Assembly: GCF_037023755.1 (NCBI RefSeq)
Contig: NZ_CP146100.1
Location: 1,614,501-1,678,500, forward strand
Direction of reading: 5' to 3'
DNA: 64,000 bases
Source: Saccharopolyspora sp. SCSIO 74807
GTDB lineage: Bacteria > Actinomycetota > Actinomycetes > Mycobacteriales > Pseudonocardiaceae
The position numbers and the translations under genes are program-made. The notes beneath the pieces were generated by a model. It was not told where the DNA came from. It saw only the letters and a program-made list of their open reading frames with translations, and searched no databases. The first letter of the stretch is position 1. Each line of letters starts with the position of its first letter. Shown here in pieces: positions 1 through 64,000 of this stretch.

Positions 1-1275
1 GGACGGATTGGGGTTCGGCGCCACCACGAACGGCTGGCGGCCGAGCTCGGTGAAGATCCAGCCGAACGCGTTGCCCAGGAACGGCGTCGCGATGCTGGCC
101 ACGGCCAGCGGCGCCCACCAGCGTCCCTTCGGGAACCGGTTCTTGCGGGTCAGCCACAGCACCGCGACCGAACCGAGCGCGGCCATCGCCCCGAAGCCGA
201 TCATGAACCGGAATCCCCAGTAAGTGGCCGGCAGGTTCGGCACGTAGTCGATCGGCGCCCCGGCGTACTGCCCCATCCGCGGATCGTCCGGCAGGTGCGT
301 GCCGTACTTGGCCTGGTATTCCGGCACCAGCTGCTGGATGCCCTTGACCTCGCTGCTGAAGTCGCCGTTGGCCAGGTACGACAGGATGTAGGGCACGGTG
401 AAGCTCTTGACGTCCTCGCAGTTCGGCTGCCCCACGTCGCCGTAGGCGAAGATCGAGAAGCTGGCGGGCTGCTCGGTGTGGCACAGCGCCTCGGCCGAAG
501 CCATCTTCATCGGCTGCTGCTCGAACATCAGCTTGCCCTGCACGTCGCCGGACAGCGCGAGCCCGGCGAACGCGATCACGCCGACCCATGCGCCCAGCCG
601 CATCGAGACGTGCCAGAGCTTGCGGTCCTCGTCGTCCGGGTCCGAGTTCCGGTGGTGCTTGGCGATCTTGTAGGCGGCGATGCCGATCAGGAACGAACCG
701 GCCACCGCGAAGCAGCCGAAGACGGTGTGCGGGAACGCGGCCAGCACGGTGTTGTTGCCCAGCACCGCCCAGATCGAGTTCAGCCGCGGGCGCCCGTCGG
801 CGAACTCGATGCCGACCGGGTGCTGCATCCACGAGTTCGCCGCCAGGATGAAGTACGCCGACGCGGCCGTGGCCAGCGAGAACGCCCAGGCGCACGCGAG
901 GTGCACGCGCTTCGGCAGCCGGTCCCAACCGAAGATCCACAGCCCCAGGAAGGTGGATTCGACGAAGAACGCGACCAGGCCCTCCATGGCCAGCGGGGCG
1001 CCGAACACGTCGCCGACGAACCGCGAGTACTCGCTCCAGGCCATGCCGAACTGGAACTCCTGCACGATCCCGGTGACCACGCCCATCGCGAAGTTGATCA
1101 TCATCAACTTGCCCCAGAACCGGGTCATCCGCAGGTAGCGCTGCTTCCCGGTGCGCACCCAAGCCGTCTGCATTCCGGCGACCAGCAGCGAAAGCCCGAT
1201 GGTCAGCGGAACCATCAGGAAGTGGTAGACGGTCGTGATCCCGAATTGCCAGCGGGCGATGTCGAGGAGGTCCAC
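1..1275 (-). CDS. cydA: Cytochrome bd ubiquinol oxidase subunit I (C-terminus lies beyond the left edge)
   Basis: This is the N-terminal 425 codons of the quinol-oxidising, heme-bearing subunit of cytochrome bd, a high-affinity terminal oxidase of the plasma membrane used at low oxygen. The start is a GTG at 1275 (VDLLDIARWQFG). His18 in TVYHFLMVPL corresponds to a heme ligand of the family, and successive hydrophobic helices follow, with FTELGRQPF close to the edge. The family is usually about 470-520 residues, so only the tail is missing. cydB would be expected next, outside the window. Two DosR-like boxes lie 58-97 bp upstream. The assignment is confident; the GTG start has only a weak ribosome binding site. 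Confidence 0.93.
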   Translation of the reverse strand, partial: MDLLDIARWQFGITTVYHFLMVPLTIGLSLLVAGMQTAWVRTGKQRYLRMTRFWGKLMMINFAMGVVTGIVQEFQFGMAWSEYSRFVGDVFGAPLAMEGLVAFFVESTFLGLWIFGWDRLPKRVHLACAWAFSLATAASAYFILAANSWMQHPVGIEFADGRPRLNSIWAVLGNNTVLAAFPHTVFGCFAVAGSFLIGIAAYKIAKHHRNSDPDDEDRKLWHVSMRLGAWVGVIAFAGLALSGDVQGKLMFEQQPMKMASAEALCHTEQPASFSIFAYGDVGQPNCEDVKSFTVPYILSYLANGDFSSEVKGIQQLVPEYQAKYGTHLPDDPRMGQYAGAPIDYVPNLPATYWGFRFMIGFGAMAALGSVAVLWLTRKNRFPKGRWWAPLAVASIATPFLGNAFGWIFTELGRQPFVVAPNPNPS

Positions 1276-1332
1276 GCGGCCAGTCTGCCGCCGCCGGAAT
1301 CGGCCCGATCAGGGACGGGCGTCCTGCACGAA

Positions 1333-1371
1333 GGGACTTTTGGTCCCGGCACCACCCGGGACTTTGGTCCT
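1333..1371 (-). promoter_or_regulatory. Two tandem DosR/DevR-like boxes upstream of cydA
   Basis: Two similar inverted elements sit about 24 bp apart centre to centre: GGGACTTTTGGTCCC at 1333-1347 and GGGACTTTGGTCCT at 1358-1371. Mycobacterial DosR/DevR binds sites built on GGGACTTNNGGCCC or GGGACTTTAGTCCC, often in tandem, to induce genes under hypoxia. The second copy matches GGGACTTTAGTCCC at 12 of 14 positions. Their place just upstream of a low-oxygen oxidase suits hypoxic induction. The binding protein is inferred, and no DosR gene lies in the window. Confidence 0.55.
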
Positions 1372-1488
1372 GGCAGGTGGCTCGGGCCACTCTTTTCTAC
1401 CAATAACCCGCGCCGCGCGGAACCCTTCTCCGCCGAGCCTGCCGGAACGAAAAGGCGAAATACGGAATGAAACGAATTCGGCGGCCGA

Positions 1489-2196
1489 TCAGCGCAGCGC
1501 GTCGGCCACCGCTTGCGCGGTGTCGAAGACCAGCGGCCCGATCTCGTCGGCGGGCAGCGGTTCGAGCGACAGGACGCCGACGCTCGCCCGCAATCCCGGC
1601 ACCCCGCGAACCGGTGCGGCCACGCCGGACGTCCCGGCGTGCGGTTCCCCGCCCGCGGCGACCCACCGCGGCCCGCCCGCGGGCAGATCCACCGCTCGCC
1701 CGGCCGCGCCGCGCTGCACCGGGTGCCGCGTCCCCACCCGGTAGGACACGTGGCAACTCGTCCACGACGGTTCGACCACCGCGACCGCCTGCGCGTCCCC
1801 GCCGTCGGCAACGGTCAGGTGCGCGGTCGCGCCGACCCGCTCGGCCAGTCCGCGCAGCGCGGGCAGCGAAGCGAACCGCAGCTGCGGCAGCACCCGCCCG
1901 GCCAGCCACAGCACGCCGAGCCCGAGCCGCACCCGGGTCCCTTCCCGGCGCACCAGGCCGCGGCTCTGCAACGGCCCGAGCAGCCGGTACACCGCGGCCC
2001 TGCTGACCCCGGCGGCGTGCGCGAGATCGCTGATGGTCGGTGCCGAACCTTCCGCGTCGGCCACCGCCTGCAGCAGGTTCAGGCCGCGCTCCAGCGTCAG
2101 CGAAGTCTCCTTCGGCGCGGCCGGGGCTTCGCGCGGCACCTGCGAGCGGGGTGCGCGTGCAGGCTCGGGCACGGGCGGGCGGCTCACCGGCGTCAC
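1489..2196 (-). CDS. IclR-family transcriptional regulator
   Basis: This 235-residue DNA-binding regulator has a basic, proline-rich N-terminal tail of about 30 residues. An IclR winged helix-turn-helix follows (LERGLNLLQAVADAEG then ISDLAHAAGVSRAAVYRLL, residues about 36-75), then a GAF-like effector domain. The GTG start overlaps the stop of fumarylacetoacetase by 4 bp, so the two are translationally coupled. IclR regulators beside aromatic-ring catabolic genes usually respond to a pathway acid, here plausibly a homogentisate-branch intermediate (inference). Palindromes upstream of the first gene of the operon are candidate operators. The C-terminal half is somewhat shorter than the usual 250-280 residue family. 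Confidence 0.88.
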   Translation of the reverse strand: MTPVSRPPVPEPARAPRSQVPREAPAAPKETSLTLERGLNLLQAVADAEGSAPTISDLAHAAGVSRAAVYRLLGPLQSRGLVRREGTRVRLGLGVLWLAGRVLPQLRFASLPALRGLAERVGATAHLTVADGGDAQAVAVVEPSWTSCHVSYRVGTRHPVQRGAAGRAVDLPAGGPRWVAAGGEPHAGTSGVAAPVRGVPGLRASVGVLSLEPLPADEIGPLVFDTAQAVADALR

Positions 2197-3398
2197 CGCC
2201 AGGCCGCGGACAGCACGGTGCCCGTGACCTCGCTGAGCCCGACCACCGAGCCATCGGGCCCCGGCGCGGTCCCGCCGAGCGTGACCCGGTCCCCGTCCTG
2301 CAGGAAGGTGCGCTGCTCACCGTCGTCGAGGGTGATCGGTTCCGCCCCGCCCCAGGTGAGTTCGAGCAGGCACCCGCGTTCCTCGCGGGACGGCCCGGAC
2401 ACGGTCCCGGAGGCGAACAGGTCGCCCGGCCGCACCTGCGCGCCGTTCACCGTCATGTGCGCCAGCTGCTGCGCGGGCGACCAGTGCATCGCGGCGAACC
2501 GCGGCCGGGACAGCGGGATGTCGTTGCACCGCACCTCCAGCGCCAGGTCCAGGCCCCACGGGTCGATCTCGAGGAGGTAGTCGTGCAGCCCGTGCTCGCG
2601 TTCCGGCAGCGGAACGCGGGCCTGCTCGAAGGCCTCCAGCGGCGTGATCCACCCGGCGATGGAGGTGGCGAACGACTTCGACAGGAACGGCCCGAGCGGC
2701 TGCGCCTCCCAAGCTTGCAGGTCCCGCGCGGACCAGTCGTTGACCAGCGCCACCCCGAAGCAGTGCGCCGGGAAGTCGGCGGTGGCCACCTGCGCGGCCG
2801 GTTCCCCGCCGCAGACGAACCCGACCTCGGCTTCGAAGTCCAGCCGCCGCGTCGGGCCGAACGCGGGATGCAGGTCGCCGCTGGTGCGCCGCTGCCCGCT
2901 GGGCCGCGGCACGTCGGTGCCGGAAACCTGCACGGTGCCGGACCGGCCGTGGTAGCCGATCGGCAGGTGCGTCCAGTTCTCCGGCAGGACCGGCGAACTC
3001 CGCCGCAAGATGCGCCCGACGTTCTCGGCGTGGTGCCGCGACGAGTAGAAGTCGACGTAGTCGCCGACGCGGAACGGCAGCACCAGCGTGTGCCAGTCGG
3101 TACGCAGCAGCCCGGCGCCCGCGGGCGCGGAATCCGCGGTGACCAGCTCGGTGAGCCGTTCCCGCAGCTCCCGCCACCGCTGGTGGCCCGCGGCCAGCAG
3201 CGGATCCAGCGAGTTCGCGCTGACCAGCTCGGCCAGCCGCGGTCCGAGCGAGTCGGCGATCCCGCGCAGCGGCAAGGCGTGCTTGCCGACGCGCGCGCAG
3301 ATCACCGGGCCGCTGGAGGTGACCAGCACGCCGTAGGGCAGCGTCTGCGGCCCGAACGGCTTGTCCGCGGCGAACTCGGGATCCTCGATCCAGGTCAC
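2193..3398 (-). CDS. fahA: Fumarylacetoacetase
   Basis: This enzyme hydrolyses fumarylacetoacetate to fumarate and acetoacetate, the last step of tyrosine/homogentisate catabolism in the cytosol. The 401 residues carry the family signatures DFYSSRHHAENVGRILR, YHGRSG, the acidic metal ligands in DFEAEVGFVCGG, VNDWSARDLQAWE and KSFATSI. The start is the GTG at 3398 (VTWIEDPEF), which overlaps the stop of the preceding gene by 4 bp; the reading frame further upstream is unrelated. It lies between the unknown gene at 3395-4273 and the IclR regulator, all coupled. Homogentisate dioxygenase is not present locally. Confidence 0.95.
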   Translation of the reverse strand: MTWIEDPEFAADKPFGPQTLPYGVLVTSSGPVICARVGKHALPLRGIADSLGPRLAELVSANSLDPLLAAGHQRWRELRERLTELVTADSAPAGAGLLRTDWHTLVLPFRVGDYVDFYSSRHHAENVGRILRRSSPVLPENWTHLPIGYHGRSGTVQVSGTDVPRPSGQRRTSGDLHPAFGPTRRLDFEAEVGFVCGGEPAAQVATADFPAHCFGVALVNDWSARDLQAWEAQPLGPFLSKSFATSIAGWITPLEAFEQARVPLPEREHGLHDYLLEIDPWGLDLALEVRCNDIPLSRPRFAAMHWSPAQQLAHMTVNGAQVRPGDLFASGTVSGPSREERGCLLELTWGGAEPITLDDGEQRTFLQDGDRVTLGGTAPGPDGSVVGLSEVTGTVLSAAWR

Positions 3399-4273
3399 AA
3401 CAGCCCCAGCCCTTCCAGGTCGGTCGCCGGGTCGGTCAGCGAGTCGGAGCCGTAGGAGGAGAACACGTCGCGCACCGCGGTGGCGGCCTCGTCCGACAGC
3501 GAGTTCGCCTCCTCCGCGAGCGCCTCCGCGTCGGTGCTGGCCAGCGCATCTCGCACGTCTTTGCCGGACAGGCAGCGCGCGGTGGCGACCAGCATGTTCA
3601 GGAACCCGTGCCGCACGTACCCGTTGTCGGGGTCTTCGCCGCGGACCGCCGAGCGGATGCCCGCGGTGGTCTTGAACGGCACGGACAGGGTGCTGATGGT
3701 GGCCAGGAAGTCGGCCACGACGTCGACCGGCGGCACCGACTCGGAGGTCGGCCCGCCGCAGCGCAGCTTCGGCCAGCAGCCGTGCTCGGCGACCCGCTTG
3801 ACCCCGTCCAGCCAGCCGTCCTCGGTGCTGCGGCGGGGTTCCACGACGCGCACCACGTCCTCGGGAACGAACTCGGAGACCCGCTCGAGCCAGATGTCGT
3901 CGACGTCCGAGGGCGCGGGCATCTCCACCATCCGCAGCGCCAGCAGCTCCTGGCGGCCCTCGATGATGGACAGCGATTTCGGCACGCCGCCGAGGCCGGT
4001 GTCGCACACCAGCGACAGCGGCACCGGTTCGGCGGGCTTGGCCTTGGCGAGCTCGGTGATCAGCTCGGCGAGCCGGGACGCCTGGCACAGCATCGGCCCG
4101 AGCAGCCCGCTGTATTGCCCGCCGCGGGCGGCGAGGTGGGCGGACACCGCCTCCGGGGCCGGCGCGCTGCCCGGTGGGAACAGCGCGGCGTCGTCGACCA
4201 GTCGGGAGAACAGGGGCGGTATGCCGCGCGGACCCGGCGCGCGAAGCTCAACAGCGCTTGACACGGCGAACAC
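3395..4273 (-). CDS. Conserved hypothetical protein, first gene of the fumarylacetoacetase operon
   Basis: This soluble protein of about 292 residues shows no motif I can name. It has no signal peptide or membrane segment. Notable stretches are LFPPGSAPAPEAVSAHLA, VPFKTTAGIRSAV and YVRHGFLNMLVATA. The gene is coupled to fumarylacetoacetase by a 4-bp stop/start overlap, so a role in tyrosine or phenylacetate breakdown is likely (inference from position only). I chose the GTG at 4273; another in-frame GTG lies at 4264. The longer ATG at 4357 would run through two palindromes that look like operators. The presence of a gene is confident, its function is not. Confidence 0.72.
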   Translation of the reverse strand: MFAVSSAVELRAPGPRGIPPLFSRLVDDAALFPPGSAPAPEAVSAHLAARGGQYSGLLGPMLCQASRLAELITELAKAKPAEPVPLSLVCDTGLGGVPKSLSIIEGRQELLALRMVEMPAPSDVDDIWLERVSEFVPEDVVRVVEPRRSTEDGWLDGVKRVAEHGCWPKLRCGGPTSESVPPVDVVADFLATISTLSVPFKTTAGIRSAVRGEDPDNGYVRHGFLNMLVATARCLSGKDVRDALASTDAEALAEEANSLSDEAATAVRDVFSSYGSDSLTDPATDLEGLGLL

Positions 4274-4287
4274 GCTAATGCCGCGCC

Positions 4288-4324
4288 GTTCAGTGAACAA
4301 AGGTGGCCGATATACGAACGTTCG
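4288..4324. promoter_or_regulatory. Candidate IclR operator palindromes
   Basis: GTTCAGTGAAC at 4288-4298 is a perfect 5+5 palindrome around one base, and CGAACGTTCG at 4315-4324 is a perfect 10-bp palindrome. Their centres are about 26 bp apart, just upstream of the fumarylacetoacetase operon. Both are built from GAAC/GTTC half-sites. The IclR regulator encoded at the end of the operon is the obvious candidate ligand (inference). Confidence 0.4.
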
Positions 4325-4601
4325 GCGGACTTGACCAGCCTCCCACCGGCCGATCATCGGCCCTGGTGTGCGCGTTGCGAAGCCGCCTCATCCGGGCGGG
4401 CGACAGGCCGCGCGGACTCCGCTCGGAGCTGATCGCGCGGGCGGCCGCTGCCGAACCGGCTTCGAGCGCCGATCACTCGTGCGGCGGTTCCCCCGGGGGA
4501 AGGGACGGAGCGTGCTCAGCACCCGGGATTCACCCGTCGGATGCGCGCAGCAGGAACCGATCACCTGGTAAGACGGAAACGACTTTCCCCCACCGGAGCG
4601 A

Positions 4602-4620
4602 TTGGGTTAGGCTTACCTAA
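4602..4620 (+). promoter_or_regulatory. DtxR/IdeR-type iron box
   Basis: TTGGGTTAGGCTTACCTAA matches the DtxR/IdeR consensus TTAGGTTAGGCTAACCTAA at 17 of 19 positions. It ends one base before the strong ribosome binding site GTAGGAGGTGA of the DUF2470 gene, so a bound repressor would block transcription when iron is plentiful. This is one of the clearest regulatory sites in the window. Confidence 0.85.
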
Positions 4621-4634
4621 GTAGGAGGTGAGCG

Positions 4635-5414
4635 GTGCGCGAGAGGACGACACGTCGCCCGGCGAAGCCGAACCCGGCGGAGCGGGCCAGGACGATTGCC
4701 CGGCGCGGTGGGCGGGCCGCGCTGATGCCCTCCGGCGAGACCGCCGCGCGGATCTCCCCGTTGCTGCACCACGTGCACCCGGACGGCTCCGCGACGGTGC
4801 TGCTCGCCGACGAGCACCCGCTGGTCGGGACCGCGTGGCAGTCGCCGCGTGCGGAGCTGACCGCGGTGCTCGAGCTCGCCGATCCCACTCCGGTGCAACT
4901 GCGCGAACCGGTGCGCGGCCTGTTGTGGCTGACCGGCACGATCCGGCTGCTCAGCGGCGAGCAGGCCCGCGAGGACGTGCTCGCGGTGGCCGAGCAGCGC
5001 CCGGACAGCAGGCTGCTGGACGCCGGGCACGGCGCTTCGGTGCTCAAGCTGGACCCGGCCTCGCTGGTGCTCGCGGACGCCGAAGGCACCTGCTCGGTGC
5101 CCGCCGCGGACTTCAGCGCGGCCCGCCCGGACCCGTTCTGCCTGCTGGAGGACGGCTGGCTGCGGCACTTGGAGAGCTCGCACCGGGACGTGGTGGGCCT
5201 GCTGGCCCGGCACCTGCCGGAGGAGTTGCGCGGCGGGCACATCCGCCCGCTCGGGCTGGACCGCTTCGGCCTGCGGTTGCGGGTGGAGTCCGCGGACGGC
5301 GATCACGACGTCCGGCTGGCGTTCTCCGGCCCGGTCGCCGACGCCAAGGCGCTGGGCCTGGAGCTGCGCCGGTTGGTCGGCTGCCCGTTCCTGGCCGCTC
5401 AGCAGGCCGGGTAG
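4635..5414 (+). CDS. DUF2470 (HugZ C-terminal-like) protein, iron-regulated
   Basis: This is a 259-residue cytosolic protein. The C-terminal part (about residues 175-250, from HRDVVGLLARHLPEE to LRRLVGCPF) looks like the DUF2470 domain found at the end of HugZ-type heme oxygenases and related split-barrel flavin-fold proteins. The N-terminal part could be a degenerate split barrel (LTAVLELADPTPVQLREPV). It starts at GTG 4635, 6-8 bp after GTAGGAGGTGA. The iron box immediately upstream predicts expression during iron starvation, so a role in heme-iron recovery or siderophore-linked metabolism is plausible. It appears monocistronic. Family call fairly sure; activity unknown. Confidence 0.8.
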   Translation: MRERTTRRPAKPNPAERARTIARRGGRAALMPSGETAARISPLLHHVHPDGSATVLLADEHPLVGTAWQSPRAELTAVLELADPTPVQLREPVRGLLWLTGTIRLLSGEQAREDVLAVAEQRPDSRLLDAGHGASVLKLDPASLVLADAEGTCSVPAADFSAARPDPFCLLEDGWLRHLESSHRDVVGLLARHLPEELRGGHIRPLGLDRFGLRLRVESADGDHDVRLAFSGPVADAKALGLELRRLVGCPFLAAQQAG

Positions 5415-5436
5415 CAGCGCTCACCGGCGCTGTCGG

Positions 5437-5826
5437 TCAGTCCTCGGTCCGCGAACGGCTGCCGTGCAACGGCTCGATGCGGCCGCGCTTGTAGCGCAGC
5501 GGCTCCGCGTCGCCTCCCAGCAGCAGCGCCTCGTCCACGTGTCCGCCGCGGGTGACCCGCCACAGGAACGCGTGCGCGGCGATCCACGCCGACATCTCGT
5601 TCGCGGTGGGCACGAACCGCACCAGCAGCGGATAGCGCGCCAGCCCGGCGTGATCGGTCTCCTCGTGGTCCTCGCGCAGCTCGATCAGCAGCGATCCGCG
5701 CACCCCGACGAGGTCCGCAGGACCGATCGGCCCGTCCAGCGCCAGCAACGGGTGCACCAGCTCCAATGCGGCCAGCACGTGCTCGGTGGAGGGCTCTCCG
5801 CGCAGGAAAACCCGGTAGCCGGTCAT
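5437..5826 (-). CDS. Hypothetical protein, 129 residues
   Basis: This small soluble protein starts at ATG 5826 (MTGYRVFLRGEP). It has an alpha/beta look (VLAALELVHPLLALDG, GSLLIELREDH, YPLLVRFVPTANEMSAWI) and ends in the basic segment RYKRGRIEPLHGSR. I recognise no catalytic motif. It is convergent with the DUF2470 gene, leaving 22 bp between stops, and divergent from the CPBP protease gene. The gene is likely real because codon composition stays typical and the start follows a GGGG-rich leader. Confidence 0.65.
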   Translation of the reverse strand: MTGYRVFLRGEPSTEHVLAALELVHPLLALDGPIGPADLVGVRGSLLIELREDHEETDHAGLARYPLLVRFVPTANEMSAWIAAHAFLWRVTRGGHVDEALLLGGDAEPLRYKRGRIEPLHGSRSRTED

Positions 5827-6021
5827 CGCCCGTCCCCCTCGTGTCTCGGCCCCCGTGCTTCGTCGGCCGCGCTTCGTCGGCCCGTGTCCTGCCGGACCGC
5901 AGATCGGCGGCCCCCCGCTCGGATGTCTCACGTCCGCGTGCGGTTCCGCCGGACCGCCGCCGATTTTCCCCGTATCGTCCGGGGAATCTTCCGCGAATCG
6001 CGGGCCGGTACGGTGCACCGG

Positions 6022-6831
6022 GTGAGCATCGTGCGCACCTGGTCGTTCCCGGCCCGGCCGGCCGAACCCGGCGAGCTCACCGACCCGGCCCAGCGCCGGA
6101 TGATCGGTGTCGAGCTGGTCGTGGTGTTCACCGTGACGCTGGGCATGTCGGGTCTGCAGAGCCTGCTCTCGCTGCTGGACGCACTCTCGCAGCAGGCGCC
6201 GCTGGCCGACCAGTCGGTAGCGATCAATCGGCCGCAGGCGCAGCTGGGCCTGCTGAACCTGCTGGAGCAGCTGGCGAGCGTGCTGCGGCTGCTCTCCTGG
6301 GGCGCGCTGGGGATTTTCCTGCTGTGGCGCGGCGGGATCGCGCTGGCCCGGATCGGCATGGACCGTTCGCGCCCGTGGCGCGACCTCGCGGGCGGCGCGG
6401 GCTTGGCGGCGCTGATCGGCGTTCCGGGGCTCGGGCTTTACCTGGTCGCGCACGCGCTGGGCCTGAGCCTCACCGTGCAGCCGTCCACTTTGGACGACGC
6501 GTGGTGGCGGGCGCCGGTGCTGGTGCTCTCCGCGTTCGGCAACTCCTTCGCCGAGGAAGCGCTGGTGGTCGCCTACCTGCTGACCCGGCTGCGGCAGCTC
6601 GGCTGGTCGGAGAACCGGTCGCTGTGGCTGTCCGCGGTGCTGCGCGGCAGCTACCACCTGTACCAGGGGTTCGGCGGGTTCGTGGGCAACCTGGTGATGG
6701 GCCTGGTCTACGGCCGGGTGTGGCAGCGGACGAACCGGCTGTGGCCGCTGGTGGCCGGGCACGCGCTGATCGACGTGGTCGCGTTCGTCGGCTACGCGGC
6801 GCTGCGCGGGCACGTCGGTTGGCTGCCCTGA
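6022..6831 (+). CDS. CPBP-family intramembrane metalloprotease
   Basis: This 269-residue polytopic membrane protein belongs to the CAAX-protease/bacteriocin-processing (Abi) family. It has the expected three motifs: a glutamate pair in FAEEALVVAYLL, SYHLYQGFGG carrying a histidine, and GHALIDVVAF with a final histidine and aspartate. The arginine usual in EExxxR is a valine here, a substitution I associate with actinobacterial members. About seven hydrophobic segments follow a short cytosolic tail. The start is GTG 6022. It probably cleaves a membrane peptide substrate of unknown identity. Arginine deiminase follows after 101 bp. Confidence 0.85.
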   Translation: MSIVRTWSFPARPAEPGELTDPAQRRMIGVELVVVFTVTLGMSGLQSLLSLLDALSQQAPLADQSVAINRPQAQLGLLNLLEQLASVLRLLSWGALGIFLLWRGGIALARIGMDRSRPWRDLAGGAGLAALIGVPGLGLYLVAHALGLSLTVQPSTLDDAWWRAPVLVLSAFGNSFAEEALVVAYLLTRLRQLGWSENRSLWLSAVLRGSYHLYQGFGGFVGNLVMGLVYGRVWQRTNRLWPLVAGHALIDVVAFVGYAALRGHVGWLP

Positions 6832-6932
6832 ACGCAACGATCCCGCCGTAGATCGACTTTTCTGCGCAAGGATCGATCTTCCGGAAGCCGGGGCGGTTCC
6901 GATTTCGGCTACGCCGACTAGGCTTCCGCGAC

Positions 6933-8129
6933 GTGAGTGAACCGCACGTGCGCAGCGAGGTCGGCGGCCTGCACAGCGTTCTGCTGCACCGCCCGGGCAA
7001 CGAGCTCAAACGCCTCACGCCGCGCAACAGCGACCAGTTGCTGTTCGACGCGATCCCGTGGGTGGACCGCGCGCAGGCCGAGCACGACGCCTTCGCCGAT
7101 GTGCTGCGCGGCCGCGGCATCGAGGTCGTGCTGCTGCGCGACCTGCTGGTGCAGACCCTCGGCGACGCGCGGGCGCGGGCCGCGGCGGTGCATTCCGGCG
7201 TCGACGAGCTGCGGCTGGGCCAGGACGTCGCCGACACCCTCCGCTCCTACCTGTCCACAGTGCCCGAACAGGTGCTCGCGGAGGCGCTGACCGCGGGCAT
7301 GACCTTCGAGGAACTACCCGGTTCGGAAGGCCGTTCGCTGGTGCGCCGGATGCACCACTCGCACGACTTCGCGCTCACGCCGCTGCCGAACCTGCTGTTC
7401 ACCCGCGACTCCTCAGTGTGGGTGGGTGACCGCGCGGCGATCGCCGCGCTGGCGATGCCCGCCCGCCGCCGCGAGTCCGCGCTCACCGACCTGATCTACG
7501 CCTACCACCCGCGCTTCTCGCACTCTGCCCGCGCGTACGGCGCGCACTCCGCCCCCGTCGAGGGCGGCGACGTGCTGCTGCTGGCGCCGGGCGTGGTCGC
7601 GATCGGCGTCGGCGAACGCACCACCCCGGCGGGCGCGGAGTCCTTCGCCCGCTCGATGTTCGCCGACGACCTCGCGCACACCGTGCTCGCCGTGCCGATC
7701 GAGCAGCAGCGCGCGTCGATGCACCTGGACACGGTGTGCACGATGGTCGATGCGGACGCCGTGGTGATGTACCCGGCGGTGCAGCATTCGCTGACCGCGT
7801 ACGCGCTGCGCCCCAAGGACGGCGACCTGGACGTCTCCGACCCGGAGCCGTTCCTCGACGCGGCGGCGCGCGCGATGGGCATCGACCGCCTCCGCGTCAT
7901 CGACACCGGCCTGGACCCGGTCACCGCGGAACGCGAGCAGTGGGAGGACGGCAACAACACGCTCGCGCTGTCCCCCGGCGTCGTCGTCGCCTACGAGCGC
8001 AACGTCGAGACGAACTCCCGCCTGGAAGCCGCCGGCGTCGAGGTGCTGCGCATCAGCGGCACCGAACTCGGCTCCGGCCGCGGCGGCCCGCGCTGCATGT
8101 CCTGCCCGCTCGTCCGCGAGGCGCTTTGA
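6933..8129 (+). CDS. arcA: Arginine deiminase
   Basis: This enzyme hydrolyses L-arginine to citrulline and ammonia. The 398 residues carry the full guanidine-modifying set: [23 protein letters not shown] with the catalytic histidine, and the C-terminal [10 protein letters not shown] with the nucleophilic cysteine. The start is GTG 6933. No ornithine carbamoyltransferase, carbamate kinase or antiporter lies alongside, so this is a solitary gene and may serve arginine catabolism or acid resistance rather than a complete ADI operon (inference). Confidence 0.95.
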
Positions 8130-8279
8130 CGGCTGCGAAATGATTTCGCTCACCCGATCCACGTTGTGCCGGGCGGCCTCCCGGAAGTCATCGCGAAGCT
8201 GCCGGAGCAAAATCCCGCGCGAAGTCGGGCCGCAGCCGGATAACCACCACGAACACCGGTAAGGATCGCCTTGCCGAAA

Positions 8280-8298
8280 TTAGGTGAAGGGAACCTGG
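8280..8298 (+). promoter_or_regulatory. Degenerate iron-box-like site upstream of ferritin
   Basis: TTAGGTGAAGGGAACCTGG matches the DtxR/IdeR consensus at 13 of 19 positions, with both outer half-sites TTAGGT and AACCT kept. It lies 77 bp before the ferritin start. A further inverted pair, GGAACCT and AGGTTCC, overlaps and follows it. In mycobacteria iron-bound IdeR activates the ferritin gene from upstream boxes, which fits this placement. The match is weaker than the box at 4602. Confidence 0.45.
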
Positions 8299-8374
8299 GA
8301 AAGGCGAGGCGAAGGTTCCTCCAGGTATTCCTCGCCAAATTGTGAGGGCGCGAATTCGGCGTACCATCGGCAGC

Positions 8375-8935
8375 ATGAACGTCACCGCAAAGAAGCTCCA
8401 GCCCCGCGAATCCCGATTCCACCAGCTGCTGCAGGACCAGGTGCGCAACGAGCTGAACGCATCGCAGCAGTACCTCGCGGCAGCGGTGTGGTTCGACAAC
8501 GAGGACCTGCCCCGCTTGGCCGCGCACTTCTACCGGCAGGCGCTGGAAGAGCGCAACCACGGCATGATGATCGTGCAGTACCTGATGGACAACGACATCA
8601 AGGTGGCCATCCCGGCCATCGACGAGGTCCGCAACGACTTCACCGAAACCCGCGAACTCGTCGCGCTGGCGCTGGAACAGGAGCGCGAAGTCACCCAGGA
8701 GTTCTTCACGCTGGCCAAGGAGGCCCGCAACGAAGGCGACTTCCTCGGTGAGCAGTTCCTGCAGTGGTTCCTGAAGGAACAGGTCGAAGAGGTCTCGCAG
8801 ATGTCCACGCTGCTGGCCGTGGTGGACCGTTCCAACGGCAACCTGTTCGACGTGGAGAACTTCCTCGCCCGCGAGAACGTGGGCGACGAAGGCCTCGACG
8901 CCACCGCTCCGCCCGTGGCGGGCGGCGCCGTGTGA
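8375..8935 (+). CDS. Ferritin (iron-storage, BfrB-like)
   Basis: This 186-residue ferritin stores iron in a 24-subunit shell. The ferroxidase ligands are visible: Glu in VRNELNASQQYL, the ALEERNHG helix with Glu and His, and further glutamates in ALEQEREV and LKEQVEEV. The C-terminus is a proline/alanine tail. The start is ATG 8375. There is almost no ribosome binding site, and TACCAT lies 8 bp before the ATG, so the transcript may be nearly leaderless. A possible iron box lies upstream and a strong terminator downstream. Confidence 0.95.
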   Translation: MNVTAKKLQPRESRFHQLLQDQVRNELNASQQYLAAAVWFDNEDLPRLAAHFYRQALEERNHGMMIVQYLMDNDIKVAIPAIDEVRNDFTETRELVALALEQEREVTQEFFTLAKEARNEGDFLGEQFLQWFLKEQVEEVSQMSTLLAVVDRSNGNLFDVENFLARENVGDEGLDATAPPVAGGAV

Positions 8936-8951
8936 CCAAGGCGCGATTACG

Positions 8952-8982
8952 AAGGGCGGCCGGATTGTCCGGCCGCCCTTTT
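8952..8982. terminator. Bidirectional rho-independent terminator
   Basis: A perfect 13-bp inverted repeat (AAGGGCGGCCGGA and its complement) around the loop TTG is followed by a short T run. It lies between the convergent ferritin and anti-sigma-like genes and can serve both. Confidence 0.85.
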
Positions 8983-9001
8983 CGCGCGGTTCGCCGCTGG
9001 T

Positions 9002-9490
9002 CTAGTCCGCGTCGCCGCTGGGGGCCGAGGACGTCGACTGCGAGGTCGATGATTCCGAGCTCGACGGACTGGACGTCGTCGGCTCCGGCCGGGAGGACTC
9101 CGAATCGCGCAGGATCGACGGGATCTCGTGCGTCGAACTGCCGCGCGGCACCTCGGGCGGTGCTCCCGGCTGCTCGATCCGGCTCGGCCGGTCCGGCGGC
9201 GGCGACGTGGGGACCACGTGCGGATGCGTCCGCTGCTGCGTCGAGCTGGGCGTGACGACCACCGGCGCCGCCGGGCGCACGGGCTCCTGCGGCGACCGGG
9301 CGACCAGCGTGGCACCGCCACCGACCAGCGCCGTCAACGCCATCGCACTGCCCACCGCGGCGAGGGCCGTCTGCCGCCTGCGGCGACGGCGCGCGGACGC
9401 CACCAACGCCCATTCGGCGCCCGTGCGCACCGGCACTTCCAGCCGGTCGTCGGCGAACAAGCGGTGCAGCTCGTCGTCGAGCCCCATCAC
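9002..9490 (-). CDS. Single-pass membrane protein coupled to the ECF sigma gene (putative anti-sigma partner)
   Basis: This 162-residue protein has a cytosolic N-terminus with an acidic helix (GLDDELHRLFADD) and a poly-arginine stretch. One membrane helix follows (about residues 42-64, ALAAVGSAMALTALVGGGA). The C-terminus is a long proline-, serine- and threonine-rich extracytoplasmic tail. The GTG start overlaps the sigma factor stop by 4 bp; a second possible ATG is the next codon. It lacks a zinc anti-sigma HxxxCxxC motif. Position and topology suggest a membrane regulator of the sigma factor, as is common in SigE-type actinobacterial pairs (inference). Confidence 0.75.
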   Translation of the reverse strand: MMGLDDELHRLFADDRLEVPVRTGAEWALVASARRRRRRQTALAAVGSAMALTALVGGGATLVARSPQEPVRPAAPVVVTPSSTQQRTHPHVVPTSPPPDRPSRIEQPGAPPEVPRGSSTHEIPSILRDSESSRPEPTTSSPSSSESSTSQSTSSAPSGDAD

Positions 9491-10065
9491 ACCTCACCGC
9501 CCTCGAACAGCGGGCCGAGCTTGCGGCGCAACGCGGCCAGCGCCTTGCTGGCCTGGCTCTTCACCGTGCCCGGGCTGACGCCCAGCGAGCGGGCGATCTC
9601 CGCTTCGGACAAGCCCTCGTAGTAGCGCAGCACCACGACCGCGCGCTGCCGCGGCGGCAGGTCCCGCAGCGCCTGCCACAGCGGCTCGTTCTCCAGCCGG
9701 TCCGGGGCATCGGCGGCCGGGACGTCCGGGAACTCGGCGAGCAGCGTTTCCCTGCGAGTTCTGCGCCAGCGGCTGACGTGCGCGTTGGCCATCGCCTTGC
9801 GCACGTAGGCGCGGGGTTCCTGGCAGCTCTGGCTGATCTTCGACCAGCGGGCGCCGACCTTCTCCAGCACCGTCTGCACCAGGTCCGCCGCGTCGTGCGG
9901 ATTGCCGGTCAGCGCGTGGCCGTAGCGCATCAACCCGGGCAGGGCGGCCCGGACGAACTCCGCGAAGTCGTCCTCCACCTCGGCCACGTCCCGCGCTCGC
10001 ACCGGGCGCGACCAGCTCACCGCCGACTCCGCGGCGGGTGGCACAGCAGGCGATCGAGCGGTCAC
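9487..10065 (-). CDS. ECF RNA polymerase sigma factor, SigE family (actinobacterial type)
   Basis: This 192-residue sigma-70 family factor has region 2 (DDFAEFVRAALPGLMRYGHAL, TGNPHDAADLVQTVLEKV) and region 4 (LPPRQRAVVVLRYYEGLSE, ARSLGVSPGTVKSQASKAL). It lacks a sigma-1.1 domain. The start is GTG 10065 behind GAGGGGAG. It directs polymerase to a small regulon, probably at the envelope, and is translationally coupled to a single-pass membrane protein that is likely its regulator. Confidence 0.92.
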   Translation of the reverse strand: MTARSPAVPPAAESAVSWSRPVRARDVAEVEDDFAEFVRAALPGLMRYGHALTGNPHDAADLVQTVLEKVGARWSKISQSCQEPRAYVRKAMANAHVSRWRRTRRETLLAEFPDVPAADAPDRLENEPLWQALRDLPPRQRAVVVLRYYEGLSEAEIARSLGVSPGTVKSQASKALAALRRKLGPLFEGGEV

Positions 10066-10168
10066 GCCACCACTCCCCTCCGCAGCACTGTCGCTTTACG
10101 GAGGTACGCGCCCGCGGTCGGCAGGGTTGCCGTTCCGGTTCCGGACCACCCGAACGGCCCAGCGGAGA

Positions 10169-10540
10169 TCAGGGCGCGGAGCCGATCCACATCCCGGGAC
10201 GCCGTCGGTGCGTGGTCAGGTAAGTGAGCCCGGCTTCCCCGGCCGTGAAGGCGCGGCGCGAGCCGTGCGGGAGCCACAGCAGCGCGCCCCCGGTCATCGG
10301 GTGCGAGCCGTCCGCGGCTTCGAGCACGCCGTTCCCGCCGAGCACGAGCAGCAGCACGTCCAGGTCCGGTTCGGCGTGCGCGTCCACACGCTGGTGCGGG
10401 GCCAACCGGACGACGTTGGCGTCCAACTGCCGCCCGGCTTCAGCGAGCTTCCACCGCACACCGGATGACTCGTCCGCGGCGAGCTCCCCCACGTCGGCGA
10501 GGACGCGCGGGAGCTCCTCGGGCACTTCGCGCTCCGGCAT
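10169..10540 (-). CDS. Small cupin-domain protein
   Basis: This 123-residue protein has one cupin-like double-stranded beta-helix. ANVVRLAPHQRVDAHAEPDLDVLLLVLGG resembles cupin motif 1, with His residues at the metal positions, and GALLWLPHGSRRAFTAGE resembles motif 2. The start is ATG 10540, four bases after the stop of the SEC-C gene, so the two are probably co-transcribed. Metal binding is likely; substrate unknown. Confidence 0.75.
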   Translation of the reverse strand: MPEREVPEELPRVLADVGELAADESSGVRWKLAEAGRQLDANVVRLAPHQRVDAHAEPDLDVLLLVLGGNGVLEAADGSHPMTGGALLWLPHGSRRAFTAGEAGLTYLTTHRRRPGMWIGSAP

Positions 10541-10544
10541 CGCC

Positions 10545-11486
10545 TCAGCGCAGCGTGACTTGGCGACCGCGCAACCCGTCGCGGGAACGCCGCTCGGTCG
10601 CGTCCAGCGGAGTGCTCTCCAGCGACTGCAACGCCTCGGTGAGCCGTTCGCCCAGCGCAGCAGCGGGTTCGTCCCACTCCCGCGGGTGCTTGTCGCGGTC
10701 CAGGTCCCACACCGGCACCAGCACGCCGTGCGCGCGGAACGACCCGGCGAACCGGCTGTCGTCGTCCAGCGCCAGCTCACCGCGCGCGGACAGGCGCGCG
10801 CAGGCGGCCAGCAGCTTCTCCTCCGGCTCCGGGCGCACCCAGCGCAGATGCGCCTTCTCGCCGGTGTCCACCCAGTACGCCGAGCGGGCGGTGGAGAGCC
10901 GGGCGGTCGGCATGATCGCGGCGTTCGCCCGCTCCAGGGACAGCTTGATCTCACCGGTCGGCTCGGTGCCCTCCGGCAGCCACCACGAGAAGTCCTCGTG
11001 CAGCTCGACGTCCAGCTCGGCGTCCGGGTCGATCAGGTCCTGCAACCGGGTCGCGTCCGGCTGCGGCGTCTCGGGGCCGACGACCGGCAGCGACTCGCCC
11101 GCCTCGGCCTCGCGCACCCACTCGACCGCGCGGGCCAGGTCGCGGCTGAGATCGCCGGAGCGGGTCTGCACCTGCAGCCCGACGAACGCCTCCTCGTCGG
11201 AGCGCTTGACCGCCGCGGCCGCCATCGGCAGCACCGAGGCCACCGTCACGTCCGCGCCGTCGCGCAACGGCAGCTTCGCCGTGGCCGACGGGACGAACTC
11301 GCGCAGGGCCACCAGGTCGCCCTCCGCGGCCAGGCCCTCGAACGGCCTGGTCACGATCACGTCGCCGGCACCTCGGGCGGTGCCGTGGCAGTTCTTGTAG
11401 CGCTTGCCGGACCCGCACGGGCAAGGCTGCCTCGGGCCGACAGCGCCCTCTGCGGCCTGGGACCGGGTGGCCGTTCGCTTCGACAC
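10545..11486 (-). CDS. DUF5926 protein with N-terminal SEC-C zinc motif
   Basis: This is a 313-residue cytosolic protein. The N-terminal segment RQPCPCGSGKRYKNCHG (residues about 19-35) is the SEC-C zinc-binding motif (CxC...C-H) best known from the SecA C-terminus. The rest is an actinobacteria-typical DUF5926 body with acidic helices (DPDAELDVELHEDFSWWLPEG). The start is GTG 11486 after AGGAGG. Function is unknown; SEC-C proteins may contact the ribosome or the secretion machinery (family-level idea). A cupin gene follows four bases downstream. Confidence 0.85.
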   Translation of the reverse strand: MSKRTATRSQAAEGAVGPRQPCPCGSGKRYKNCHGTARGAGDVIVTRPFEGLAAEGDLVALREFVPSATAKLPLRDGADVTVASVLPMAAAAVKRSDEEAFVGLQVQTRSGDLSRDLARAVEWVREAEAGESLPVVGPETPQPDATRLQDLIDPDAELDVELHEDFSWWLPEGTEPTGEIKLSLERANAAIMPTARLSTARSAYWVDTGEKAHLRWVRPEPEEKLLAACARLSARGELALDDDSRFAGSFRAHGVLVPVWDLDRDKHPREWDEPAAALGERLTEALQSLESTPLDATERRSRDGLRGRQVTLR

Positions 11487-11575
11487 TCGAAGCCTCCTCG
11501 CTCGAGTCGTGTGATCGGACCCACCGACGCTACCGAGCCGCGGACACCGGCGATTCCCCGGGGCAACCGCCGTGC

Positions 11576-11607
11576 GCTGTGCCAGCCGCCCGCTGTGCCA
11601 ACCGCCC
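11576..11607. repeat. Two tandem copies of a 16-bp unit
   Basis: GCTGTGCCAGCCGCCC is followed by GCTGTGCCAACCGCCC with one mismatch. It lies in the 137-bp gap between the DUF4328 and DUF5926 genes. Only two copies are present, so it may be a chance duplication. Confidence 0.5.
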
Positions 11608-11623
11608 GCTGGGCGAAGCTCGC

Positions 11624-12541
11624 TCAGCGCGCGGCGGTGGACGGCCGCTCGGCGCGCTGCGGCGTCGGCGCACCCCGGACGTCGAGGACGCGCCAGCGCG
11701 CCAGCCCCGCCGGATCCAGCGGCACGATCAAGCTGGACAGGTAGTGCACGACGCGCAACGTCAGCACTGCCACGGCCACCACGGCCACATCGGTCCAGAA
11801 GTGCAGCACCACGCCGTCCGCAAGCGCCTGTACTCCGCTGCGGAAACCCCACAGGAACGCGATCCAGCCGAGCACGAGGCTCACCGCCCACGCGGCCCAC
11901 CAAGCCAGCACCAGCCGCGAGGGACGGGGACGCTCGCCGGAACCGCGGGTGCCCGCACCGATCAGCACGGCGTGTTCGACCTCGGCCAGCGCCGAACCCG
12001 GCAGCACCAGGTTCGCGCCGGGCACCAGCACCCCCGCCACGACCTGCCAATCCGGGCGGCGCGGAAGCACCCCGATCCGATCCGCGGAGGCGACGCGCGC
12101 CCACAGCAGCCACAGCACGGCGAAAACTCCGCTGCAGAAACCGAGCAGCCAGCTCAGCGAACCCGCTGCGAGCACCAGGGCGTCCGAGACGTCCAACGCG
12201 GTTTTCGACAGCGCGGTGTCCCGGCTCATCAGCAGCAGCACGTAGCGCCAGAGCTCCGCCGCGGCGGCCACACCGGCCATGCCCGCGGTCAGCCGCAGCG
12301 CCGAGATCGTCGTCGCCGACCACGACGCGACCCGCTGCACCGGATCGGCCCGCGGCTGCGTCGGCAGCGCGAGCGGCCAGCGCCATCCCAGCGGCGGGAA
12401 GCCCCAGCGCGGAACCGCCGGGTACGCGGGCGGTCCGGCGTAGGGGCGAGCCGGGCGCGGGCGCCTGCGCGTGCGCGGTCCGCCCGGTGGAGTGGCCACC
12501 CACTCCGGCCGCGGCGGCGGACCCGGCTCGGGAGGAGTCAC
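11624..12541 (-). CDS. DUF4328 four-helix membrane protein
   Basis: This 305-residue integral membrane protein has a proline-rich cytosolic N-terminus of about 60 residues and four hydrophobic helices. They begin near ISALRLTAGMAGVAAAAELW, LAAGSLSWLLGFCSGVFAVL, LVLAWWAAWAVSLVLGW and FWTDVAVVAVAVLTLRVV. The pattern fits DUF4328, a family common in actinobacteria with no known activity. The GTG start overlaps the rhodanese stop by 4 bp, so they form a two-gene operon. Confidence 0.8.
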   Translation of the reverse strand: MTPPEPGPPPRPEWVATPPGGPRTRRRPRPARPYAGPPAYPAVPRWGFPPLGWRWPLALPTQPRADPVQRVASWSATTISALRLTAGMAGVAAAAELWRYVLLLMSRDTALSKTALDVSDALVLAAGSLSWLLGFCSGVFAVLWLLWARVASADRIGVLPRRPDWQVVAGVLVPGANLVLPGSALAEVEHAVLIGAGTRGSGERPRPSRLVLAWWAAWAVSLVLGWIAFLWGFRSGVQALADGVVLHFWTDVAVVAVAVLTLRVVHYLSSLIVPLDPAGLARWRVLDVRGAPTPQRAERPSTAAR

Positions 12542-12891
12542 AGCACGTACGGCTCGGTGCCGGGGTCGTCGGAGACGACGCTGCGGCCGCTGGTGTGCCA
12601 GCCGTTCATGCCGCGCTCCACGTTCACCGCGTCCCAGCCGTTCGCGTTCAGGTACGCCGTGACGCGCGCCGAACGGCCACCGGAGCGGCACACCACGTAG
12701 AGCTGGTCGGCCTCGGGCAGGTCGTCGAGCCGCTGCGGGATCTCGCTCATCGGGATGTGCACCGCGCCGGGCGCGTGCCCTGCGGCCCACTCGTCGTGCT
12801 CCCGGACGTCCAGCAGCGCGTTGCCCGCACCGGGCAGTTCGGCGGGCAGCTCCTCCGGCGGGACACCGGGCACTTGCATCGGGGTAGTCAC
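12538..12891 (-). CDS. Rhodanese-like sulfurtransferase, single domain
   Basis: This 117-residue rhodanese domain would transfer sulfane sulfur through a cysteine persulfide. It shows LLDVREHDEWAAGHAPGAVH and the active-site loop VVCRSGGRSARV, where the cysteine is the nucleophile, then ERGMNGWHTSGRSVV. The start is GTG 12891 (VTTPMQVPGVPPEE); longer reading is possible but lacks a ribosome binding site. It is coupled to the DUF4328 gene. Confidence 0.9.
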   Translation of the reverse strand: MTTPMQVPGVPPEELPAELPGAGNALLDVREHDEWAAGHAPGAVHIPMSEIPQRLDDLPEADQLYVVCRSGGRSARVTAYLNANGWDAVNVERGMNGWHTSGRSVVSDDPGTEPYVL

Positions 12892-12984
12892 GCCACGATG
12901 CTGCCACGCCGGCCGTGGGCATGTCGTGAGGTGCCCACGTCCCCGTGCCGCGACTCGCCCGTGCCGTGACTCGCACCGCGCAGC

Positions 12985-13015
12985 GGAACGCCCCGCCGGG
13001 TGGGCGGGGCGTTCC
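12985..13015. terminator. Hairpin terminator downstream of the symporter operon
   Basis: GGAACGCCCCGCC and its perfect complement surround a 5-base loop. It lies 46 bp after the stop of the first symporter gene (minus strand). No T tract follows on that strand, which is common for actinobacterial terminators. Confidence 0.6.
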
Positions 13016-13060
13016 TGGACTGCGCGGTTGTCCGAGCACTTATCAGTGACGGAGCACTTC

Positions 13061-14710
13061 TCAGTGCTGCGCGGTCGACTTCTCCGCGCCGGCACCGGTC
13101 AGCGAGCGGACCTCCATCTCGGCGTACTTCTCCGCGTTGTGCGGCTCCTTGCTCAGCACCGTGCCCAGGTAGCCGAGCAGGAACGAGATCGGGATGGACA
13201 CCAGGCCCGGGTTCTTCAGCGGGAACAGCGCGATGTCCAGCGACGGGAACATCGCCTCCTCGTCGCCGGTCACCGCGGGCGAGAAGATGATCAGCACGAT
13301 GGTCACCGCGAGCCCGCCGTAGATGCTCCACAGCGCGCCGGTGGTGTTGAACCGCTTCCAGAACAGCGAGTACAGCAGCGTCGGCAGGTTCGCCGAGGCC
13401 GCCACCGCGAACGCGAGCGCGACCAGGAACGCCACGTTCTGCCCGTTGGCCGCGATGCCGCCGAGGATCGAGACCACGCCGATCACCACCGCGGTGATCC
13501 GCGCGACCTTCACCTCCTGCTGCTTGTCGTCCACCTGCCCGTTCTTGATCACGTTGGCGTAGATGTCGTGCGCGAACGACGCCGAAGCGGTGATCGTCAA
13601 GCCCGCGACGACCGCGAGGATCGTGGCGAACGCGACCGCCGAGATGAACCCGAGCAGCCACGGCCCGCCGAGTTGCAGCGCCAGCAGCGGCGCTGCCGAG
13701 TTGACCCCGCCAGGGGCCTCCTTGATCACGTCCGGCCCGACCATGGCCCCGGCGCCGTACCCGAGAACCAGCGTGAACAGGTAGAACAGGCCGATCAGCC
13801 AGATCGCCCACACCACCGAGCGCCGCGCCTCCTTGGCCGTGGGCACGGTGTAGAAGCGCATCAGCACGTGCGGCAGGCCCGCGGTGCCGAGCACCAGCGC
13901 CAGCCCCAGGGACACGAAGTCGAGCCTGCTGGCTTCGGTCTTGCCGTACTGCGCACCCGGGTTGAGCAGCTTCTCGCCGTTCGCGCCCGCGGTGTCCACG
14001 GCCGATCCGAGCAGCCCGGACAGGTTGAAGCCGTACAGGCCCAGCACCCACACCGTCATCACGAACGTGCCCGCGATCAGCAGCGCCGCCTTGATGATCT
14101 GCACCCATGTGGTGCCCTTCATGCCGCCGACCAGCACGTACACGATCATCAGCACGCCGACGACGGCGATCACGATGGCCTGCTGGCCCTTGTCCGTCAC
14201 GCCCAGCAGCAGCGCGATCAGGCCGCCGGCGCCCGCCATCTGGGCCAGCAGGTAGAAGAACGTCACCGCCAGCGTCGACAGCGAGGCCGCGGTGCGCACC
14301 GGACGCTCCCGCATCCGGAAGCTGAGCACGTCGGCCATCGTGTACCGGCCGGTGTTCCGCAGCAGTTCCGCGACCAGCAGCAACGCCACCAGCCAGGCCA
14401 CGAGGAAGCCGATCGAGTACAGGAATCCGTCGTAGCCGTACACCGCGATCGCGCCCGCGATGCCGAGGAACGACGCCGCGGACAGGTAGTCGCCGGAGAT
14501 CGCGATGCCGTTCTGCGGGCCGCTGAACGAGCGGCCCGCGGCGTAGTAGTCCGACGCGGTCTTGGTGTTCCGGCTCGCCCGGAACACGATCACCAGCGTC
14601 ACCAGCACGAACACCGCGAAGATGCCGATGTTGAGCCAGCGGTTGGACGCCGTGTCGGTGTTCGGGTTCTGCGCCAGGTGCATTCCCAGCGCGGTCGTAG
14701 TGGCGCTCAC
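13061..14710 (-). CDS. Sodium:solute symporter, ActP-like monocarboxylate permease
   Basis: This 549-residue transporter of the SSS family is closest in feel to acetate permease ActP. It has about 13 hydrophobic helices, the helix-1 pattern GPQNGIAISGDYLSAASFLGIAG, and GTAGLPHVLMRFYTVP shared by acetate/pyruvate symporters. The GTG start overlaps the DUF485 stop by 4 bp; DUF485 proteins normally precede actP. The LytTR/LytS pair encoded 3-8 kb upstream on the same strand may control it. Substrate (acetate, pyruvate or propionate) is inferred. Confidence 0.88.
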   Translation of the reverse strand: MSATTTALGMHLAQNPNTDTASNRWLNIGIFAVFVLVTLVIVFRASRNTKTASDYYAAGRSFSGPQNGIAISGDYLSAASFLGIAGAIAVYGYDGFLYSIGFLVAWLVALLLVAELLRNTGRYTMADVLSFRMRERPVRTAASLSTLAVTFFYLLAQMAGAGGLIALLLGVTDKGQQAIVIAVVGVLMIVYVLVGGMKGTTWVQIIKAALLIAGTFVMTVWVLGLYGFNLSGLLGSAVDTAGANGEKLLNPGAQYGKTEASRLDFVSLGLALVLGTAGLPHVLMRFYTVPTAKEARRSVVWAIWLIGLFYLFTLVLGYGAGAMVGPDVIKEAPGGVNSAAPLLALQLGGPWLLGFISAVAFATILAVVAGLTITASASFAHDIYANVIKNGQVDDKQQEVKVARITAVVIGVVSILGGIAANGQNVAFLVALAFAVAASANLPTLLYSLFWKRFNTTGALWSIYGGLAVTIVLIIFSPAVTGDEEAMFPSLDIALFPLKNPGLVSIPISFLLGYLGTVLSKEPHNAEKYAEMEVRSLTGAGAEKSTAQH

Positions 14711-15078
14711 CGCTGCTCTCCTTCGACGCTCTCGCGGATCCGCTCGGCCACCGGATCCAGGTTCTTGTTGGCGAACCGGACGTAGAGCGTCGTGATGACG
14801 AACGTGGACACGAATTGCAACAGCCCGAGGACCAGGCCGACGTTGATGTTCCCGGCGAGCTTGATGCTCATGAAGCCGTGCGCGTAGTCCGCGAGCAGCA
14901 CGTAGATCAAGTACCAGGCGAGGAAGATCGCCGATACCGGGAAGACGAATTTACGCAACCGTTGCCGGAGCGTGCGGAAATCGGGACTGCGCTGGGTCTC
15001 GATCCAGACTTCGGCATCGGTGCCGGGGCTCGGATCGCTTTGGCCCGTGGAGTTCACGGTTGTCTTTTCCTCCTGCAT
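14707..15078 (-). CDS. DUF485 membrane protein, symporter partner
   Basis: This 123-residue protein has two membrane helices (FVFPVSAIFLAWYLIYVLLA and VGLVLGLLQFVSTFVITTLY) joined by DYAHGFMSIKLAGNIN, the DUF485 signature region. It starts at ATG 15078. DUF485 genes sit directly before actP-type symporters in many bacteria and are probably accessory subunits. The stop overlaps the symporter start. The 232-bp gap upstream should hold the operon promoter. Confidence 0.9.
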   Translation of the reverse strand: MQEEKTTVNSTGQSDPSPGTDAEVWIETQRSPDFRTLRQRLRKFVFPVSAIFLAWYLIYVLLADYAHGFMSIKLAGNINVGLVLGLLQFVSTFVITTLYVRFANKNLDPVAERIRESVEGEQR

Positions 15079-15310
15079 CGGTGCGCTCCCGCCCGCCGGC
15101 GCCGGGCGGAGCTCGAGCTGTGAACGCGCGAACGCTAACCACCCGATGATCTTCGCGGAATCCGCCGGAATGAGGAATTTCCCAAACCGGGTGGATGACC
15201 ATCAGGCGGACTTGCGAAAGCAGAGCTTGGCACGTGCTGTGGGGGTTGTCACCGGCACTTCTGCCGACGGTGAATAACGATCGGGCGACATTCCGGACAT
15301 TGCGGAACGC

Positions 15311-17104
15311 TCAGCGCCGCCGGTGCCGTCCTTCCGGGACCGACCTGCGCCCCCGGCCGCTCGCCCGGGTCGCCGGGCCGTCCTGGAACCCGAGCCGGTC
15401 CGGGGCGTGCATCCGCAGCATGATCCGCGAGACGCCGCCCGGAAGGCGAGCGCGGGTGGCGAAGCTGACCAGCACCGCCGTCGAGAACGCGATCGGCACC
15501 GTCACCAGCGCGGGCTGGCGCAGCAGCGCACCGGCGATGCCGTCGGTCTCCGGCCACATCGCGCTCGCGCCCATGGCCGCGAGCACCAGGACTCCCCCGG
15601 TGGTCAGGCCCGCTCCGGCCCCGGCGGCGGTCAGCCCGCGCCACCACACGCCGAGGATCAGCAGCGGGCAGAACGTCGAGGCCGCCAGCGCGAACGCGAG
15701 TCCCACTCCGCGCGGAAGATCGTCCTGCGGCAGCACCAGCGACAGCGCCACCGGCAGCAGCGCAGTGGCCACCAGCACCAGCCGCGCGTCGACTCCCCGG
15801 TCCCGCAGCAGGTCGGTCGAGACCACCCCGGCGATGCTGACCACGAGACCGGACGAGGTCGACACGAACGCCGCGAACGCGCCCGCCGCGGTCAGCACCG
15901 TCAGCAGCGTCCCCGGCCAGCCGCTGAGCATCGCGTTCGGCAGCAGCAGCACGGCGGCGTCGGTGGTTCCGGTGACCAGCAACTCCGGCACGAACAACCG
16001 GGACAGCAATCCGAAGATGGTCGGGAAGAGGAAGAACATGCCCAGCAGCAACAGCACGAACAGCGCCGTGCGGCGGGCGGCGTGCCCGCTGGGGTTCGTG
16101 TAGAAGCGGATCAGCACGTGCGGCAGACCCATCGTCCCCAGGAACGTCGCCAAGATCAGCGAGTACGTCTCCACCAGCGAATCCGGCCCGCCGTCCTGCG
16201 GGTGCAGCCACGAGGCGTTGTCCGGGTCCGCGTCGGCGACCACCGGCACCGGGCTGTGCGCCGGGAACCGCAGCTGGGTGCCCTTGTCGACCTGGTAGTC
16301 CCCGGCAGAGACGAACACCTCGGCGTGGCCCCGCGGCTGCAACGGCCCGTCCCCGCTCGGCGCGGGCGAACCGGTCACGTCGACCCACACCGGCTCGGCG
16401 ACGTGCAGCCGGACCGGGGTCTGCACCTGGACGACCGTGTCGTGCTGGAACTCCGGTCCGGGCGATTCCAGCCGCACGCCGTGGGATCCACCCGTCAAGA
16501 ACACCCCGAACAGCACGAACGCGGGCACGGTGATCGCGAACAGCTTCACCCAGTACTGGAACGCCTGCACCAGCGTCACCGCGCGCATCCCGCCGCTGAG
16601 CACGCCTGCCATCACGAGCACGGCCACCGCGAGCACACCCGCCCAGAACGGCACGCCGGAAACGGTGGCCAGCGTCAATCCGGCGGCCTGGAACTGCGGA
16701 ATCAGGTACAGCACGCCGATCAGCACCACGAAAACCGTGCTGAACCAGCGCAGCCGCAGCGAATCCAGCCGGGCCTCGACGAAATCCGGAATCGTGTAAG
16801 CGCCGGACCGGCGCAGCGGCGCGGCGACGAACAACAGCACCGCCAGATACCCGGAAGCGAAACCGATCGGATACCACAGCGCGTCCACGCCGTCCTTCAG
16901 GATCAAACCCGCGATGCCGAGGAACGAGGCGGCCGAGAGGTATTCCCCGGAAATGGCTGCGGCGTTGCGCTCCTCCCGCACCAGCCGCCGCGCCACCAGC
17001 AGATCCGAAGTGGTGCGCGCCGTGCTCGAACCCCAGATGCCGATCGCGAAAGTGGCCACGGCGACGAGCGCGATGCCGCCCAGCGCCCAGGAAGCGGAGA
17101 CCAT
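15311..17104 (-). CDS. Second sodium:solute symporter with a large extracytoplasmic insertion
   Basis: This is a 597-residue SSS-family transporter. It keeps the ActP-like motifs SGEYLSAASFLGIAG, GTMGLPHVLIRFYTNP and the helix set of the family. About 100 polar residues (roughly 212-315, including VWVDVTGSPAPSGDG and VSAGDYQVDKGTQ) are inserted between helices, giving a beta-rich outer domain. The C-terminus is long and basic (GRGRRSVPEGRHRRR). The small membrane gene at 17112 ends seven bases upstream of it. Substrate is probably a monocarboxylate. Confidence 0.85.
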   Translation of the reverse strand: MVSASWALGGIALVAVATFAIGIWGSSTARTTSDLLVARRLVREERNAAAISGEYLSAASFLGIAGLILKDGVDALWYPIGFASGYLAVLLFVAAPLRRSGAYTIPDFVEARLDSLRLRWFSTVFVVLIGVLYLIPQFQAAGLTLATVSGVPFWAGVLAVAVLVMAGVLSGGMRAVTLVQAFQYWVKLFAITVPAFVLFGVFLTGGSHGVRLESPGPEFQHDTVVQVQTPVRLHVAEPVWVDVTGSPAPSGDGPLQPRGHAEVFVSAGDYQVDKGTQLRFPAHSPVPVVADADPDNASWLHPQDGGPDSLVETYSLILATFLGTMGLPHVLIRFYTNPSGHAARRTALFVLLLLGMFFLFPTIFGLLSRLFVPELLVTGTTDAAVLLLPNAMLSGWPGTLLTVLTAAGAFAAFVSTSSGLVVSIAGVVSTDLLRDRGVDARLVLVATALLPVALSLVLPQDDLPRGVGLAFALAASTFCPLLILGVWWRGLTAAGAGAGLTTGGVLVLAAMGASAMWPETDGIAGALLRQPALVTVPIAFSTAVLVSFATRARLPGGVSRIMLRMHAPDRLGFQDGPATRASGRGRRSVPEGRHRRR

Positions 17105-17111
17105 CGCCGAG

Positions 17112-17507
17112 CTACCGCTCGATCATGTGCAGGAAATCGCGTTCGTGCCGAGCCGCGGAACGCGAATACCAGTAGCCGACCAGCACCATGAACGGGTAGG
17201 GCAGCACCCCCAGCGCCAGCCACGGCAGCCGGACTCCGAAGATCACCGCGTCCCCCAGCGACGGCAGCAGGTAGAACAACAAGGGCAGTCCGAACAGGCC
17301 CACCGCGACCAGCCCGGTCAGCACCAGCGCGCTGCGCAGCTGCGCCCGCACCAGGTGGCCGACCACCATCTCGCCGACGCTGGTCTGCTCCTCCAGCTCC
17401 ATGATCGTACGGCTCATCGGAGCGGTGCGGTACCGGTCGGCCAGCACGACGCGCTTGCGGCGGGGACGGCGGCGCCCGGCCGCCGGGGTCCCCTGCTCCG
17501 GCGTCAT
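17112..17507 (-). CDS. Small membrane protein paired with the second symporter
   Basis: This 131-residue protein has two central hydrophobic helices (ALVLTGLVAVGLFGLPLLFYLL and WLALGVLPYPFMVLVGYWYS) and charged ends. Its arrangement mirrors DUF485 before ActP, so it is likely the partner of the downstream symporter, although the sequence differs from the DUF485 at 14707. The start is ATG 17507. It lies 37 bp after the LytTR regulator stop and may be in the same transcript. Confidence 0.8.
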   Translation of the reverse strand: MTPEQGTPAAGRRRPRRKRVVLADRYRTAPMSRTIMELEEQTSVGEMVVGHLVRAQLRSALVLTGLVAVGLFGLPLLFYLLPSLGDAVIFGVRLPWLALGVLPYPFMVLVGYWYSRSAARHERDFLHMIER

Positions 17508-17544
17508 GCCCGCCCGGCCGGCGAGTGCTGCTGCCCGCGCGGCG

Positions 17545-18411
17545 TCATGCCTGGCCCCAGCCCTGCCTGGGCGCCCGCACCAGGCGGTCCTTGAGTTCGC
17601 GGGTGTGCCTGCGGCTGACCGGCAGCTCCTTCGGCTCCCCGCCGCCGAGCAGCACCGAATAACCGGACGACGACATCCGCAGCTCGCTGACCAGCGACAT
17701 CGACACCAGGTAGGAGCGGTGGATGCGGATGAAGTTGGCGTCGGCCCAGCGCTCCTCCAGCTGCGCCAGCGGGATCCGCACCAGGTGCGACCCGCCGTCG
17801 GTGGTGTGCAGCCGCGCGTAGTCGCCCTGGGCTTCCACCCAGCGCACGTTCTTGCGGGAGACCATTTTCGTCGTGCCGGCCAGCTCCACGGGGATCACCT
17901 CGTCATCGTCGGCCACGGGGAGTTCCGGTGCGGGCTCGACGGTGCCGGTGGCGCCGTCGGTGCTGCCGCGCTCGGCCTTGCCGCGTTCGACGGTGCGCAG
18001 CGCGCGGTCCACCCGGTCGGCGTCGGCGGGCTTCATGATGTAGTCCAGCGCGCCGACCTCGAAGGCTTCCAGCGCGTTCTCCTCGTGGCCGGTGATGAAC
18101 ACCAGCGACGGGGGCTGCTTGAAAGCGTTGAGCACCCGCGCGAGCTCCATGCCGCTCAGCCCCGGCATGGACACGTCGGCGAACACCGCGTCCACCACGG
18201 ACTCGTCGCCGTCCTTGGCGCGCACCTGGTCGTCGCTGCGCAGCAGCCGCAGCGCGTCGGCTGCGTCGAAAGCGGTGAGCACCTGCGCGACCCGCGGGTT
18301 GTTCCGGAGCAGGAAATCCATCTCGTCCAGCCCGGCCATCTCGTCGTCCACCGCCAGCACGACGAGCCCCGAGTCGCCGGGTCGACCGCTCACGTCCGGT
18401 TGAATACTCAC
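17545..18411 (-). CDS. LytTR-family response regulator
   Basis: This 288-residue regulator has an N-terminal receiver domain (LAVDDEMAGLDEMDFLL, phospho-acceptor Asp in VFADVSMPGLSGMEL, Thr in VFITGHE, Lys in DYIMKPADADR). A linker of about 40 residues and a C-terminal LytTR DNA-binding domain follow (VRWVEAQGDYARLHTTDG, LEERWADANFIRIHRSYLV). The start is GTG 18411. Its partner kinase is probably the LytS-like gene 1.2 kb upstream. In other bacteria LytS/LytTR pairs control pyruvate and acetate carriers, which fits the symporters that follow. Confidence 0.9.
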   Translation of the reverse strand: MSIQPDVSGRPGDSGLVVLAVDDEMAGLDEMDFLLRNNPRVAQVLTAFDAADALRLLRSDDQVRAKDGDESVVDAVFADVSMPGLSGMELARVLNAFKQPPSLVFITGHEENALEAFEVGALDYIMKPADADRVDRALRTVERGKAERGSTDGATGTVEPAPELPVADDDEVIPVELAGTTKMVSRKNVRWVEAQGDYARLHTTDGGSHLVRIPLAQLEERWADANFIRIHRSYLVSMSLVSELRMSSSGYSVLLGGGEPKELPVSRRHTRELKDRLVRAPRQGWGQA

Positions 18412-18737
18412 TGTAACGCCACATCCTGCCGCGCCGGGGGCGCACTGTCCACGACTTCGGGTCCGCTCGGCGTCGAGCACCGCGACAGCGCTGTCACACG
18501 CGCCGGGCGCGGACCGGCTGCCCGCACCTGCGGTGCCGCCGGACGGTGACATGTCGGGCGCGCTGCGCAGATCATCCTGACATCACCCGGCCCAGCGACA
18601 CAGGGCACACCGGGCCGTGCCCGCGAGTGAGGTGTGTCACGCCGTGACATCAACTTACGGTGTTCGGCCCGGCATGTGAACGGCGGGGTGGCAGAAGGCG
18701 GACGGCGCGGCGCACCACGCACGCCCGCCGAAGCCGA
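18412..18737. other. 326-bp intergenic region with two palindromes
   Basis: No convincing gene lies here. GACAGCGCTGTC (18484-18495) and TGTCACGCCGTGACA (18635-18649) are perfect palindromes between the S49 peptidase gene and the LytTR regulator on the same strand. They may be operators for the LytTR-symporter operon, but neither matches the usual LytTR direct-repeat pattern. Confidence 0.35.
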
Positions 18738-19637
18738 TCACAACCCGAAACGCGACCACAGCGCGCGCTGCTCCAACGCGTCCAGCAGCGACGACGCCGA
18801 ACCGCCCGAGCCGAGCCCGGCGGCCGATCCGCGCTCGCTCAACCGAGCCAGCAGCGGCTTGCGCGGTTCGACTCCGACGATGTGCGCCTCCGGGAACCGC
18901 TCCTTGACGATCCCGCGCAAGGTGCCGACACCGTCGACCAGACCGAGCTGCTGCGCGCGCTTGCCGGTCCACACCTCGCCGGTGAACAGCTCCTCGGTCT
19001 CGGAGAGCTTCTTCCCGCGCCGGGAACGCACCCAGTCGGCGAACTGCTCGTGCAGCTCGGTCTGCAAGCCGCGCAGCCACTGCACGTCGTCGTCCTTCTC
19101 GGGGCTGAACGGGTCCAGCCGCACCTTGTTCTGCCCGGCGGTGTAGACCCGGCGCTCCACTCCGATGCGGTCCAGCAGGCCGTTCAACCCGAACGTCGCG
19201 CTGACCACGCCGACCGACCCGACCATCGAAGTGCTGTGCGCGTAGATCTCGTCGGCCGCGCAGGCCAGCCAGTACCCGCCGGAAGCGGCGACGTCCTCGC
19301 AGAACGCCAGCACCGGCACCTTCTTCTCCTCGGCCAGGCCGCGGATCCGGTCGGCGACCAGCGCGGACTGCGTCGCCGCACCGCCCGGCGAGTTGATCGT
19401 CAGCGCCACCGCGGCGAGCCGGTCGTGGCCGAACGCCTTGGTCAGCGCGGAGTCCACGGCCTGCAGCGAGATCGTGCCGCGGTTTACCGGCGAGGGGTTC
19501 GCGGTGATCGCGCCGTGCAGCTTGACCGTGGCGACCACCGGCCCGCGTTCGGCGCGCTCGGCCAGCTTGGGCGGCAGCTTCGAGGACAGCTTGCCGGTCA
19601 GCACGTCGGTGAACTTCTGCGGCGCTTTGTCGTTCAT
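18738..19637 (-). CDS. S49-family signal peptide peptidase-like serine protease (SohB/SppA type)
   Basis: This 299-residue peptidase has the S49 fold: LTINSPGGAATQ, the serine nucleophile in EDVAASGGYWLAC, and SMVGSVGVV. The candidate catalytic lysine lies in the following helix or in the GQNKVRLDPFSP stretch. I see no membrane segment, so it is probably cytosolic or peripheral. It lies between the kinase and regulator genes of the LytS/LytTR pair, nine bases after the kinase stop, which suggests co-transcription. Confidence 0.87.
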   Translation of the reverse strand: MNDKAPQKFTDVLTGKLSSKLPPKLAERAERGPVVATVKLHGAITANPSPVNRGTISLQAVDSALTKAFGHDRLAAVALTINSPGGAATQSALVADRIRGLAEEKKVPVLAFCEDVAASGGYWLACAADEIYAHSTSMVGSVGVVSATFGLNGLLDRIGVERRVYTAGQNKVRLDPFSPEKDDDVQWLRGLQTELHEQFADWVRSRRGKKLSETEELFTGEVWTGKRAQQLGLVDGVGTLRGIVKERFPEAHIVGVEPRKPLLARLSERGSAAGLGSGGSASSLLDALEQRALWSRFGL

Positions 19638-19646
19638 GCTTCGACG

Positions 19647-20894
19647 CTACCGGCTCGACTGCGCGGCGGCCCCCGACGCGGGTTCGTCCAGGGACGTGGC
19701 TGGTAGCGGCAGCACTCCGGGCGCGAACTTCGGCACCCGCATGATCACCTTCATGCCCTCGCCCTGCTCGGTCTCCACCACCAGGCCGTAGTCGTCGCCG
19801 AAGGTCGCCCGCATCCGGTTGTTGATGTTGCCGAGGCCCACGTGCGCGCCGCTGAGGTGCGCGTTGGCCAGCTCCTCGTCCAGCCGTTCCGGATCCATCC
19901 CGATGCCGTCGTCGTCCACGCTGATCAGCGCCTCCGAGCCGCGGTCCTCGGCGACCACCGAGACGGTGCCGCCACCGGGCTTGGTGGCCAGCCCGTGCCG
20001 CACCGCGTTCTCCACCAGCGGTTGCAGCGCCAGGAACGGCACCACCACCGGAAGCACCTCGGGCGCGATCTTGAGCTGCACCTTCAGCCGGTCCGGGCCG
20101 AACCGGGCGCGCTCCAGGGTCAGGTAGCGGTCGATGTTGCGGATCTCGTCGGCCAGCGTGGTGTAGAGCCCGGAGGAGCGGAACGAGTAGCGGGTGAAGT
20201 CGGCGAACTCCATCAGCAGGTCGCGGGCCTGCTCCGGGTCGTTGCGGATCTGCGAGGAGATGGTGTTCAGCGCGTTGTAGATGAAGTGCGGGGAGATCTG
20301 CGCGCGCAGCGCCCGCACCTCGGCCCGCGCCAGCTTCTCCTTGGACTCCTGCAGGTGCGCCAGCTCCAGCTGGGTGGACACGTGGTGCGCGACCTCGCCC
20401 GCCGCGCGCAGCAGCCGGCGCCGGTCGCCGTCGCTGATGATCACCAGCGCGCCCTTGATCTCCTCGGAGACCTCCAGCGGGACCACCACGCCGTGCCGCA
20501 TCAGGCACGGGCGCTCGTCGCAGAGCAGGTCGGTGTGGTCGACGTACTCGCGCTTGCCGGTGCGCAGCACCGCCTCGATCTTGCCGCGCATGTCCGCGTA
20601 GTGCTGGTTCGCTTCGCCGTCCCAGCTCAGCAGCGTGCCGTCGGCATCGACGACGCCGACCGCCACGCACGCCAGCAGCTCCCGCAGGTGCGGCGCCGTG
20701 CGGTCCGCCGAATCCTGCGTCATGCCCGACCGCAGGTGCGGCGCAGCGCTGGTGACACGATGCAACGCCGCCAGCATGGCGTCTTCCACCGAGGTACTGA
20801 CCCGGCGCGATCGGCACAACAGCACGAACATGCCGAGCACGGCGAGCGCGGCGAGCGCCGTGAGCACGGTCCGCTCGGTCAACAACCCCTGCAC
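19647..20894 (-). CDS. LytS-type sensor histidine kinase
   Basis: This is a sensor kinase of about 415 residues. One N-terminal membrane helix (TVLTALAALAVLGMFVLLC) is followed by a GAF-like sensor region. The His_kinase box is ISPHFIYNALNTISSQIRND, and the ATPase domain has LQPLVENAVRHGL and DDDGIGM. The start is uncertain: I chose GTG 20894 (VQGLLTERTVL), but the frame remains open to 21029. It should phosphorylate the LytTR regulator at 17545. The S49 peptidase gene lies between them. Confidence 0.85.
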   Translation of the reverse strand: MQGLLTERTVLTALAALAVLGMFVLLCRSRRVSTSVEDAMLAALHRVTSAAPHLRSGMTQDSADRTAPHLRELLACVAVGVVDADGTLLSWDGEANQHYADMRGKIEAVLRTGKREYVDHTDLLCDERPCLMRHGVVVPLEVSEEIKGALVIISDGDRRRLLRAAGEVAHHVSTQLELAHLQESKEKLARAEVRALRAQISPHFIYNALNTISSQIRNDPEQARDLLMEFADFTRYSFRSSGLYTTLADEIRNIDRYLTLERARFGPDRLKVQLKIAPEVLPVVVPFLALQPLVENAVRHGLATKPGGGTVSVVAEDRGSEALISVDDDGIGMDPERLDEELANAHLSGAHVGLGNINNRMRATFGDDYGLVVETEQGEGMKVIMRVPKFAPGVLPLPATSLDEPASGAAAQSSR

Positions 20895-21081
20895 CGCACC
20901 AGTATTCGATGTCGGTACGCAAGGAATCAAGAACGCTACGCTCAGTGTGCACAACCCCTCGGTGAGCGGTCGATGAGCGGGCCGCATGGCGCAACCCGCA
21001 CCGCCGAACGGCACAGGTTTGCATGACATCGCATGGGTTGCATCAGAGCTGCAATCGGCGGGCGCCCTGCTCCCCCGGAAG

Positions 21082-21933
21082 TCACTTCAGCAGCTTCGAC
21101 ATCCTCCGGTCCGCGAGCCGCTTGCCGCCGGTCTGACAGGTCGGGCAGTACTGGAACGAGCGATCCGCGAACGACACCTCGCCGACCGCGTCCCCGCAGA
21201 CCGGGCACGGCAGCCCGGTGCGCCCGTGCACCCGCAGCCCGGAGCGCTTCTCCGCCTTCAACCGCGCTGCGTCCTGTTGCAGCGAACGTTGCACCGCGTC
21301 CCCGAGCACCTCGCGCATCGCTTCGTGCAGCCGGGCCACCGACTCCTCCGCGAGCTTGCCCGCGGTCGCGAACGGGGACAGCCGCGCGCGGTGCAGGACC
21401 TCGTCGGAGTAGGCGTTGCCGATCCCGGCCAGCGCGGACTGGTCGGTCAGCAGCGTCTTCACCCGTTCCGATCGGCCGCGCAGCAGGCCGGCGAACTCAT
21501 CGGCGGTCACCGCCAGCGCGTCCGGGCCCAGGCGGGCCACACCGGGCACCTCCGCCGCATCGGCCACCACCCAGACCGCGAGCTTCTTCTGCGTACCGGC
21601 CTCGGTCAGGTCGAAGCCGGGACCGCCGAGGTGCACGCGCAGCGCGATCGGCCCGCGGCCGGGTTTCGGCGGTGCGGGCGAGAGCTCGTCGGACCAGCGC
21701 AGCCAGCCCGCGCGGGCCAGGTGCACCACCAGGTGCAGCCCGTCGCAGTCCAGGTCCAAGTACTTGCCGTGCCGTGCCGCGCCGGTCACCGGGCGGCCGT
21801 GCAGCTCGGTGTAGGGCGGGCTGGCGGTCTTGAGCACGCTCAGCGAGGCGACGTCGATGCGGGCGAGGGTGCTGCCCACGGCGTGCTCGCGCAGGTGCCG
21901 GGCCAGCGCCTCGACTTCGGGCAGTTCGGGCAC
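21082..21933 (-). CDS. Fpg/Nei-family DNA glycosylase
   Basis: This 283-residue base-excision repair enzyme removes oxidised bases. It has the N-terminal catalytic MPELPEVEALARHL (Pro2 nucleophile, Glu3), a helix-two-turns-helix region (LAGIGNAYSDEVLHRA) and a C-terminal zinc finger with two CxxC pairs (CPVCGDAV and CPTCQTGG). The asparagine in GNAYSDE is conserved. The absence of the MutM-specific spacing makes Nei-type more likely than strict Fpg. The DUF983 gene ends 39 bp upstream. Confidence 0.92.
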   Translation of the reverse strand: MPELPEVEALARHLREHAVGSTLARIDVASLSVLKTASPPYTELHGRPVTGAARHGKYLDLDCDGLHLVVHLARAGWLRWSDELSPAPPKPGRGPIALRVHLGGPGFDLTEAGTQKKLAVWVVADAAEVPGVARLGPDALAVTADEFAGLLRGRSERVKTLLTDQSALAGIGNAYSDEVLHRARLSPFATAGKLAEESVARLHEAMREVLGDAVQRSLQQDAARLKAEKRSGLRVHGRTGLPCPVCGDAVGEVSFADRSFQYCPTCQTGGKRLADRRMSKLLK

Positions 21934-21972
21934 CCCACCAGTCTGCCAAGATCGATCGGCCTGCGGCGGCCG

Positions 21973-22410
21973 TCACTCCGTGGGCTGCAGCGAGCCGTTC
22001 ATGTCCGGTTCGGCGTAGAGCTCGATCTGGCGGGCCACCTTCGCGGTCTCCTGCCGGACGTTGAGGAAGCCGCGCTGCACCCCGACCCAGCGCTCCGGCT
22101 GGTGCTCCTCCTCGTCGCCGGGGGTTTCCGCGATGATCGTCCACGGCCGGTGCAGCAGCCAGCGCACCGGGAAGAACATCGCCGCCACGATCAGCGCCAG
22201 GACCAGCCAGATCGGCACGTGCACGCCCTCCGGCGTCCACAGCACGAACAGCAGCGCGAGCAGGATGAGGATGCCGAACATCATGATCCCCGGGCCGCGG
22301 CCACCGTTGACGTCGTGCTCGAAGTCGTCGCCGGCGATCGGGTTCGACCACTCCAGGCTGGAGCGCACGTTCCACAACCTGCCGTCGGAGCCCCGCACCA
22401 CGCGGTTCAT
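21973..22410 (-). CDS. DUF983-like membrane protein
   Basis: This 145-residue protein has two adjacent hydrophobic helices (IMMFGILILLALLFVLW and VPIWLVLALIVAAMFFPVRW) with soluble ends (MNRVVRGSDGRLWNVRSSLEW at the start, VARQIELYAEPDMNGSLQP at the end). This fits the actinobacterial DUF983-type family. The start is ATG 22410 after GGAGGCG. Function unknown. It is divergent from the flavin/F420 oxidoreductase gene across a 299-bp gap, which holds no other gene I can support. Confidence 0.75.
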   Translation of the reverse strand: MNRVVRGSDGRLWNVRSSLEWSNPIAGDDFEHDVNGGRGPGIMMFGILILLALLFVLWTPEGVHVPIWLVLALIVAAMFFPVRWLLHRPWTIIAETPGDEEEHQPERWVGVQRGFLNVRQETAKVARQIELYAEPDMNGSLQPTE

Positions 22411-22709
22411 CGTCGCCTCCTCGCCCGGCGCCGGGCGTTTCCGTTCGGTCGTTGCAAGCCGTACCGCCATCGGCACCGGGAGCGCCGCCCGGCACCGCGG
22501 AGCCCGCCTGAGCGGCCACGCACCGGGACCGAGCGTGCCGACACGGTATCGCGACCGTCATCGGCCTCACGGGTGAAAGCGCACGGCACCCGAGGCATTG
22601 TCGATCACACCGCCGCGCCGGACCACCCCGGTCCCGCCAATGCGCTCGCGACCTCGCGCGCGGTGACTAAGGTGTGCCCGTCGACCTGACACCCGGCGAA
22701 GGGCGGGGC

Positions 22710-23117
22710 ATGGACCTCGAACAGGCAAGATCGTTCGTCCGCGAACACCACCGCGCGGTGCTGGGCACGCTTCGCGGGGACGGGACACCGCAGCTGAGCC
22801 CGGTGCTGGCGGCCGTGGACGACGCCGGGCGCATCGTGGTGAGCACCCGCGCGGCCACCGCCAAGGTGCACAACCTGGTCCGCGACCCGCGCGCCTGGCT
22901 GTGCGTGCTGCCGGACGAGTTCTTCGGCGACTGGATCCAGGTCGACGGCACCGCGGAGGTCGTGCGGCTGCCCGAGGCGATGCCGCTGCTGGAGGACTAC
23001 TTCCGCCGCGTCTCCGGCGAGCACGACGACTGGGAGGACTACCGGCGCGCGATGCGCGAAGAGGACCGCGTGCTGCTGCGCATCGAGCCGTCGCGGGTCG
23101 GACCGGCACGGCGCTGA
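22710..23117 (+). CDS. PPOX-class F420/FMN-dependent oxidoreductase
   Basis: This 135-residue split-barrel protein resembles pyridoxamine 5'-phosphate oxidase-like enzymes, most likely the F420-dependent actinobacterial class. Visible features are VLGTLRGDGTPQLSPVLAAVDD, VVSTRAATAKVHNLVRD and WIQVDGTAEVVRL. The start is ATG 22710 after GGGCGGGG; the GTG at 22674 would add a non-conserved tail. Cofactor (F420, FMN or heme) cannot be settled by eye. Confidence 0.85.
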   Translation: MDLEQARSFVREHHRAVLGTLRGDGTPQLSPVLAAVDDAGRIVVSTRAATAKVHNLVRDPRAWLCVLPDEFFGDWIQVDGTAEVVRLPEAMPLLEDYFRRVSGEHDDWEDYRRAMREEDRVLLRIEPSRVGPARR

Positions 23118-23186
23118 CCCCCTTGGAACGGTGCGCGAACGATGGGTTAAAGTAGTGCTCAACAGCGATCGAGAGATCGTTCGCTT

Positions 23187-23259
23187 GCGGATGTAGCGCA
23201 GCTGGTAGCGCATCACCTTGCCAAGGTGAGGGTCGCGGGTTCGAGTCCCGTCATCCGCT
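23187..23259 (+). tRNA. tRNA-Gly(GCC)
   Basis: This 73-base tRNA has the acceptor pair GCGGATG/CATCCGC, discriminator U, an anticodon stem TCACC/GGTGA with loop TTGCCAA (GCC at 23220-23222), and the T-loop segment GGTTCGAGTCC. CCA is not encoded. A strong terminator follows at 23270. Confidence 0.97.
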
Positions 23260-23269
23260 CCGCAGTGAG

Positions 23270-23299
23270 AAAGCCCCGCCGCAGGACGGCGGGGCTTTT
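23270..23299. terminator. Rho-independent terminator after tRNA-Gly
   Basis: AAAGCCCCGCCG and its perfect complement flank the 5-base loop CAGGA and are followed by TTTT. It serves tRNA-Gly and, on the other strand, the convergent dodecin gene. Confidence 0.88.
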
Positions 23300-23327
23300 C
23301 CGCGTTCGTGGTGCTCGCCGGGCCGGT

Positions 23328-23537
23328 TCACTCCTCCAGCTTGAAGCCGACCTTCAGCCCGACCTGGAAGTGCGCGATCTCGCCGTTCTCGACGTGGCCG
23401 CGGACCTCGGTGACTTCGAACCAGTCCACGTCCCGCAGGGTCTGCGACGCGCGGTGCACACCGCGGCGGATCGCGTCGTCGACGCCGTCCGCGGACGTTC
23501 CGACGATCTCGGTTACGCGGTAGATGTTGTCTCCCAT
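23328..23537 (-). CDS. Dodecin family flavin-binding protein
   Basis: This 69-residue protein has the dodecin pattern: IYRVTEIVGTSADGVDDAI, then DVDWFEVTEVRGHV and HFQVGLKVGFKLEE. Dodecins assemble as dodecamers that store flavin or CoA. The tryptophan in DVDWFEV is the residue that stacks on the ligand. The start is ATG 23537, chosen because it matches the usual 65-75 residue length of the family. Confidence 0.93.
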   Translation of the reverse strand: MGDNIYRVTEIVGTSADGVDDAIRRGVHRASQTLRDVDWFEVTEVRGHVENGEIAHFQVGLKVGFKLEE

Positions 23538-23725
23538 CCCGGCATCGTGCGTACGGACGCACCCGCCCGCAAGCCGAACGCGATCTTGCGCTGCTCCGAA
23601 CGGCCTCAAGGTCTGGACCACTAGCCGAGCCGCGGCCCCCGCGATGTTGCGCAGAACGGTGCTATTTTCCGCGAATAACGCGAGTGTAAATTTCTCCGGC
23701 ACCGATCCAGGAAGGGAGTACTTCC

Positions 23726-24325
23726 ATGTCGAAAGTGAAAAGCAAGATCGGTATCGCCGCCGTCGGCATCGCCACCCTGGCATTACCGATTTTCACATCC
23801 GGTGTCGCGAGTTCGCACGGATTCACCCAGAGCCCTTCCAGCCGCCAGGACGCCTGCTCGACCGGCGCGGCGACGAATTGCGGCGCGATCCAGTGGGAAC
23901 CGCAGAGCGTCGAAGGCCCGAAGGGCTTCCCGGAGGCGGGCCCGGTCGACGGCAGCATCTGCTCGGCCGGTCTGGAGCAGTTCAGCGAGCTCGACGACCC
24001 GCGCGGCGGTCAATGGCCAGCGACCGACGTGCAGGCCGGCCAGGACTTCCAGTTCCAGTGGAAGATCACCGCGAACCACTCGACGTCGTCGTGGCGGTAC
24101 TTCATCACCAAGGACGGCTGGGACCCGAGCCAGCCGCTCACCCGCGACCAGCTCGAACCGGCGCCGTTCGTCAACGTCGATTACGGCGGGCAGCAGCCGC
24201 CGGACGTGTACACGCACACCGGGAAACTGCCGGACAAGACCGGCAAGCACCTGATCCTCGGCGTGTGGGACGTCGCGGACACCAGCAACGCCTTCTATTC
24301 CTGCGCGGACGTGAACTTCGGCTGA
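23726..24325 (+). CDS. Secreted lytic polysaccharide monooxygenase (AA10)
   Basis: This 199-residue exported copper enzyme oxidatively cleaves chitin or cellulose. A signal peptide (about residues 1-30) leaves His31 as the N-terminal residue (HGFTQSPSSRQDAC), which with His in KITANHSTSSWRYFIT would form the histidine brace. WDVADTSNAFYSCADVNF is the typical C-terminal end. No cellulose-binding module is present. It starts at ATG 23726 after AGGAAGGGAG. Substrate cannot be settled from sequence alone. Confidence 0.93.
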   Translation: MSKVKSKIGIAAVGIATLALPIFTSGVASSHGFTQSPSSRQDACSTGAATNCGAIQWEPQSVEGPKGFPEAGPVDGSICSAGLEQFSELDDPRGGQWPATDVQAGQDFQFQWKITANHSTSSWRYFITKDGWDPSQPLTRDQLEPAPFVNVDYGGQQPPDVYTHTGKLPDKTGKHLILGVWDVADTSNAFYSCADVNFG

Positions 24326-24352
24326 CCCGCGTTTCCGTCCCCCGGCTCCGTG

Positions 24353-24379
24353 GCCCGGTGCGCGCGAGGCGCACCGGGC
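24353..24379. terminator. Hairpin terminator after the monooxygenase gene
   Basis: GCCCGGTGCG and CGCACCGGGC form a perfect 10-bp stem with a 7-base loop between two convergent genes. No T tract follows on the plus strand. Confidence 0.6.
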
Positions 24380-24496
24380 GCGGAACCTTCCGGACAGCGG
24401 AATCGCACGGCGCCCGAAAATGGTTTCCGAGGTCCAGGAATTCTGGGAAAAAGATCTTTGCCAGAATTAGGTTCGCTGAATCGGGTGGCCGGGCGG

Positions 24497-25153
24497 TCAG
24501 GCCGTGCCGAGGCCGATCGGGCAGGAGACGCCGGTGCCGTCGATGCCGCAGTAGCCGTTCGGGTTCTTGGACTCCGACAGGTACTGCTGGTGGTAGCCCT
24601 CGGCGTAGTAGAACTCGCCGAGCGGCGCGATCTCGGTGGTGATCTCGCCGTGGCCCGCGGTGCTCAGCGCCTCCTGGAACTGCTCGCGGCTGCGTTCGAC
24701 GACTTCGCGCTGGGCGTCGTCGGCGTAGTAGATCGCCGAGCGGTACTGGCTGCCGACGTCGTTGCCCTGCCGGAGGCCCTGCGTCGGGTCGTGGTTCTCC
24801 CAGAACACCTTCAGCACCTGCGACAGCGTGATCACGGAGGGGTCGAAGACCACCAGCACCGCCTCGGTGTGCCCGGTCAAGCCGGTGCAGACCTCTTCGT
24901 AGGTGGGGTTGGGGGTGTACCCGCCCGCGTAGCCGACCGCGGTGGTCCACACCCCGTCGGTGCGCCAGAAGATGCGTTCCGCGCCCCAGAAGCAGCCCAT
25001 GCCCACTACCAGGGTCGAGGTGGTCTCCGGGAACGGTGGCTTGATCGGGCGGTCGCCGAACACCGCGTGCCGCTCCGGCACGGAAAGCGGAGTGCTGCGG
25101 CCCGGCAGCGCCTCATCGGGGGTGATCATGCGCCTAGCTTTGAACAGCACCAT
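24497..25153 (-). CDS. msrA: Peptide methionine (S)-S-oxide reductase
   Basis: This 218-residue cytosolic repair enzyme reduces methionine-S-sulfoxide. The active-site [11 protein letters not shown] contains the nucleophilic cysteine, with [25 protein letters not shown], and a C-terminal [15 protein letters not shown] carrying resolving cysteines. The start is ATG 25153 ([10 protein letters not shown]); ATG 25129 is an alternative. Confidence 0.96.
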
Positions 25154-25174
25154 GGTCCCGATGCTACGCCCGCA

Positions 25175-26392
25175 TCAAAACCGCTCCGGCCGCCCGGAAA
25201 TCGGGTCGAGCGGTCTGTCCGGTCCTTCCGGGGACCGTTCCTCGGTGTCGACCCGTTCCTCGGTGTCGGACAGCTCCTCGGGAGGAACAGCACCCGCCGG
25301 GCGGCTGCGGCGTTGCGGAGCGATGTAGTGGCGCAGCCGCATCACCGGCTCTTCGACGAACATCCACGACAACGTGCCCAGCACGTACGAGATCGGCGCC
25401 GCGCACAGCACCATCACGTACTGGTTGCCGACTCCGGCCATCGCCAGCAGTTGCTGCACCGGAAAGCCCCAGACGTAAACGCCGTAGCTGCCGTTGACCC
25501 AGTGCCCGGGCACGGTGAGCCGGGCGGGCCAGAAATGACCCGCCACCACCACCGCGTAGCTGACCACGAACGCCATCAGGAACGACGCGGCGATGCTGTT
25601 CGGCATCGCGCCCAGCACCGCCACCCCGGCACCGGCGGCCAGCACCGACAGCGGCATCCGGTACAGGTTCAGCACCACGCCGAAGGCGAACGCGACCAGG
25701 AACGCCACCAGCGACTCGACCGGGACGCTCAGCAGCGAACCGGCCGACTCCGCGCCCGGGTCCTGCTCCAGGTAGCGGTCCCACACCACGATCGCGCACA
25801 GCGCGAGCACCGCGAGCCACCGCAACCGCTGCTTGGCAGCGCCCACCAGCAGCAACGCGTACAGGCCGGCATAGGCCAGCAGCTCCATCGGCAACGTCCA
25901 CAGCGCACCGTTCACCGCGCCCGGCCAGGGATTGCCGGTGAACACACCCGGCAAGTGGTGGTTGAGGGTCAGCAGCCCGGTGTTGTTGACGATGTAGGCC
26001 CAGGTGCCGTGCGCGGCGAAGTACTCCCCAACCGACAACGTCGTCACCAGCGGCCCGACGATCAGCGCCATGCCCACCGAGACGGTGAGCATCGGCGGCC
26101 ACAGCCGCAACACCCGCTTGGCGGCGAAGCGCAGCGGGTGCGGATCGCGGATCCAGCTCTCGGTGATCTGGAAACCGCTCATCGCGAAGAATCCCATGAG
26201 CACGGCCTCATCGGGCTGCAGCGGCCATTCCGGCGGGAACAGGTCGCCGCTGCCCACCAGCGGAGAACTGTGCCCGTAGATCACCAGCAGCGCGCCGATC
26301 ATGCGGATCCACGCGAAACCGTGCGCGGGGGCGGCGAAACGCTCCGGATGAGCGTGCTCGACACGCGCTGTGCCCACCCGTTTCACCCCCAC
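25175..26392 (-). CDS. Acyltransferase-3 family membrane protein
   Basis: This polytopic membrane acyltransferase (about 405 residues) would O-acylate a cell-envelope or secreted sugar. The N-terminal helix contains FAWIRMIGALLVIYGHSSPLV, where the histidine belongs to the family active site. About ten hydrophobic helices follow, and the C-terminus is an acidic cytosolic tail (EELSDTEERVDTEER). The start at GTG 26392 is uncertain. Target unknown; 1.6 kb of unrelated genes separate it from the glycosyltransferase locus. Confidence 0.88.
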   Translation of the reverse strand: MGVKRVGTARVEHAHPERFAAPAHGFAWIRMIGALLVIYGHSSPLVGSGDLFPPEWPLQPDEAVLMGFFAMSGFQITESWIRDPHPLRFAAKRVLRLWPPMLTVSVGMALIVGPLVTTLSVGEYFAAHGTWAYIVNNTGLLTLNHHLPGVFTGNPWPGAVNGALWTLPMELLAYAGLYALLLVGAAKQRLRWLAVLALCAIVVWDRYLEQDPGAESAGSLLSVPVESLVAFLVAFAFGVVLNLYRMPLSVLAAGAGVAVLGAMPNSIAASFLMAFVVSYAVVVAGHFWPARLTVPGHWVNGSYGVYVWGFPVQQLLAMAGVGNQYVMVLCAAPISYVLGTLSWMFVEEPVMRLRHYIAPQRRSRPAGAVPPEELSDTEERVDTEERSPEGPDRPLDPISGRPERF

Positions 26393-26589
26393 GACGTGCC
26401 GCCCGGCGCATCCGCGACGCCGGGTAGCGTATCGGGTGCCGTCGAGATCGGAAGTGCGATCGTCGCGCGCGGGCGGGAGCGAGTGGTCACACCCGCTGGA
26501 TCGTTATCCGGGAGGTGGCTCCCGCGATGCGCTGCCTGGTGCAGAATGGCCGGTGATCACGACTCGGTAAATCCGGAAAGGGCGCATCG

Positions 26590-27792
26590 GTGACCTGGCA
26601 AGACGAGCTGCAGAACCTGGATGCCGAACTGGCGGCGGGCAGGATCTCCGCGGAGGAGTACCGGTCCCGGCGGGACGCTTTGGCCGGCCGGGCGCAGGGG
26701 CAGGAAGGCTCCGCCGGGAGTTCCGCGCAGCAGCCGGGTGGCCAGTCCCCGGGCAACCAGACCCCGGGCGCATCCGGTCCCGGTACCCCCTCCGGCGGGT
26801 TCGCCCAGCCGGGCGGTCAGCAGGGTGAGCAGTCCAGCCCGTTCCCGCCCGCGTTCAGCTGGGGAGCCGCCGCCGCGCAGGGAGCGCAGGCCGCCCAGCA
26901 GCAGAACCAGCCGCAGCCGTCGAACGAACCCACGCACGTGGTGCCGAACCCGCTCACCGGGGCGGACAGCACGCAGACCGTCAACGTCGGCTCCCAGCAG
27001 CAGTGGCCGGACCAGCAGCAGTGGAATCAGGGCTGGAACGCGAACACGGCATGGGGCCAGCCGCCGGAGCACGGCGACACCAGCTGGATGCGCCAGGGGC
27101 CGGAGGTCTTCGAGGTCTCCGAAGGGGCCTCGAAGGGCAAGATGATCACCGGCGTGGTCATCGGTTCGGTCCTGCTGGTCGTCGTGGTGGTCGCGGGCGT
27201 CTTCTACTTCACCACTTCCGGCGGAGGCGGGCAGCCGGCTCCGGCCCCCACCGCGCAGCCGGCGCCACCGCCACCGGCTCCGACCACGAAACCGCTGCCC
27301 GAGCCGCCTCCCGCGAAGGCCCCGCCCGCGGCTTCGCAGGCCGTCCTGGTGCCGACCCCGCCCGGGCCGCCGCACCCGTTCAACGGCCCGCTGGACCGTC
27401 CCGCCCTGGAGGGCCCGAAGGCCGGTGTGCTGCGCGATCCGGTGCGCAATGCGGCGCTGCAGGGCGGCATGATCGACGGCTGGATCAACCGCACCGACGG
27501 GCCGCCCTCGGTGGTGCTGCTGACCGTGCGGATGCCGAACGACGGTGCCGCTTCGGCCGTCGCGCAGGCGTACCTGAACGACCAGCAGGGACTCAGCCCC
27601 GACAAGGACCTGTCGTACCAGGGCGTGCAGGTGGTGACCACCGGCGGCGGCGTGTTCCGCACCGCCTACGTAGCGCACGGGTTCGTGGTCATCGTGGAGA
27701 CCAGCGACCCGAACGAGCAGAACGCGGAGAACACCTTCCAGCAGCTGCTCACGCAGCAGCTCTCGCAGACCCCGCCGACCGTGCGCGGCTGA
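26590..27792 (+). CDS. SHOCT-like, proline-rich single-pass membrane protein
   Basis: This 400-residue protein begins with a short-helix SHOCT-like segment (ELQNLDAELAAGRISAEEYR). A Gln/Gly/Pro-rich cytosolic region follows, then one membrane helix (MITGVVIGSVLLVVVVVAG, about residues 184-202), a proline-rich extracytoplasmic spacer, and a folded C-terminal domain of about 150 residues (GMIDGWINRTDGPPSVVLL onward). No enzyme motif is visible. The layout resembles actinobacterial envelope proteins of unknown function. Confidence 0.7.
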   Translation: MTWQDELQNLDAELAAGRISAEEYRSRRDALAGRAQGQEGSAGSSAQQPGGQSPGNQTPGASGPGTPSGGFAQPGGQQGEQSSPFPPAFSWGAAAAQGAQAAQQQNQPQPSNEPTHVVPNPLTGADSTQTVNVGSQQQWPDQQQWNQGWNANTAWGQPPEHGDTSWMRQGPEVFEVSEGASKGKMITGVVIGSVLLVVVVVAGVFYFTTSGGGGQPAPAPTAQPAPPPPAPTTKPLPEPPPAKAPPAASQAVLVPTPPGPPHPFNGPLDRPALEGPKAGVLRDPVRNAALQGGMIDGWINRTDGPPSVVLLTVRMPNDGAASAVAQAYLNDQQGLSPDKDLSYQGVQVVTTGGGVFRTAYVAHGFVVIVETSDPNEQNAENTFQQLLTQQLSQTPPTVRG

Positions 27793-27963
27793 CTCCCCCT
27801 GTTCGACGCGGCCGCAGCGGGTATCCGGCGAGGCGGAACCGCGCGGAAGGTGTGCCGAGCACCGCTCGCGCGTGGGACACCTCCGCGGCCGTGCAGCCGG
27901 AAAGCGCCGCGCAGCTGTGGAATCCGAAGGGCTACGTGAACAACTCCTGGGCGCGGGCGCGCA

Positions 27964-30900
27964 TCACGGCGCGCTGACCGTCCCCAGCAGCTCGGCGAGG
28001 GCGGCGGCGGAAACCGCCGGACCGAACTGCGCGGACACTCCGGCCATGCCCGCGGCGGACAGCCGCGACCAGGTGGCGTCGTCGGTGAGCAGCCGCACCA
28101 CGGCCGCGGCCAGTCCCGGCGCGTCGTCGGCGACCAGCACGTCCCGCTCCGGTTCCAGGTGCATGCCTTCCAGCGCGAGCGTCGTGCCGGCCACCGGTAC
28201 CCCGAACCCGGCGCTCTCGCCGACCTTGCCCTTCACCCCGGCGCCGAACCGCAAGGGGGCGAGCGTGACCCGCGCGCCGTCGTAGAGCGCCCGCAGGTCG
28301 GGCACCCAGCCGTGCACCTGCACGCCGTCCCCGGCCAACGCCAGCACGTCCTCGGTGGGGTTGGAGCCGACGACGTGCAGCACCGCGTCCGGGCACTGCT
28401 CGCGGACCAGCGGCATGATCCCGCGCGCCGCCCACAAGGCCGCGTCCCGGTTCGGCGGGTGGTCGAAGCTGCCGACGAACAGCACGTCGCGGCGTCCCCA
28501 CGGGTGCGCGGGCTCCGCGCGCACGTCGTGCACGTTGGACAGCACGCGCACGTCGGCGTCCGGGACGAGTTCGGCGAGCAGCTCCTGCTCGGCCTCCGAG
28601 ACCACCAGCGTCACGTCGCAGGCCCGGGTCAGCCCGAGCTCCATCTCGCGGGACGCGAGAGCCTTGCGCCGCAACGACTTCGCCAGCTCCGGCTCCGCCT
28701 GCTCCGCGGCCAGCGCGGCCTGCCGCTGCAACCGCAGGAAGTGCACGTCCACCGTGTCGTAGGCGATCAGCGCCTGCGGCGCGTCGGTGCGCAGCTGTTC
28801 CACCAGGCTCCACGCGACCTGCGGGCGGGACAGCAGCGCCAGCGAGATCTCCGCGCCCGCTTCGGCCAGGAACGCCTGCTGGAGCTCGGGTGCGGGCAGC
28901 ACGGTCACGCCGAGCTGCTGGAGGTCCCCGGTGTAGGGCTCCAGCCGGGCGTGGTTGCCGGGGAAGAACACCACCCGCGCGCCGAGTTCGACCAGCTGCG
29001 CCAGCATCCGGCGGATCCGCACCGACCCGGAGTCGAAGTCCGGCCGCGGTACCTGGTGGTCCTTGACCAGCACGATCGGCCCGCGATGCCCGCGAGTGCC
29101 GCGGTTGCGGGCCATCCAGAGGTTGCGCGGCGAGGCTTCCGGCAGGTGGTCGGCGAGCGCGTCGGCCCACTTGTCCACGAACACCTGCCGGTTGAGCTCC
29201 TGGTGCCGCTTCACGCCGGTGGACGCGTCGGTCCCGTTCGAGATGCCCTCGTGGTGCACCACCACGGCTTTCGGCTGCACCACGGTGCGGTAGCCGGCCG
29301 CGCGCACGGCGAACGCGAGGTCGGTGTCCTCGTAGTAGGCGGGCGCGAACCGGCCGTCGAAACCGCCGACCTCGCGGAACACCCCGGCGCGCACCAGGAT
29401 CGCCGCACCGGAGCAGTAGTCGACGTCGCGGACGTCGTTGTACTCGGCGGCGTCCGGATCCCCGCCGCGGCCGAGGTTCCAGCCGGTGCCGTCGGACCAC
29501 ACGACGGCGCCGCACTCCTGCAGCCTGCCGTCGGGATAGACGAGTTTCGCGCCGACCAGCCCGATCCGCTCGTCCGAGTCCATCGTGGACATCAGGGTGT
29601 CCAACCAGGACTCGGTGACTTCGGCATCGTTGTTCAGGAAGAACAGGTGCCTGCCGCGCGCGTGCTCGGCCCCGAGGTTGCAGGCACCGATGAACCCGAG
29701 GTTGCGCTCCGCGCGCACCAGCCGCACCCCGTCGCAGGCGGCGAGCTTGGCCGCGCTGTCGTCCGGCGAGGCGTCGTCCACCACGACCACCTCGAACGGC
29801 ACCGACACCAGGTGCCCGGCGAGGAACCGCAGGCACTGCCGCGTGTAGGGCCACTTGCCGTGCACCGGCACGATCACGCTGACCACCGGCTCGTCGCTGC
29901 GCGGCACCGCGATCGGGCCGGTCTCCTGCTGCACGGCCGGGCGCGCCGAACCGGGCTCGCGGCCCAGGGCGATCTCGTAGACGTCGCGGCGGGTGGTGCC
30001 GCGCGGCGCGACGCGCTCCACGACGGTGCGGTACTTGCGCACGGCGCGCTGCACCAGCGCGGAGTTCTGCGCTTCCAGTTCGGCGTTGCGGGTGGTCAGC
30101 TCACCGGCGCGGTGCTCGGCTCCGGCGGCGCGCTCCTCCAGCCGAGCGACGGTTTCGCGCAACCACTCGATGCGGGCCCCGTCGCGTTCCGCGTTCCGGC
30201 GAGCGCCTTCGACCAATTCGTTGACCTGCGCCAACTCGGCGCGGAAGCGTTCGCGTTCGGACTCGGCCGCCACGGCGCGCCGTTCCTCGGCCTTGCGCAG
30301 CTCTTCGAGCCGGGCGACCGCGCCCTTCAGCTCGTCCGCTTCCGCGCGGCTGCTTCGGTAGAGCTCGTTGAGCTTGGCCACGTCGGCGACGGCCTCGTCG
30401 CGCTGCTCGACGACCGGGCGCACGTCCTGCGCACCGCGGGCCAGCGTCAGCTCGTCGTCGAGCAGCACCGCCGCGGCAGGCAGCTTCGGCAACCGCCGAT
30501 CCGACGCTACGCCGAGCAGGTAGGTGTGCGGCAGGCCCTGGTGCACCGTCCACGACTCGGAGCTCTCGCGGTGCAAGGTCTGCAACCGGACGCCCTCGAT
30601 CGCGGTGTCCGGATCGCCGTGGTCGGCGGGCGCGAGCACCGAACCGACCGCGGTGTTCTGCTTGAGCACCGCCACGTGCCGGAACGCGCCCTCCAGCAGC
30701 GAATCGAACTCCGCGGCGGAGAGCTCCTTGGCGTGGAACGGGTTGTCGTTGCCGTGCGCGTGCTGGTAGATCGTCGTGTCCGGCGTGCTGACCAGGAACA
30801 ACCCGCCCTGTTGCAGGCTCGAGCGGACCAGTGCGAGCACCGCGTCGTGATCTTCGACGTGCTCGATCGCCTCGAAGCACACGACCACGTCGAACGGCTT

Positions 30901-31212
30901 CTCCTCGGCCAGCGCCGCCGGATCGGTGATCGAGCCGGTGCGGAACGAGACGCCGCGGCCGCCGTAGCGCCGCGTCGCGTGCTGCACCGCGGCCGGGTCG
31001 ACGTCGAGACCCACCACCTCGGCGCCTTCGGCGGCCAGCAGCGCAGCGCCGTAGCCCTCGCCGCAGGCCAGGTCGAGCACCCGCTTGCCGCGCACGAACC
31101 GGGCGGCCAGCGCGTAGCGGTGGTAGTGCTCGTAGATCACCTGCACGTCGTCTGCCCAGGGCACGCAGCGCTCCCCGGTCCAGTCCAGCAACCGGTCGCC
31201 GTCCTCGTCCAT
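27964..31212 (-). CDS. Methyltransferase-coiled coil-GT2-GT4 multidomain glycosyltransferase
   Basis: This is a very large (1,082 residues) cytosolic protein with three enzyme domains. Residues about 25-220 form a class I SAM methyltransferase (VLDLACGEGYGAALL). Residues about 270-400 are a charged coiled coil. Residues about 435-690 are a GT2 glycosyltransferase (VSVIVPVHGKW, VVVDDASPDDS, FLNNDAEV, YYEDTDLAF). Residues about 720-1080 form a GT4-type domain (DVLFVGSFDHPPNRD, VHGWVPDLRALYDGARV, PLRFGAGVKGKVGES). It should build a methylated glycan, probably of the cell surface. The start is ATG 31212 after GAGGGG; the frame is open to 31302. Confidence 0.87.
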   Translation of the reverse strand: MDEDGDRLLDWTGERCVPWADDVQVIYEHYHRYALAARFVRGKRVLDLACGEGYGAALLAAEGAEVVGLDVDPAAVQHATRRYGGRGVSFRTGSITDPAALAEEKPFDVVVCFEAIEHVEDHDAVLALVRSSLQQGGLFLVSTPDTTIYQHAHGNDNPFHAKELSAAEFDSLLEGAFRHVAVLKQNTAVGSVLAPADHGDPDTAIEGVRLQTLHRESSESWTVHQGLPHTYLLGVASDRRLPKLPAAAVLLDDELTLARGAQDVRPVVEQRDEAVADVAKLNELYRSSRAEADELKGAVARLEELRKAEERRAVAAESERERFRAELAQVNELVEGARRNAERDGARIEWLRETVARLEERAAGAEHRAGELTTRNAELEAQNSALVQRAVRKYRTVVERVAPRGTTRRDVYEIALGREPGSARPAVQQETGPIAVPRSDEPVVSVIVPVHGKWPYTRQCLRFLAGHLVSVPFEVVVVDDASPDDSAAKLAACDGVRLVRAERNLGFIGACNLGAEHARGRHLFFLNNDAEVTESWLDTLMSTMDSDERIGLVGAKLVYPDGRLQECGAVVWSDGTGWNLGRGGDPDAAEYNDVRDVDYCSGAAILVRAGVFREVGGFDGRFAPAYYEDTDLAFAVRAAGYRTVVQPKAVVVHHEGISNGTDASTGVKRHQELNRQVFVDKWADALADHLPEASPRNLWMARNRGTRGHRGPIVLVKDHQVPRPDFDSGSVRIRRMLAQLVELGARVVFFPGNHARLEPYTGDLQQLGVTVLPAPELQQAFLAEAGAEISLALLSRPQVAWSLVEQLRTDAPQALIAYDTVDVHFLRLQRQAALAAEQAEPELAKSLRRKALASREMELGLTRACDVTLVVSEAEQELLAELVPDADVRVLSNVHDVRAEPAHPWGRRDVLFVGSFDHPPNRDAALWAARGIMPLVREQCPDAVLHVVGSNPTEDVLALAGDGVQVHGWVPDLRALYDGARVTLAPLRFGAGVKGKVGESAGFGVPVAGTTLALEGMHLEPERDVLVADDAPGLAAAVVRLLTDDATWSRLSAAGMAGVSAQFGPAVSAAALAELLGTVSAP

Positions 31213-31343
31213 GTCCAAACCCCTCGCGCGCCGTTCGCCGAGCAGGCTAGCGCCTCGCCGTGGCGCCCCGGACCCGGTTCGCATGAAGGAGTTCTCATCC
31301 ACAATTCATCGCGCACCCCCGACGCGACCGGGAGGGTGGAGCC

Positions 31344-31607
31344 ATGCGGTCGGTGCCCCGGTTGTCCTTGCTGCTCGCCGCGCTGGCGCTGCCGCTGCTC
31401 GTCGTCGTGCTCAGCTACGCGTTGACCGAAGGCCCGCGAACTCCGCAGGTGCCCGCCGAAGTGCGCGTCGGCATCTCCCCCGGTCCGTCCACGCCGGTGC
31501 CGACGGCGCCCGCGCCGAGCACCGGCCCCGCCCCGACCGCGGAGTTGCCGCCACCCGAACCGGACGATGACGACGAGCCCGAACCGGACGACCCCGACGA
31601 TGACTGA
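31344..31607 (+). CDS. Small exported protein with acidic tail, first gene of a two-component operon
   Basis: This 87-residue protein has a signal-anchor helix (LSLLLAALALPLLVVVLSY), a proline/threonine-rich linker and a strongly acidic end (EPDDDDEPEPDDPDDD). It starts at ATG 31344 after GGGAGGGTGGA. Its last codons overlap the start of the sensor kinase, so the genes are coupled. Position suggests that it senses or presents a ligand to the kinase, but this is inference; the sequence has no recognised domain. Confidence 0.7.
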   Translation: MRSVPRLSLLLAALALPLLVVVLSYALTEGPRTPQVPAEVRVGISPGPSTPVPTAPAPSTGPAPTAELPPPEPDDDDEPEPDDPDDD

Positions 31608-33051
31608 GCCGCTGCGCGGCATCCGCCTCCCCGCCCGCGCGAAGATCATGGCGTGGATGCTGCTCGTGCTGGTCGCGGTGCTGACCGCGGTGGTCCTGCT
31701 GGTGTGGCAGTTCCTGCACAACGAGGCGATGAACAAGGTCACCGGCTCGATGGAGCAGGAAGTCGGCGAGTTCGTCAACTACGCCCGCACCGGGCGCGAC
31801 CCCGCCACCGGCGCGCTGCTCGGCGACCCGGCGCAGTTGTTCGACTCCCACCTCGGCCGCCAGTACCCGGACGCCTGGGAGGCGCTGATCGGGGCGTGGC
31901 AGACCCCGACCGGCCTGGACTGGCGGATGCAGTCGCAGGACACCGGCACCAAGCGGGCGGTGCAGGAACCCGGCCTGCTGGAACGCATCACCGCCGACCC
32001 CCGCGCGCACGGCACCGCGCAGACCGGTGCCGGACCGGTGCGCTGGGTGAAGGTGCAGGCGGTGACCGCCCAGGGCGGGCGGGCGTGGTTCGTCACCGCG
32101 CACTTCACCGAGCACGAACTCGCCGAGGTCCGCCGCGCGGCGCAGACGCTCACGCTGGTCAGCGCGTTCGGCGTGCTGCTGGCCGCCGGTTCTTCGTGGG
32201 TGGTCGCGGGCGCCATCCTGGCGCCGGTGCGCACCGTGCGGCACACCGCGGCCGAGATCAGCGAGCACGACCTGACCCGGCGCATCCCGGTCGAGGGGCG
32301 CGACGACATCGCCGCGCTGGCCTACCAGTTCAACGCGATGCTGGACCGGCTGGAGGCCGCGTTCCGCACCCAGCGGCAGTTCGTCGACGACGCCAGCCAC
32401 GAGCTGCGCACCCCGATCACGATCGTGCGCGGACACCTCGAACTGCTCGGGGACGACCCGGCCGAGCGCGACGAGGTGGTCCGGTTGTGCACCGACGAGC
32501 TGGACCGGATGACCCGCATCGTCGAGGAACTGCTGATGCTGGCCAAGGCCGACCGGCCGGATTTCGTGACGCCCACCGAATTCCCGCTGGCGGAGCTGAC
32601 CAGCGACATCGAGGCGAAGGTCCGCTCGCTCGGGGACCGCAGATGGGTGTTGGAGAGCATCGGCGAGGGCGACGTGGTGGTCGACCCGCAACGGCTGACC
32701 CAGGCGATGGTGCAGCTAGCGCAGAACGCGGTGCAGCACACCGAGGACGGATCGGAGATCCGGCTCGGCTCCGCGCTGGACCGCGGGCGCCTGGCGCTGT
32801 GGGTGACCGACCGCGGGCCGGGCGTCGAGGCCGCCGAGGTGGAGCGGATCTTCGGCCGGTTCGCGCACGGCAGCTCCGGGCGCCGCGGCGGTGCCGGGCT
32901 GGGGCTGGCGATCGTGGCCGCGATCGCCGAAGCGCACCACGGCGCCGTCCGGGTGCGCTCCGAACCCGGGTCCGGGGCCACGTTCACCCTCGAGCTGCCC
33001 GCCCGGCCGCCGGCGACCGCCCCTTCCCCGACCGCCGAGGAGGCGCACTGA
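31600..33051 (+). CDS. Sensor histidine kinase (HAMP-HisKA)
   Basis: This 483-residue membrane kinase has helix 1 (MAWMLLVLVAVLTAVVLLVW), an extracytoplasmic sensor of about 130 residues, helix 2 and HAMP (GAILAPVRTVRHTAAEIS). The phospho-acceptor box is FVDDASHELRTPITIV, followed by N box (QLAQNAVQHT), G1 (VTDRGPGV) and G2 (GGAGLGLAIVAAI). The chosen start is ATG 31600 (MTEPLRG), overlapping the small acidic gene. The stop and the regulator start share one base. Confidence 0.93.
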   Translation: MTEPLRGIRLPARAKIMAWMLLVLVAVLTAVVLLVWQFLHNEAMNKVTGSMEQEVGEFVNYARTGRDPATGALLGDPAQLFDSHLGRQYPDAWEALIGAWQTPTGLDWRMQSQDTGTKRAVQEPGLLERITADPRAHGTAQTGAGPVRWVKVQAVTAQGGRAWFVTAHFTEHELAEVRRAAQTLTLVSAFGVLLAAGSSWVVAGAILAPVRTVRHTAAEISEHDLTRRIPVEGRDDIAALAYQFNAMLDRLEAAFRTQRQFVDDASHELRTPITIVRGHLELLGDDPAERDEVVRLCTDELDRMTRIVEELLMLAKADRPDFVTPTEFPLAELTSDIEAKVRSLGDRRWVLESIGEGDVVVDPQRLTQAMVQLAQNAVQHTEDGSEIRLGSALDRGRLALWVTDRGPGVEAAEVERIFGRFAHGSSGRRGGAGLGLAIVAAIAEAHHGAVRVRSEPGSGATFTLELPARPPATAPSPTAEEAH

Positions 33052-33713
33052 TGAGCAAGATCCTGATCATCGAGGACGAGGGGCGGATCGCGGCGTTCCT
33101 GGAGAAGGGGCTGCGCGCGAACGGGTTCAGCACCACCTCGGTCGGCGACGGGGACAGCGCGTTCCGGCACCTGATCAGTGGTGATTTCGACTTGGCGGTG
33201 CTCGACCTGGGGCTGCCGGGTCCGGACGGCTTCGCGGTGCTGCAGCAGGTCCGGGCGCGGCAGGTGAGCATCCCGGTGATCATCCTGACGGCGCGGGACT
33301 CGGTCAGCGACACGGTCGCCGGGCTGGAAGGCGGCGCGGACGACTACATGACCAAGCCGTTCCGGTTCGAGGAGCTGCTGGCGCGGGTGCGGCTGCGGCT
33401 GCGCTCGGCGGAGCGCACGCCGGACGTGACGGTGCTGCGCGAGGGGGAGCTGTCGCTGGACCTGCGGACCCGCCGGGTGCAGCTGCCGGATTCGACGGTG
33501 GACCTCACGGCGCGGGAGTTCGCGATGCTGGAGCTGTTCTTGCGGCATTCCGGGCAGGTGCTGTCCCGGGAGCAGATCCTCTCGCACGTGTGGGGTTACG
33601 ACTTCGATCCCGGTTCCAACGTCGTGGACGTCTACGTCCGCGCGCTGCGGCGCAAGATCGGCAGCGACCGGATTCGGACGGTGCGCGGCATGGGCTACCG
33701 GCTCGGGGCGTGA
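33051..33713 (+). CDS. OmpR-family response regulator
   Basis: This 220-residue regulator has a receiver domain (IIEDEGRIAAFLEKGL, Asp in LAVLDLGLPGPDG, Thr in IILTARD, Lys in DYMTKPFRFEEL) and a winged-helix output domain (LSREQILSHVWGYDFDPGS, VRALRRKIG, VRGMGYRLGA). The start shares a base with the kinase stop (TGATG). Regulated genes are unknown; the DnaA-box gap follows directly. Confidence 0.94.
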   Translation: MSKILIIEDEGRIAAFLEKGLRANGFSTTSVGDGDSAFRHLISGDFDLAVLDLGLPGPDGFAVLQQVRARQVSIPVIILTARDSVSDTVAGLEGGADDYMTKPFRFEELLARVRLRLRSAERTPDVTVLREGELSLDLRTRRVQLPDSTVDLTAREFAMLELFLRHSGQVLSREQILSHVWGYDFDPGSNVVDVYVRALRRKIGSDRIRTVRGMGYRLGA

Positions 33714-34067
33714 GCCTGCGGTGCTCGCCGGCGCGGCGCGAATCGCAGTTGTGCACACTTGTGGACAACTCGATCCACAGCTGTGCACAACCCGGCCCAC
33801 AACCCCGTTCATCCACAGGCCGGACCTGTGGAAACGGGATTTGTCCACAACTTGTGGACGGCATGTTTCCGCTGGCGAAGCCGCACAGTGCGGAAAGCTG
33901 AAGGACGACTCGTCAACCGTTCACGTTCGCTTCGCCGAGCTGTCCACCGCCCGTTCCCGCGGAAGCGTCCGGAGACGTCTGGAACGGCACCGTCCACAGG
34001 TTGCGAGCTGATCGCGGGCGCCCTCCGACGGCGCCCGGGTCGATCAACAGAGCAGTGCTCAGCGGAC
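33714..34067. promoter_or_regulatory. 354-bp noncoding region with a dense DnaA-box cluster (33749-33861)
   Basis: I find no gene here. Between 33749 and 33861 there are two perfect actinobacterial DnaA boxes (TTGTCCACA): minus strand at 33760-33768 and plus strand at 33841-33849. Three more have one mismatch (33749-33757, minus 33782-33790, 33809-33817), and about three have two (33771-33779, 33827-33835, 33853-33861); another weak one is at 33990-33998. Boxes lie on both strands. No dnaA or dnaN is adjacent, so this is not the standard origin layout. A DnaA-titrating or regulatory site is likely. Confidence 0.72.
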
Positions 34068-35378
34068 TCAACCCACGGCGACCCGTCCGGCGCCGTGGCA
34101 GGTGATTCCCGCGCGGCGCAGCATGTCCGGGTCGAGGTGGTTGCGGGTGTCCACCACGACCGGCCCGGCCAGCAGCCCGGCCACGCGCGGCCACTCCAGC
34201 GCCCGGAATTGCGGCCACTCGGTCAGCACCACGAGCCCCGCCGATCCCTTCGCCGCCTCGTACGGGTCGTCGACCAGCGAAACCACGCCCTGCAGGCCCG
34301 GCTCGTCACCGCACAACCCCGGGTCGCAGGCCACCAGCTCCGCACCCCGCGCGGCCAGCAGCTCCGCGACCGCCAGCGCCGGAGAATCCCGCAGGTCGTC
34401 GGTGCCCGCCTTGAAAGTGAGCCCGAGCAGGCCCAGCCGCACCCCCTCCAGCGAGCGCCGCAAGCCTTCCCCGCACGCGTCGGCGACCTTGTCCACCACG
34501 CGCTCGCGCTGCCGCGCGTTCGAGTCGATCGCCGCGCCGAGCAGTTCGAACTCGAATCCCACCGACGAGGCGACCCGCATCATCGCCGCGGTGTCCTTCG
34601 GCAGGCACGAGCCGCCCCAGCCCGGCCCGGGCTGCAGGAAGGACTGCCCGATCCGCCGGTCGTAGCCCATGCCCTCGGTGACGTCGGAGATGTTCGCGCC
34701 GAGCCGCTCGCACAGCTCGGCCACCGCGTTCACGTAGGACAACTTGGTGGCCAGGAAGCAGTTCGCCGCGTACTTGACCAGTTCGGCGCTGGCGGCGTCG
34801 GTCAGCACGGTCGGCGCTCCGAGGCGCGCGTAGAGCGCGGCGACCCGCTCGGCGGCGTCCTGCGAGTCGGATCCGACGACGATCCGGTCGGGGTTGAGGA
34901 AGTCGTGCACCGCGGAACCTTCGCGCAGGAACTCCGGGTTGGACACGGTCGGCACGTCCGGTCGCCCGACCAGCTCGGCCACCCGCGCCGAGGTACCGAC
35001 CGGCACGGTCGACTTGCACACCAGCACGCACCCGGAAGGCAGCGCGCAGGCGACCTCGGACACGACCGACTCCACCGCCGCCAGATCCGCCGCGCCGTCG
35101 GCCCCCATCGGAGTCGGCACGCACAGGAACACCACCTCGGCATCGACGACCGCACCCGCCGAACCGACCGCGAACTCCAGCCGCCCCGCCGCGATCCCCT
35201 CGGCGACAAGCTCGGCGAGCCCGGGTTCGAGGATCCCCACCTCACCGCGGGACAAGCGCGCCACCTTCGCCGCGTCCACATCGCTGCACACCACCCGATG
35301 CCCCAGCGACGCCAGACACGCCCCGGTGGTCAACCCGACGTAACCGGTTCCGACGACCACGATCCGGCGAGCGAACAC
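34068..35378 (-). CDS. UDP-glucose/GDP-mannose dehydrogenase
   Basis: This 436-residue NAD-dependent enzyme oxidises a nucleotide sugar (typically UDP-glucose to UDP-glucuronate) for surface polysaccharide. It has the Rossmann motif VVVGTGYVGLTTG, VPTPMG, NPEFLREGSAV and the catalytic cysteine in GWGGSCLPKD. The C-terminal UDP-binding domain includes LGLTFKAGTDDLRDSPA. The start is GTG 35378 after GGGAGG. It lies 2.9 kb from the three-domain glycosyltransferase, which may use its product. Confidence 0.94.
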   Translation of the reverse strand: MFARRIVVVGTGYVGLTTGACLASLGHRVVCSDVDAAKVARLSRGEVGILEPGLAELVAEGIAAGRLEFAVGSAGAVVDAEVVFLCVPTPMGADGAADLAAVESVVSEVACALPSGCVLVCKSTVPVGTSARVAELVGRPDVPTVSNPEFLREGSAVHDFLNPDRIVVGSDSQDAAERVAALYARLGAPTVLTDAASAELVKYAANCFLATKLSYVNAVAELCERLGANISDVTEGMGYDRRIGQSFLQPGPGWGGSCLPKDTAAMMRVASSVGFEFELLGAAIDSNARQRERVVDKVADACGEGLRRSLEGVRLGLLGLTFKAGTDDLRDSPALAVAELLAARGAELVACDPGLCGDEPGLQGVVSLVDDPYEAAKGSAGLVVLTEWPQFRALEWPRVAGLLAGPVVVDTRNHLDPDMLRRAGITCHGAGRVAVG

Positions 35379-35576
35379 GGTGCACCGACCTCCCAGCACG
35401 CGGCCCGGCCGGGAAACCCCAGGCCGGAAAGCTGATCCGATCGGATCGTGGCACAGTTCGACGCACCGGGAAGCCCTTTTGAAAACTGTTCACGCACTGC
35501 TGCCCGCACGGTGGCAACCCGGTATCCGGCCGTTCAACACCCCCCAGCACCGAATCCCGGTGCAGCAGGCGACCGA

Positions 35577-36065
35577 TCAGTTCTTCGACCGCACCGAGTC
35601 CACGAACAGCTGGAACTGTGGCAGCAACCCGTCGATCTCCTCGGCCGGGGCAGTGAGCACCAGCCGCACCACAGCGCGATGCTGCGGCTGGTGCACATCA
35701 GGCATTTCCAAGTAAACCTGGCATTGCGTCAAGTCCTGCACCTCGTCACCGGTCATCGTGACGATCTTCAGCAACTGGGTGAGCCCGGGGGATTCCGCAT
35801 CCCCCACTTCGGTCCGCTTCAGCACGGAAACCTGGGAACCGGCGTCCGCCAGCTGCTGCACCGACTCGTCGGCAATCGTCGGCAGCTCCACTTCATCCGA
35901 ACGATGTTCGCCGTCGATCGTGATGTTGGTGGTGAAGCCGGGACCTTGCGAGGCCGTGCGCAGTGCGACGAAGGCGGCGCCCGGGGCGCCGACGTCGTCC
36001 GGGCGGGCAGGCGTCCAACCGTCCGGCAGCCGGAAGTTGAGCGGCACCGGCATCGACGTGACCAT
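35577..36065 (-). CDS. LpqN/Mog1-PsbP-like protein of the type VII secretion island
   Basis: This is a 162-residue soluble protein without signal peptide. LNFRLPDGWTPARPDDV, GFTTNITIDGEHR and the long C-terminal helix (EEIDGLLPQFQLFVDSV) resemble the Mog1/PsbP-like fold of actinobacterial LpqN/DUF1795 proteins, often found near EspC/WXG genes. I chose ATG 36065, behind GGAG at 7 bp; earlier in-frame starts would overlap the WXG gene. It probably aids folding, recognition or neutralisation of the upstream secreted protein (inference). Confidence 0.65.
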   Translation of the reverse strand: MVTSMPVPLNFRLPDGWTPARPDDVGAPGAAFVALRTASQGPGFTTNITIDGEHRSDEVELPTIADESVQQLADAGSQVSVLKRTEVGDAESPGLTQLLKIVTMTGDEVQDLTQCQVYLEMPDVHQPQHRAVVRLVLTAPAEEIDGLLPQFQLFVDSVRSKN

Positions 36066-36114
36066 TTCGAACTCCATTCGGTGGTACAGGCGGGGCGGCC
36101 ATGCGCTGTGGCGG

Positions 36115-37362
36115 TCAGGAGAGTCCGACGAAATCGCCGACGGCACCGGCGGCATCGCCAGCGGTTTTGGTGACCTTGGCCGGGTCGACGGTGACTTCGA
36201 ACCCCAGTTTGCCGCCGAGCCCCGGGGCCAACCCCGCGTTTGCGCCGATCTCGAATTCCCCGTCCTCGTTCATGCCGAAATCAACTCCGGCTTCGGCGCC
36301 CGCACCGGCCCATCCCTCGGCATTGCCGGTCACACCGATACCGCCGACATCGGCGCTTCCTTCGACGCTACCCTTCGCGCCTGCGAACGCGTCGGCCTCC
36401 GCGGAAAGCCCGCCCTTGCCCAGCGTCGTGCTGGCGCCGGCGCGTGCACCTGCCATCCCTTCGGCCTTGCCGCCGACCGCCAGCGGACCAGCCTCGGCCT
36501 TGGTCTCCGCACTAGCTTTCGCCCCGAGCATCGCTTCGGCGGTTCCCGCGACGCCGTCTTTGCTGAAGGACGCGGACGCTGTGGCTTCGGCCAGCACGCC
36601 CGCTTCTGCCTTGCCGCTGAGTTTGAACAGGTCGTTGCTCACCGACCCCTCGGCACTGGCCTTGGCGAGTTCGGCATAGGCACGAATCTGCCCCAGCTGG
36701 CCTTTCGGTCCTGCTCCGGAGGCTGCGACCCCGGCGCCCGGCCCGCTGACCCCGGCCTTGCCGTCCGTTTTCCATGTACTGGTCACAGCATCGACAAGCG
36801 CACCGAGCGCGCCTTGTCCTGCACCCGGCCGACCGCCGACGGCGCCAGCGGTACGCATCCCCACCTCGTCGACCTGGTTGCGAGCCCGGTCGAGCTGTTC
36901 ACGCGCTTCTTGCCGCAGCTTCTCTCCCGGGTCCGAGGAGGCACCCAGAACGCTCGACGGGCCACCCGCCGCTTCGTTCGCGTTAGCGCGTTCCATCGCC
37001 GCCTGGTGCGCTGCGGTGGCTTGCCCTGTCGCCACTTCGCCCTGCTCCCAGAGTTCAACGGCTTGAGCCGCCTGAGATTGTGCCCAGCGCAACGTGTGCG
37101 CGTACTCGATCAAGGCACGGCAAGCGTCTTCGACCGCATCGCTGCTCTTGAGCCATTTCGGCGGTTCCTTGCTGAAAGCAGTCGTGAACCCTTCGCTGGC
37201 CTCGCCCTTCCAGCTGCCGACATCGACCCGCTTCAACTCATCGCCGATGCCGGACAGCTTGTGTCCCTCGACGCGCAGTTCGCGGGCCTTCCCATCGATC
37301 GCGTCCGGTTCGCCCGGCACGAGCGCCTTCGGATCGGTGGTCTGCCCCAGTTCCGCCGCCAT
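36115..37362 (-). CDS. WXG-type putative type VII secreted protein with Ala/Gly-rich repeats
   Basis: This is a 415-residue protein. Residues about 30-130 form a helical hairpin with the WXG signature GSWKGEASEGF. A charged helical spacer follows. Roughly residues 245-395 are a low-complexity Ala/Gly/Lys/Glu region with short alternating units (such as GKAEGMAGARAGAST and GWAGAGAEAGVDFG) likely to form stacked beta-strands. No toxin or peptidase domain is visible at the end. The ATG shares a base with the EspC-like stop. It is probably exported by an ESX-type system encoded elsewhere. Confidence 0.72.
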   Translation of the reverse strand: MAAELGQTTDPKALVPGEPDAIDGKARELRVEGHKLSGIGDELKRVDVGSWKGEASEGFTTAFSKEPPKWLKSSDAVEDACRALIEYAHTLRWAQSQAAQAVELWEQGEVATGQATAAHQAAMERANANEAAGGPSSVLGASSDPGEKLRQEAREQLDRARNQVDEVGMRTAGAVGGRPGAGQGALGALVDAVTSTWKTDGKAGVSGPGAGVAASGAGPKGQLGQIRAYAELAKASAEGSVSNDLFKLSGKAEAGVLAEATASASFSKDGVAGTAEAMLGAKASAETKAEAGPLAVGGKAEGMAGARAGASTTLGKGGLSAEADAFAGAKGSVEGSADVGGIGVTGNAEGWAGAGAEAGVDFGMNEDGEFEIGANAGLAPGLGGKLGFEVTVDPAKVTKTAGDAAGAVGDFVGLS

Positions 37363-37664
37363 CAGACGCCCCCATCGGATTGCTGGATTGACTGCCGTGC
37401 CGCGTCGTCGCCCACCTCGTAAGTCCGCGCGGATTCGCGCAGCGAATCGCCCGCCGATTCCGCGGTCTGTTTCAGCACGTTCACCGAGGACTCCAGACCC
37501 GAGCAAAAGTCGCGGAAAGCCGCGCTCAGCGCGCCGTGCCCGAAATCCATTCCGTCGCGGCCGATCCGCGCGAATACTTCAGCATCGGATTCGCTCACCA
37601 CTTCGGATATGTTCGACGCCAGCTTCCGCAATTCTTCGGGGCCCACATCGAAGCCTTCCCCCAT
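37362..37664 (-). CDS. EspC-like (DUF2580) type VII secretion protein
   Basis: This 100-residue helical protein begins GFDVGPEELRKLASNISEVV and ends YEVGDDAARQSIQQ. The pattern of two helices broken by a turn (HGALSAAFRDFCSGLESS) and the C-terminal YxxxD/E-like signal (TYEVGDDA) fit EspC/DUF2580 partners of WXG proteins. The start is ATG 37664 after AGAGGA. It is the first gene of the island and is coupled to the WXG gene. Confidence 0.82.
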   Translation of the reverse strand: MGEGFDVGPEELRKLASNISEVVSESDAEVFARIGRDGMDFGHGALSAAFRDFCSGLESSVNVLKQTAESAGDSLRESARTYEVGDDAARQSIQQSDGGV

Positions 37665-37846
37665 GCGCAAATCCTCTTCTTTCAGAGCATACCCGGACCC
37701 CGTTCAAATTGACCGATTCCGGATACGCCTAACCTTCCCCCGGGGAACGACCCCGCAGCTCGTGAATATCCCGACGCGGACTACCGCTACCGCTGACCAT
37801 CGTGTTGCTTCGGAACCAACGCGGAGCTTTTCGGGCCCGTCGATCC

Positions 37847-38359
37847 TCAGAGCTTTCCAAAGCTGACCGCACGCCAGGTCCAGCCGCACCCGATCACTGC
37901 GTCCTGCAATGGGTTCTTCAGCTCACCCGTGGAAAACTTGTAGTCCACGACCTTGTCGTATTCGCCTTTCTTATTGAAGGCGAACGTTTTCTGGAACGAA
38001 ACCTCACGCTTCTGCCCACGATGCTTCTCCACAGAGCGGGACAGCTCCGGCACGCCGGATTTCCACTCGACCTGCCATTCCTCATCGACCGAGCGGACTT
38101 CGCACTGCTGCGGGTCGTATCGCATCAGCACCTTGAACGTCCTGGTGAGGCCGACTTTAGCGAAAAACGTGTACCAGTCGGCATCAACGATGCGCCACTC
38201 CGCTACCAGGTCGACCGACTCCGCCGAGCCGTCCCGGACCAGGTACGGCGCGGCCGGATCGTTCACCGTCAGCAGCGCCTCGTGCACCTCGTGCACGGGA
38301 CGCGGTTGCACGCCGGTCCCCGGTCGCTTCGTGCCGGTGAGCCAATCGAACATCCCCAT
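37847..38359 (-). CDS. Conserved hypothetical protein beside the secretion island
   Basis: This 170-residue soluble protein is rich in aromatic and charged residues (DADWYTFFAKVGLTRTFKV, VDEEWQVEWKSGVPEL, SFQKTFAFNKKGEYDKV). It may be a beta-sandwich. Its lysine and asparagine content is higher than that of neighbours, which may hint at a different origin. I chose ATG 38359; ATG 38371 overlaps the ribosome binding site. No recognised domain. It is 182 bp upstream of the EspC-like gene on the same strand. Confidence 0.65.
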   Translation of the reverse strand: MGMFDWLTGTKRPGTGVQPRPVHEVHEALLTVNDPAAPYLVRDGSAESVDLVAEWRIVDADWYTFFAKVGLTRTFKVLMRYDPQQCEVRSVDEEWQVEWKSGVPELSRSVEKHRGQKREVSFQKTFAFNKKGEYDKVVDYKFSTGELKNPLQDAVIGCGWTWRAVSFGKL

Positions 38360-38538
38360 AGCCGGGTGCATCCCTCCGCAAGACTGGTCGACTTCGGGCG
38401 GAACGCTAGCAGGGGATCTGCCCGCAGAAATGGCAACTTTGCGGAACTATCCGAGGTGGGGTCGACCCAAGGCGACCAGTACTGGAAAGCAGGCTCGCAG
38501 TACCGTTCGGTGCGCACCGATCGACTAGGAGGATTCCC

Positions 38539-39297
38539 ATGCAGATCAGCGGTACCGCGGCGATCGTGACCGGCGCGGCATCGGGGCTCGGGGCGGCGAC
38601 GGCGCGGGCGCTCGCCGAGCGGGGAGCGCGCGTGTTCGGCATCGACCTGCCGGACACCGTGGGCAAGGCGCCGCTCGTGGACGGCGTGACCTACAGCGGC
38701 GCGGACGTCACCGACCCCGAGCAGGTGCAGACCGCGGTCGAGCAGGCCGCCGGTGCGAGCGTGCCGCTGCGGATCGTGGTCAACTGCGCGGGCATCGGGC
38801 CGTCCGCGCGGATCAGCGGCAAGCAGGGGCCGCACGACCTGGACATGTTCCGCAAGGTTCTCGAGGTCAACCTGCTCGGCACGTTCAACGTGCTGCGGCT
38901 GGCCGCGCCGGCGATCCGCGCCACCGAAGCTGACCAGGAAGGTCAGCGCGGGGTGGTGGTGAACACCGCCTCCGTCGCCGCCTACGACGGCCAGATCGGC
39001 CAAGCCGCCTACGCAGCGTCCAAGGGCGGAGTGGCCAGCCTGACGCTGCCCGCCGCGCGGGACCTCGCCTCCTCCGGGATCCGGGTGATGACCATCGCCC
39101 CCGGCATCGTGGACACCCCGATGCTGGCCACGGTCAGCGAGGAGTACCGCAGCGGGCTCGCCGAAGGCGTGCCGTTCCCGAAGCGGCTGGCCGTGCCCGG
39201 CGACTACGCGCTGCTGGCGACGAACATCATCGAGCACGACTACCTCAACGGCGAGGTCGTGCGCATGGACGGAGGGCTGCGAATGGCGCCAAAATGA
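38539..39297 (+). CDS. SDR-family 3-hydroxyacyl-CoA/hydroxysteroid dehydrogenase
   Basis: This 252-residue classical short-chain dehydrogenase has the NAD motif TGAASGLGAATARAL, NCAGIG and the catalytic Tyr-Lys in YAASKGGVASL. It resembles the type II (HSD10-like) 3-hydroxyacyl-CoA dehydrogenases. It starts at ATG 38539 after AGGAGG and lies 36 bp before a zinc alcohol dehydrogenase gene, so the two are probably co-transcribed. Substrate not known. Confidence 0.9.
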   Translation: MQISGTAAIVTGAASGLGAATARALAERGARVFGIDLPDTVGKAPLVDGVTYSGADVTDPEQVQTAVEQAAGASVPLRIVVNCAGIGPSARISGKQGPHDLDMFRKVLEVNLLGTFNVLRLAAPAIRATEADQEGQRGVVVNTASVAAYDGQIGQAAYAASKGGVASLTLPAARDLASSGIRVMTIAPGIVDTPMLATVSEEYRSGLAEGVPFPKRLAVPGDYALLATNIIEHDYLNGEVVRMDGGLRMAPK

Positions 39298-39333
39298 TCG
39301 CCAAAGCGGTCACGGCGCTGAAGGGACTCGGCG

Positions 39334-40377
39334 ATGAGCTCGATGAATGCCGTCCAGTACACCGAAGTCGGCGGAAAGCCGCAGGTGGTCGAGATTCCGA
39401 TCCCGCAGCCGGGCCCCGGGCAGGTGCTGCTGCGCGTGCTCGCCGCGGGCATGTGCCACTCGGACATCACGGTGATGAGCTGGCCGGCGGAAGACCTCCC
39501 GTACCCGATGCCGCTGACGCTGGGCCACGAAGGCGTCGGCGAGATCGCCGCGCTCGGGCCCGGGGTCCGCACGTTGTCCGAGGGCGACCAGGTCGCGGTG
39601 TACGGCCCGTGGGGCTGCGGGGCGTGCCACAAGTGCGCCGCGGGCAAGGAGAACTACTGCCCGCGGGCCGCCGACCTCGGCATCATGCCGCCGGGCCTCG
39701 GTTCGCCCGGGGCGATGGCCGAGTACATGCTCGTCGACGACCCGCGGCACGTCGTGCCGCTGCGCGGGTTGGACCCGGTGGCTGCGGCGCCGCTGACCGA
39801 CGCAGGGCTCACCCCGTACCACGCGATCAAGCGCTCGCTGCCGAAGCTGGTCGCGGGCAGCACCGCGGTCGTCATCGGCACCGGCGGCCTGGGGCACCTG
39901 GGCGTGCAGATGCTGCGCGAGATGACTCCGGCGCAGGTCATCGCACTGGACGTCGCGGACAGCGCGTTGCAGCTAGCGAGCGAGGTCGGCGCGCACCACG
40001 CATTGCGCTCGGACGAGTCGGCACCGGCGAAGGTGCTGGAGCTGACCGGCGGACTCGGCGCCGAGGTCGTCCTCGACTTCGTCGGTGCCGAACCCACCGT
40101 GCAGATCGCCAGCCGCTGCGTCGCAGTGGAAGGCGACGTCACGATCGTCGGTGTCGCAGGCGGGCGGCTGCAGGTGGGGTTCGGTTCGCCGCCGTTCGAG
40201 GTGTCGGTCGCCGCGCCGTACTGGGGCGCCCGCGACGAGCTGATCGAGGTGCTGGAAATGGCGCGTTCCGGCGCGCTGACCGTGCACACCGAGACCTACG
40301 GCATCGACGAGGCGCCGCTGGCGTACGAGCGGCTGCACCGCGGGGAGATCACCGGCCGCGCCGTGATCGTGCCCTGA
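39334..40377 (+). CDS. Zinc-dependent NAD(P) alcohol dehydrogenase
   Basis: This 347-residue medium-chain dehydrogenase has the catalytic zinc ligands in AAGMCHSDITV and GHEGVGEI. The structural zinc loop GCGACHKCAAGKENYCP has four cysteines, and the nucleotide-binding turn is VIGTGGLGHLGVQ. It likely oxidises or reduces a secondary or aromatic alcohol. It follows the SDR gene closely and may act on the same pathway intermediate (inference). Confidence 0.93.
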   Translation: MSSMNAVQYTEVGGKPQVVEIPIPQPGPGQVLLRVLAAGMCHSDITVMSWPAEDLPYPMPLTLGHEGVGEIAALGPGVRTLSEGDQVAVYGPWGCGACHKCAAGKENYCPRAADLGIMPPGLGSPGAMAEYMLVDDPRHVVPLRGLDPVAAAPLTDAGLTPYHAIKRSLPKLVAGSTAVVIGTGGLGHLGVQMLREMTPAQVIALDVADSALQLASEVGAHHALRSDESAPAKVLELTGGLGAEVVLDFVGAEPTVQIASRCVAVEGDVTIVGVAGGRLQVGFGSPPFEVSVAAPYWGARDELIEVLEMARSGALTVHTETYGIDEAPLAYERLHRGEITGRAVIVP

Positions 40378-40450
40378 GCAACTCGTTTTGCCCAGGTCGT
40401 CGCTCGGCAGTGCCGAACGCAGGTTCCGAGACGGGCACTGACGAACCAGC

Positions 40451-42115
40451 TCACAGATCCTCGGCGTACGGGACCTGCTCCGCGGCGGTGGAGGTCATCC
40501 AGCGCCGGATCGTCCACGTGGCCCGCACGTCGTCCTCGTTGTACTCCAGCAGGCGACGGCGCTGCGACAGCACCGGCGCGTAGCCGTCCAGGCCCACCGC
40601 GTCGCGATACCAGCGCATCGAGTTCTCGCCGCCGGCCTCGTCGTCGCGCCAGTGGAACCCGGCGCTCGGCGCGATCACCTTCAACCCCTTGCCGTGCGGG
40701 CACAGGAACTGGTCGCGGACCGCCGCGAACAGGTCGACCCACTCGTCCGAGCCGATGAACTCGCGGACCCGGGCCACCTCGGGAATACCGGGCTTGCCTG
40801 CGAACCGTTCCGCCGAGGACAGCATCCACCGGTTCTCGGCCAGCTCGTTGTAGCAGTACGCGCGGAACGTGAGCCCTCGCGCGTGCGCCTTCGCGCGCAG
40901 CTCGGTGAACCAGGTCCAGAACTCGGCGAAGGACCGCGCCTCGTCATCGGACGGCAGCGGATCCCAGGTCACGAACGCGCGGTAGCCCGGTTCTTCGCCG
41001 ACGTCCGCGCCGGACAACCAGCAGCCCCACATGTAGGCGCCGGAGTCGGCGTAGCTCTCCATGTCCACGTCGACCTCGACGTCGGCGCGCGGAACCGCCA
41101 GCCGCCGCACCCGGCGCACCAGCGGCAGCTCCCGCAGCCACGCCTTGGCCAGCAGCACCGCGTCGGCGCCGCGGCCCGGCGACAGCTGCACCTCCGGCAG
41201 CCGTTCCGCGGGCAGCGCGGCGAGCTCGTCGACGGTGCCGACCCCGGCATCCCGCATCGCCGTGGCTTCTTCGCCGCGCACGACGAGGCTCACGTCGCGC
41301 CGCTCGCGCAGCTCGGTTTCGCAGGTGGGCCACCAGGGGCAGCCCTTGCACTCGGTGATCCGGGACGGCTGCGCCAGCGGCTCGGCGCCCGCGGCGGCCG
41401 CGGTGGCGACGTCGAGCCGGTCGGCGAACCGCGCGTCGTACTCGGTGAGCGCGGTGCGCCCGCCCGGCCAGTTCGGCGCCCGCAGGTCGTGCCAGACGAC
41501 CACGTCCGCCTCGACACCGATGACGCCGCCGACGGGATCGCCGGCCGCCATCCCGCACGCCTCGAGCAACCGCCGCACGTGCACCAGCCGGAGCTGGTCG
41601 CGCGGCTGCGAACGCACCTTGCGGTCCGGGTCGGGACGCGCCGCGGCAGGCGTCGGATCGCTCAGCGGTGCGGTGCGCGCGCCGTTGCCCGGATCGGCGG
41701 TCTTGTGCCGCACCACCAGCACCGGGACGTAGCCGGCGCCGCTGCGCACGAGCAGGTCGATGGCGCCGAGACGACCGCCGTCCGGATCCGCGGGCAGCTG
41801 GGCGCCGGAGATGAACCGGGTGCCCGCGCGCATCGCCTCCGCGGTGGCGCGCTCCCGCTCGCGGCGGGTGCCTTCCCGCGAGACCGCGACCCACTGCTCG
41901 CCGAGCAAGGCGGCCAGCTGCCCGGCAACCGCGCGGCGGTGCTCGGCGGCGTCCGCGATGCGCTGCTCGACGCCCGCGTCCATCGGGGATTTCGGCAGGT
42001 CACGAGCAGCCGGGTCGTTCTCCAGGTGCACCCGCCTGCGGCAGCGAGTCACCACGCCCGCGTCCAGCTGCACCCCGTCATCCACGTCCAGCAGCGTAGG
42101 CCGTGCCCCCGACAA
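40451..42115 (-). CDS. TM0106-family RecB-like nuclease with RNase H-like domain
   Basis: This protein of about 554 residues has an N-terminal RecB-like region (GAIDLLVRSG, VLVVRHKTAD), a four-cysteine iron-sulfur-type cluster region (ECKGCPWWPTCETEL with further cysteines), and a C-terminal RNase H-like domain starting DVDMESYADSG and ending LLEYNEDDVRATW. Such proteins resemble putative single-strand nucleases of unknown role. The first codon is a TTG at 42115; GTG 42085 is possible. It is convergent with the alcohol dehydrogenase. Confidence 0.85.
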   Translation of the reverse strand: MSGARPTLLDVDDGVQLDAGVVTRCRRRVHLENDPAARDLPKSPMDAGVEQRIADAAEHRRAVAGQLAALLGEQWVAVSREGTRRERERATAEAMRAGTRFISGAQLPADPDGGRLGAIDLLVRSGAGYVPVLVVRHKTADPGNGARTAPLSDPTPAAARPDPDRKVRSQPRDQLRLVHVRRLLEACGMAAGDPVGGVIGVEADVVVWHDLRAPNWPGGRTALTEYDARFADRLDVATAAAAGAEPLAQPSRITECKGCPWWPTCETELRERRDVSLVVRGEEATAMRDAGVGTVDELAALPAERLPEVQLSPGRGADAVLLAKAWLRELPLVRRVRRLAVPRADVEVDVDMESYADSGAYMWGCWLSGADVGEEPGYRAFVTWDPLPSDDEARSFAEFWTWFTELRAKAHARGLTFRAYCYNELAENRWMLSSAERFAGKPGIPEVARVREFIGSDEWVDLFAAVRDQFLCPHGKGLKVIAPSAGFHWRDDEAGGENSMRWYRDAVGLDGYAPVLSQRRRLLEYNEDDVRATWTIRRWMTSTAAEQVPYAEDL

Positions 42116-42280
42116 TCGCGCCCATCACCCCGGTGACGCAGCACGTCGATCGAGTACGCAGCGTGTTCAACCCGGCTCCGGCTCCCCCGCTCGGTCAATC
42201 TGCGCGGACGGCGGCGAACGCACACACTCCTTACCGTGATCCGCGAACGCGAGGACCACCGGCGAGAGCAGGAGGCGGCG

Positions 42281-42976
42281 ATGACCCGAAAGACCGAGGA
42301 CCAAGCGGAAGCCATCGAGCCGGCCGCCACGCGCTGGGTGGTCCACGACGCCAAACGCGCCGCGAAGCTGGAAGCGAAGGCGAGCAAGCGGGAAGAGCGG
42401 GCGGCCAAGCAGGACACGAAGATCGCGAAGCAGGCCACCAAGGCCGTGCACGACGACAACAAAACCGCTGACAAGAAGGCCAAACGCGAGACGAAGGCCG
42501 CGGAGAAGAAGGCCAAGCGGGAGGCGAAGGCCGTCGCGAAGGGCGAGCACGGCAGGCTCACCCCGGGCAACGCGAAGAAGCTGGTCGGTGTCGTACGGGT
42601 GCTTGGACCGGCCGTCGCACCGTACGCGCGGCAGGCGTTCGGCATGGCCCGCGACGGCTACGAGCGGGCGCGCGCCCGCAGGCTCGGCATCGACGCGGCC
42701 GATGCCGGCCGCTTCACCGGCAGAGGCGCCGGGCTGCAAGCCCGGATCGCAGGCGACACCGACGCGCTGCGCGAGCTGCGCACCGGCCGGTCGGCCGAGG
42801 ACGGCAGCACCACCGAGCAGTTCGCCGAGCGGGCCGAAGCCCGCCTGGGCCAGCTGGCCGGCGCCGTGCGCGCCGCCGAGCGGATGCCCGCGCAACGCCG
42901 CCGGGCGGCGCATCGGGCGGTGACCGGCGAACTCGACCGCATCGAGGACGACCTGCTCAACCGCCTCGGCATCTAG
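42281..42976 (+). CDS. DUF6474 lysine-rich coiled-coil protein
   Basis: This is a 231-residue actinobacteria-type protein. Residues about 25-105 are a Lys/Ala/Glu-rich coiled coil (AKRETKAAEKKAKREAKAVA), followed by a helical body of DUF6474 type (VGVVRVLGPAVAPYARQA, LGIDAADAGRFTGRG). It has no signal peptide. The start is ATG 42281 after AGGAGG. Its stop overlaps the Smr gene stop by 4 bp (convergent). Function unknown; the basic coil may bind nucleic acid or membrane. Confidence 0.82.
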   Translation: MTRKTEDQAEAIEPAATRWVVHDAKRAAKLEAKASKREERAAKQDTKIAKQATKAVHDDNKTADKKAKRETKAAEKKAKREAKAVAKGEHGRLTPGNAKKLVGVVRVLGPAVAPYARQAFGMARDGYERARARRLGIDAADAGRFTGRGAGLQARIAGDTDALRELRTGRSAEDGSTTEQFAERAEARLGQLAGAVRAAERMPAQRRRAAHRAVTGELDRIEDDLLNRLGI

Positions 42977-43458
42977 TGTTCATAGCCGGATCGGACCGGC
43001 AATAGCGACAAGCTCCGGGCAGATGCCACTCCGGCGTCGGTCAGGCGGGGCGGATTCCCGGTTAGCACAGGCCTGCCGGGATAGTCATCGATCTTTGCCG
43101 CAGAGCGCGGTGCGAAGGTGTTCGGATCGGTCTGCTTGAACTGATCTCGAATATCTTCCGCCCGTCTCCCGGATGCCACCCTGGATGTGGCCGTGTGTCC
43201 GCCTACCTCAAGTGCACCAGCAACCATCCCGTCGTTGCCGGGGGCCACCTCCACACTCCGGTACAGCTTCTTGATGTGGGGCTGCTTCAGCATCGCGAGA
43301 ACGCGCTTCTTGAGCTTGCCTGCACCCTTGCCCGGAATGATCTCGACGAGCGGCACGTTCTCGCCGGCCGCACGGAAGATCCCGTTGCGCACTGCGTTGT
43401 CGATGTCCCTGTCGCTGCGGAAGATCGGGTGAAGATCCACGGTCAGCTTCTCCGGCAT
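42973..43458 (-). CDS. Smr-domain protein with C-terminal extension
   Basis: This 161-residue protein has an N-terminal Smr (small MutS-related) domain: LTVDLHPIFRSDRDID and VEIIPGKGAGKLKKRVLAML. IPGKGAG replaces the usual HGKGxG, as in some actinobacterial members. The last 70 residues are polar and probably disordered (DQFKQTDPNTFAPRS). The start is ATG 43458 after GGGAGA. Smr domains bind or nick nucleic acids in repair and ribosome rescue. Confidence 0.82.
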   Translation of the reverse strand: MPEKLTVDLHPIFRSDRDIDNAVRNGIFRAAGENVPLVEIIPGKGAGKLKKRVLAMLKQPHIKKLYRSVEVAPGNDGMVAGALEVGGHTATSRVASGRRAEDIRDQFKQTDPNTFAPRSAAKIDDYPGRPVLTGNPPRLTDAGVASARSLSLLPVRSGYEH

Positions 43459-43743
43459 CGCGTTCTCCCAGGTGTGATTACCGACTTGGCTCGCGCTGGA
43501 CCCAAGCACGATGCGGGCGACACCCCAAGCCTCGTGCGCAGGTTTGAGCACGAATGGGCGCGGCATGCGCCCGCAAGGGCCAACGACCCTCCGACGCCGC
43601 CACCCACCGAGCAAAGCCGAGTGCCATCGCGGTCTCGATTCCGGACGTGCTGGTCCAGGGACGTTGCGAAAGCGGTTTTGCCCAGCGGGGGCGTTTACCC
43701 AGCCCGAGCGGCGACGACGGGCCGCCGGCCCCGCCCGGAATGG

Positions 43744-44751
43744 TCAGGCGGCGTTGTTCGGCAAGGTCACGAAACCGTGCTTGACCATCCAGTCCCTGGC
43801 CACGTCGGCCGGGTCCCGGCCGTCGACGTCGACGCCCGCGTTGAGCTCCATCAGCTCGGCGTTGTTCAACCGGTCCGAGATCGGCTGGAACACCTGCTGC
43901 AACTGCGGATACCGCTGCAGCATCCCGGCCCGCACCGTGACCCCGAGGTTGTAGCGCGGGAAGAACCCCTTGTCGTCGGTCAGCACCTTCAGGTCCAGCG
44001 AGCGGATCCGCCCGTCGGTCGTGAACACCTCGCCGAAGTTGCAGGTGTTGCCCGACGCGGTCGCCGCGTAGATGGTGCCGGTGTTCAGCGTCTCCACCCG
44101 GGACGGGTCCACCTCGAAACCGTAGGTCTGCGAAACCCCGGGCAGGCCGTCGTTGCGGCTGGCGAACTCGGTCTCCACGCAGAAGCTCAGCTCCTGCGGC
44201 CGCTCGGCGCCCAGCCGCTTGAGGTCGGAGAAGGTCTCCACCCCGAGCCGCCGCGCGTTCTGCTGGTTCAACGCGAACGAGTAGGTGTTGTCCGCCTGCA
44301 ACGCCAAGGCGAACCAGGCGACCCCGTTGCGCTCGAGGTCCATCTTGCGCACGGCCTCGTACTGGGCGATCGGATCCGGGATCGGCTCGGTGTTGCCGTT
44401 GTAGCTGATCCAGGACGCGCCGGTGTACTCCCACAGCACGTCGATCTGGTTGCTGACCAGTGCGTTGCGGGCGCTGGCCGAGCCGGTGATGTTGCTCAGG
44501 TCGCGCACCTCGGCGCCTGCGGCCAGCAGCGCGAACTCGGCCAGGTAGGCGAGCACGATCTGCTCGGTGAAGTCCTTCGAGCCGACCGTGAACCGCACGC
44601 CCTCCAGCTCCGGGACCGGCCGGATCGAGCCCGGCTCGACCCGCAGCGGCACCGACGAGCCGGAGCTGAGCCCGCAACCGCTCAGCGCCGCGCCCGCCGC
44701 CGCGGCCGAGGCGAGTTTCAACGCGCTCCGCCGGGACATCCGTGTGTTCAT
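43744..44751 (-). CDS. Compatible-solute ABC transporter substrate-binding lipoprotein (OpuCC/ProX type)
   Basis: This 335-residue binding protein has a Tat-like lipoprotein signal (MSRRSALKLASAAAAGAALSGC, written with two arginines before the hydrophobic run and the lipobox LSGC). FTVGSKDFTEQIVLAYLAEF is the hallmark of the glycine betaine/choline OpuAC-like family, with EYTGASWISYNG aromatic residues that cage the quaternary amine. The ATG overlaps the permease stop by 4 bp. It is the last gene of the operon. Confidence 0.93.
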   Translation of the reverse strand: MNTRMSRRSALKLASAAAAGAALSGCGLSSGSSVPLRVEPGSIRPVPELEGVRFTVGSKDFTEQIVLAYLAEFALLAAGAEVRDLSNITGSASARNALVSNQIDVLWEYTGASWISYNGNTEPIPDPIAQYEAVRKMDLERNGVAWFALALQADNTYSFALNQQNARRLGVETFSDLKRLGAERPQELSFCVETEFASRNDGLPGVSQTYGFEVDPSRVETLNTGTIYAATASGNTCNFGEVFTTDGRIRSLDLKVLTDDKGFFPRYNLGVTVRAGMLQRYPQLQQVFQPISDRLNNAELMELNAGVDVDGRDPADVARDWMVKHGFVTLPNNAA

Positions 44752-45515
44752 CGCAGTCCCTTCGGAGACAGGTACTGCTCGGCGACGCCGCCGAGCCAGT
44801 CCACCAGCAGCGCCAGTGCCATCGCGAGCACCGCGCCGACCGACAGCACCGTCCAGTTGCTGAGCTTGTAACCGGTGTCGATCAGCTCCCCGACACCGCC
44901 CGCGCCGACGAACCACGCCAGCGAGGCGGTCCCGACGGCCAGCACCAGCGCGGTGCGCAGCCCGGCGAGGATGAACGGCACCGACAGCGGCAGTTCGATC
45001 CGCAGCAGCACCTTCGTCCCGGACATGCCGATGCCCCGGCCCGCGTCGATCAGCGCCGGATCCACCTGCTGCAGCCCGACGAGCGTGTTGCGCAGCACCG
45101 GCAGCAGGGCGTAGACGGCGATCGGCAACGTGGCGATCCAGAAACCGGTGGTGCCGTTGGTGAGCAGGAAGAACAGCACCAGCAGGCCGACCGACGGGGC
45201 TGCCTGGCCGACGTTCGCGATGCCGATCACGATCGGGCTCAGCCGCCGCGCCCAGGAACGGCTCAGCAGCACGCCCAGCGGGACCGCCAGCAGCACCACG
45301 ATCAGCGCCACGGCCAGGCTGATCAGGAAGTGCTGCCAGGTCAGCGTCAGCAACGCGGACGCGGTGATGTTCCGCGAAGTGATCACGTTGTCCCGGTGCG
45401 CGTACGCGACGCCGAGCACCACCGCGACCAGCACCGCGGCCACGATCGGCTGGGCGAACAGCCGCAGCCGTTCCGCTCCGCGCGATCCGGAGTCCGAGGA
45501 GTAGGCGCTGGTCAT
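44748..45515 (-). CDS. Compatible-solute ABC transporter permease (second)
   Basis: This 255-residue permease has about six helices and the ABC-2/BPD permease signature DAGRGIGMSGTKVLLRIELP (EAA loop). It should form the channel with the other permease of the operon. Its ATG overlaps the ATPase stop by 4 bp. GNTGVGE-like loops (VGAGGVGELIDTG) fit OpuC-type subunits. Confidence 0.93.
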   Translation of the reverse strand: MTSAYSSDSGSRGAERLRLFAQPIVAAVLVAVVLGVAYAHRDNVITSRNITASALLTLTWQHFLISLAVALIVVLLAVPLGVLLSRSWARRLSPIVIGIANVGQAAPSVGLLVLFFLLTNGTTGFWIATLPIAVYALLPVLRNTLVGLQQVDPALIDAGRGIGMSGTKVLLRIELPLSVPFILAGLRTALVLAVGTASLAWFVGAGGVGELIDTGYKLSNWTVLSVGAVLAMALALLVDWLGGVAEQYLSPKGLR

Positions 45516-46774
45516 GACCGCGCCTCGGCATCCGCGGCACCGGCGTCGGCGGCACCGGCGTCGCCGGTGTCCGCGGCCGCAGCGTCGCCGGTGTCCGCAC
45601 CGCTGTCCGCGTGTTCCTCGCGCAGCGATTTGATCGTGGTCATCACCGTGTCGATGTCGACCACGCCGATGTACTCCCCGCGCGAGCCGGTGACCACCGC
45701 GACCCCGTCGTCGTCGGTCAGGATCGCTTCCAGCGCGTCCTGCAACGTGGAGGCGGGCGAGACGCTGTCCTCCACCGGGCGCCCGGCCCGCGACAGCGTG
45801 GACACCGCACCGGCTTCGCGAGCGGTGGTCCAGCGCAGCGGCCGCTTCCGGCGGTCCAGCACCAATCCGATCGCGCCGCGCCGGGTGCCCAGCCGGTCCC
45901 GGAGCAAACCGGGTTCCTCGTCGACCGCGGCGGTCGGCACCTGGCCGAGTTCGATCTCGCGGACCCGGCGCAGCGTGAGCTGCTTGAGCGCGGCGCCCGC
46001 CCCGACGAACCCGGCGACCGTGTCGTCGGCGGGGTTGGCCAGGATCGCGTCCGGCGTGTCGTACTGCAGGATCTTGGACTGGTCACCGAGCACCGCGATC
46101 CGGTCGCCCAGCTTCACGGCCTCGTCGAAGTCGTGCGTGACGAACACGATCGTCTTGCCCAGGTCGGCCTGCAGCCGCATCAGCTCGTCCTGCAGCACCC
46201 CGCGGGTGATCGGGTCCACCGCTCCGAACGGCTCGTCCATCAGCAGCACCGGCGGATCCGCGGCTAACGCGCGGGCCACCCCGACGCGCTGTGCCTGGCC
46301 GCCGGAGAGCTGGCGCGGGTAGCGCTTGCGGTACTCCGCCGGGTCCAGCCCGACCAGGTCCAGCATCTCGTCCACGCGCTCGCCGGTCCGCTGCTTGCTC
46401 CACCCGACCAGGCCCGGCACCATGCCGACGTTCTCGCCGACGGTCATGTGCGGGAACAGCCCGGCCTGCTGGATCGAGTAGCCGATCTCGCGGCGCAACT
46501 TGTCCGGGTCCAGGTTCAGCACGTCCTGGCCGCCGATGGTGATCCGCCCGGAGCTGGGCTCGATCAACCGGTTGATCATCCGCATGGTGGTGGTCTTGCC
46601 GCTGCCGGACGGACCGACCAGCACCACCGTCTCGCCAGCCGGAATGGTCATCGTGACCGATTCGACCGCGGCGAGCTTCTGACCCGGATAACGCTTGGAG
46701 ACCTCCTCCAGGCGGATCTCCACCCCGTGTCCGTTGCCGGAGTCGTCGGAGCCGGGCACTTCGTTGTCAGCCAC
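45512..46774 (-). CDS. Compatible-solute ABC transporter ATPase with CBS domains
   Basis: This 420-residue ATPase has Walker A (VGPSGSGKTTTMRMI), the signature LSGGQAQRVGVARAL and Walker B (VLLMDEPFGAVDP). Two CBS domains follow (about residues 270-385, VSPASTLQDALEAILTDD), which sense ionic strength or adenine nucleotides in OpuA/OpuC. The C-terminus is an Ala/Asp-rich tail (DTGDAAAADTGDAGAADAG). The start is GTG 46774 and overlaps the upstream permease stop by 8 bp. Confidence 0.94.
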   Translation of the reverse strand: MADNEVPGSDDSGNGHGVEIRLEEVSKRYPGQKLAAVESVTMTIPAGETVVLVGPSGSGKTTTMRMINRLIEPSSGRITIGGQDVLNLDPDKLRREIGYSIQQAGLFPHMTVGENVGMVPGLVGWSKQRTGERVDEMLDLVGLDPAEYRKRYPRQLSGGQAQRVGVARALAADPPVLLMDEPFGAVDPITRGVLQDELMRLQADLGKTIVFVTHDFDEAVKLGDRIAVLGDQSKILQYDTPDAILANPADDTVAGFVGAGAALKQLTLRRVREIELGQVPTAAVDEEPGLLRDRLGTRRGAIGLVLDRRKRPLRWTTAREAGAVSTLSRAGRPVEDSVSPASTLQDALEAILTDDDGVAVVTGSRGEYIGVVDIDTVMTTIKSLREEHADSGADTGDAAAADTGDAGAADAGAADAEARS

Positions 46775-47414
46775 GAATACCTCTCGAAGTCGTCAGGCGC
46801 CCGAGCAGCACGAACACCCCGTCCAGCAGCAGCGCCAGCACGATCACGCCGAGCGTGCCCGCGAGCGCCATGTTCAGCGCGTTGGCGCTGCCCAGCCCGG
46901 ACAGCCCGCTGAAGATCAGGTTTCCGAGCCCGGGTCCCTTGGCGTAGGCGGCGATGGCCGCGATGCCCATCAGCATCTGCGTGCTGACCCGCATCCCGGC
47001 GAGGATCCCCGGCCATGCCAACGCCAGTTCGACCCTGGTCAGCACCCGCAGCCGGTTCATGCCGATGCCGCGGGCGGCGTCCAGCACGGGCTGGTCCACC
47101 GACGACAGCCCGACGATGGTGTTGCGCACGATCGGCAGCAGCGCGTACAGCACCAAGGTCACCACCGACGGCGCGACGCCCAGCCCGAGAACCGGGATGA
47201 GCAGCCCGAACAGGGCGAACGATGGCACGGTCAGCACCGCGCTGGAAAGGGCGGTGGCCACCGCCGCCCCGGCGGGGCTGCGGTAGACCGCAACCCCGAC
47301 CAGGACGCCGACGATGGTCGCCAGCAGGATGCACTGCACCACCATGCTGGCGTGCTGGTAGGAATCGACCAGCAGTTGCTGCCACCTGGAGGCGACGTAG
47401 TCCAGGAAACTCAC
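46767..47414 (-). CDS. Compatible-solute ABC transporter permease (first)
   Basis: This 215-residue permease has five to six helices and the EAA loop DAARGIGMNRLRVLTRVELA. It pairs with the permease at 44748. Its start overlaps the BCCT carrier stop by 4 bp, so uptake by the sodium-coupled carrier and by the ABC importer is expressed from one transcript. Confidence 0.93.
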   Translation of the reverse strand: MSFLDYVASRWQQLLVDSYQHASMVVQCILLATIVGVLVGVAVYRSPAGAAVATALSSAVLTVPSFALFGLLIPVLGLGVAPSVVTLVLYALLPIVRNTIVGLSSVDQPVLDAARGIGMNRLRVLTRVELALAWPGILAGMRVSTQMLMGIAAIAAYAKGPGLGNLIFSGLSGLGSANALNMALAGTLGVIVLALLLDGVFVLLGRLTTSRGIRG

Positions 47415-49195
47415 GAACCGTTCTTCTCCGAATTCCCGGCGTCGCCGCTTTCCTCGCCCTCGTCCTCGGCGGGCGTGGTGACCAGCTGGAAGTCACCCTC
47501 GTGCTCCTCGGTGCCCGCGATGACCGCCTGCTCGAGGACCTCAGCGCCCTTCTCGTCGCGCAGCGTGATCGGGTCGCTGCGCAGGTCCTTGGTGAGGGCG
47601 ACGCACAGGAACACCATGACGATCGCGAACGGCAGCGCGCCCATGAACGTGAGGTTCTGGATGCCTTCCAACGCGTTGTTCCCGCCGATCACCAGCATGA
47701 TCGCGGCGACCGCACCGGTGGCGGCACCCCAGAAGATGACCACCCAGCGGCTGGGCTCGATCGAACCCCGCTGCGAGAGCGTGCCCATCACGACCGAGGC
47801 GGCGTCGGCACCGGAGACGAAGAAGATCGCCACCAGCACCATGACCAGCACCGAAGTGATCACGGACAACGGCATGTTCTCCAGCACGGAGAAGGTCTGC
47901 GCCTCGGCCTCACCGCTGCCGGCCGGGTTCTGCCCGGCCTGCTGGCTGCCGATGGCCGCGCCACCGAAGATGGCGAACCACACGAGGCTGACCACGCTGG
48001 GCACCAGCATCACGCCGCCGATGAACTGCCGGATCGTGCGGCCGCGGCTGATCCGCGCGATGAACATCCCGACGAACGGCGTCCAGGAGATCCACCACGC
48101 CCAGTAGAAGATCGTCCAAGTGGACAGCCACTCGTGCATCTCGCCGCCGCCGGTCGCTCCGGCGCGGGAGGCCATGTCGCCGAAGTCGCTGATGTACGCG
48201 CCCAGCGAGGTCGGCAGCAGGTTCAGGATCAGCACGGTCGGGCCGACGACGAACACGAAGATCGCCAGCAGCGCGGCGAGCACCATGTTGATGTTCGACA
48301 GCCACTGGATGCCCTTGGCGACACCGGACACCGCGGAGAGGATGAAGCAGATCGTCAGCACGACGATGATCCCCACGAGCAGGATCTTGCTCGTCGCGCC
48401 GATCCACCCGGCGGCCTGCATCCCCGCCTGGATCTGCAGGGTGCCCAGGCCCAGCGATGCCGCGGAGCCGAACAGCGTCGCGAACAGCGCGAGGATGTCG
48501 ATCAGCCTGCCGAGCGGGCCTTCGGCGTTGCGCTTGCCGATCAACGGCAGGAACACCGCGCTGATCAGCTGCTTGCGGCCGCGGCGGAAGCTGCTGTAGG
48601 CGATGGCGAGGCCGACCACCGCGTAGATCGCCCACGGGTGCAACGTCCAGTGGAACAGCGAAGTCGCCATCGCGGTGTTCACCGCGGGGTCGGACTCCGG
48701 CGCCACCGTTCCCGGCGGTGGTTCGGTGAAGTGCGACAACGGCTCGCTGACGCCGTAGAACATCAGGCCGATGCCCATGCCGGCGCTGAACATCATCGCG
48801 ATCCAGGACACCGTCCTGAACTCCGGCTTCTCGCCGTCCTCCCCCAGCGGGATGCGCCCGTACCGGCTGAACGCCAGGAACAGCGCGAAGATGACGAAAC
48901 CGGTCGCGGCCAGCACGAAGCCCCAGCCGATGTTGAGCACCAGCCAGTCCAGCGCGGCGTCCGCGAAGGCCTTCAGCGAATTGGTGCTCAGCGCACCCCA
49001 GGCCACCAGGATGAACATGATGGCCGCGGTGGTGCCGAAGACGACCCAGTCGGTCCTCGGCTTCTCGATGAACTGGGACTGTCCGGATAGCTCCGGTGGA
49101 TGGCTCGATGCGGCCGAGCCACCCCTTCCTTGATCTGTTTCAGTAGACACAGGTACCGGCGCCCACTCGCGACGCCCCCTCCTCTCCGTCCTCAT
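47411..49195 (-). CDS. BCCT-family glycine betaine/choline transporter
   Basis: This 594-residue carrier has twelve helices. The BCCT signatures are AGMGIGLMFYGVSEPLSHF and the tryptophan-rich segment TIFYWAWWISWTPFVGMFIARISRGRT (written here in part), which cages the trimethylammonium group. It has long acidic ends, of which the C-terminal tail (EDEGEESGDAGNSEKNGS) may sense osmolarity. The start at ATG 49195 is the first in frame; GTG 49150 is possible. It leads the five-gene operon. Confidence 0.94.
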   Translation of the reverse strand: MRTERRGRREWAPVPVSTETDQGRGGSAASSHPPELSGQSQFIEKPRTDWVVFGTTAAIMFILVAWGALSTNSLKAFADAALDWLVLNIGWGFVLAATGFVIFALFLAFSRYGRIPLGEDGEKPEFRTVSWIAMMFSAGMGIGLMFYGVSEPLSHFTEPPPGTVAPESDPAVNTAMATSLFHWTLHPWAIYAVVGLAIAYSSFRRGRKQLISAVFLPLIGKRNAEGPLGRLIDILALFATLFGSAASLGLGTLQIQAGMQAAGWIGATSKILLVGIIVVLTICFILSAVSGVAKGIQWLSNINMVLAALLAIFVFVVGPTVLILNLLPTSLGAYISDFGDMASRAGATGGGEMHEWLSTWTIFYWAWWISWTPFVGMFIARISRGRTIRQFIGGVMLVPSVVSLVWFAIFGGAAIGSQQAGQNPAGSGEAEAQTFSVLENMPLSVITSVLVMVLVAIFFVSGADAASVVMGTLSQRGSIEPSRWVVIFWGAATGAVAAIMLVIGGNNALEGIQNLTFMGALPFAIVMVFLCVALTKDLRSDPITLRDEKGAEVLEQAVIAGTEEHEGDFQLVTTPAEDEGEESGDAGNSEKNGS

Positions 49196-49999
49196 GTCAC
49201 GACCGCCGGGACCTATTCAGCTGTCACAACCTGCTCGTACAGGAACTGGTTCCGGCCGTCTGCAACCCGTAAACCGTGACCCATTCGGCGGATCAAGGCA
49301 AGCACGCCTGCGCTGAGCGTGGCCGAACCGACATCTAGACTCGGCCGCCGTGGCGACCAATTCCGGCCATGCACGAGGCGCTCGGCGCCGGCTGCGCAGT
49401 CCGGTCCCGGCGGCCGCCACGGAGTCACTGTCCGTAGCAACGCACCCGGCCTCCGGTGGCTCAACTCCCGGCCCCGGGAGCCCCACCGTGATCGCTGTTC
49501 TGTTCGCCGCCGCCGGTTCGGCGCTCGCCCGTCGCAGGCGACGGGTATTTCGCATTGTAGGTGCACTGGGAGCCAGGCGGCTCGCATTTCGGGTATTTCT
49601 CCAGGCAGCGGGGGATCCTCCGGGAACGCGCGAAGCGCCCGGCACGGCCTCCGCGTCCTCGATCCACGCCCCGTCGGTGCTGCGAGCCACGGCGCGCAGG
49701 CATCCGGATCATCCTGCACGCTTCGTAGCCGATGGAACCTTAGTCTTCACCCGTCCGAGAGAAAAGCCCTCGCCGTTACGATCGGTGACATCGTGGCGGA
49801 CGTGCCGCGTGCCCACCGAGAACTTTCGTTTGCTCGGGCAATTGATCCACCCGAGAATTCACGCTTCGCGCGGCCCTCCGAACCCGCGGGCGGAATTCCC
49901 GACAAAGATCAAGGAACGTCGTCCGATCGTTTCCGACATGTGTCCTCAGCGCGATATCCGCGCGAACGCACTCGCGCAGTGCAAGGAGTCCCGAAGACC
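49196..49999. other. 804-bp gene-poor region
   Basis: No reading frame here is convincing on either strand. It should hold the divergent promoters of the solute-uptake operon (minus) and the copper-protein operon (plus). Its right half is less GC-rich than the surroundings. A short minus-strand frame (49461-49712) contains a cysteine/lysine-rich segment (CLEKYPKCEPPGSQC) that might be a small gene or a remnant. Confidence 0.5.
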
Positions 50000-50728
50000 A
50001 TGAACGAATCCAGACCCGCCGCGCGGCTCGCGGTCACCGCCGCAGCCATCGGGCTCAGCGCCCTCGCCGGCGCGGGCACCGCCACCGCGCACGTCCACGT
50101 GCAGCCGGAACAAGCCGAGCAAGGCGGCACCGCGAAGGTCACCTTCCGGGTGCCGAACGAACGACCGGACGCGGGCACCGTCCGCGTGCACGTGGCGCTA
50201 CCGCTGGAGCACCCGCTGAGTTCGGTGCGCACCCGCCCGCTGCCCGGCTGGACGGCGCAGGTGCAGAAGGTGCGGCTGGACCGGCCGGTCAACGTGGCGG
50301 GCGCCGAGGTCACCGAGGCCGTCTCCGGCATCACCTGGACCGCCCGGCCCGGCACCAGGATCGCCCCGGACCAGTTCGAGGAGTTCGAGGCGACCCTCGG
50401 CACCCTGCCCACCGACACCGGCGAGGTGTTGCTTCCCGCCGAGCAGACCTACGACAGCGGCGAAGTGGTGCGCTGGGACCAGTCGCAGGGACCGGACGGT
50501 TCCGAACCCGAGCGCCCGGCCCCCAGCCTGCAACTGCTGCCCGCGACCGAGGAGCACTCCCACGGCGCGCCCGCGGACAGCGCCGCACCGAGTTCCGGCG
50601 AGCCCGCGCCCGCATCGGACGACACCGCGCGCGTGCTCGGCGGCGCGGGCCTGCTCGTCGGCGCGCTCGGCCTCGGCGTGGGCATCGGTGCACTGTTGCG
50701 CGGCCGGCGCGGGCGGGCCGACTCATGA
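50000..50728 (+). CDS. ycnI: YcnI-family secreted copper-binding protein
   Basis: This 242-residue exported protein (signal peptide about residues 1-30) begins its mature part HVHVQPEQAEQGGTAKVTFRVP, with the histidine that binds copper in YcnI/DUF1775 proteins. It has a beta-sandwich body, a proline-rich linker and a C-terminal membrane helix (VLGGAGLLVGALGLGVGIGALL). The start is ATG 50000 after AAGGAG. It is coupled to copC by a 4-bp overlap. Confidence 0.92.
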   Translation: MNESRPAARLAVTAAAIGLSALAGAGTATAHVHVQPEQAEQGGTAKVTFRVPNERPDAGTVRVHVALPLEHPLSSVRTRPLPGWTAQVQKVRLDRPVNVAGAEVTEAVSGITWTARPGTRIAPDQFEEFEATLGTLPTDTGEVLLPAEQTYDSGEVVRWDQSQGPDGSEPERPAPSLQLLPATEEHSHGAPADSAAPSSGEPAPASDDTARVLGGAGLLVGALGLGVGIGALLRGRRGRADS

Positions 50729-51255
50729 GGCGGCTGCTGGCTACCGCGGCCCTGACCTGCACCGCACTGCTCGGCCTTGCCGGCCCGGCGGCCGCGCACA
50801 ACACGCTGGTCGGAAGCGACCCGGCCGAGGGCGCACAGCTGGCCACCGGCCCCGGCGAGGTGCGGCTGACCTTCGACCAGCCGGTGCGCGCGGGCGAGGG
50901 CTACAACACGGTCAACGTCGTCGGGCCGGACGGCAGCTACTGGACCGACGGCCAGGTGCGGGTGACCGGCAACTCGGTCAGCGCGCCGGTGCGCCCGCTC
51001 GGTCCGGCAGGTGTCTACACGGTCGGCTACCGGGTGCTGTCCAACGACGGACATCCGGTGCCCGGCAAGGTGTCGTTCACGCTCACCGAACCCGGCGGCG
51101 GCACCCCGGCCCCGCCACCGGCCGCCGCGGACGGGTCGCAGCAGCACTCCGGCGGCGCGATGCCGATCTGGCCGTGGATCGCGGGTGCGGTCGTGCTGGT
51201 CGTCGCCGGGCTGGTGCTGGCGCTGCGGCTGGGCAAGCCGACCGACGAGGGCTGA
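50725..51255 (+). CDS. copC: CopC-domain copper-binding protein
   Basis: This 176-residue secreted, membrane-anchored protein has a signal peptide cleaved before HNTLVGSDPAEGAQLATGP, so the N-terminal histidine binds Cu(II). The CopC beta-barrel ends with LSNDGHPVPGKVSFTL. One C-terminal helix follows (IWPWIAGAVVLVVAGLVLAL). CopD is not encoded nearby. Together with YcnI it probably delivers or buffers copper outside the membrane. Confidence 0.92.
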   Translation: MRRLLATAALTCTALLGLAGPAAAHNTLVGSDPAEGAQLATGPGEVRLTFDQPVRAGEGYNTVNVVGPDGSYWTDGQVRVTGNSVSAPVRPLGPAGVYTVGYRVLSNDGHPVPGKVSFTLTEPGGGTPAPPPAAADGSQQHSGGAMPIWPWIAGAVVLVVAGLVLALRLGKPTDEG

Positions 51256-51436
51256 TCCGCCGGGCTCCGACTGGCACGTTCGGCGGTATGACGCGGCGCA
51301 GCGCGAACTAGAGTCGAGCACTGCGCCGCGAACCGTGCGATCATCGGCGGCCCCGGCAGGCGCGCAGAGCTTCAGCCGCGCCGAATCGGACCCGATTCTT
51401 CCGCGATGCGAAAGTCCGTGCCCTGTCGCCGAACGG

Positions 51437-51721
51437 TCATTCGCGCTCGGTGAGTTGCTGGGCGGTCGGCATCTGCAGCGTCTCCAGCCGCCCCACGGCA
51501 CCGCGCCCGCGCCGCGCGAGCTCACGCCGGCTGATCCGGCCATCGGCATAGATCCGGTAAGCGTGGCTGAGCATCACCAGCTCGGCCAGGTGATCCACGG
51601 CGCGCTGCCGCGCCTGCTCGCTCAGCCCGGGCACCAGCACGACCTCGGTGTCCACCACGTCGTCCAGCACTCGCGCGGAGTGCAGCGCCTTGCGGCCGCG
51701 CAGCGTCACCTTCCGGCCCAT
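51437..51721 (-). CDS. Hypothetical basic protein, about 94 residues
   Basis: This small basic helical protein begins MGRKVTLRGRKALHSARVL and continues ELVMLSHAYRIYADGRISRREL. It has no signal peptide or known motif. The start is uncertain; ATG 51721 gives good codon usage, but the frame stays open to 51964. It might be a small nucleic-acid-binding protein (a guess from the charge). It is convergent with copC. Confidence 0.5.
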   Translation of the reverse strand: MGRKVTLRGRKALHSARVLDDVVDTEVVLVPGLSEQARQRAVDHLAELVMLSHAYRIYADGRISRRELARRGRGAVGRLETLQMPTAQQLTERE

Positions 51722-51884
51722 CCGCCGCAGCCATGCGGCCCTTCCGCCCGATCCGTCCACTCGGCCCCCCAACAGCCGCCGACATCCACGTCTGACTACC
51801 ACGCCAGGGTCACGTCTTTCACCAAGAATCACCGCACGAACAACCTGGGTCGACAAAGTTCGCCCGATCGTACGTATCAACTTC

Positions 51885-52793
51885 CTAGCGATACGGCTCC
51901 CACTGCACCGTGCGATCACCCTCGCGCATCGAACGCAGCCGGATCCGCAGCTGCTCCCGCACACCCGGATTGCTGCGCAGGATCGGCAGCACGCTGGCCG
52001 TGATCTTCAGCTCGCGCAGGTCGCGCAACACCTGGAAGCCCGGCCAGGCCGTCACGTCGAAGCCGTAGACCGCGGCCAGCTCCCGGTAGCGCTCCGGCGG
52101 TGCGCCGAGCCGCAACATGCCGACCGCCATCGGCGTGAGGTCCCACTCCGGCGGCCCAGCGCACAACGAGTCCAGATCGCACAGCAGCGGCCCCTCCGGA
52201 CCTGCGATCAGGTTGCCGAGGTGCGCGTCGCCGTGCACCACCGAGCGGGCCAGCGGGAACTCCAGCCGTCCCAACCGCTCCTCGACGTCGTCGCAGTAGT
52301 GCTGCAGGAACGCGCAGTCGGCGGCGTCCAGCTCCTCCGCGTCCGCGATGCGCCTGCGCACGTCTTCCATCGGGCGCCATTCGGGCAACGTGGACGGCAC
52401 CGGCAGCGCGTGCACCTGCCGCAGCAACCCGCCCAGGTCGCTACCGCCCGGCGCCGGGCCGACCTCCGGCACCGCCTGCCACAGCGTCGCCAGATGCCCT
52501 CCCGCGCGCACCGGCTGCGCAACTCCCGGCAGCAGCCGCACCGCGGGCACCTGGTGCTCGGCCAGCACGCGACCGGCCTCCACAACGTTGACCGCGCGGT
52601 AGGAGAACGACGGAGCCAGCACGATCCGCACGATCACCGGATGCTCCCGCAGCAGGAACACCCCGTTGTTGACGAACCGCACCAGCTTCGCCCCGCGCGG
52701 GTCCAACCCCGCGGCGGCGCAGATCTCCGCCAGCGCCATCGCCAGCTTCGGCCGGGTGTAGCGGCCTTCCGCGGCACGGGTGCGCGACGTCAT
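51885..52793 (-). CDS. Aminoglycoside phosphotransferase-fold kinase
   Basis: This is a 302-residue APH-fold protein. It has a short N-lobe with FVNNGVFLLREHPVIVRI, the Brenner motif VVHGDAHLGNLIAGPEG and the metal-binding LLCDLDSLCAGPPEWDL. This family phosphorylates small hydroxylated molecules or antibiotics; the substrate is unknown. The start is ATG 52793 (MTSRTRAAEG). It lies 79 bp after the XRE-TPR gene on the same strand. Confidence 0.88.
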   Translation of the reverse strand: MTSRTRAAEGRYTRPKLAMALAEICAAAGLDPRGAKLVRFVNNGVFLLREHPVIVRIVLAPSFSYRAVNVVEAGRVLAEHQVPAVRLLPGVAQPVRAGGHLATLWQAVPEVGPAPGGSDLGGLLRQVHALPVPSTLPEWRPMEDVRRRIADAEELDAADCAFLQHYCDDVEERLGRLEFPLARSVVHGDAHLGNLIAGPEGPLLCDLDSLCAGPPEWDLTPMAVGMLRLGAPPERYRELAAVYGFDVTAWPGFQVLRDLRELKITASVLPILRSNPGVREQLRIRLRSMREGDRTVQWEPYR

Positions 52794-52872
52794 CGAGAAC
52801 CCATCGGAGTGCGGCCGCGCACCGCCGCCGCAGCGGCCTGCTTCCGGGGCGGCGGCCCCGCGCTCACCGGAC

Positions 52873-54240
52873 TCACGTCTCGCGGAACCGGCGGATCTCT
52901 TCGGACAGGTCCCGGGCATCGGAGTTCATCCGGTGCTTGCCCGCCTCCACCTGCAGCGGCTTGATCCGGTCGGCGACCCGGGCCGACTTGACCCGCTCGC
53001 CGATCTGCAGCGCCTGCCGCCCGACCTTGATGCCCTGCTGCAGGTCGCCGGCCCGGATGTGGTTGGTGGCCTGCAAGCTCAGCCCGAACACGTGCGTGCG
53101 CTGCATGTCCGCGCCGTACGCCTCGTTGCACTTGATCGTCTCGGCCACCGCCAGCGGTGCGTACCGGTCCGGGTCGAACACGGCCAGCGCGTCGTGCGCG
53201 GAGCCGATCATCCCGTGCAGGTCGTTCTCGTTGAAGAACCGCACCCAGTCCGGCGCCTCGGTGACGTTCGCGCGGGCGAACTCGTCCTTGGTGCGGCCGA
53301 CCATCTTCTGCACCTGGTCGGGCTTGTTCAACATGCCGTAGGCCCAGGCCTCGTTCGCGCACAGCACCGCGACGGTCAGCGCCGAACCGGACTCCTGCGC
53401 GGCGATCTGGCCGAGCTGGAACAGCTTCAGCGCCTCGTTCGGCTCCTGGTAGTGCAGGTAGACGCGGCCCATCCGGTACAGCACGCTGGCCACCAGGCTG
53501 TCGTCCTCGGCCTGCTTGGCGAACTCCAGCGCCTTGCCGAAGTGCCCGCGCGCCGGATCCAGCAGCCCGGTGTCGAACGAAGTCCACCCGGCGAGGCTGT
53601 GCATGTCCGCCAGCGACACGTAGAGCTTCTGCTTGACCTGGTCGGATGCGTTCGCATCCAGCAGCTGCTGCGCCCAGGAAAGCTGGGCGACCACGGCGTC
53701 CCGGCAGGTGCCGCCGCCGTAGCGGTAGTCCAGGTCGCGTAACGCCTTGGTCGCCGCCTGGATCTGCTGCACGTCGGTCATGCCGATGCGCCCCGGGGCC
53801 GGCGTCTGCACATTGCTCGGCACCCAGGTGCTCTCCTCGGCACCGAAGACCGCTGCCCCCATGGTCACCGCCGCGGCGTGGGACAGGAATTTCCGACGCT
53901 TCACCGACTCGTCCTCCTCAGCCTGGGGGTCGCTGGAGTTCGCGACCCTCATCGCCGTCGCCCCGTCATAGGCGAGGCCCATGTACCCCCTCGGTATTCC
54001 GAGCCCGTCGGCGATGCGGGCCAGCACGTCATAGGCCATGACCTGGCGACCCTTGAGGATCTCGGACACCTCGGACTGCGACTGGCCCGTCGATGCGGCG
54101 ATCTGGCGCTGCGAAACGCCGACCCGGCGCAGTTGCCGGTAGATCTCGCTGACGTTCCGGGCCGCCAACGCGTCCCGCATCCTTCGCTCGTTCCACACGT
54201 CGGGTGTAACGAGCGAGCCGTTCGAACCGATGGTGTTCAT
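52873..54240 (-). CDS. XRE-family regulator with C-terminal TPR domain
   Basis: This 455-residue regulator has an N-terminal helix-turn-helix (VSQRQIAASTGQSQSEVSEIL, about residues 42-62). A short Tat/hydrophobic-like segment follows (RRKFLSHAAAVTMGAAVFGA), then about 300 residues of tetratricopeptide-like helices (EPNEALKLFQLGQIA, NHIRAGDLQQGIKVGRQAL). This type is abundant in Pseudonocardiaceae and Streptomyces. It is divergent from two small genes across a 221-bp gap with a perfect inverted repeat, its likely operator. Confidence 0.9.
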   Translation of the reverse strand: MNTIGSNGSLVTPDVWNERRMRDALAARNVSEIYRQLRRVGVSQRQIAASTGQSQSEVSEILKGRQVMAYDVLARIADGLGIPRGYMGLAYDGATAMRVANSSDPQAEEDESVKRRKFLSHAAAVTMGAAVFGAEESTWVPSNVQTPAPGRIGMTDVQQIQAATKALRDLDYRYGGGTCRDAVVAQLSWAQQLLDANASDQVKQKLYVSLADMHSLAGWTSFDTGLLDPARGHFGKALEFAKQAEDDSLVASVLYRMGRVYLHYQEPNEALKLFQLGQIAAQESGSALTVAVLCANEAWAYGMLNKPDQVQKMVGRTKDEFARANVTEAPDWVRFFNENDLHGMIGSAHDALAVFDPDRYAPLAVAETIKCNEAYGADMQRTHVFGLSLQATNHIRAGDLQQGIKVGRQALQIGERVKSARVADRIKPLQVEAGKHRMNSDARDLSEEIRRFRET

Positions 54241-54284
54241 TTAGACCCCTCACGCTCTGCACGGGCGTCGATCGCAGAGTAAGG

Positions 54285-54309
54285 GCACTTCGACAAAGCG
54301 GTGAAGTGC
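54285..54309. promoter_or_regulatory. Inverted repeat in the XRE-TPR divergent promoter
   Basis: GCACTTC (54285-54291) and GAAGTGC (54303-54309) form perfect 7-bp arms with an 11-bp spacer. The spacer and following bases also contain a direct repeat (TTCGACAAAG then TTCGGCAAAG). The site lies between the divergent regulator and small-gene starts and may be the regulator's own operator. Confidence 0.45.
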
Positions 54310-54461
54310 GATTCGGCAAAGGTGATCGGCCGAGGTGAACTCCGCCGACCGTTCGTCGTCGCGGTCGGGCCGGTCGTCGCCTACCCGCTACCGCCCGCGG
54401 CCGACCCGTTCCAATCTAGTCATCGGTAAGCAACCGAGTACGGAGAGGAACCCGATCGGCA

Positions 54462-54746
54462 GTGGACGGCATCAAGGAGTCGGACCCGCGGTCCGGCGCG
54501 GAGCCCACCGGCAGCGTCCCGGTGCCCGCGCAGGCCGGACCGGAGTCCGGAACTGCCGGCCGCCGCCGTTGGTGGCGGGTGCTGTGCCGCGACGTGCTGC
54601 ACATCCGCCGCTACCTCACCGTGCTGGTCAACCGGGACAGGGTGGTTCTCGTCGGACCGCCCGGCCGCACCGTGGTGCTGTCGACCGACGGAGTCGGCGA
54701 GTTGAGCAACGCACTGCGGAAGGCCGCTGAGCAGGCGAGAGAGTGA
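54462..54746 (+). CDS. Small hypothetical protein divergent from the XRE-TPR regulator
   Basis: This 94-residue protein has a polar N-terminus and a basic, beta-rich C-terminal half (HIRRYLTVLVNRDRVVLVGP, VVLSTDGVGELSNALRKA). It starts at GTG 54462. No domain is recognised. It is followed after 13 bp by another small gene, so both likely answer to the divergent regulator. Confidence 0.62.
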   Translation: MDGIKESDPRSGAEPTGSVPVPAQAGPESGTAGRRRWWRVLCRDVLHIRRYLTVLVNRDRVVLVGPPGRTVVLSTDGVGELSNALRKAAEQARE

Positions 54747-54759
54747 CGGTGACGTTTCG

Positions 54760-55098
54760 GTGGACGAGGTATTGGGTCAGGTGCTGCGCAACGCGGTGTG
54801 GGAGCGGCTCGACGTGCTGAGCGAGCTGGCGAACCGCGCGGACGCCCCGTCCCTGCTGTCCGTGGCGCGTTCCGAGCTCCCTCGGCTGACCGAGGGGTGG
54901 CGAACGCTGCTGGCCGCTCACGACACCGACGACAAGGGCAACTGCACGGAGTGCTCGACCCGATGGCGCCCCCGCAGCGCACCGTGCTCGGTGTGGCGCT
55001 CGGCCTACGAGCACCTGGTCGCCGGTGCCCTCGCACCCCGTCCCGCCAGGCACCAGCGCCCGGCGCACGAGCTGCGCCCGGCCGCGCCGGTGCCCTAG
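54760..55098 (+). CDS. Small cysteine-containing protein in the XRE-TPR locus
   Basis: This 112-residue protein has a helical N-terminus (LGQVLRNAVWERLDVLSELA) and a cysteine cluster (GNCTECSTRWRPRSAPCSVW) that could bind zinc, a pattern I associate with short actinobacterial proteins near XRE regulators. The C-terminal tail is proline-rich. The start is GTG 54760. Function unknown. Confidence 0.65.
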   Translation: MDEVLGQVLRNAVWERLDVLSELANRADAPSLLSVARSELPRLTEGWRTLLAAHDTDDKGNCTECSTRWRPRSAPCSVWRSAYEHLVAGALAPRPARHQRPAHELRPAAPVP

Positions 55099-55322
55099 GC
55101 CGGCGGCCTCGGCGCGGTCCGGTCAGCACCACTCCCTCCCCGAACCGGATCGCCGCCGAGCAACCGCCTGGTGGCCGGCGCACTCCGCCGTGCTCCCCCG
55201 ACCACGGCGTGGTCGCCGGCCACCACGTAGGAAAAACTCCACAGTGGACATCCCAGTCTTCCGCGGGCCGGTGCTGAGCAACTCCCCTCCCCCGACCGGT
55301 ACCGGTTCGCGGATTCCAACGG

Positions 55323-55354
55323 CTCCGGTCCCCTATCCCCGAAGGGGACCGGAG
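55323..55354. terminator. Hairpin terminator
   Basis: CTCCGGTCCCCT and its perfect complement form a 12-bp stem with an 8-base loop between convergent genes. Confidence 0.7.
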
Positions 55355-55363
55355 TGGACGAGG

Positions 55364-55409
55364 GGCCCCGGCGTCCGTTTCCCCGGATGGGCGCCGGGGC
55401 CTTTCTATT
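55364..55409 (+). terminator. Terminator with T-rich tail
   Basis: GGCCCCGGCG and CGCCGGGGCC form a 10-bp stem (loop 18 bases), followed by TTTCTATTT on the plus strand. It would stop plus-strand transcripts from the small genes. Confidence 0.65.
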
Positions 55410-55424
55410 TCGCACGACCACGCG

Positions 55425-58400
55425 CTACTTGCGCCTTAGCCGCGCCCGGGCGACCAGTTCGGGATCGAGCCGCACCTCCCCGCGCCCGGGAACGGTGCAC
55501 CCGGCGGGCACCGCGAACCACGGTTGGCGCGGCCCGAGCAGCGCGGAGTAGACCGGCACGAATCCCTGGTCCTGCAAGGAAACCGCGAAGTCCGCACCCA
55601 CCGTTCCGCGCGCATCCACCGCCCCCGTCCCCTGCCACGGCAACAGGCCGGAACCGCCGAGGTAGGTGAACCCGCACCGCCCGCGGCGCGCGGCGCTGAC
55701 GGTGAGGCGGATCCGGTTCGGGAACATCTCCTCGTACCCGAGTTCCTCGTCGACCCGCAGCGTGGCCAGGTAGCGGATCACGATGTGCCAGGCTCGGCGC
55801 AGGACGTCCGCGCGCGCCTGCCGCACCGCGGGCGGCACCGCGCTGCCCGCGAGGTCGTAGACGTCCGAATACACCAGCCGCGCCCAGGTGCCGCGCCGCA
55901 TCCCGGAGGGCACCGGCAGCGGCACCGAGTACACCAGCGACATCAGCATTTCCCGGAACAACACCAGCGCGGGCGCCACCGAATCGTCCACTTCGGACGC
56001 TCGCGCGTGCGCGCTGTCCAAGGTGCGCAGCGGGTCGTCGGTGATGTCCAGGCCCCGCAACGCCTCGGTGAGCAGCCGCCGGTAGCGGGCGGCGCGGACC
56101 GCGCGTTCGGCGGTCAGGTCGCCGCCGATCCTGCGTGCCGCGGCCGCGTCCACCTCTTCGATCGCGCAAGCCTCGGCGATGCCTGCCAGTTCGGCGTACT
56201 CCCGCAGCTTCCGGACGTAGGCACCGGTGATCGACGCCGGCCGCGGCCGGAAGTGCCTGCCGTCGGTGAGGATGCGGAACCGCAGCCCCGGCGGGTGCAC
56301 AGCGCTCGCCGCCCGGTGCATCTCCCGCAGCCGCAGCAGCGAGCCCAGCTCGGCGAGGTCCGGCAGCGGCCCGGAGGCCTTCAGCCCGTTCAGGTGCTGC
56401 TTGACCGGGAAGCCCAGCAGCACCACGTCGATCGGCTGGTCGCCGCGCACGAACGGTTCGGCGTCGCGGCGCAGGTCGGCCACCTGGTAGTTCGCGCGCG
56501 CCCCCTTGCGGAACTGCTTGCGGGTGAGCACGTGGTGCAGCGCCCGCAAGGTGCGTTCCACCCGCTGCTCCTGCGTTCCGGGTTCGTCGAGCGCGAAGGT
56601 GCTGCGCGCGCTGCTCGCGAGGCGGTCGGCGGCGCGGTCGGCGTCGGCACGCACCGACCGGACCACCTCCAGCGATTCCGCGTGGTCCAGCCGGACGGCC
56701 CAGTCCTGCGCGGACCGGTTCGCCCGCAGTTCGCCGATCTGCAGTTCCTCCAGCGAGTGCGTGTGCGACAACCGGGGACCGGGCGCGGGCGCGCGCGGCG
56801 TCGTCTCGAACGTCGCGATCGCGCGCTGCGCGTGCGGCTGTTCGCGTTCGGCCACCAGTCCGGGGACTTGCACGCGGATGGTCAACGCGGAGGGGAACGC
56901 CTCGCCCAGCGCGATCCGGCCTTCCCGCTGGTCGCCGAACACCGCGATCACGTCGAGCTCGCGCAGTTCCGGTAGTGCCTCGGCCTTCCCGTCCGGCATG
57001 CACAGCAGCGGAGCGGTCGGCACGCCCGCGGACGCCAGCACCGCCTCGGTGTGCTCGCGCAACTGCTCGTCGCGTCCGGTGCAGAACACGACCTGGCCGC
57101 CCGCGTCGCGCACGTCCCACGCGAACCGGGCAAGGCCCGCGTTGACCACGTCGGTGCGCAGCAGTTCCCGGGGTCGGGCTAGAGCGCGGGAGAACTCGGT
57201 GTGCACCGCCGGCCAGTCCACCGCCGGATACTGCGCGCCGAGCCCGCTGAGCTCGACGAACCGCTGCCAGGTGGCTTCGGCGCAGGTCGGCAGCACCGGC
57301 AGCGAGTCCGGGCCGGCGAGCTCCGGTATGCCCTCCGGTGCGCCCGGCCGCGGCCCGGCGATCGCGCGAGTGGCTTCGACGGTGCGGCGCAACGGCACGA
57401 TGCCGCACAGGTCCAGGTCGATCACCACCGCGGGCTGGGGCAACGAGCGGTCCCACCGCCGTTTCCGGGTGCGCTCCTGCACCTGGTGCAGCACGTGCCG
57501 GAGCAGTTCGTCCTGTTCGGACTCGACGGTGTGCGCGAACGGCCGCAACTGCGCAACCGACCCGAGCAGCCGCGCGGTGCGCGGCTGCAGGTATCGGAAC
57601 TCCTCGGTGAGCACCCGTTCGATCCCCGCGCGCGCGGATTCCGCGGCGAACGGCCGGTATCCGATGCGGTCGAAAGCGGCGCCTAGTTCGTCGAGCGCAC
57701 CGCGCAACGACCGCGCACCGCGCGCGACGGCGACCGGGTGGGCGTCCGCGACCACGCCGGTGGCCACGACTCGGCCGGTGACCGCGAGTTCCGGTGAGAG
57801 CTCGAAGGCGGGCCGCGCGTCCTCGCCCGCGAACAGCACCGCGCGGTGCTGCTCCAGTGCGATGCGGAAAGCGCGCACCGCCGGGCGCACGAAGCGCTCG
57901 AGGAAGAACCCGAACTCGTGCTCGCGGTGCTCGAACCGGTTGTCCACCAGCAGCTTCAGCAACGCCGGAGCACCGTCCGGGCCAGGCTCGACCAGCGCGC
58001 GCGACCCGGCCGCGATGGTTCCGCCGGGGTGCTCCGGGTGTTGCGGACTCGGCTCCGCGTGCTCCGCGCGAGCGGCGAGCACCGCGCAGTGCATCCGCAG
58101 CACCGGATCCGTGCGCACCACTGCCGCGAAGCCGTCCGCTGCTGGAAGATCCGGCGCCGGCCCGGGGAGTTGCCTGCTCAGCCGCCGGAGCCAACGCGGA
58201 TCGTGCCGGGTGCGCCTGGACCGGCAGCGGACCAGCGCGCGGAACAGGTCGGCCCAGGCGGGTTCGGCGCCCAGCGGCACTCCCCGGCCGCGGGAACCGA
58301 CCAGCCGGAGCTCACCCGCGGACCAGCGGACGCGCTCGGTGTAGCCGCCTGCTTGCAACATCGCGTCCGCTTCCGAAGCGCACAACGGCGCCCAAAGGCC

Positions 58401-58469
58401 GCGGCGGGACTGCTCCGGTGTTGTTCGCGGTGTCGGGACCGGCCGGGAGACCGGCGTTCGCGCGGTCAC
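55425..58469 (-). CDS. HAD phosphatase-isocyanide synthase (DIT1/PvcA) fusion, about 1,014 residues
   Basis: This very large protein has three parts. Residues 1 to about 335 match nothing I recognise. Residues about 345-530 look like a HAD phosphatase: VVIDLDLCGIVP (Asp351/Asp353), FCTGRDEQ (about 462) and VFGDQREGR (about 510). Residues about 660-990 match the isocyanide-synthase family: VVLLGFPVKQHLNG, LPDLAELGSLLRL, ILTDGRHFRP and LLPWQGTGAV near the end. That family turns an amino acid plus ribulose-5-phosphate into an isonitrile. No PvcB-type oxygenase is nearby. I chose GTG 58469; the open frame continues upstream to a TTG at 58517. Confidence 0.72.
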   Translation of the reverse strand: MTARTPVSRPVPTPRTTPEQSRRGLWAPLCASEADAMLQAGGYTERVRWSAGELRLVGSRGRGVPLGAEPAWADLFRALVRCRSRRTRHDPRWLRRLSRQLPGPAPDLPAADGFAAVVRTDPVLRMHCAVLAARAEHAEPSPQHPEHPGGTIAAGSRALVEPGPDGAPALLKLLVDNRFEHREHEFGFFLERFVRPAVRAFRIALEQHRAVLFAGEDARPAFELSPELAVTGRVVATGVVADAHPVAVARGARSLRGALDELGAAFDRIGYRPFAAESARAGIERVLTEEFRYLQPRTARLLGSVAQLRPFAHTVESEQDELLRHVLHQVQERTRKRRWDRSLPQPAVVIDLDLCGIVPLRRTVEATRAIAGPRPGAPEGIPELAGPDSLPVLPTCAEATWQRFVELSGLGAQYPAVDWPAVHTEFSRALARPRELLRTDVVNAGLARFAWDVRDAGGQVVFCTGRDEQLREHTEAVLASAGVPTAPLLCMPDGKAEALPELRELDVIAVFGDQREGRIALGEAFPSALTIRVQVPGLVAEREQPHAQRAIATFETTPRAPAPGPRLSHTHSLEELQIGELRANRSAQDWAVRLDHAESLEVVRSVRADADRAADRLASSARSTFALDEPGTQEQRVERTLRALHHVLTRKQFRKGARANYQVADLRRDAEPFVRGDQPIDVVLLGFPVKQHLNGLKASGPLPDLAELGSLLRLREMHRAASAVHPPGLRFRILTDGRHFRPRPASITGAYVRKLREYAELAGIAEACAIEEVDAAAARRIGGDLTAERAVRAARYRRLLTEALRGLDITDDPLRTLDSAHARASEVDDSVAPALVLFREMLMSLVYSVPLPVPSGMRRGTWARLVYSDVYDLAGSAVPPAVRQARADVLRRAWHIVIRYLATLRVDEELGYEEMFPNRIRLTVSAARRGRCGFTYLGGSGLLPWQGTGAVDARGTVGADFAVSLQDQGFVPVYSALLGPRQPWFAVPAGCTVPGRGEVRLDPELVARARLRRK

Positions 58470-59253
58470 CGGGCGAACTGGTGGTGCGCGGGGACGCCCC
58501 CGGTGACGGGGCGGCAAGTGCCCGCGGCGAGTTCTCTGGACGGTGGGGACGGGTGGACCTGCCGGACGGCGGCGTTCCCCGGGGTGCAGGGCATTCGGGA
58601 ACGGGGAGAACGGGGCGCGACGCCGCAGTAGCTCACGATCACCTTTCCGTCACAGCTCGGGACGTTCCGCCTCACACCAGTTGGCGACCGGGAGGCTTCG
58701 CCTCACGCTAGATAGTGACTATGTGCGCCAGCAATGTGACCGAATGCATACGCCACGCAGTAACTCCAACCCATCCAGGGTGACCTGCGACACTATGTCG
58801 GTAATTGCCTGACGCGGGCACAGGTGTTCCACCGAGCGGGACGCGGCCGCGCGAAGCCACCCCTTCGGTCGACACCGGCCCCGGCATGTCCCCGCCCCGC
58901 CGCACCGGCGCGAGCGGCACACTGCACGTGATCGGCCGAATCTGGACGCACCAGTCAGACCGACCGCCTGCCCAGCCGCCACGGCAGCGTCCGGCCATCC
59001 GCGCACGCCGCTTCACCAGCTGCGCGGCCGCCGGCCGGCCGCACCTGGCGGTGCTGGAACCGCCCGGGAGCTGAAGAGATCCAGCGAGCCGGACGGGTCC
59101 CGGTTGCTGGGAAGATGTGAAAGCGCCACTCGTGGCCGCCAGGATGCCGAGCACGCGGGGTCCGGGTCGGCCACCGGGACCCTCCGCAGCGGGATCGTCA
59201 GCACCGCCGACGTCCAGCCCGCGACGGTCCGCACATGTGATCAAGGAGTCGCC
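58470..59253. other. 784-bp divergent gene-poor region
   Basis: This region separates the HAD-isocyanide synthase gene (minus) from the TetR gene (plus) and shows no convincing coding frame. Bases about 58700-58810 are richer in A and T than the surroundings. They hold the hairpin GAGGC-TTC-GCCTC (58692-58704), and at 58721 a 20-codon frame (MCASNVTECIRHAVTPTHPG) right after a TAGATA box. Promoters and possibly a leaderless short peptide are likely. Confidence 0.45.
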
Positions 59254-59901
59254 TTGCCCGCCGAAGTCGCCCCCCTCCGCCGCAGGCCCGTACAGCAGCG
59301 CAGCACCCAGCGGGTGGAGAAGATGCTGGAGTCCTGCGCCGAGCTCATCGACGAGCTCGGCTACGAGGGGGTGACCACCACGCTGATCGCGGAACGCGCC
59401 GGTGTCGCGGTCGGCTCGCTGTACCAGTTCTTCCCGGACAAGCGGGCGGTCGTGCAGGAGTTGACGCAGCGCAACCTGGACCGCTTCGTCGCCGCGATCT
59501 CCGAGCGGTTCACCACCGCCGACCTGCAGCACTGGTGGGACGCGGTGGACACGGTGATCGACGTCTACATCACCATGCACCGCGACGTGCCGGCGTTCAG
59601 CAGGCTGCACTTCGGCGACGTGGTGGATCTGCGGCTGCTGGACGAGACCCAGGACAACAACGCGGTGATCGCGGAGAAGCTGACCGCGCTGCTGGCCAAG
59701 GAATTCGACTTGGAAGGCGCGCAGCTGCAACTTCCGCTGTCGGTCGCGGTGGAGGCCGCGGACGCGGTGCTCAACCTCGCGTTCCGCCGCGACGCCGCCG
59801 GGGACGCCGAGCTGGTCAGCGAGGCGAAGGAGCTGGTGCGCGGCTACCTGGCGAACCGGCTGCCGCCGGGTCAGCCGAACGACATGCCCTCGCCGCGGTA
59901 G
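59254..59901 (+). CDS. TetR-family transcriptional regulator
   Basis: This 215-residue regulator has the TetR helix-turn-helix (STQRVEKMLESCAELIDELG, ITTLIAERAGVAVGSLYQFF-type, visible as TTTLIAERAGVAVGSLYQFF) and a helical ligand-binding domain. I chose the TTG at 59254 because AAGGAG lies 5 bp upstream and no better start is in frame. It is a local regulator for the divergent HAD-isocyanide gene or the aldolase/oxidase genes (inference). Its end overlaps the convergent aldolase gene by 31 bp. Confidence 0.87.
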   Translation: MPAEVAPLRRRPVQQRSTQRVEKMLESCAELIDELGYEGVTTTLIAERAGVAVGSLYQFFPDKRAVVQELTQRNLDRFVAAISERFTTADLQHWWDAVDTVIDVYITMHRDVPAFSRLHFGDVVDLRLLDETQDNNAVIAEKLTALLAKEFDLEGAQLQLPLSVAVEAADAVLNLAFRRDAAGDAELVSEAKELVRGYLANRLPPGQPNDMPSPR

Positions 59902-61091
59902 GTCGGCGCGCTGCGGAGCAGCGTGCTGCCCTCGACGAGGTGGTAGTGCGTGAACCGCTCGGCGAGTTCGCCCGCCTTGGCGTGCCGCAGCCACACCCGA
60001 TCACCGAGCCGCAACCCGCGCGCGGCCGCCCCGGCGACCGGGGTCTGCACCTCACCGGCGCCTTCGGCCGCGGTCAGGCGCAGCCCGGGCGGCAGGTGCA
60101 CGCTCGGCGCCCGGCTCGGCCCGGTCGGTCCGGAAGCGATGTAGCCGCCGCTGAACAGCGTGGCGAACCGGCCGGCGGACTTGCGCACCACCGGCAGCGC
60201 GTACAGCACGGCGGGCTGCGGCCGGAACGTGCTGTAGGCGTCGAACAAGGTCGGGCCGATGAGCCCGGAGCCCGCGGCGAGTTCGGTGACCGCCCGCTCG
60301 GTGCCGGTGATCTCCAGGCTGCCGGTTCCGCCGCCGTTGACGAATTCCAGCGGCGCGACGCCGCGCACCGCGGCCACCGCTTCGCCGCGGCGTTCCGCCA
60401 GTTCCGCGGCGGACCGGCGGCGCATCCAGCGCAGCACCCGGCCTGCCAGCGGACGACCGGGTGGGGCGTCGCCGAGCCCGGCGATCTGGCCTTCGTAGGC
60501 CATCATCCCCACCAGCCGGAAACCGTTGCGGCGTTCGACGTGCTCGGCGAGCCGCCGCGCTGCGCGGACTCCGTGCACCGGGGAGCGCCGCGTTCCCACG
60601 TGCGCGCCGGGCAGCGGCCGCCACGAAGCGTCCAGTTCCAGGCAGATCCGCAGGTCCGGACGGCGCGAGCCGGTCGCGGCATCGACGTAGTCGAGGTGGT
60701 CGGCGGAATCGACCATGATCGTGATCGCGGCGGCCGCGGCCGGATCGGCGGCGAGCTCGCGCAACGCTCGGCGGTCGGTGGTGGGGTAGGCGACGAGGAT
60801 GTCGTTGCTGGTGCCCGCCCGGTGCAGCCAGAGCGCCTCGGACAGGCTGTAGGCCATCAACCCCGCGTATCCGGGTTCGGCCAGCGCCAGCTCGAGCAGT
60901 TCGCGGCAGCGCACGGACTTCGTCGCGATCCGGATCGGGGTGCCGTGCGCCCGGCGGGCCAGATCGCGGGCGTTGCGCCGGAAGGCTTCGAGGTCGGCGA
61001 CGGCGAACGGCGGGTCGAGTTCGCCGGTCGCCCGGTCCAGGTCGGCAGCGCGGGCCGATGCTGCGGTGCGGTTGCTCGCCACCTGACACAC
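59871..61091 (-). CDS. PLP-dependent amino-acid deaminase/aldolase (alanine racemase-like fold)
   Basis: This protein of about 406 residues has the TIM-barrel PLP fold of D-threonine aldolase/D-serine dehydratase-type enzymes. The PLP lysine lies in GTPIRIATKSVRCRELL; MMAYEGQIAGLG, EFVNGGGTGSLE and the C-terminal barrel (GDRVWLRHAKAGELAERF, a metal-binding region with histidines) agree. It probably acts on a D- or beta-hydroxy amino acid. The start is GTG 61091 or 61082; neither has a clear ribosome binding site. Confidence 0.87.
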   Translation of the reverse strand: MCQVASNRTAASARAADLDRATGELDPPFAVADLEAFRRNARDLARRAHGTPIRIATKSVRCRELLELALAEPGYAGLMAYSLSEALWLHRAGTSNDILVAYPTTDRRALRELAADPAAAAAITIMVDSADHLDYVDAATGSRRPDLRICLELDASWRPLPGAHVGTRRSPVHGVRAARRLAEHVERRNGFRLVGMMAYEGQIAGLGDAPPGRPLAGRVLRWMRRRSAAELAERRGEAVAAVRGVAPLEFVNGGGTGSLEITGTERAVTELAAGSGLIGPTLFDAYSTFRPQPAVLYALPVVRKSAGRFATLFSGGYIASGPTGPSRAPSVHLPPGLRLTAAEGAGEVQTPVAGAAARGLRLGDRVWLRHAKAGELAERFTHYHLVEGSTLLRSAPTYRGEGMSFG

Positions 61092-61106
61092 CGTAAGCGA
61101 AGGGGG

Positions 61107-61133
61107 TTGTTAAGTGAATCTCTTTCACATAAT
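61107..61133 (+). promoter_or_regulatory. Promoter with internal operator for the lactone-oxidase gene
   Basis: TTGTTA (61107-61112) and CATAAT (61128-61133) form a promoter-like pair with a short 15-bp spacer. The inverted repeat GTGAA-TCTCT-TTCAC (61114-61128) fills the spacer, a place where a repressor such as the nearby TetR protein could block polymerase. Confidence 0.45.
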
Positions 61134-61178
61134 TTCTGGCTCAGCGCGGCTCGATCCGCGCGGGCGAGGAGGACGCGG

Positions 61179-62495
61179 ATGTCCCGAACGACGCCGAGCT
61201 GGCGGAACTGGGCGCGCACGGTCAGCCGCGACCCGGCCGCGACCGCCCGGCCGCGCGACCCCGAGCACGCCGCGGAACTGCTGATCGCCTCCGCGCGCGG
61301 CGGGCGCACCGTCCGGCCGCTGGGCAGCGGGCACTCGTTCACCGGCGTCGGCGCGCCCGCAGACGGCGCGCTCGCGCTCGACCTGAGCCAGTGGAGCGGC
61401 ATCGAGCACGCCTGCCCACCGCACGTCACCGTTCTCGCAGGCACACCGCTGCACCGGCTCAACAGGGAACTGGCCGAGCTCGGACTGGCGCTGCCGAACC
61501 TCGGCGACATCGACCGGCAGACCGTCGCAGGCGCGATCTGCACCGGCACCCACGGCACCGGAGCCGCGCTCGGCGGGCTGGCCACCCAGGTGGCCGGACT
61601 CGAACTGCTGCTCGCCGACGGGACGCTGCGCCGCTGCTCGGCCACCGAGAACCCCGAGCTGTTCGCCGCCGCCCGCATCGGCCTGGGCGCGCTGGGTGTG
61701 CTGACCAAGGTGACCTTGCGCTGCGTACCCGCGTTCGACCTGGAAGCCGACGAGCACCCGGAACCGCTGGACGACGTGCTGGCGCGGTTCGACGAGCTGG
61801 CCGATGGCAACGACCACTTCGAGTTCTACTGGTTCCCGCACAGCCGCCGGACGCTGGTCAAGCGCAACAACCGGTTGCCCGCCGGTCGGCACCCCGAGCC
61901 GCTGGGACGGGTGCGCGAGTTCTTCGAGTACGAGCTGATGGAGAACCGGGCCTTCGGCGCGGTGTGCCACCTCGGCCGCGCGTGGCCCGGCCTGGTCCGG
62001 CCGCTCAACCGGTTCTGCGCCGCGACCTGGTCGGCCCGGCACTACAGCGACGTCGCGCGGAAGGTGTTCGTCACCCGGCGCCGGGTGCGCTTCGTCGAGT
62101 CGGAGTACGCGATCCCGCGCGCCGAGCTGCCCGGCGTGCTCACCGCCCTGCGCACCGCCGCCGACCGGCTCGCCGAGCCCGTGATGTTCCCGGTCGAAGT
62201 GCGGGTCGCCGCTGCCGACGACATCTGGCTGTCCACCGCGCACCAGCGGGAAACGGCTTATGTGGCGGTGCACCAGTTCGCCGGGATGCCGCACCGCGCC
62301 TGGTTCGACGCCTTCTGGTCCATAGTGGACTCGGTGGGCGGGCGGCCGCACTGGGGCAAGCTGCACCGGCTGGACGCGGCCGCGTTGCAGCAGCGCTATC
62401 CGCGCTTCGACGACTTCCGCCGACTGCGGACCGAACTCGACCCGGGCGGCCTGTTCGCGAATCCCTACCTGGCCCGGGTCCTCGGCCCGGGGTGA
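61179..62495 (+). CDS. D-arabinono-1,4-lactone oxidase-type FAD enzyme
   Basis: This 438-residue FAD oxidoreductase has the PCMH domain with VRPLGSGHSFTGV (histidine for covalent FAD), GDIDRQTVAGAICTGTHGTG and a C-terminal ALO domain (VESEYAIPRAELPGVL, RPHWGKLHRLDAAAL). The family oxidises aldonolactones or alditols. It starts at ATG 61179 after GAGGAGG and is divergent from the aldolase gene. Substrate unknown. Confidence 0.92.
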   Translation: MSRTTPSWRNWARTVSRDPAATARPRDPEHAAELLIASARGGRTVRPLGSGHSFTGVGAPADGALALDLSQWSGIEHACPPHVTVLAGTPLHRLNRELAELGLALPNLGDIDRQTVAGAICTGTHGTGAALGGLATQVAGLELLLADGTLRRCSATENPELFAAARIGLGALGVLTKVTLRCVPAFDLEADEHPEPLDDVLARFDELADGNDHFEFYWFPHSRRTLVKRNNRLPAGRHPEPLGRVREFFEYELMENRAFGAVCHLGRAWPGLVRPLNRFCAATWSARHYSDVARKVFVTRRRVRFVESEYAIPRAELPGVLTALRTAADRLAEPVMFPVEVRVAAADDIWLSTAHQRETAYVAVHQFAGMPHRAWFDAFWSIVDSVGGRPHWGKLHRLDAAALQQRYPRFDDFRRLRTELDPGGLFANPYLARVLGPG

Positions 62496-62532
62496 GCGAA
62501 CCGCGCCATTCGCGCGGCCCGCTCACCGAGCT

Positions 62533-63189
62533 TCAGGAAACGACCTCGCGAACCGCCTCCGCGACGGGAGTCGCACCGCTGATCAAGGTGAGCGCGTGGC
62601 CGGTCGACTTCGGCTCGTCCAGCAGCGCGACCAGCACCGCGGCCACGTCCGAGCGCGGAATCTCCGCCCGCTGCAGCTCCGTGGTCAGCAACACCTGCCC
62701 GGTGGGCTGATCATCGGTGAGGATGCCGGGACGCAAGATCGTCCAATCCAGGTCCCGCTCGCGCAGATCCTGCTCCGCGGCGCGCTTGGCATCCAGGTAC
62801 GCGCCGAACACCTCACCCACGTCCGGCGGGTTCGGATTCGCCGTACCGATTGCGCTGACCTGCACGAACCGCCGCACGCCCGCCTGCTCGCAGGCGCGCG
62901 CCAGCAGCGCGGAAGCGCCGCGGTCGACGGTTTCCTTGCGGGCCACGCCGCTGCCCGGACCGGCGCCCGCGGCGAACACGGCGGCATCAGCGCCTTCGAG
63001 GTGACCGGCCAGCGTGTCCGCATCGGCCGATTCCAAGTCGAGCACCACCGGTTCCGCGCCGTCCGCGCGCAGGTCGTCGGCGTGCTCCGGATTGCGGATC
63101 AACCCGGTCACCGCGTCACCCCGGTCGGCCAGCCGACGCGTCAGGTGTCGGGCGATCTTTCCATGTCCTCCGGCTACCACGACTCGCAT
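62533..63189 (-). CDS. NAD(P)-binding protein, atypical SDR (NmrA-like)
   Basis: This 218-residue protein has the nucleotide-binding loop VVVAGGHGKIARHLTRRLA, LIRNPEHADDL and LDWTILRPGILTDD, as in NAD(P)H-binding epimerase-like proteins of unknown substrate. The start is ATG 63189 (MRVVVAGG). Convergent with the lactone oxidase. Confidence 0.88.
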   Translation of the reverse strand: MRVVVAGGHGKIARHLTRRLADRGDAVTGLIRNPEHADDLRADGAEPVVLDLESADADTLAGHLEGADAAVFAAGAGPGSGVARKETVDRGASALLARACEQAGVRRFVQVSAIGTANPNPPDVGEVFGAYLDAKRAAEQDLRERDLDWTILRPGILTDDQPTGQVLLTTELQRAEIPRSDVAAVLVALLDEPKSTGHALTLISGATPVAEAVREVVS

Positions 63190-63250
63190 GACCAGCACCC
63201 TATGACCGCACCGCGGCAGCGCGCACAGATCGGGCTCGGCTGCGGCTGCG

Positions 63251-63889
63251 TCAGCTGCGCGAAGGCGCCGGCGCCTCGGCGCAGAGCAGTTGCTGGTAGA
63301 CGACCTCGTTGACCCAGCGGGAAACGGCCGTGTGCTCGATCGGCGGCGCGTCCGCGAACGACCTGCCCGGCAGCTGGACCTGCACGTTCTCCGAGTCCGC
63401 GCTGAGCACCGCCACGCCGAACTGCCGAGCCCGGATCAGGCAGGTGGACATGAAGTCGCTGGCGTCGGTGACGCTCTTGGGCACCACGATCGCGGTGCTG
63501 GTGAACCGGGCGAACGGCACCGCGGCCGTCAGCGCGGTCCGCCAGTGCCGCGCCGGGGCGAGCATCCCCGCCAGGTGCGCTCCGGGCGGCGGTACCCGCC
63601 CGTCCATCTCCGGCCACACCCAGGTGGCTATCTCGGCCCGGTCCAGCACCGGCTCGCTGCCGAAGCACAGCCGCTCGGCGTGCGCGTCCGGGACCAGCTC
63701 GGCCACCGGGACAACGTGCCTGCCCAGCATCTTGACCGGCGGCAGCACACTGCCCGCCCAGCCGAGCGCGTCCGCGGCCAGCGTCGAGAGCTTGCCGATG
63801 GAGGCCGGTAATTCGAGCGGCGACCGCACCTGGGCCGAGCAGACCCGGACCTCGTTGTCGACCGTGGTACGTCCCGGCATTCCGGTCAC
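63251..63889 (-). CDS. Hypothetical protein, about 212 residues
   Basis: This soluble protein has no motif I recognise; notable segments are LGRHVVPVAELVPDAHAERL and WRTALTAAVPFARFTSTAIVV, and it ends VYQQLLCAEAPAPSRS. The GTG start overlaps by 4 bp the stop of a 23-codon upstream frame, which favours translational coupling and this start over the ATG at 63880. The frame stays open to the right edge, so a longer gene cannot be ruled out. Confidence 0.6.
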   Translation of the reverse strand: MTGMPGRTTVDNEVRVCSAQVRSPLELPASIGKLSTLAADALGWAGSVLPPVKMLGRHVVPVAELVPDAHAERLCFGSEPVLDRAEIATWVWPEMDGRVPPPGAHLAGMLAPARHWRTALTAAVPFARFTSTAIVVPKSVTDASDFMSTCLIRARQFGVAVLSADSENVQVQLPGRSFADAPPIEHTAVSRWVNEVVYQQLLCAEAPAPSRS

Positions 63890-63957
63890 GGCTCCCCGCC
63901 TCCCTCGATGCGCTGACCGTCCGCGAAAAAGCGCTTGCGCACCCGGCGGATGTGCAT
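63886..63957 (-). CDS. Possible 23-residue leader peptide coupled to the downstream gene
   Basis: ATG 63957 opens a frame of 23 basic residues (MHIRRVRKRFFADGQRIEGG then GEP) whose TGA overlaps the GTG start of the next gene by 4 bp. A TAG lies seven codons before the ATG, so it cannot be the tail of a longer protein in this frame. The ribosome binding site is weak (CCGGG). The overlap is the main argument that it is translated. Confidence 0.35.
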   Translation of the reverse strand: MHIRRVRKRFFADGQRIEGGGEP

Positions 63958-64000
63958 CCCGGCCGGGCAGTTCGACTAAAACAGGTCCCGGCCGTTTCCT

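Follow-up and report, generated by a model that had tools for sequence, protein, structure and literature searches.

A single gene of Saccharopolyspora sp. SCSIO 74807 joins a HAD-type domain to a DIT1/PvcA-like (isocyanide synthase, ICS) domain. In the encoded protein an N-terminal domain (N domain) comes first, followed by the HAD-type domain and then by the ICS-like domain. The HAD-ICS fusion is real and not a chance arrangement, because the domain order recurs in relatives and because dN/dS lies well below 1 across 15 pairs of relatives. Domain order, ICS homology, constraint on the domains in relatives and the recurrence of HAD together with ICS are direct observations of this analysis. 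The ICS part of the fusion is best read, from its sequence, as a diverged branch of the DIT1/PvcA family. No description of a HAD-ICS fusion was found in the open-licence literature searched. To our knowledge, few isocyanide routes are known, and the fate of the sugar phosphate in ribulose-5-phosphate-dependent isocyanide synthesis is not settled.

The fusion gene and its domains

The gene was studied in a window of 64,000 nucleotides, the whole stretch of DNA that was analysed, and its features are given in Table 1. Its stop codon occupies 55425-55427, and the frame stays open on the minus strand back beyond 58517. The candidate start is a GTG at 58467-58469, where a clear ribosome-binding site is absent. 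Saccharopolyspora sp. HNM0986 carries a gene that is 100% identical over 1014 residues. A first-pass annotation had quoted HAD motifs followed by DIT1/PvcA motifs, and every one of these was found in the minus-strand frame. The proposed order was right, with PF05141 scoring over its cut-off and HAD motifs I-IV following one another in sequence. The N-terminal part had been left without a family, in agreement with Pfam giving nothing for the first 342 residues. Profile searches assigned the C-terminal part to DIT1/PvcA (PF05141).

Table 1. Features of the fusion gene and its surroundings, in window coordinates
Feature	Position	Strand	Remarks
Fusion gene	55425-58469	-	about 1014 residues, proposed GTG start, frame open further upstream
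N domain	57423..58376	-	residues 48-365 of P0001; conserved in relatives, no family assigned; weak likeness to C-terminal half of NIS siderophore synthetases
HAD-type domain (putative)	56838..57422	-	residues 366-560 of P0001
HAD motif I, DLDLC	57405-57419	-	D367/D369
HAD motif II, T480	57078-57080	-	
HAD motif III, K511	56985-56987	-	
HAD motif IV, G528-D529	56931-56936	-	
Linker	56538..56837	-	residues 561-660; in part common to stand-alone relatives
DIT1/PvcA (ICS)-like domain	55428..56537	-	residues 661-1030
APH gene	51885-52793		flanks fusion gene in most relatives read
XRE-TPR gene	52873-54240		flanks fusion gene in most relatives read
Small CxxC protein gene	54781-55098		flanks fusion gene in most relatives read
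TetR gene	59254-59901		flanks fusion gene in most relatives read

Divergence within the DIT1/PvcA family

The window protein scores 43.8 bits against PF05141 (Pfam cut-off 26.4 bits; residues 673-764 of the 1014-residue form) and 46.7 bits in a scan restricted to the C-terminal part. The gene is the sole PF05141 match in the 6.69-Mb genome. Each of 31 aligned fusion members, window included, matches PF05141 on its own, and a profile built from them matches the PvcA-type structures 9dhm, 9dh4 and 3e59 in the PDB at E 1e-12 to 6e-12. Against the NCBIfam PvcA equivalog model, the window protein reaches 24 bits, far under the cut-off of 600. HMMER aligns only positions 4-99 of the PF05141 profile (its first third), and the fusion ICS was therefore compared by hhalign with 30 ordinary PvcA-type proteins. 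The resulting alignment (99.6%, E 6e-24) spans residues 65-312 of 338 in the ordinary proteins.

Conserved positions were read from a joint ICS alignment of 31 fusion members, five stand-alone members of this branch and 29 ordinary proteins, with one ordinary frame of 737 residues excluded. K706, K713, P719, D720, E723, D752, Y767, R937, P960 and W961 are kept in all fusion members. The His of the RLSIHP motif is present in 29/29 ordinary PvcA proteins and in 0/31 fusion members, which all carry Ser or Asn instead, and none of the five stand-alone rows has it. In the window, S941 and Q962 stand where ordinary PvcA has His. The PWH His position holds Gln in 22 fusion members and His in nine, and the ordinary-invariant columns 913 and 943 are likewise changed. 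A tree of 58 rows sets the fusion ICS clade apart from the eight ordinary PvcA rows with support 100/99, subject to long-branch warnings. The isonitrile synthase claimed earlier is therefore a candidate at most, given the separate clade and the missing His.

Bacterial ICS proteins are described as single-domain enzymes or ICS-dioxygenases and fungal ones as ICS-NRPS in the available part of PMC5974471. Stand-alone ICS of the PvcA/IsnA type (PF05141; PDB 3e59, 9dh4, 9dhm) are homologous to the fusion ICS domain and share its Lys, PDxxE, Asp, Tyr, Arg and PW positions. The window protein differs from them in its fusion to HAD-type and N domains and in the Ser that replaces the RLSIHP His. IsnAB-type ICS-dioxygenases and fungal ICS-NRPS likewise place ICS in a multidomain protein, but the partner here is a HAD-type domain, which is not among the bacterial architectures given in that part of PMC5974471. 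The word phosphatase is absent from the text of that paper. Yeast Dit1 belongs to the same Pfam family as the fusion ICS, and its product is debated, according to an excerpt of PMC7345447. In contrast to the fusion, Dit1 is a single-domain protein (PMC5974471, same part) without HAD that acts in spore-wall formation.

Erosion and constraint of the HAD-type domain

The middle segment appears to be of HAD type, judging from four motifs, from weak matches to a number of HAD models and from the selection acting on it in relatives. All four motifs are present in order in the window protein. Its motif IV reads FGD, where each of the four other genomes examined from this genus has FDD. With E values up to 1 allowed, Pfam Acid_phosphat_B matches 22 of 25 members, and the same stretch matches HAD_PNKP in 18, LNS2 in 11, Hydrolase in four and HAD in three. 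The HAD phosphatases (PF00702, PF12710, PF03767) share motifs I-IV with the fusion, but HAD model scores of the fusion members, window included, fall under the curated cut-offs, apart from one paralogue that equals the PF00702 cut-off (26.4 vs 26.4 bits), and a whole-domain match is absent. Profiles of this domain and of ten class B acid phosphatases matched locally, at motif II only (39%, E 3e-4, 31 columns). Single-sequence AlphaFold models reached pLDDT values of 40.3 and, for the HAD fold, a mean of 40.9, both too low for use.

Among 45 aligned members the HAD motifs are intact in 26, with the window counted in despite its FGD, and broken in 19, seven of these calls resting solely on the Lys of motif III, a residue located in a variable stretch. 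Mapped on the 58-row tree, the broken state requires six changes, at least four of which are forced by starred branches. The phosphatase therefore seems to be dispensable in some lineages. Selection was estimated in 15 pairs of relatives, some sharing a member and none including the window. HAD dN/dS ranges from 0.07 to 0.37 in the nine pairs with intact motifs and from 0.19 to 0.56 in the six broken pairs, while ICS dN/dS ranges from 0.07 to 0.29 across all fifteen. The HAD value exceeds the ICS value in all broken pairs and in five of the intact ones, and it is as low as 0.07-0.08 in two pairs of the g20 clade. Taken with the motif pattern, these values make the HAD-type domain look functional in certain lineages and in decay elsewhere. 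Between the window and three same-genus relatives, identity is 72-73% in HAD and 73-75% in ICS.

A second fusion copy lies 4-8 kb away in 14 of 15 genomes of genus g26, and the six second copies examined all have intact HAD motifs. In this genus, second copies keep the motifs and several first copies show HAD decay (L038, L040, L041, L053, L062, L063).

The N domain

The N domain resembles NIS siderophore synthetases (PF04183) as a weak lead from profile comparison, far below a safe assignment. A Pfam scan of 31 members gave a best E of 0.0087, in one member, and a PDB search a best E of 0.22. Even with E values up to 5 allowed, the 31 members showed no match to Pfam IucA_IucC or related families. 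Profile-profile comparison with 16 NIS proteins scored 30.1 (4.6%, E 0.0089), whereas 150 column shuffles, a lenient control, reached no more than 21.9 and the reversed profile 18.4. With 46 N domains and 41 NIS proteins the score rose to 38.0 (18.9%, E 0.0012) over 163 collinear columns. The NIS set scored at most 23.3 against 17 control families. The N domain scored at most 29.2 against control families, save for 47.7 against the HAD set, which we read as an overlap artefact because the L164 row runs into the start of HAD. Unlike NIS synthetases, the N domain lacks a Pfam or PDB match, and their HxxN motif is absent from the aligned region. Profile comparisons gave no support for a second ICS or a second HAD domain in this part of the protein.

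Distribution among relatives

Matches were found in 80 of 249 genomes of one actinobacterial family. By hand count, N and ICS portions are carried by 49 genomes from 10 genera, in 47 of them within one frame on one contig, and homologues with the same domain order, which the first-pass annotation had asked for, exist. Ten genomes from three genera carry the ICS of this branch alone, with no N-domain or HAD-motif match, and 20 have an ordinary PvcA-type match only. The match in G144 (residues 30-88) is doubtful, as the family profiles find nothing there. Extending the search to 394 genomes at class level, by sequence and by profile, added no full-length member.

An order-level profile search of 298 genomes recovered two members outside the family, G928 and G935, from two other families. 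G928 combines HAD and ICS with all HAD motifs present and ICS spread over two contig ends; no N-domain match was found on its two contigs. In G935 one frame encodes the N domain plus a HAD remnant and a second frame the ICS, with the canonical His kept (RLSPHPRP). In a tblastn search, its ICS matched ten plasmid records at 26-27% identity (E 1e-7 to 4e-5), the best three of which (86, 86 and 82% coverage) are annotated as isocyanide synthase family proteins. At this locus (L164 8598-14930, G935:C27), the ICS relative lies beside MFS, adenylation, carrier, thioesterase and ATP-grasp genes in an NRPS-like cluster.

Genomic neighbourhood

The genes around the fusion form a conserved backbone with a variable cargo slot that extends from the TetR gene to the small CxxC-protein gene (window 55098-59254; L099-L114). 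An APH match is present in 235 of the 249 family genomes, about 195 of them below 1e-80 (hand count), whether or not the fusion is present. In 16 APH windows read, the slot has no fusion gene, and one of these genomes, G019, carries the fusion elsewhere. The slot is empty in L103, L107, L108 and L113. By Pfam it holds GH1 and MFS genes in L099, L100, L101 and L104 and GH1 in L106; by eye, GH1 and MFS in L109 and GH1 only in L112. Other or unscanned genes occupy it in L102, L105, L110, L111 and L114. In the g20 clade the fusion gene lies in different surroundings. As a counterpoint, XRE-APH also adjoins stand-alone or second copies in g3, g38 and g26. The neighbours were rejected as pathway partners, given that APH is family-wide and the order of the other genes is largely kept in windows without the fusion. 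Since the neighbours are backbone and the slot content varies, no pathway can be read from them.

The absence of an adjoining oxygenase, pointed out in the first-pass annotation, holds for the TauD type. A Pfam scan of ten neighbours names none of that type, and the three TauD-type (PF02668) matches in the genome all lie about 3 Mb or more from the fusion gene. By contrast, six of the family's ordinary ICS genes have a TauD neighbour. DUF1775 and CopC genes (window 50003-51255) suggest copper handling, and such clusters recur among relatives, with and without the fusion. Small CxxC...C proteins occur near the fusion gene in two contexts (window 54781-55098, L046 13373-13567).

A separate HAD gene accompanies an ordinary ICS gene in L064. 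There, an AMP-binding gene, an ordinary-type ICS gene and a stand-alone HAD gene form a tight row (7322-10792, G034:C1), the HAD gene (PF00702, 72.5 bits) starting a few bases after the ICS gene. Among 20 further ordinary-ICS windows, 19 of them with ICS called, the L064 HAD had no match. A narrow motif search of these windows found HAD-like genes in three only (L183, L184, L186), encoding 340-344 residues and located five genes from the ICS gene; two of the three have a weak TauD match adjoining. HAD beside ordinary ICS was discarded as a general rule, being seen at one locus. In L178 the gene after ICS is a cysteine-dioxygenase relative.

Proposed function and alternatives

ICS enzymes take their nitrogen from Trp or Tyr and their carbon from ribulose-5-phosphate, as stated in the available portion of PMC7949033. 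We tentatively suggest, with somewhat less than even confidence, that the fusion protein carries out an ICS-type condensation of a diverged kind and that its HAD domain removes phosphate in the same pathway. The ICS-like domain would probably join an amine, most likely that of an amino acid, to carbon from a sugar phosphate. The HAD domain would strip phosphate from a sugar phosphate that this reaction consumes, forms as an intermediate or releases as a by-product; an isonitrile, or a hydrated or formyl relative of one, could be the product. We infer the substrates, the chemistry and how the domains share the work. In favour of this proposal, the ICS homology extends over almost the entire domain, and all fusion members keep the Lys, PDxxE, Asp, Tyr, Arg and Trp of PvcA. 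Further support comes from the intact HAD motifs in more than half of the aligned members, the low dN/dS of intact pairs and the HAD-ICS protein of G928 without an N domain, together with the His-bearing G935 relative in its NRPS-like cluster and the HAD gene right after ICS in L064. Against it stand the loss of an invariant His, the repeated erosion of HAD in 19 of the 45 aligned members, the altered motif IV of the window protein, the lack of a conserved pathway partner adjoining the gene and the occurrence of HAD next to ordinary ICS at one locus only. The first-pass annotation had already suggested that the phosphatase processes the sugar phosphate. This idea gains from the HAD-ICS pairing beyond the family, from the constraint on HAD where motifs are intact and from L064, and loses from repeated HAD decay within the fusion and the window's own change from FDD to FGD.

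The missing RLSIHP His, shared by the five stand-alone rows, and the separation of the fusion clade from ordinary PvcA might also indicate that the ICS-like domain performs other chemistry, such as a different C-N condensation or the formylation suggested for Dit1 of yeast. Dit1 is of the same Pfam family, yet PvcA is unable to replace it (excerpt of PMC7345447). We regard this alternative as possible but doubtful, as the remaining near-invariant PvcA positions are kept (K706, K713, D720, E723, D752, Y767, R937, W961), the G935 relative with His sits in an NRPS-like cluster, and Dit1 is still classed as an isocyanide synthase in the accessible text of PMC10153163. Another view takes HAD as now mainly a spacer or vestige, with the ICS-like domain alone at work and the window HAD already impaired. 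Repeated erosion of the motifs while the frame stays open, the higher HAD dN/dS in every broken pair and the FGD of the window would fit such a vestige. However, HAD identity equals ICS identity between the window and its same-genus relatives, and the two g20 pairs show strong constraint on HAD, which makes a vestige rather unlikely. It is highly improbable that the protein has no biosynthetic role and is instead linked, as a regulator or pseudo-enzyme, to the adjacent XRE-TPR/APH genes. These genes do lie near the fusion in most relatives whose surroundings were read, but the APH match is found regardless of the fusion, the slot elsewhere holds unrelated genes or nothing, and the ICS positions are strongly conserved.

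The proposal of condensation coupled to phosphate removal has a bolder form, which we consider unlikely. The gene might constitute a self-contained pathway, with the built-in phosphatase clearing or priming the sugar phosphate of an ICS-type reaction and an N domain that, if the NIS lead holds, would be degenerate and siderophore-synthetase-like. If true, the fusion would expose a phosphatase step for which stand-alone ICS rely on other enzymes of the cell, and a siderophore-synthetase-like N domain would additionally point to a metal-binding product.

The fusion branch is common in one actinobacterial family, where intact, decayed and HAD-less relatives exist. A phosphatase-type domain joined to a synthase-like domain makes the fate of the sugar phosphate directly testable, and the fusion hints at a little-explored chemical step.
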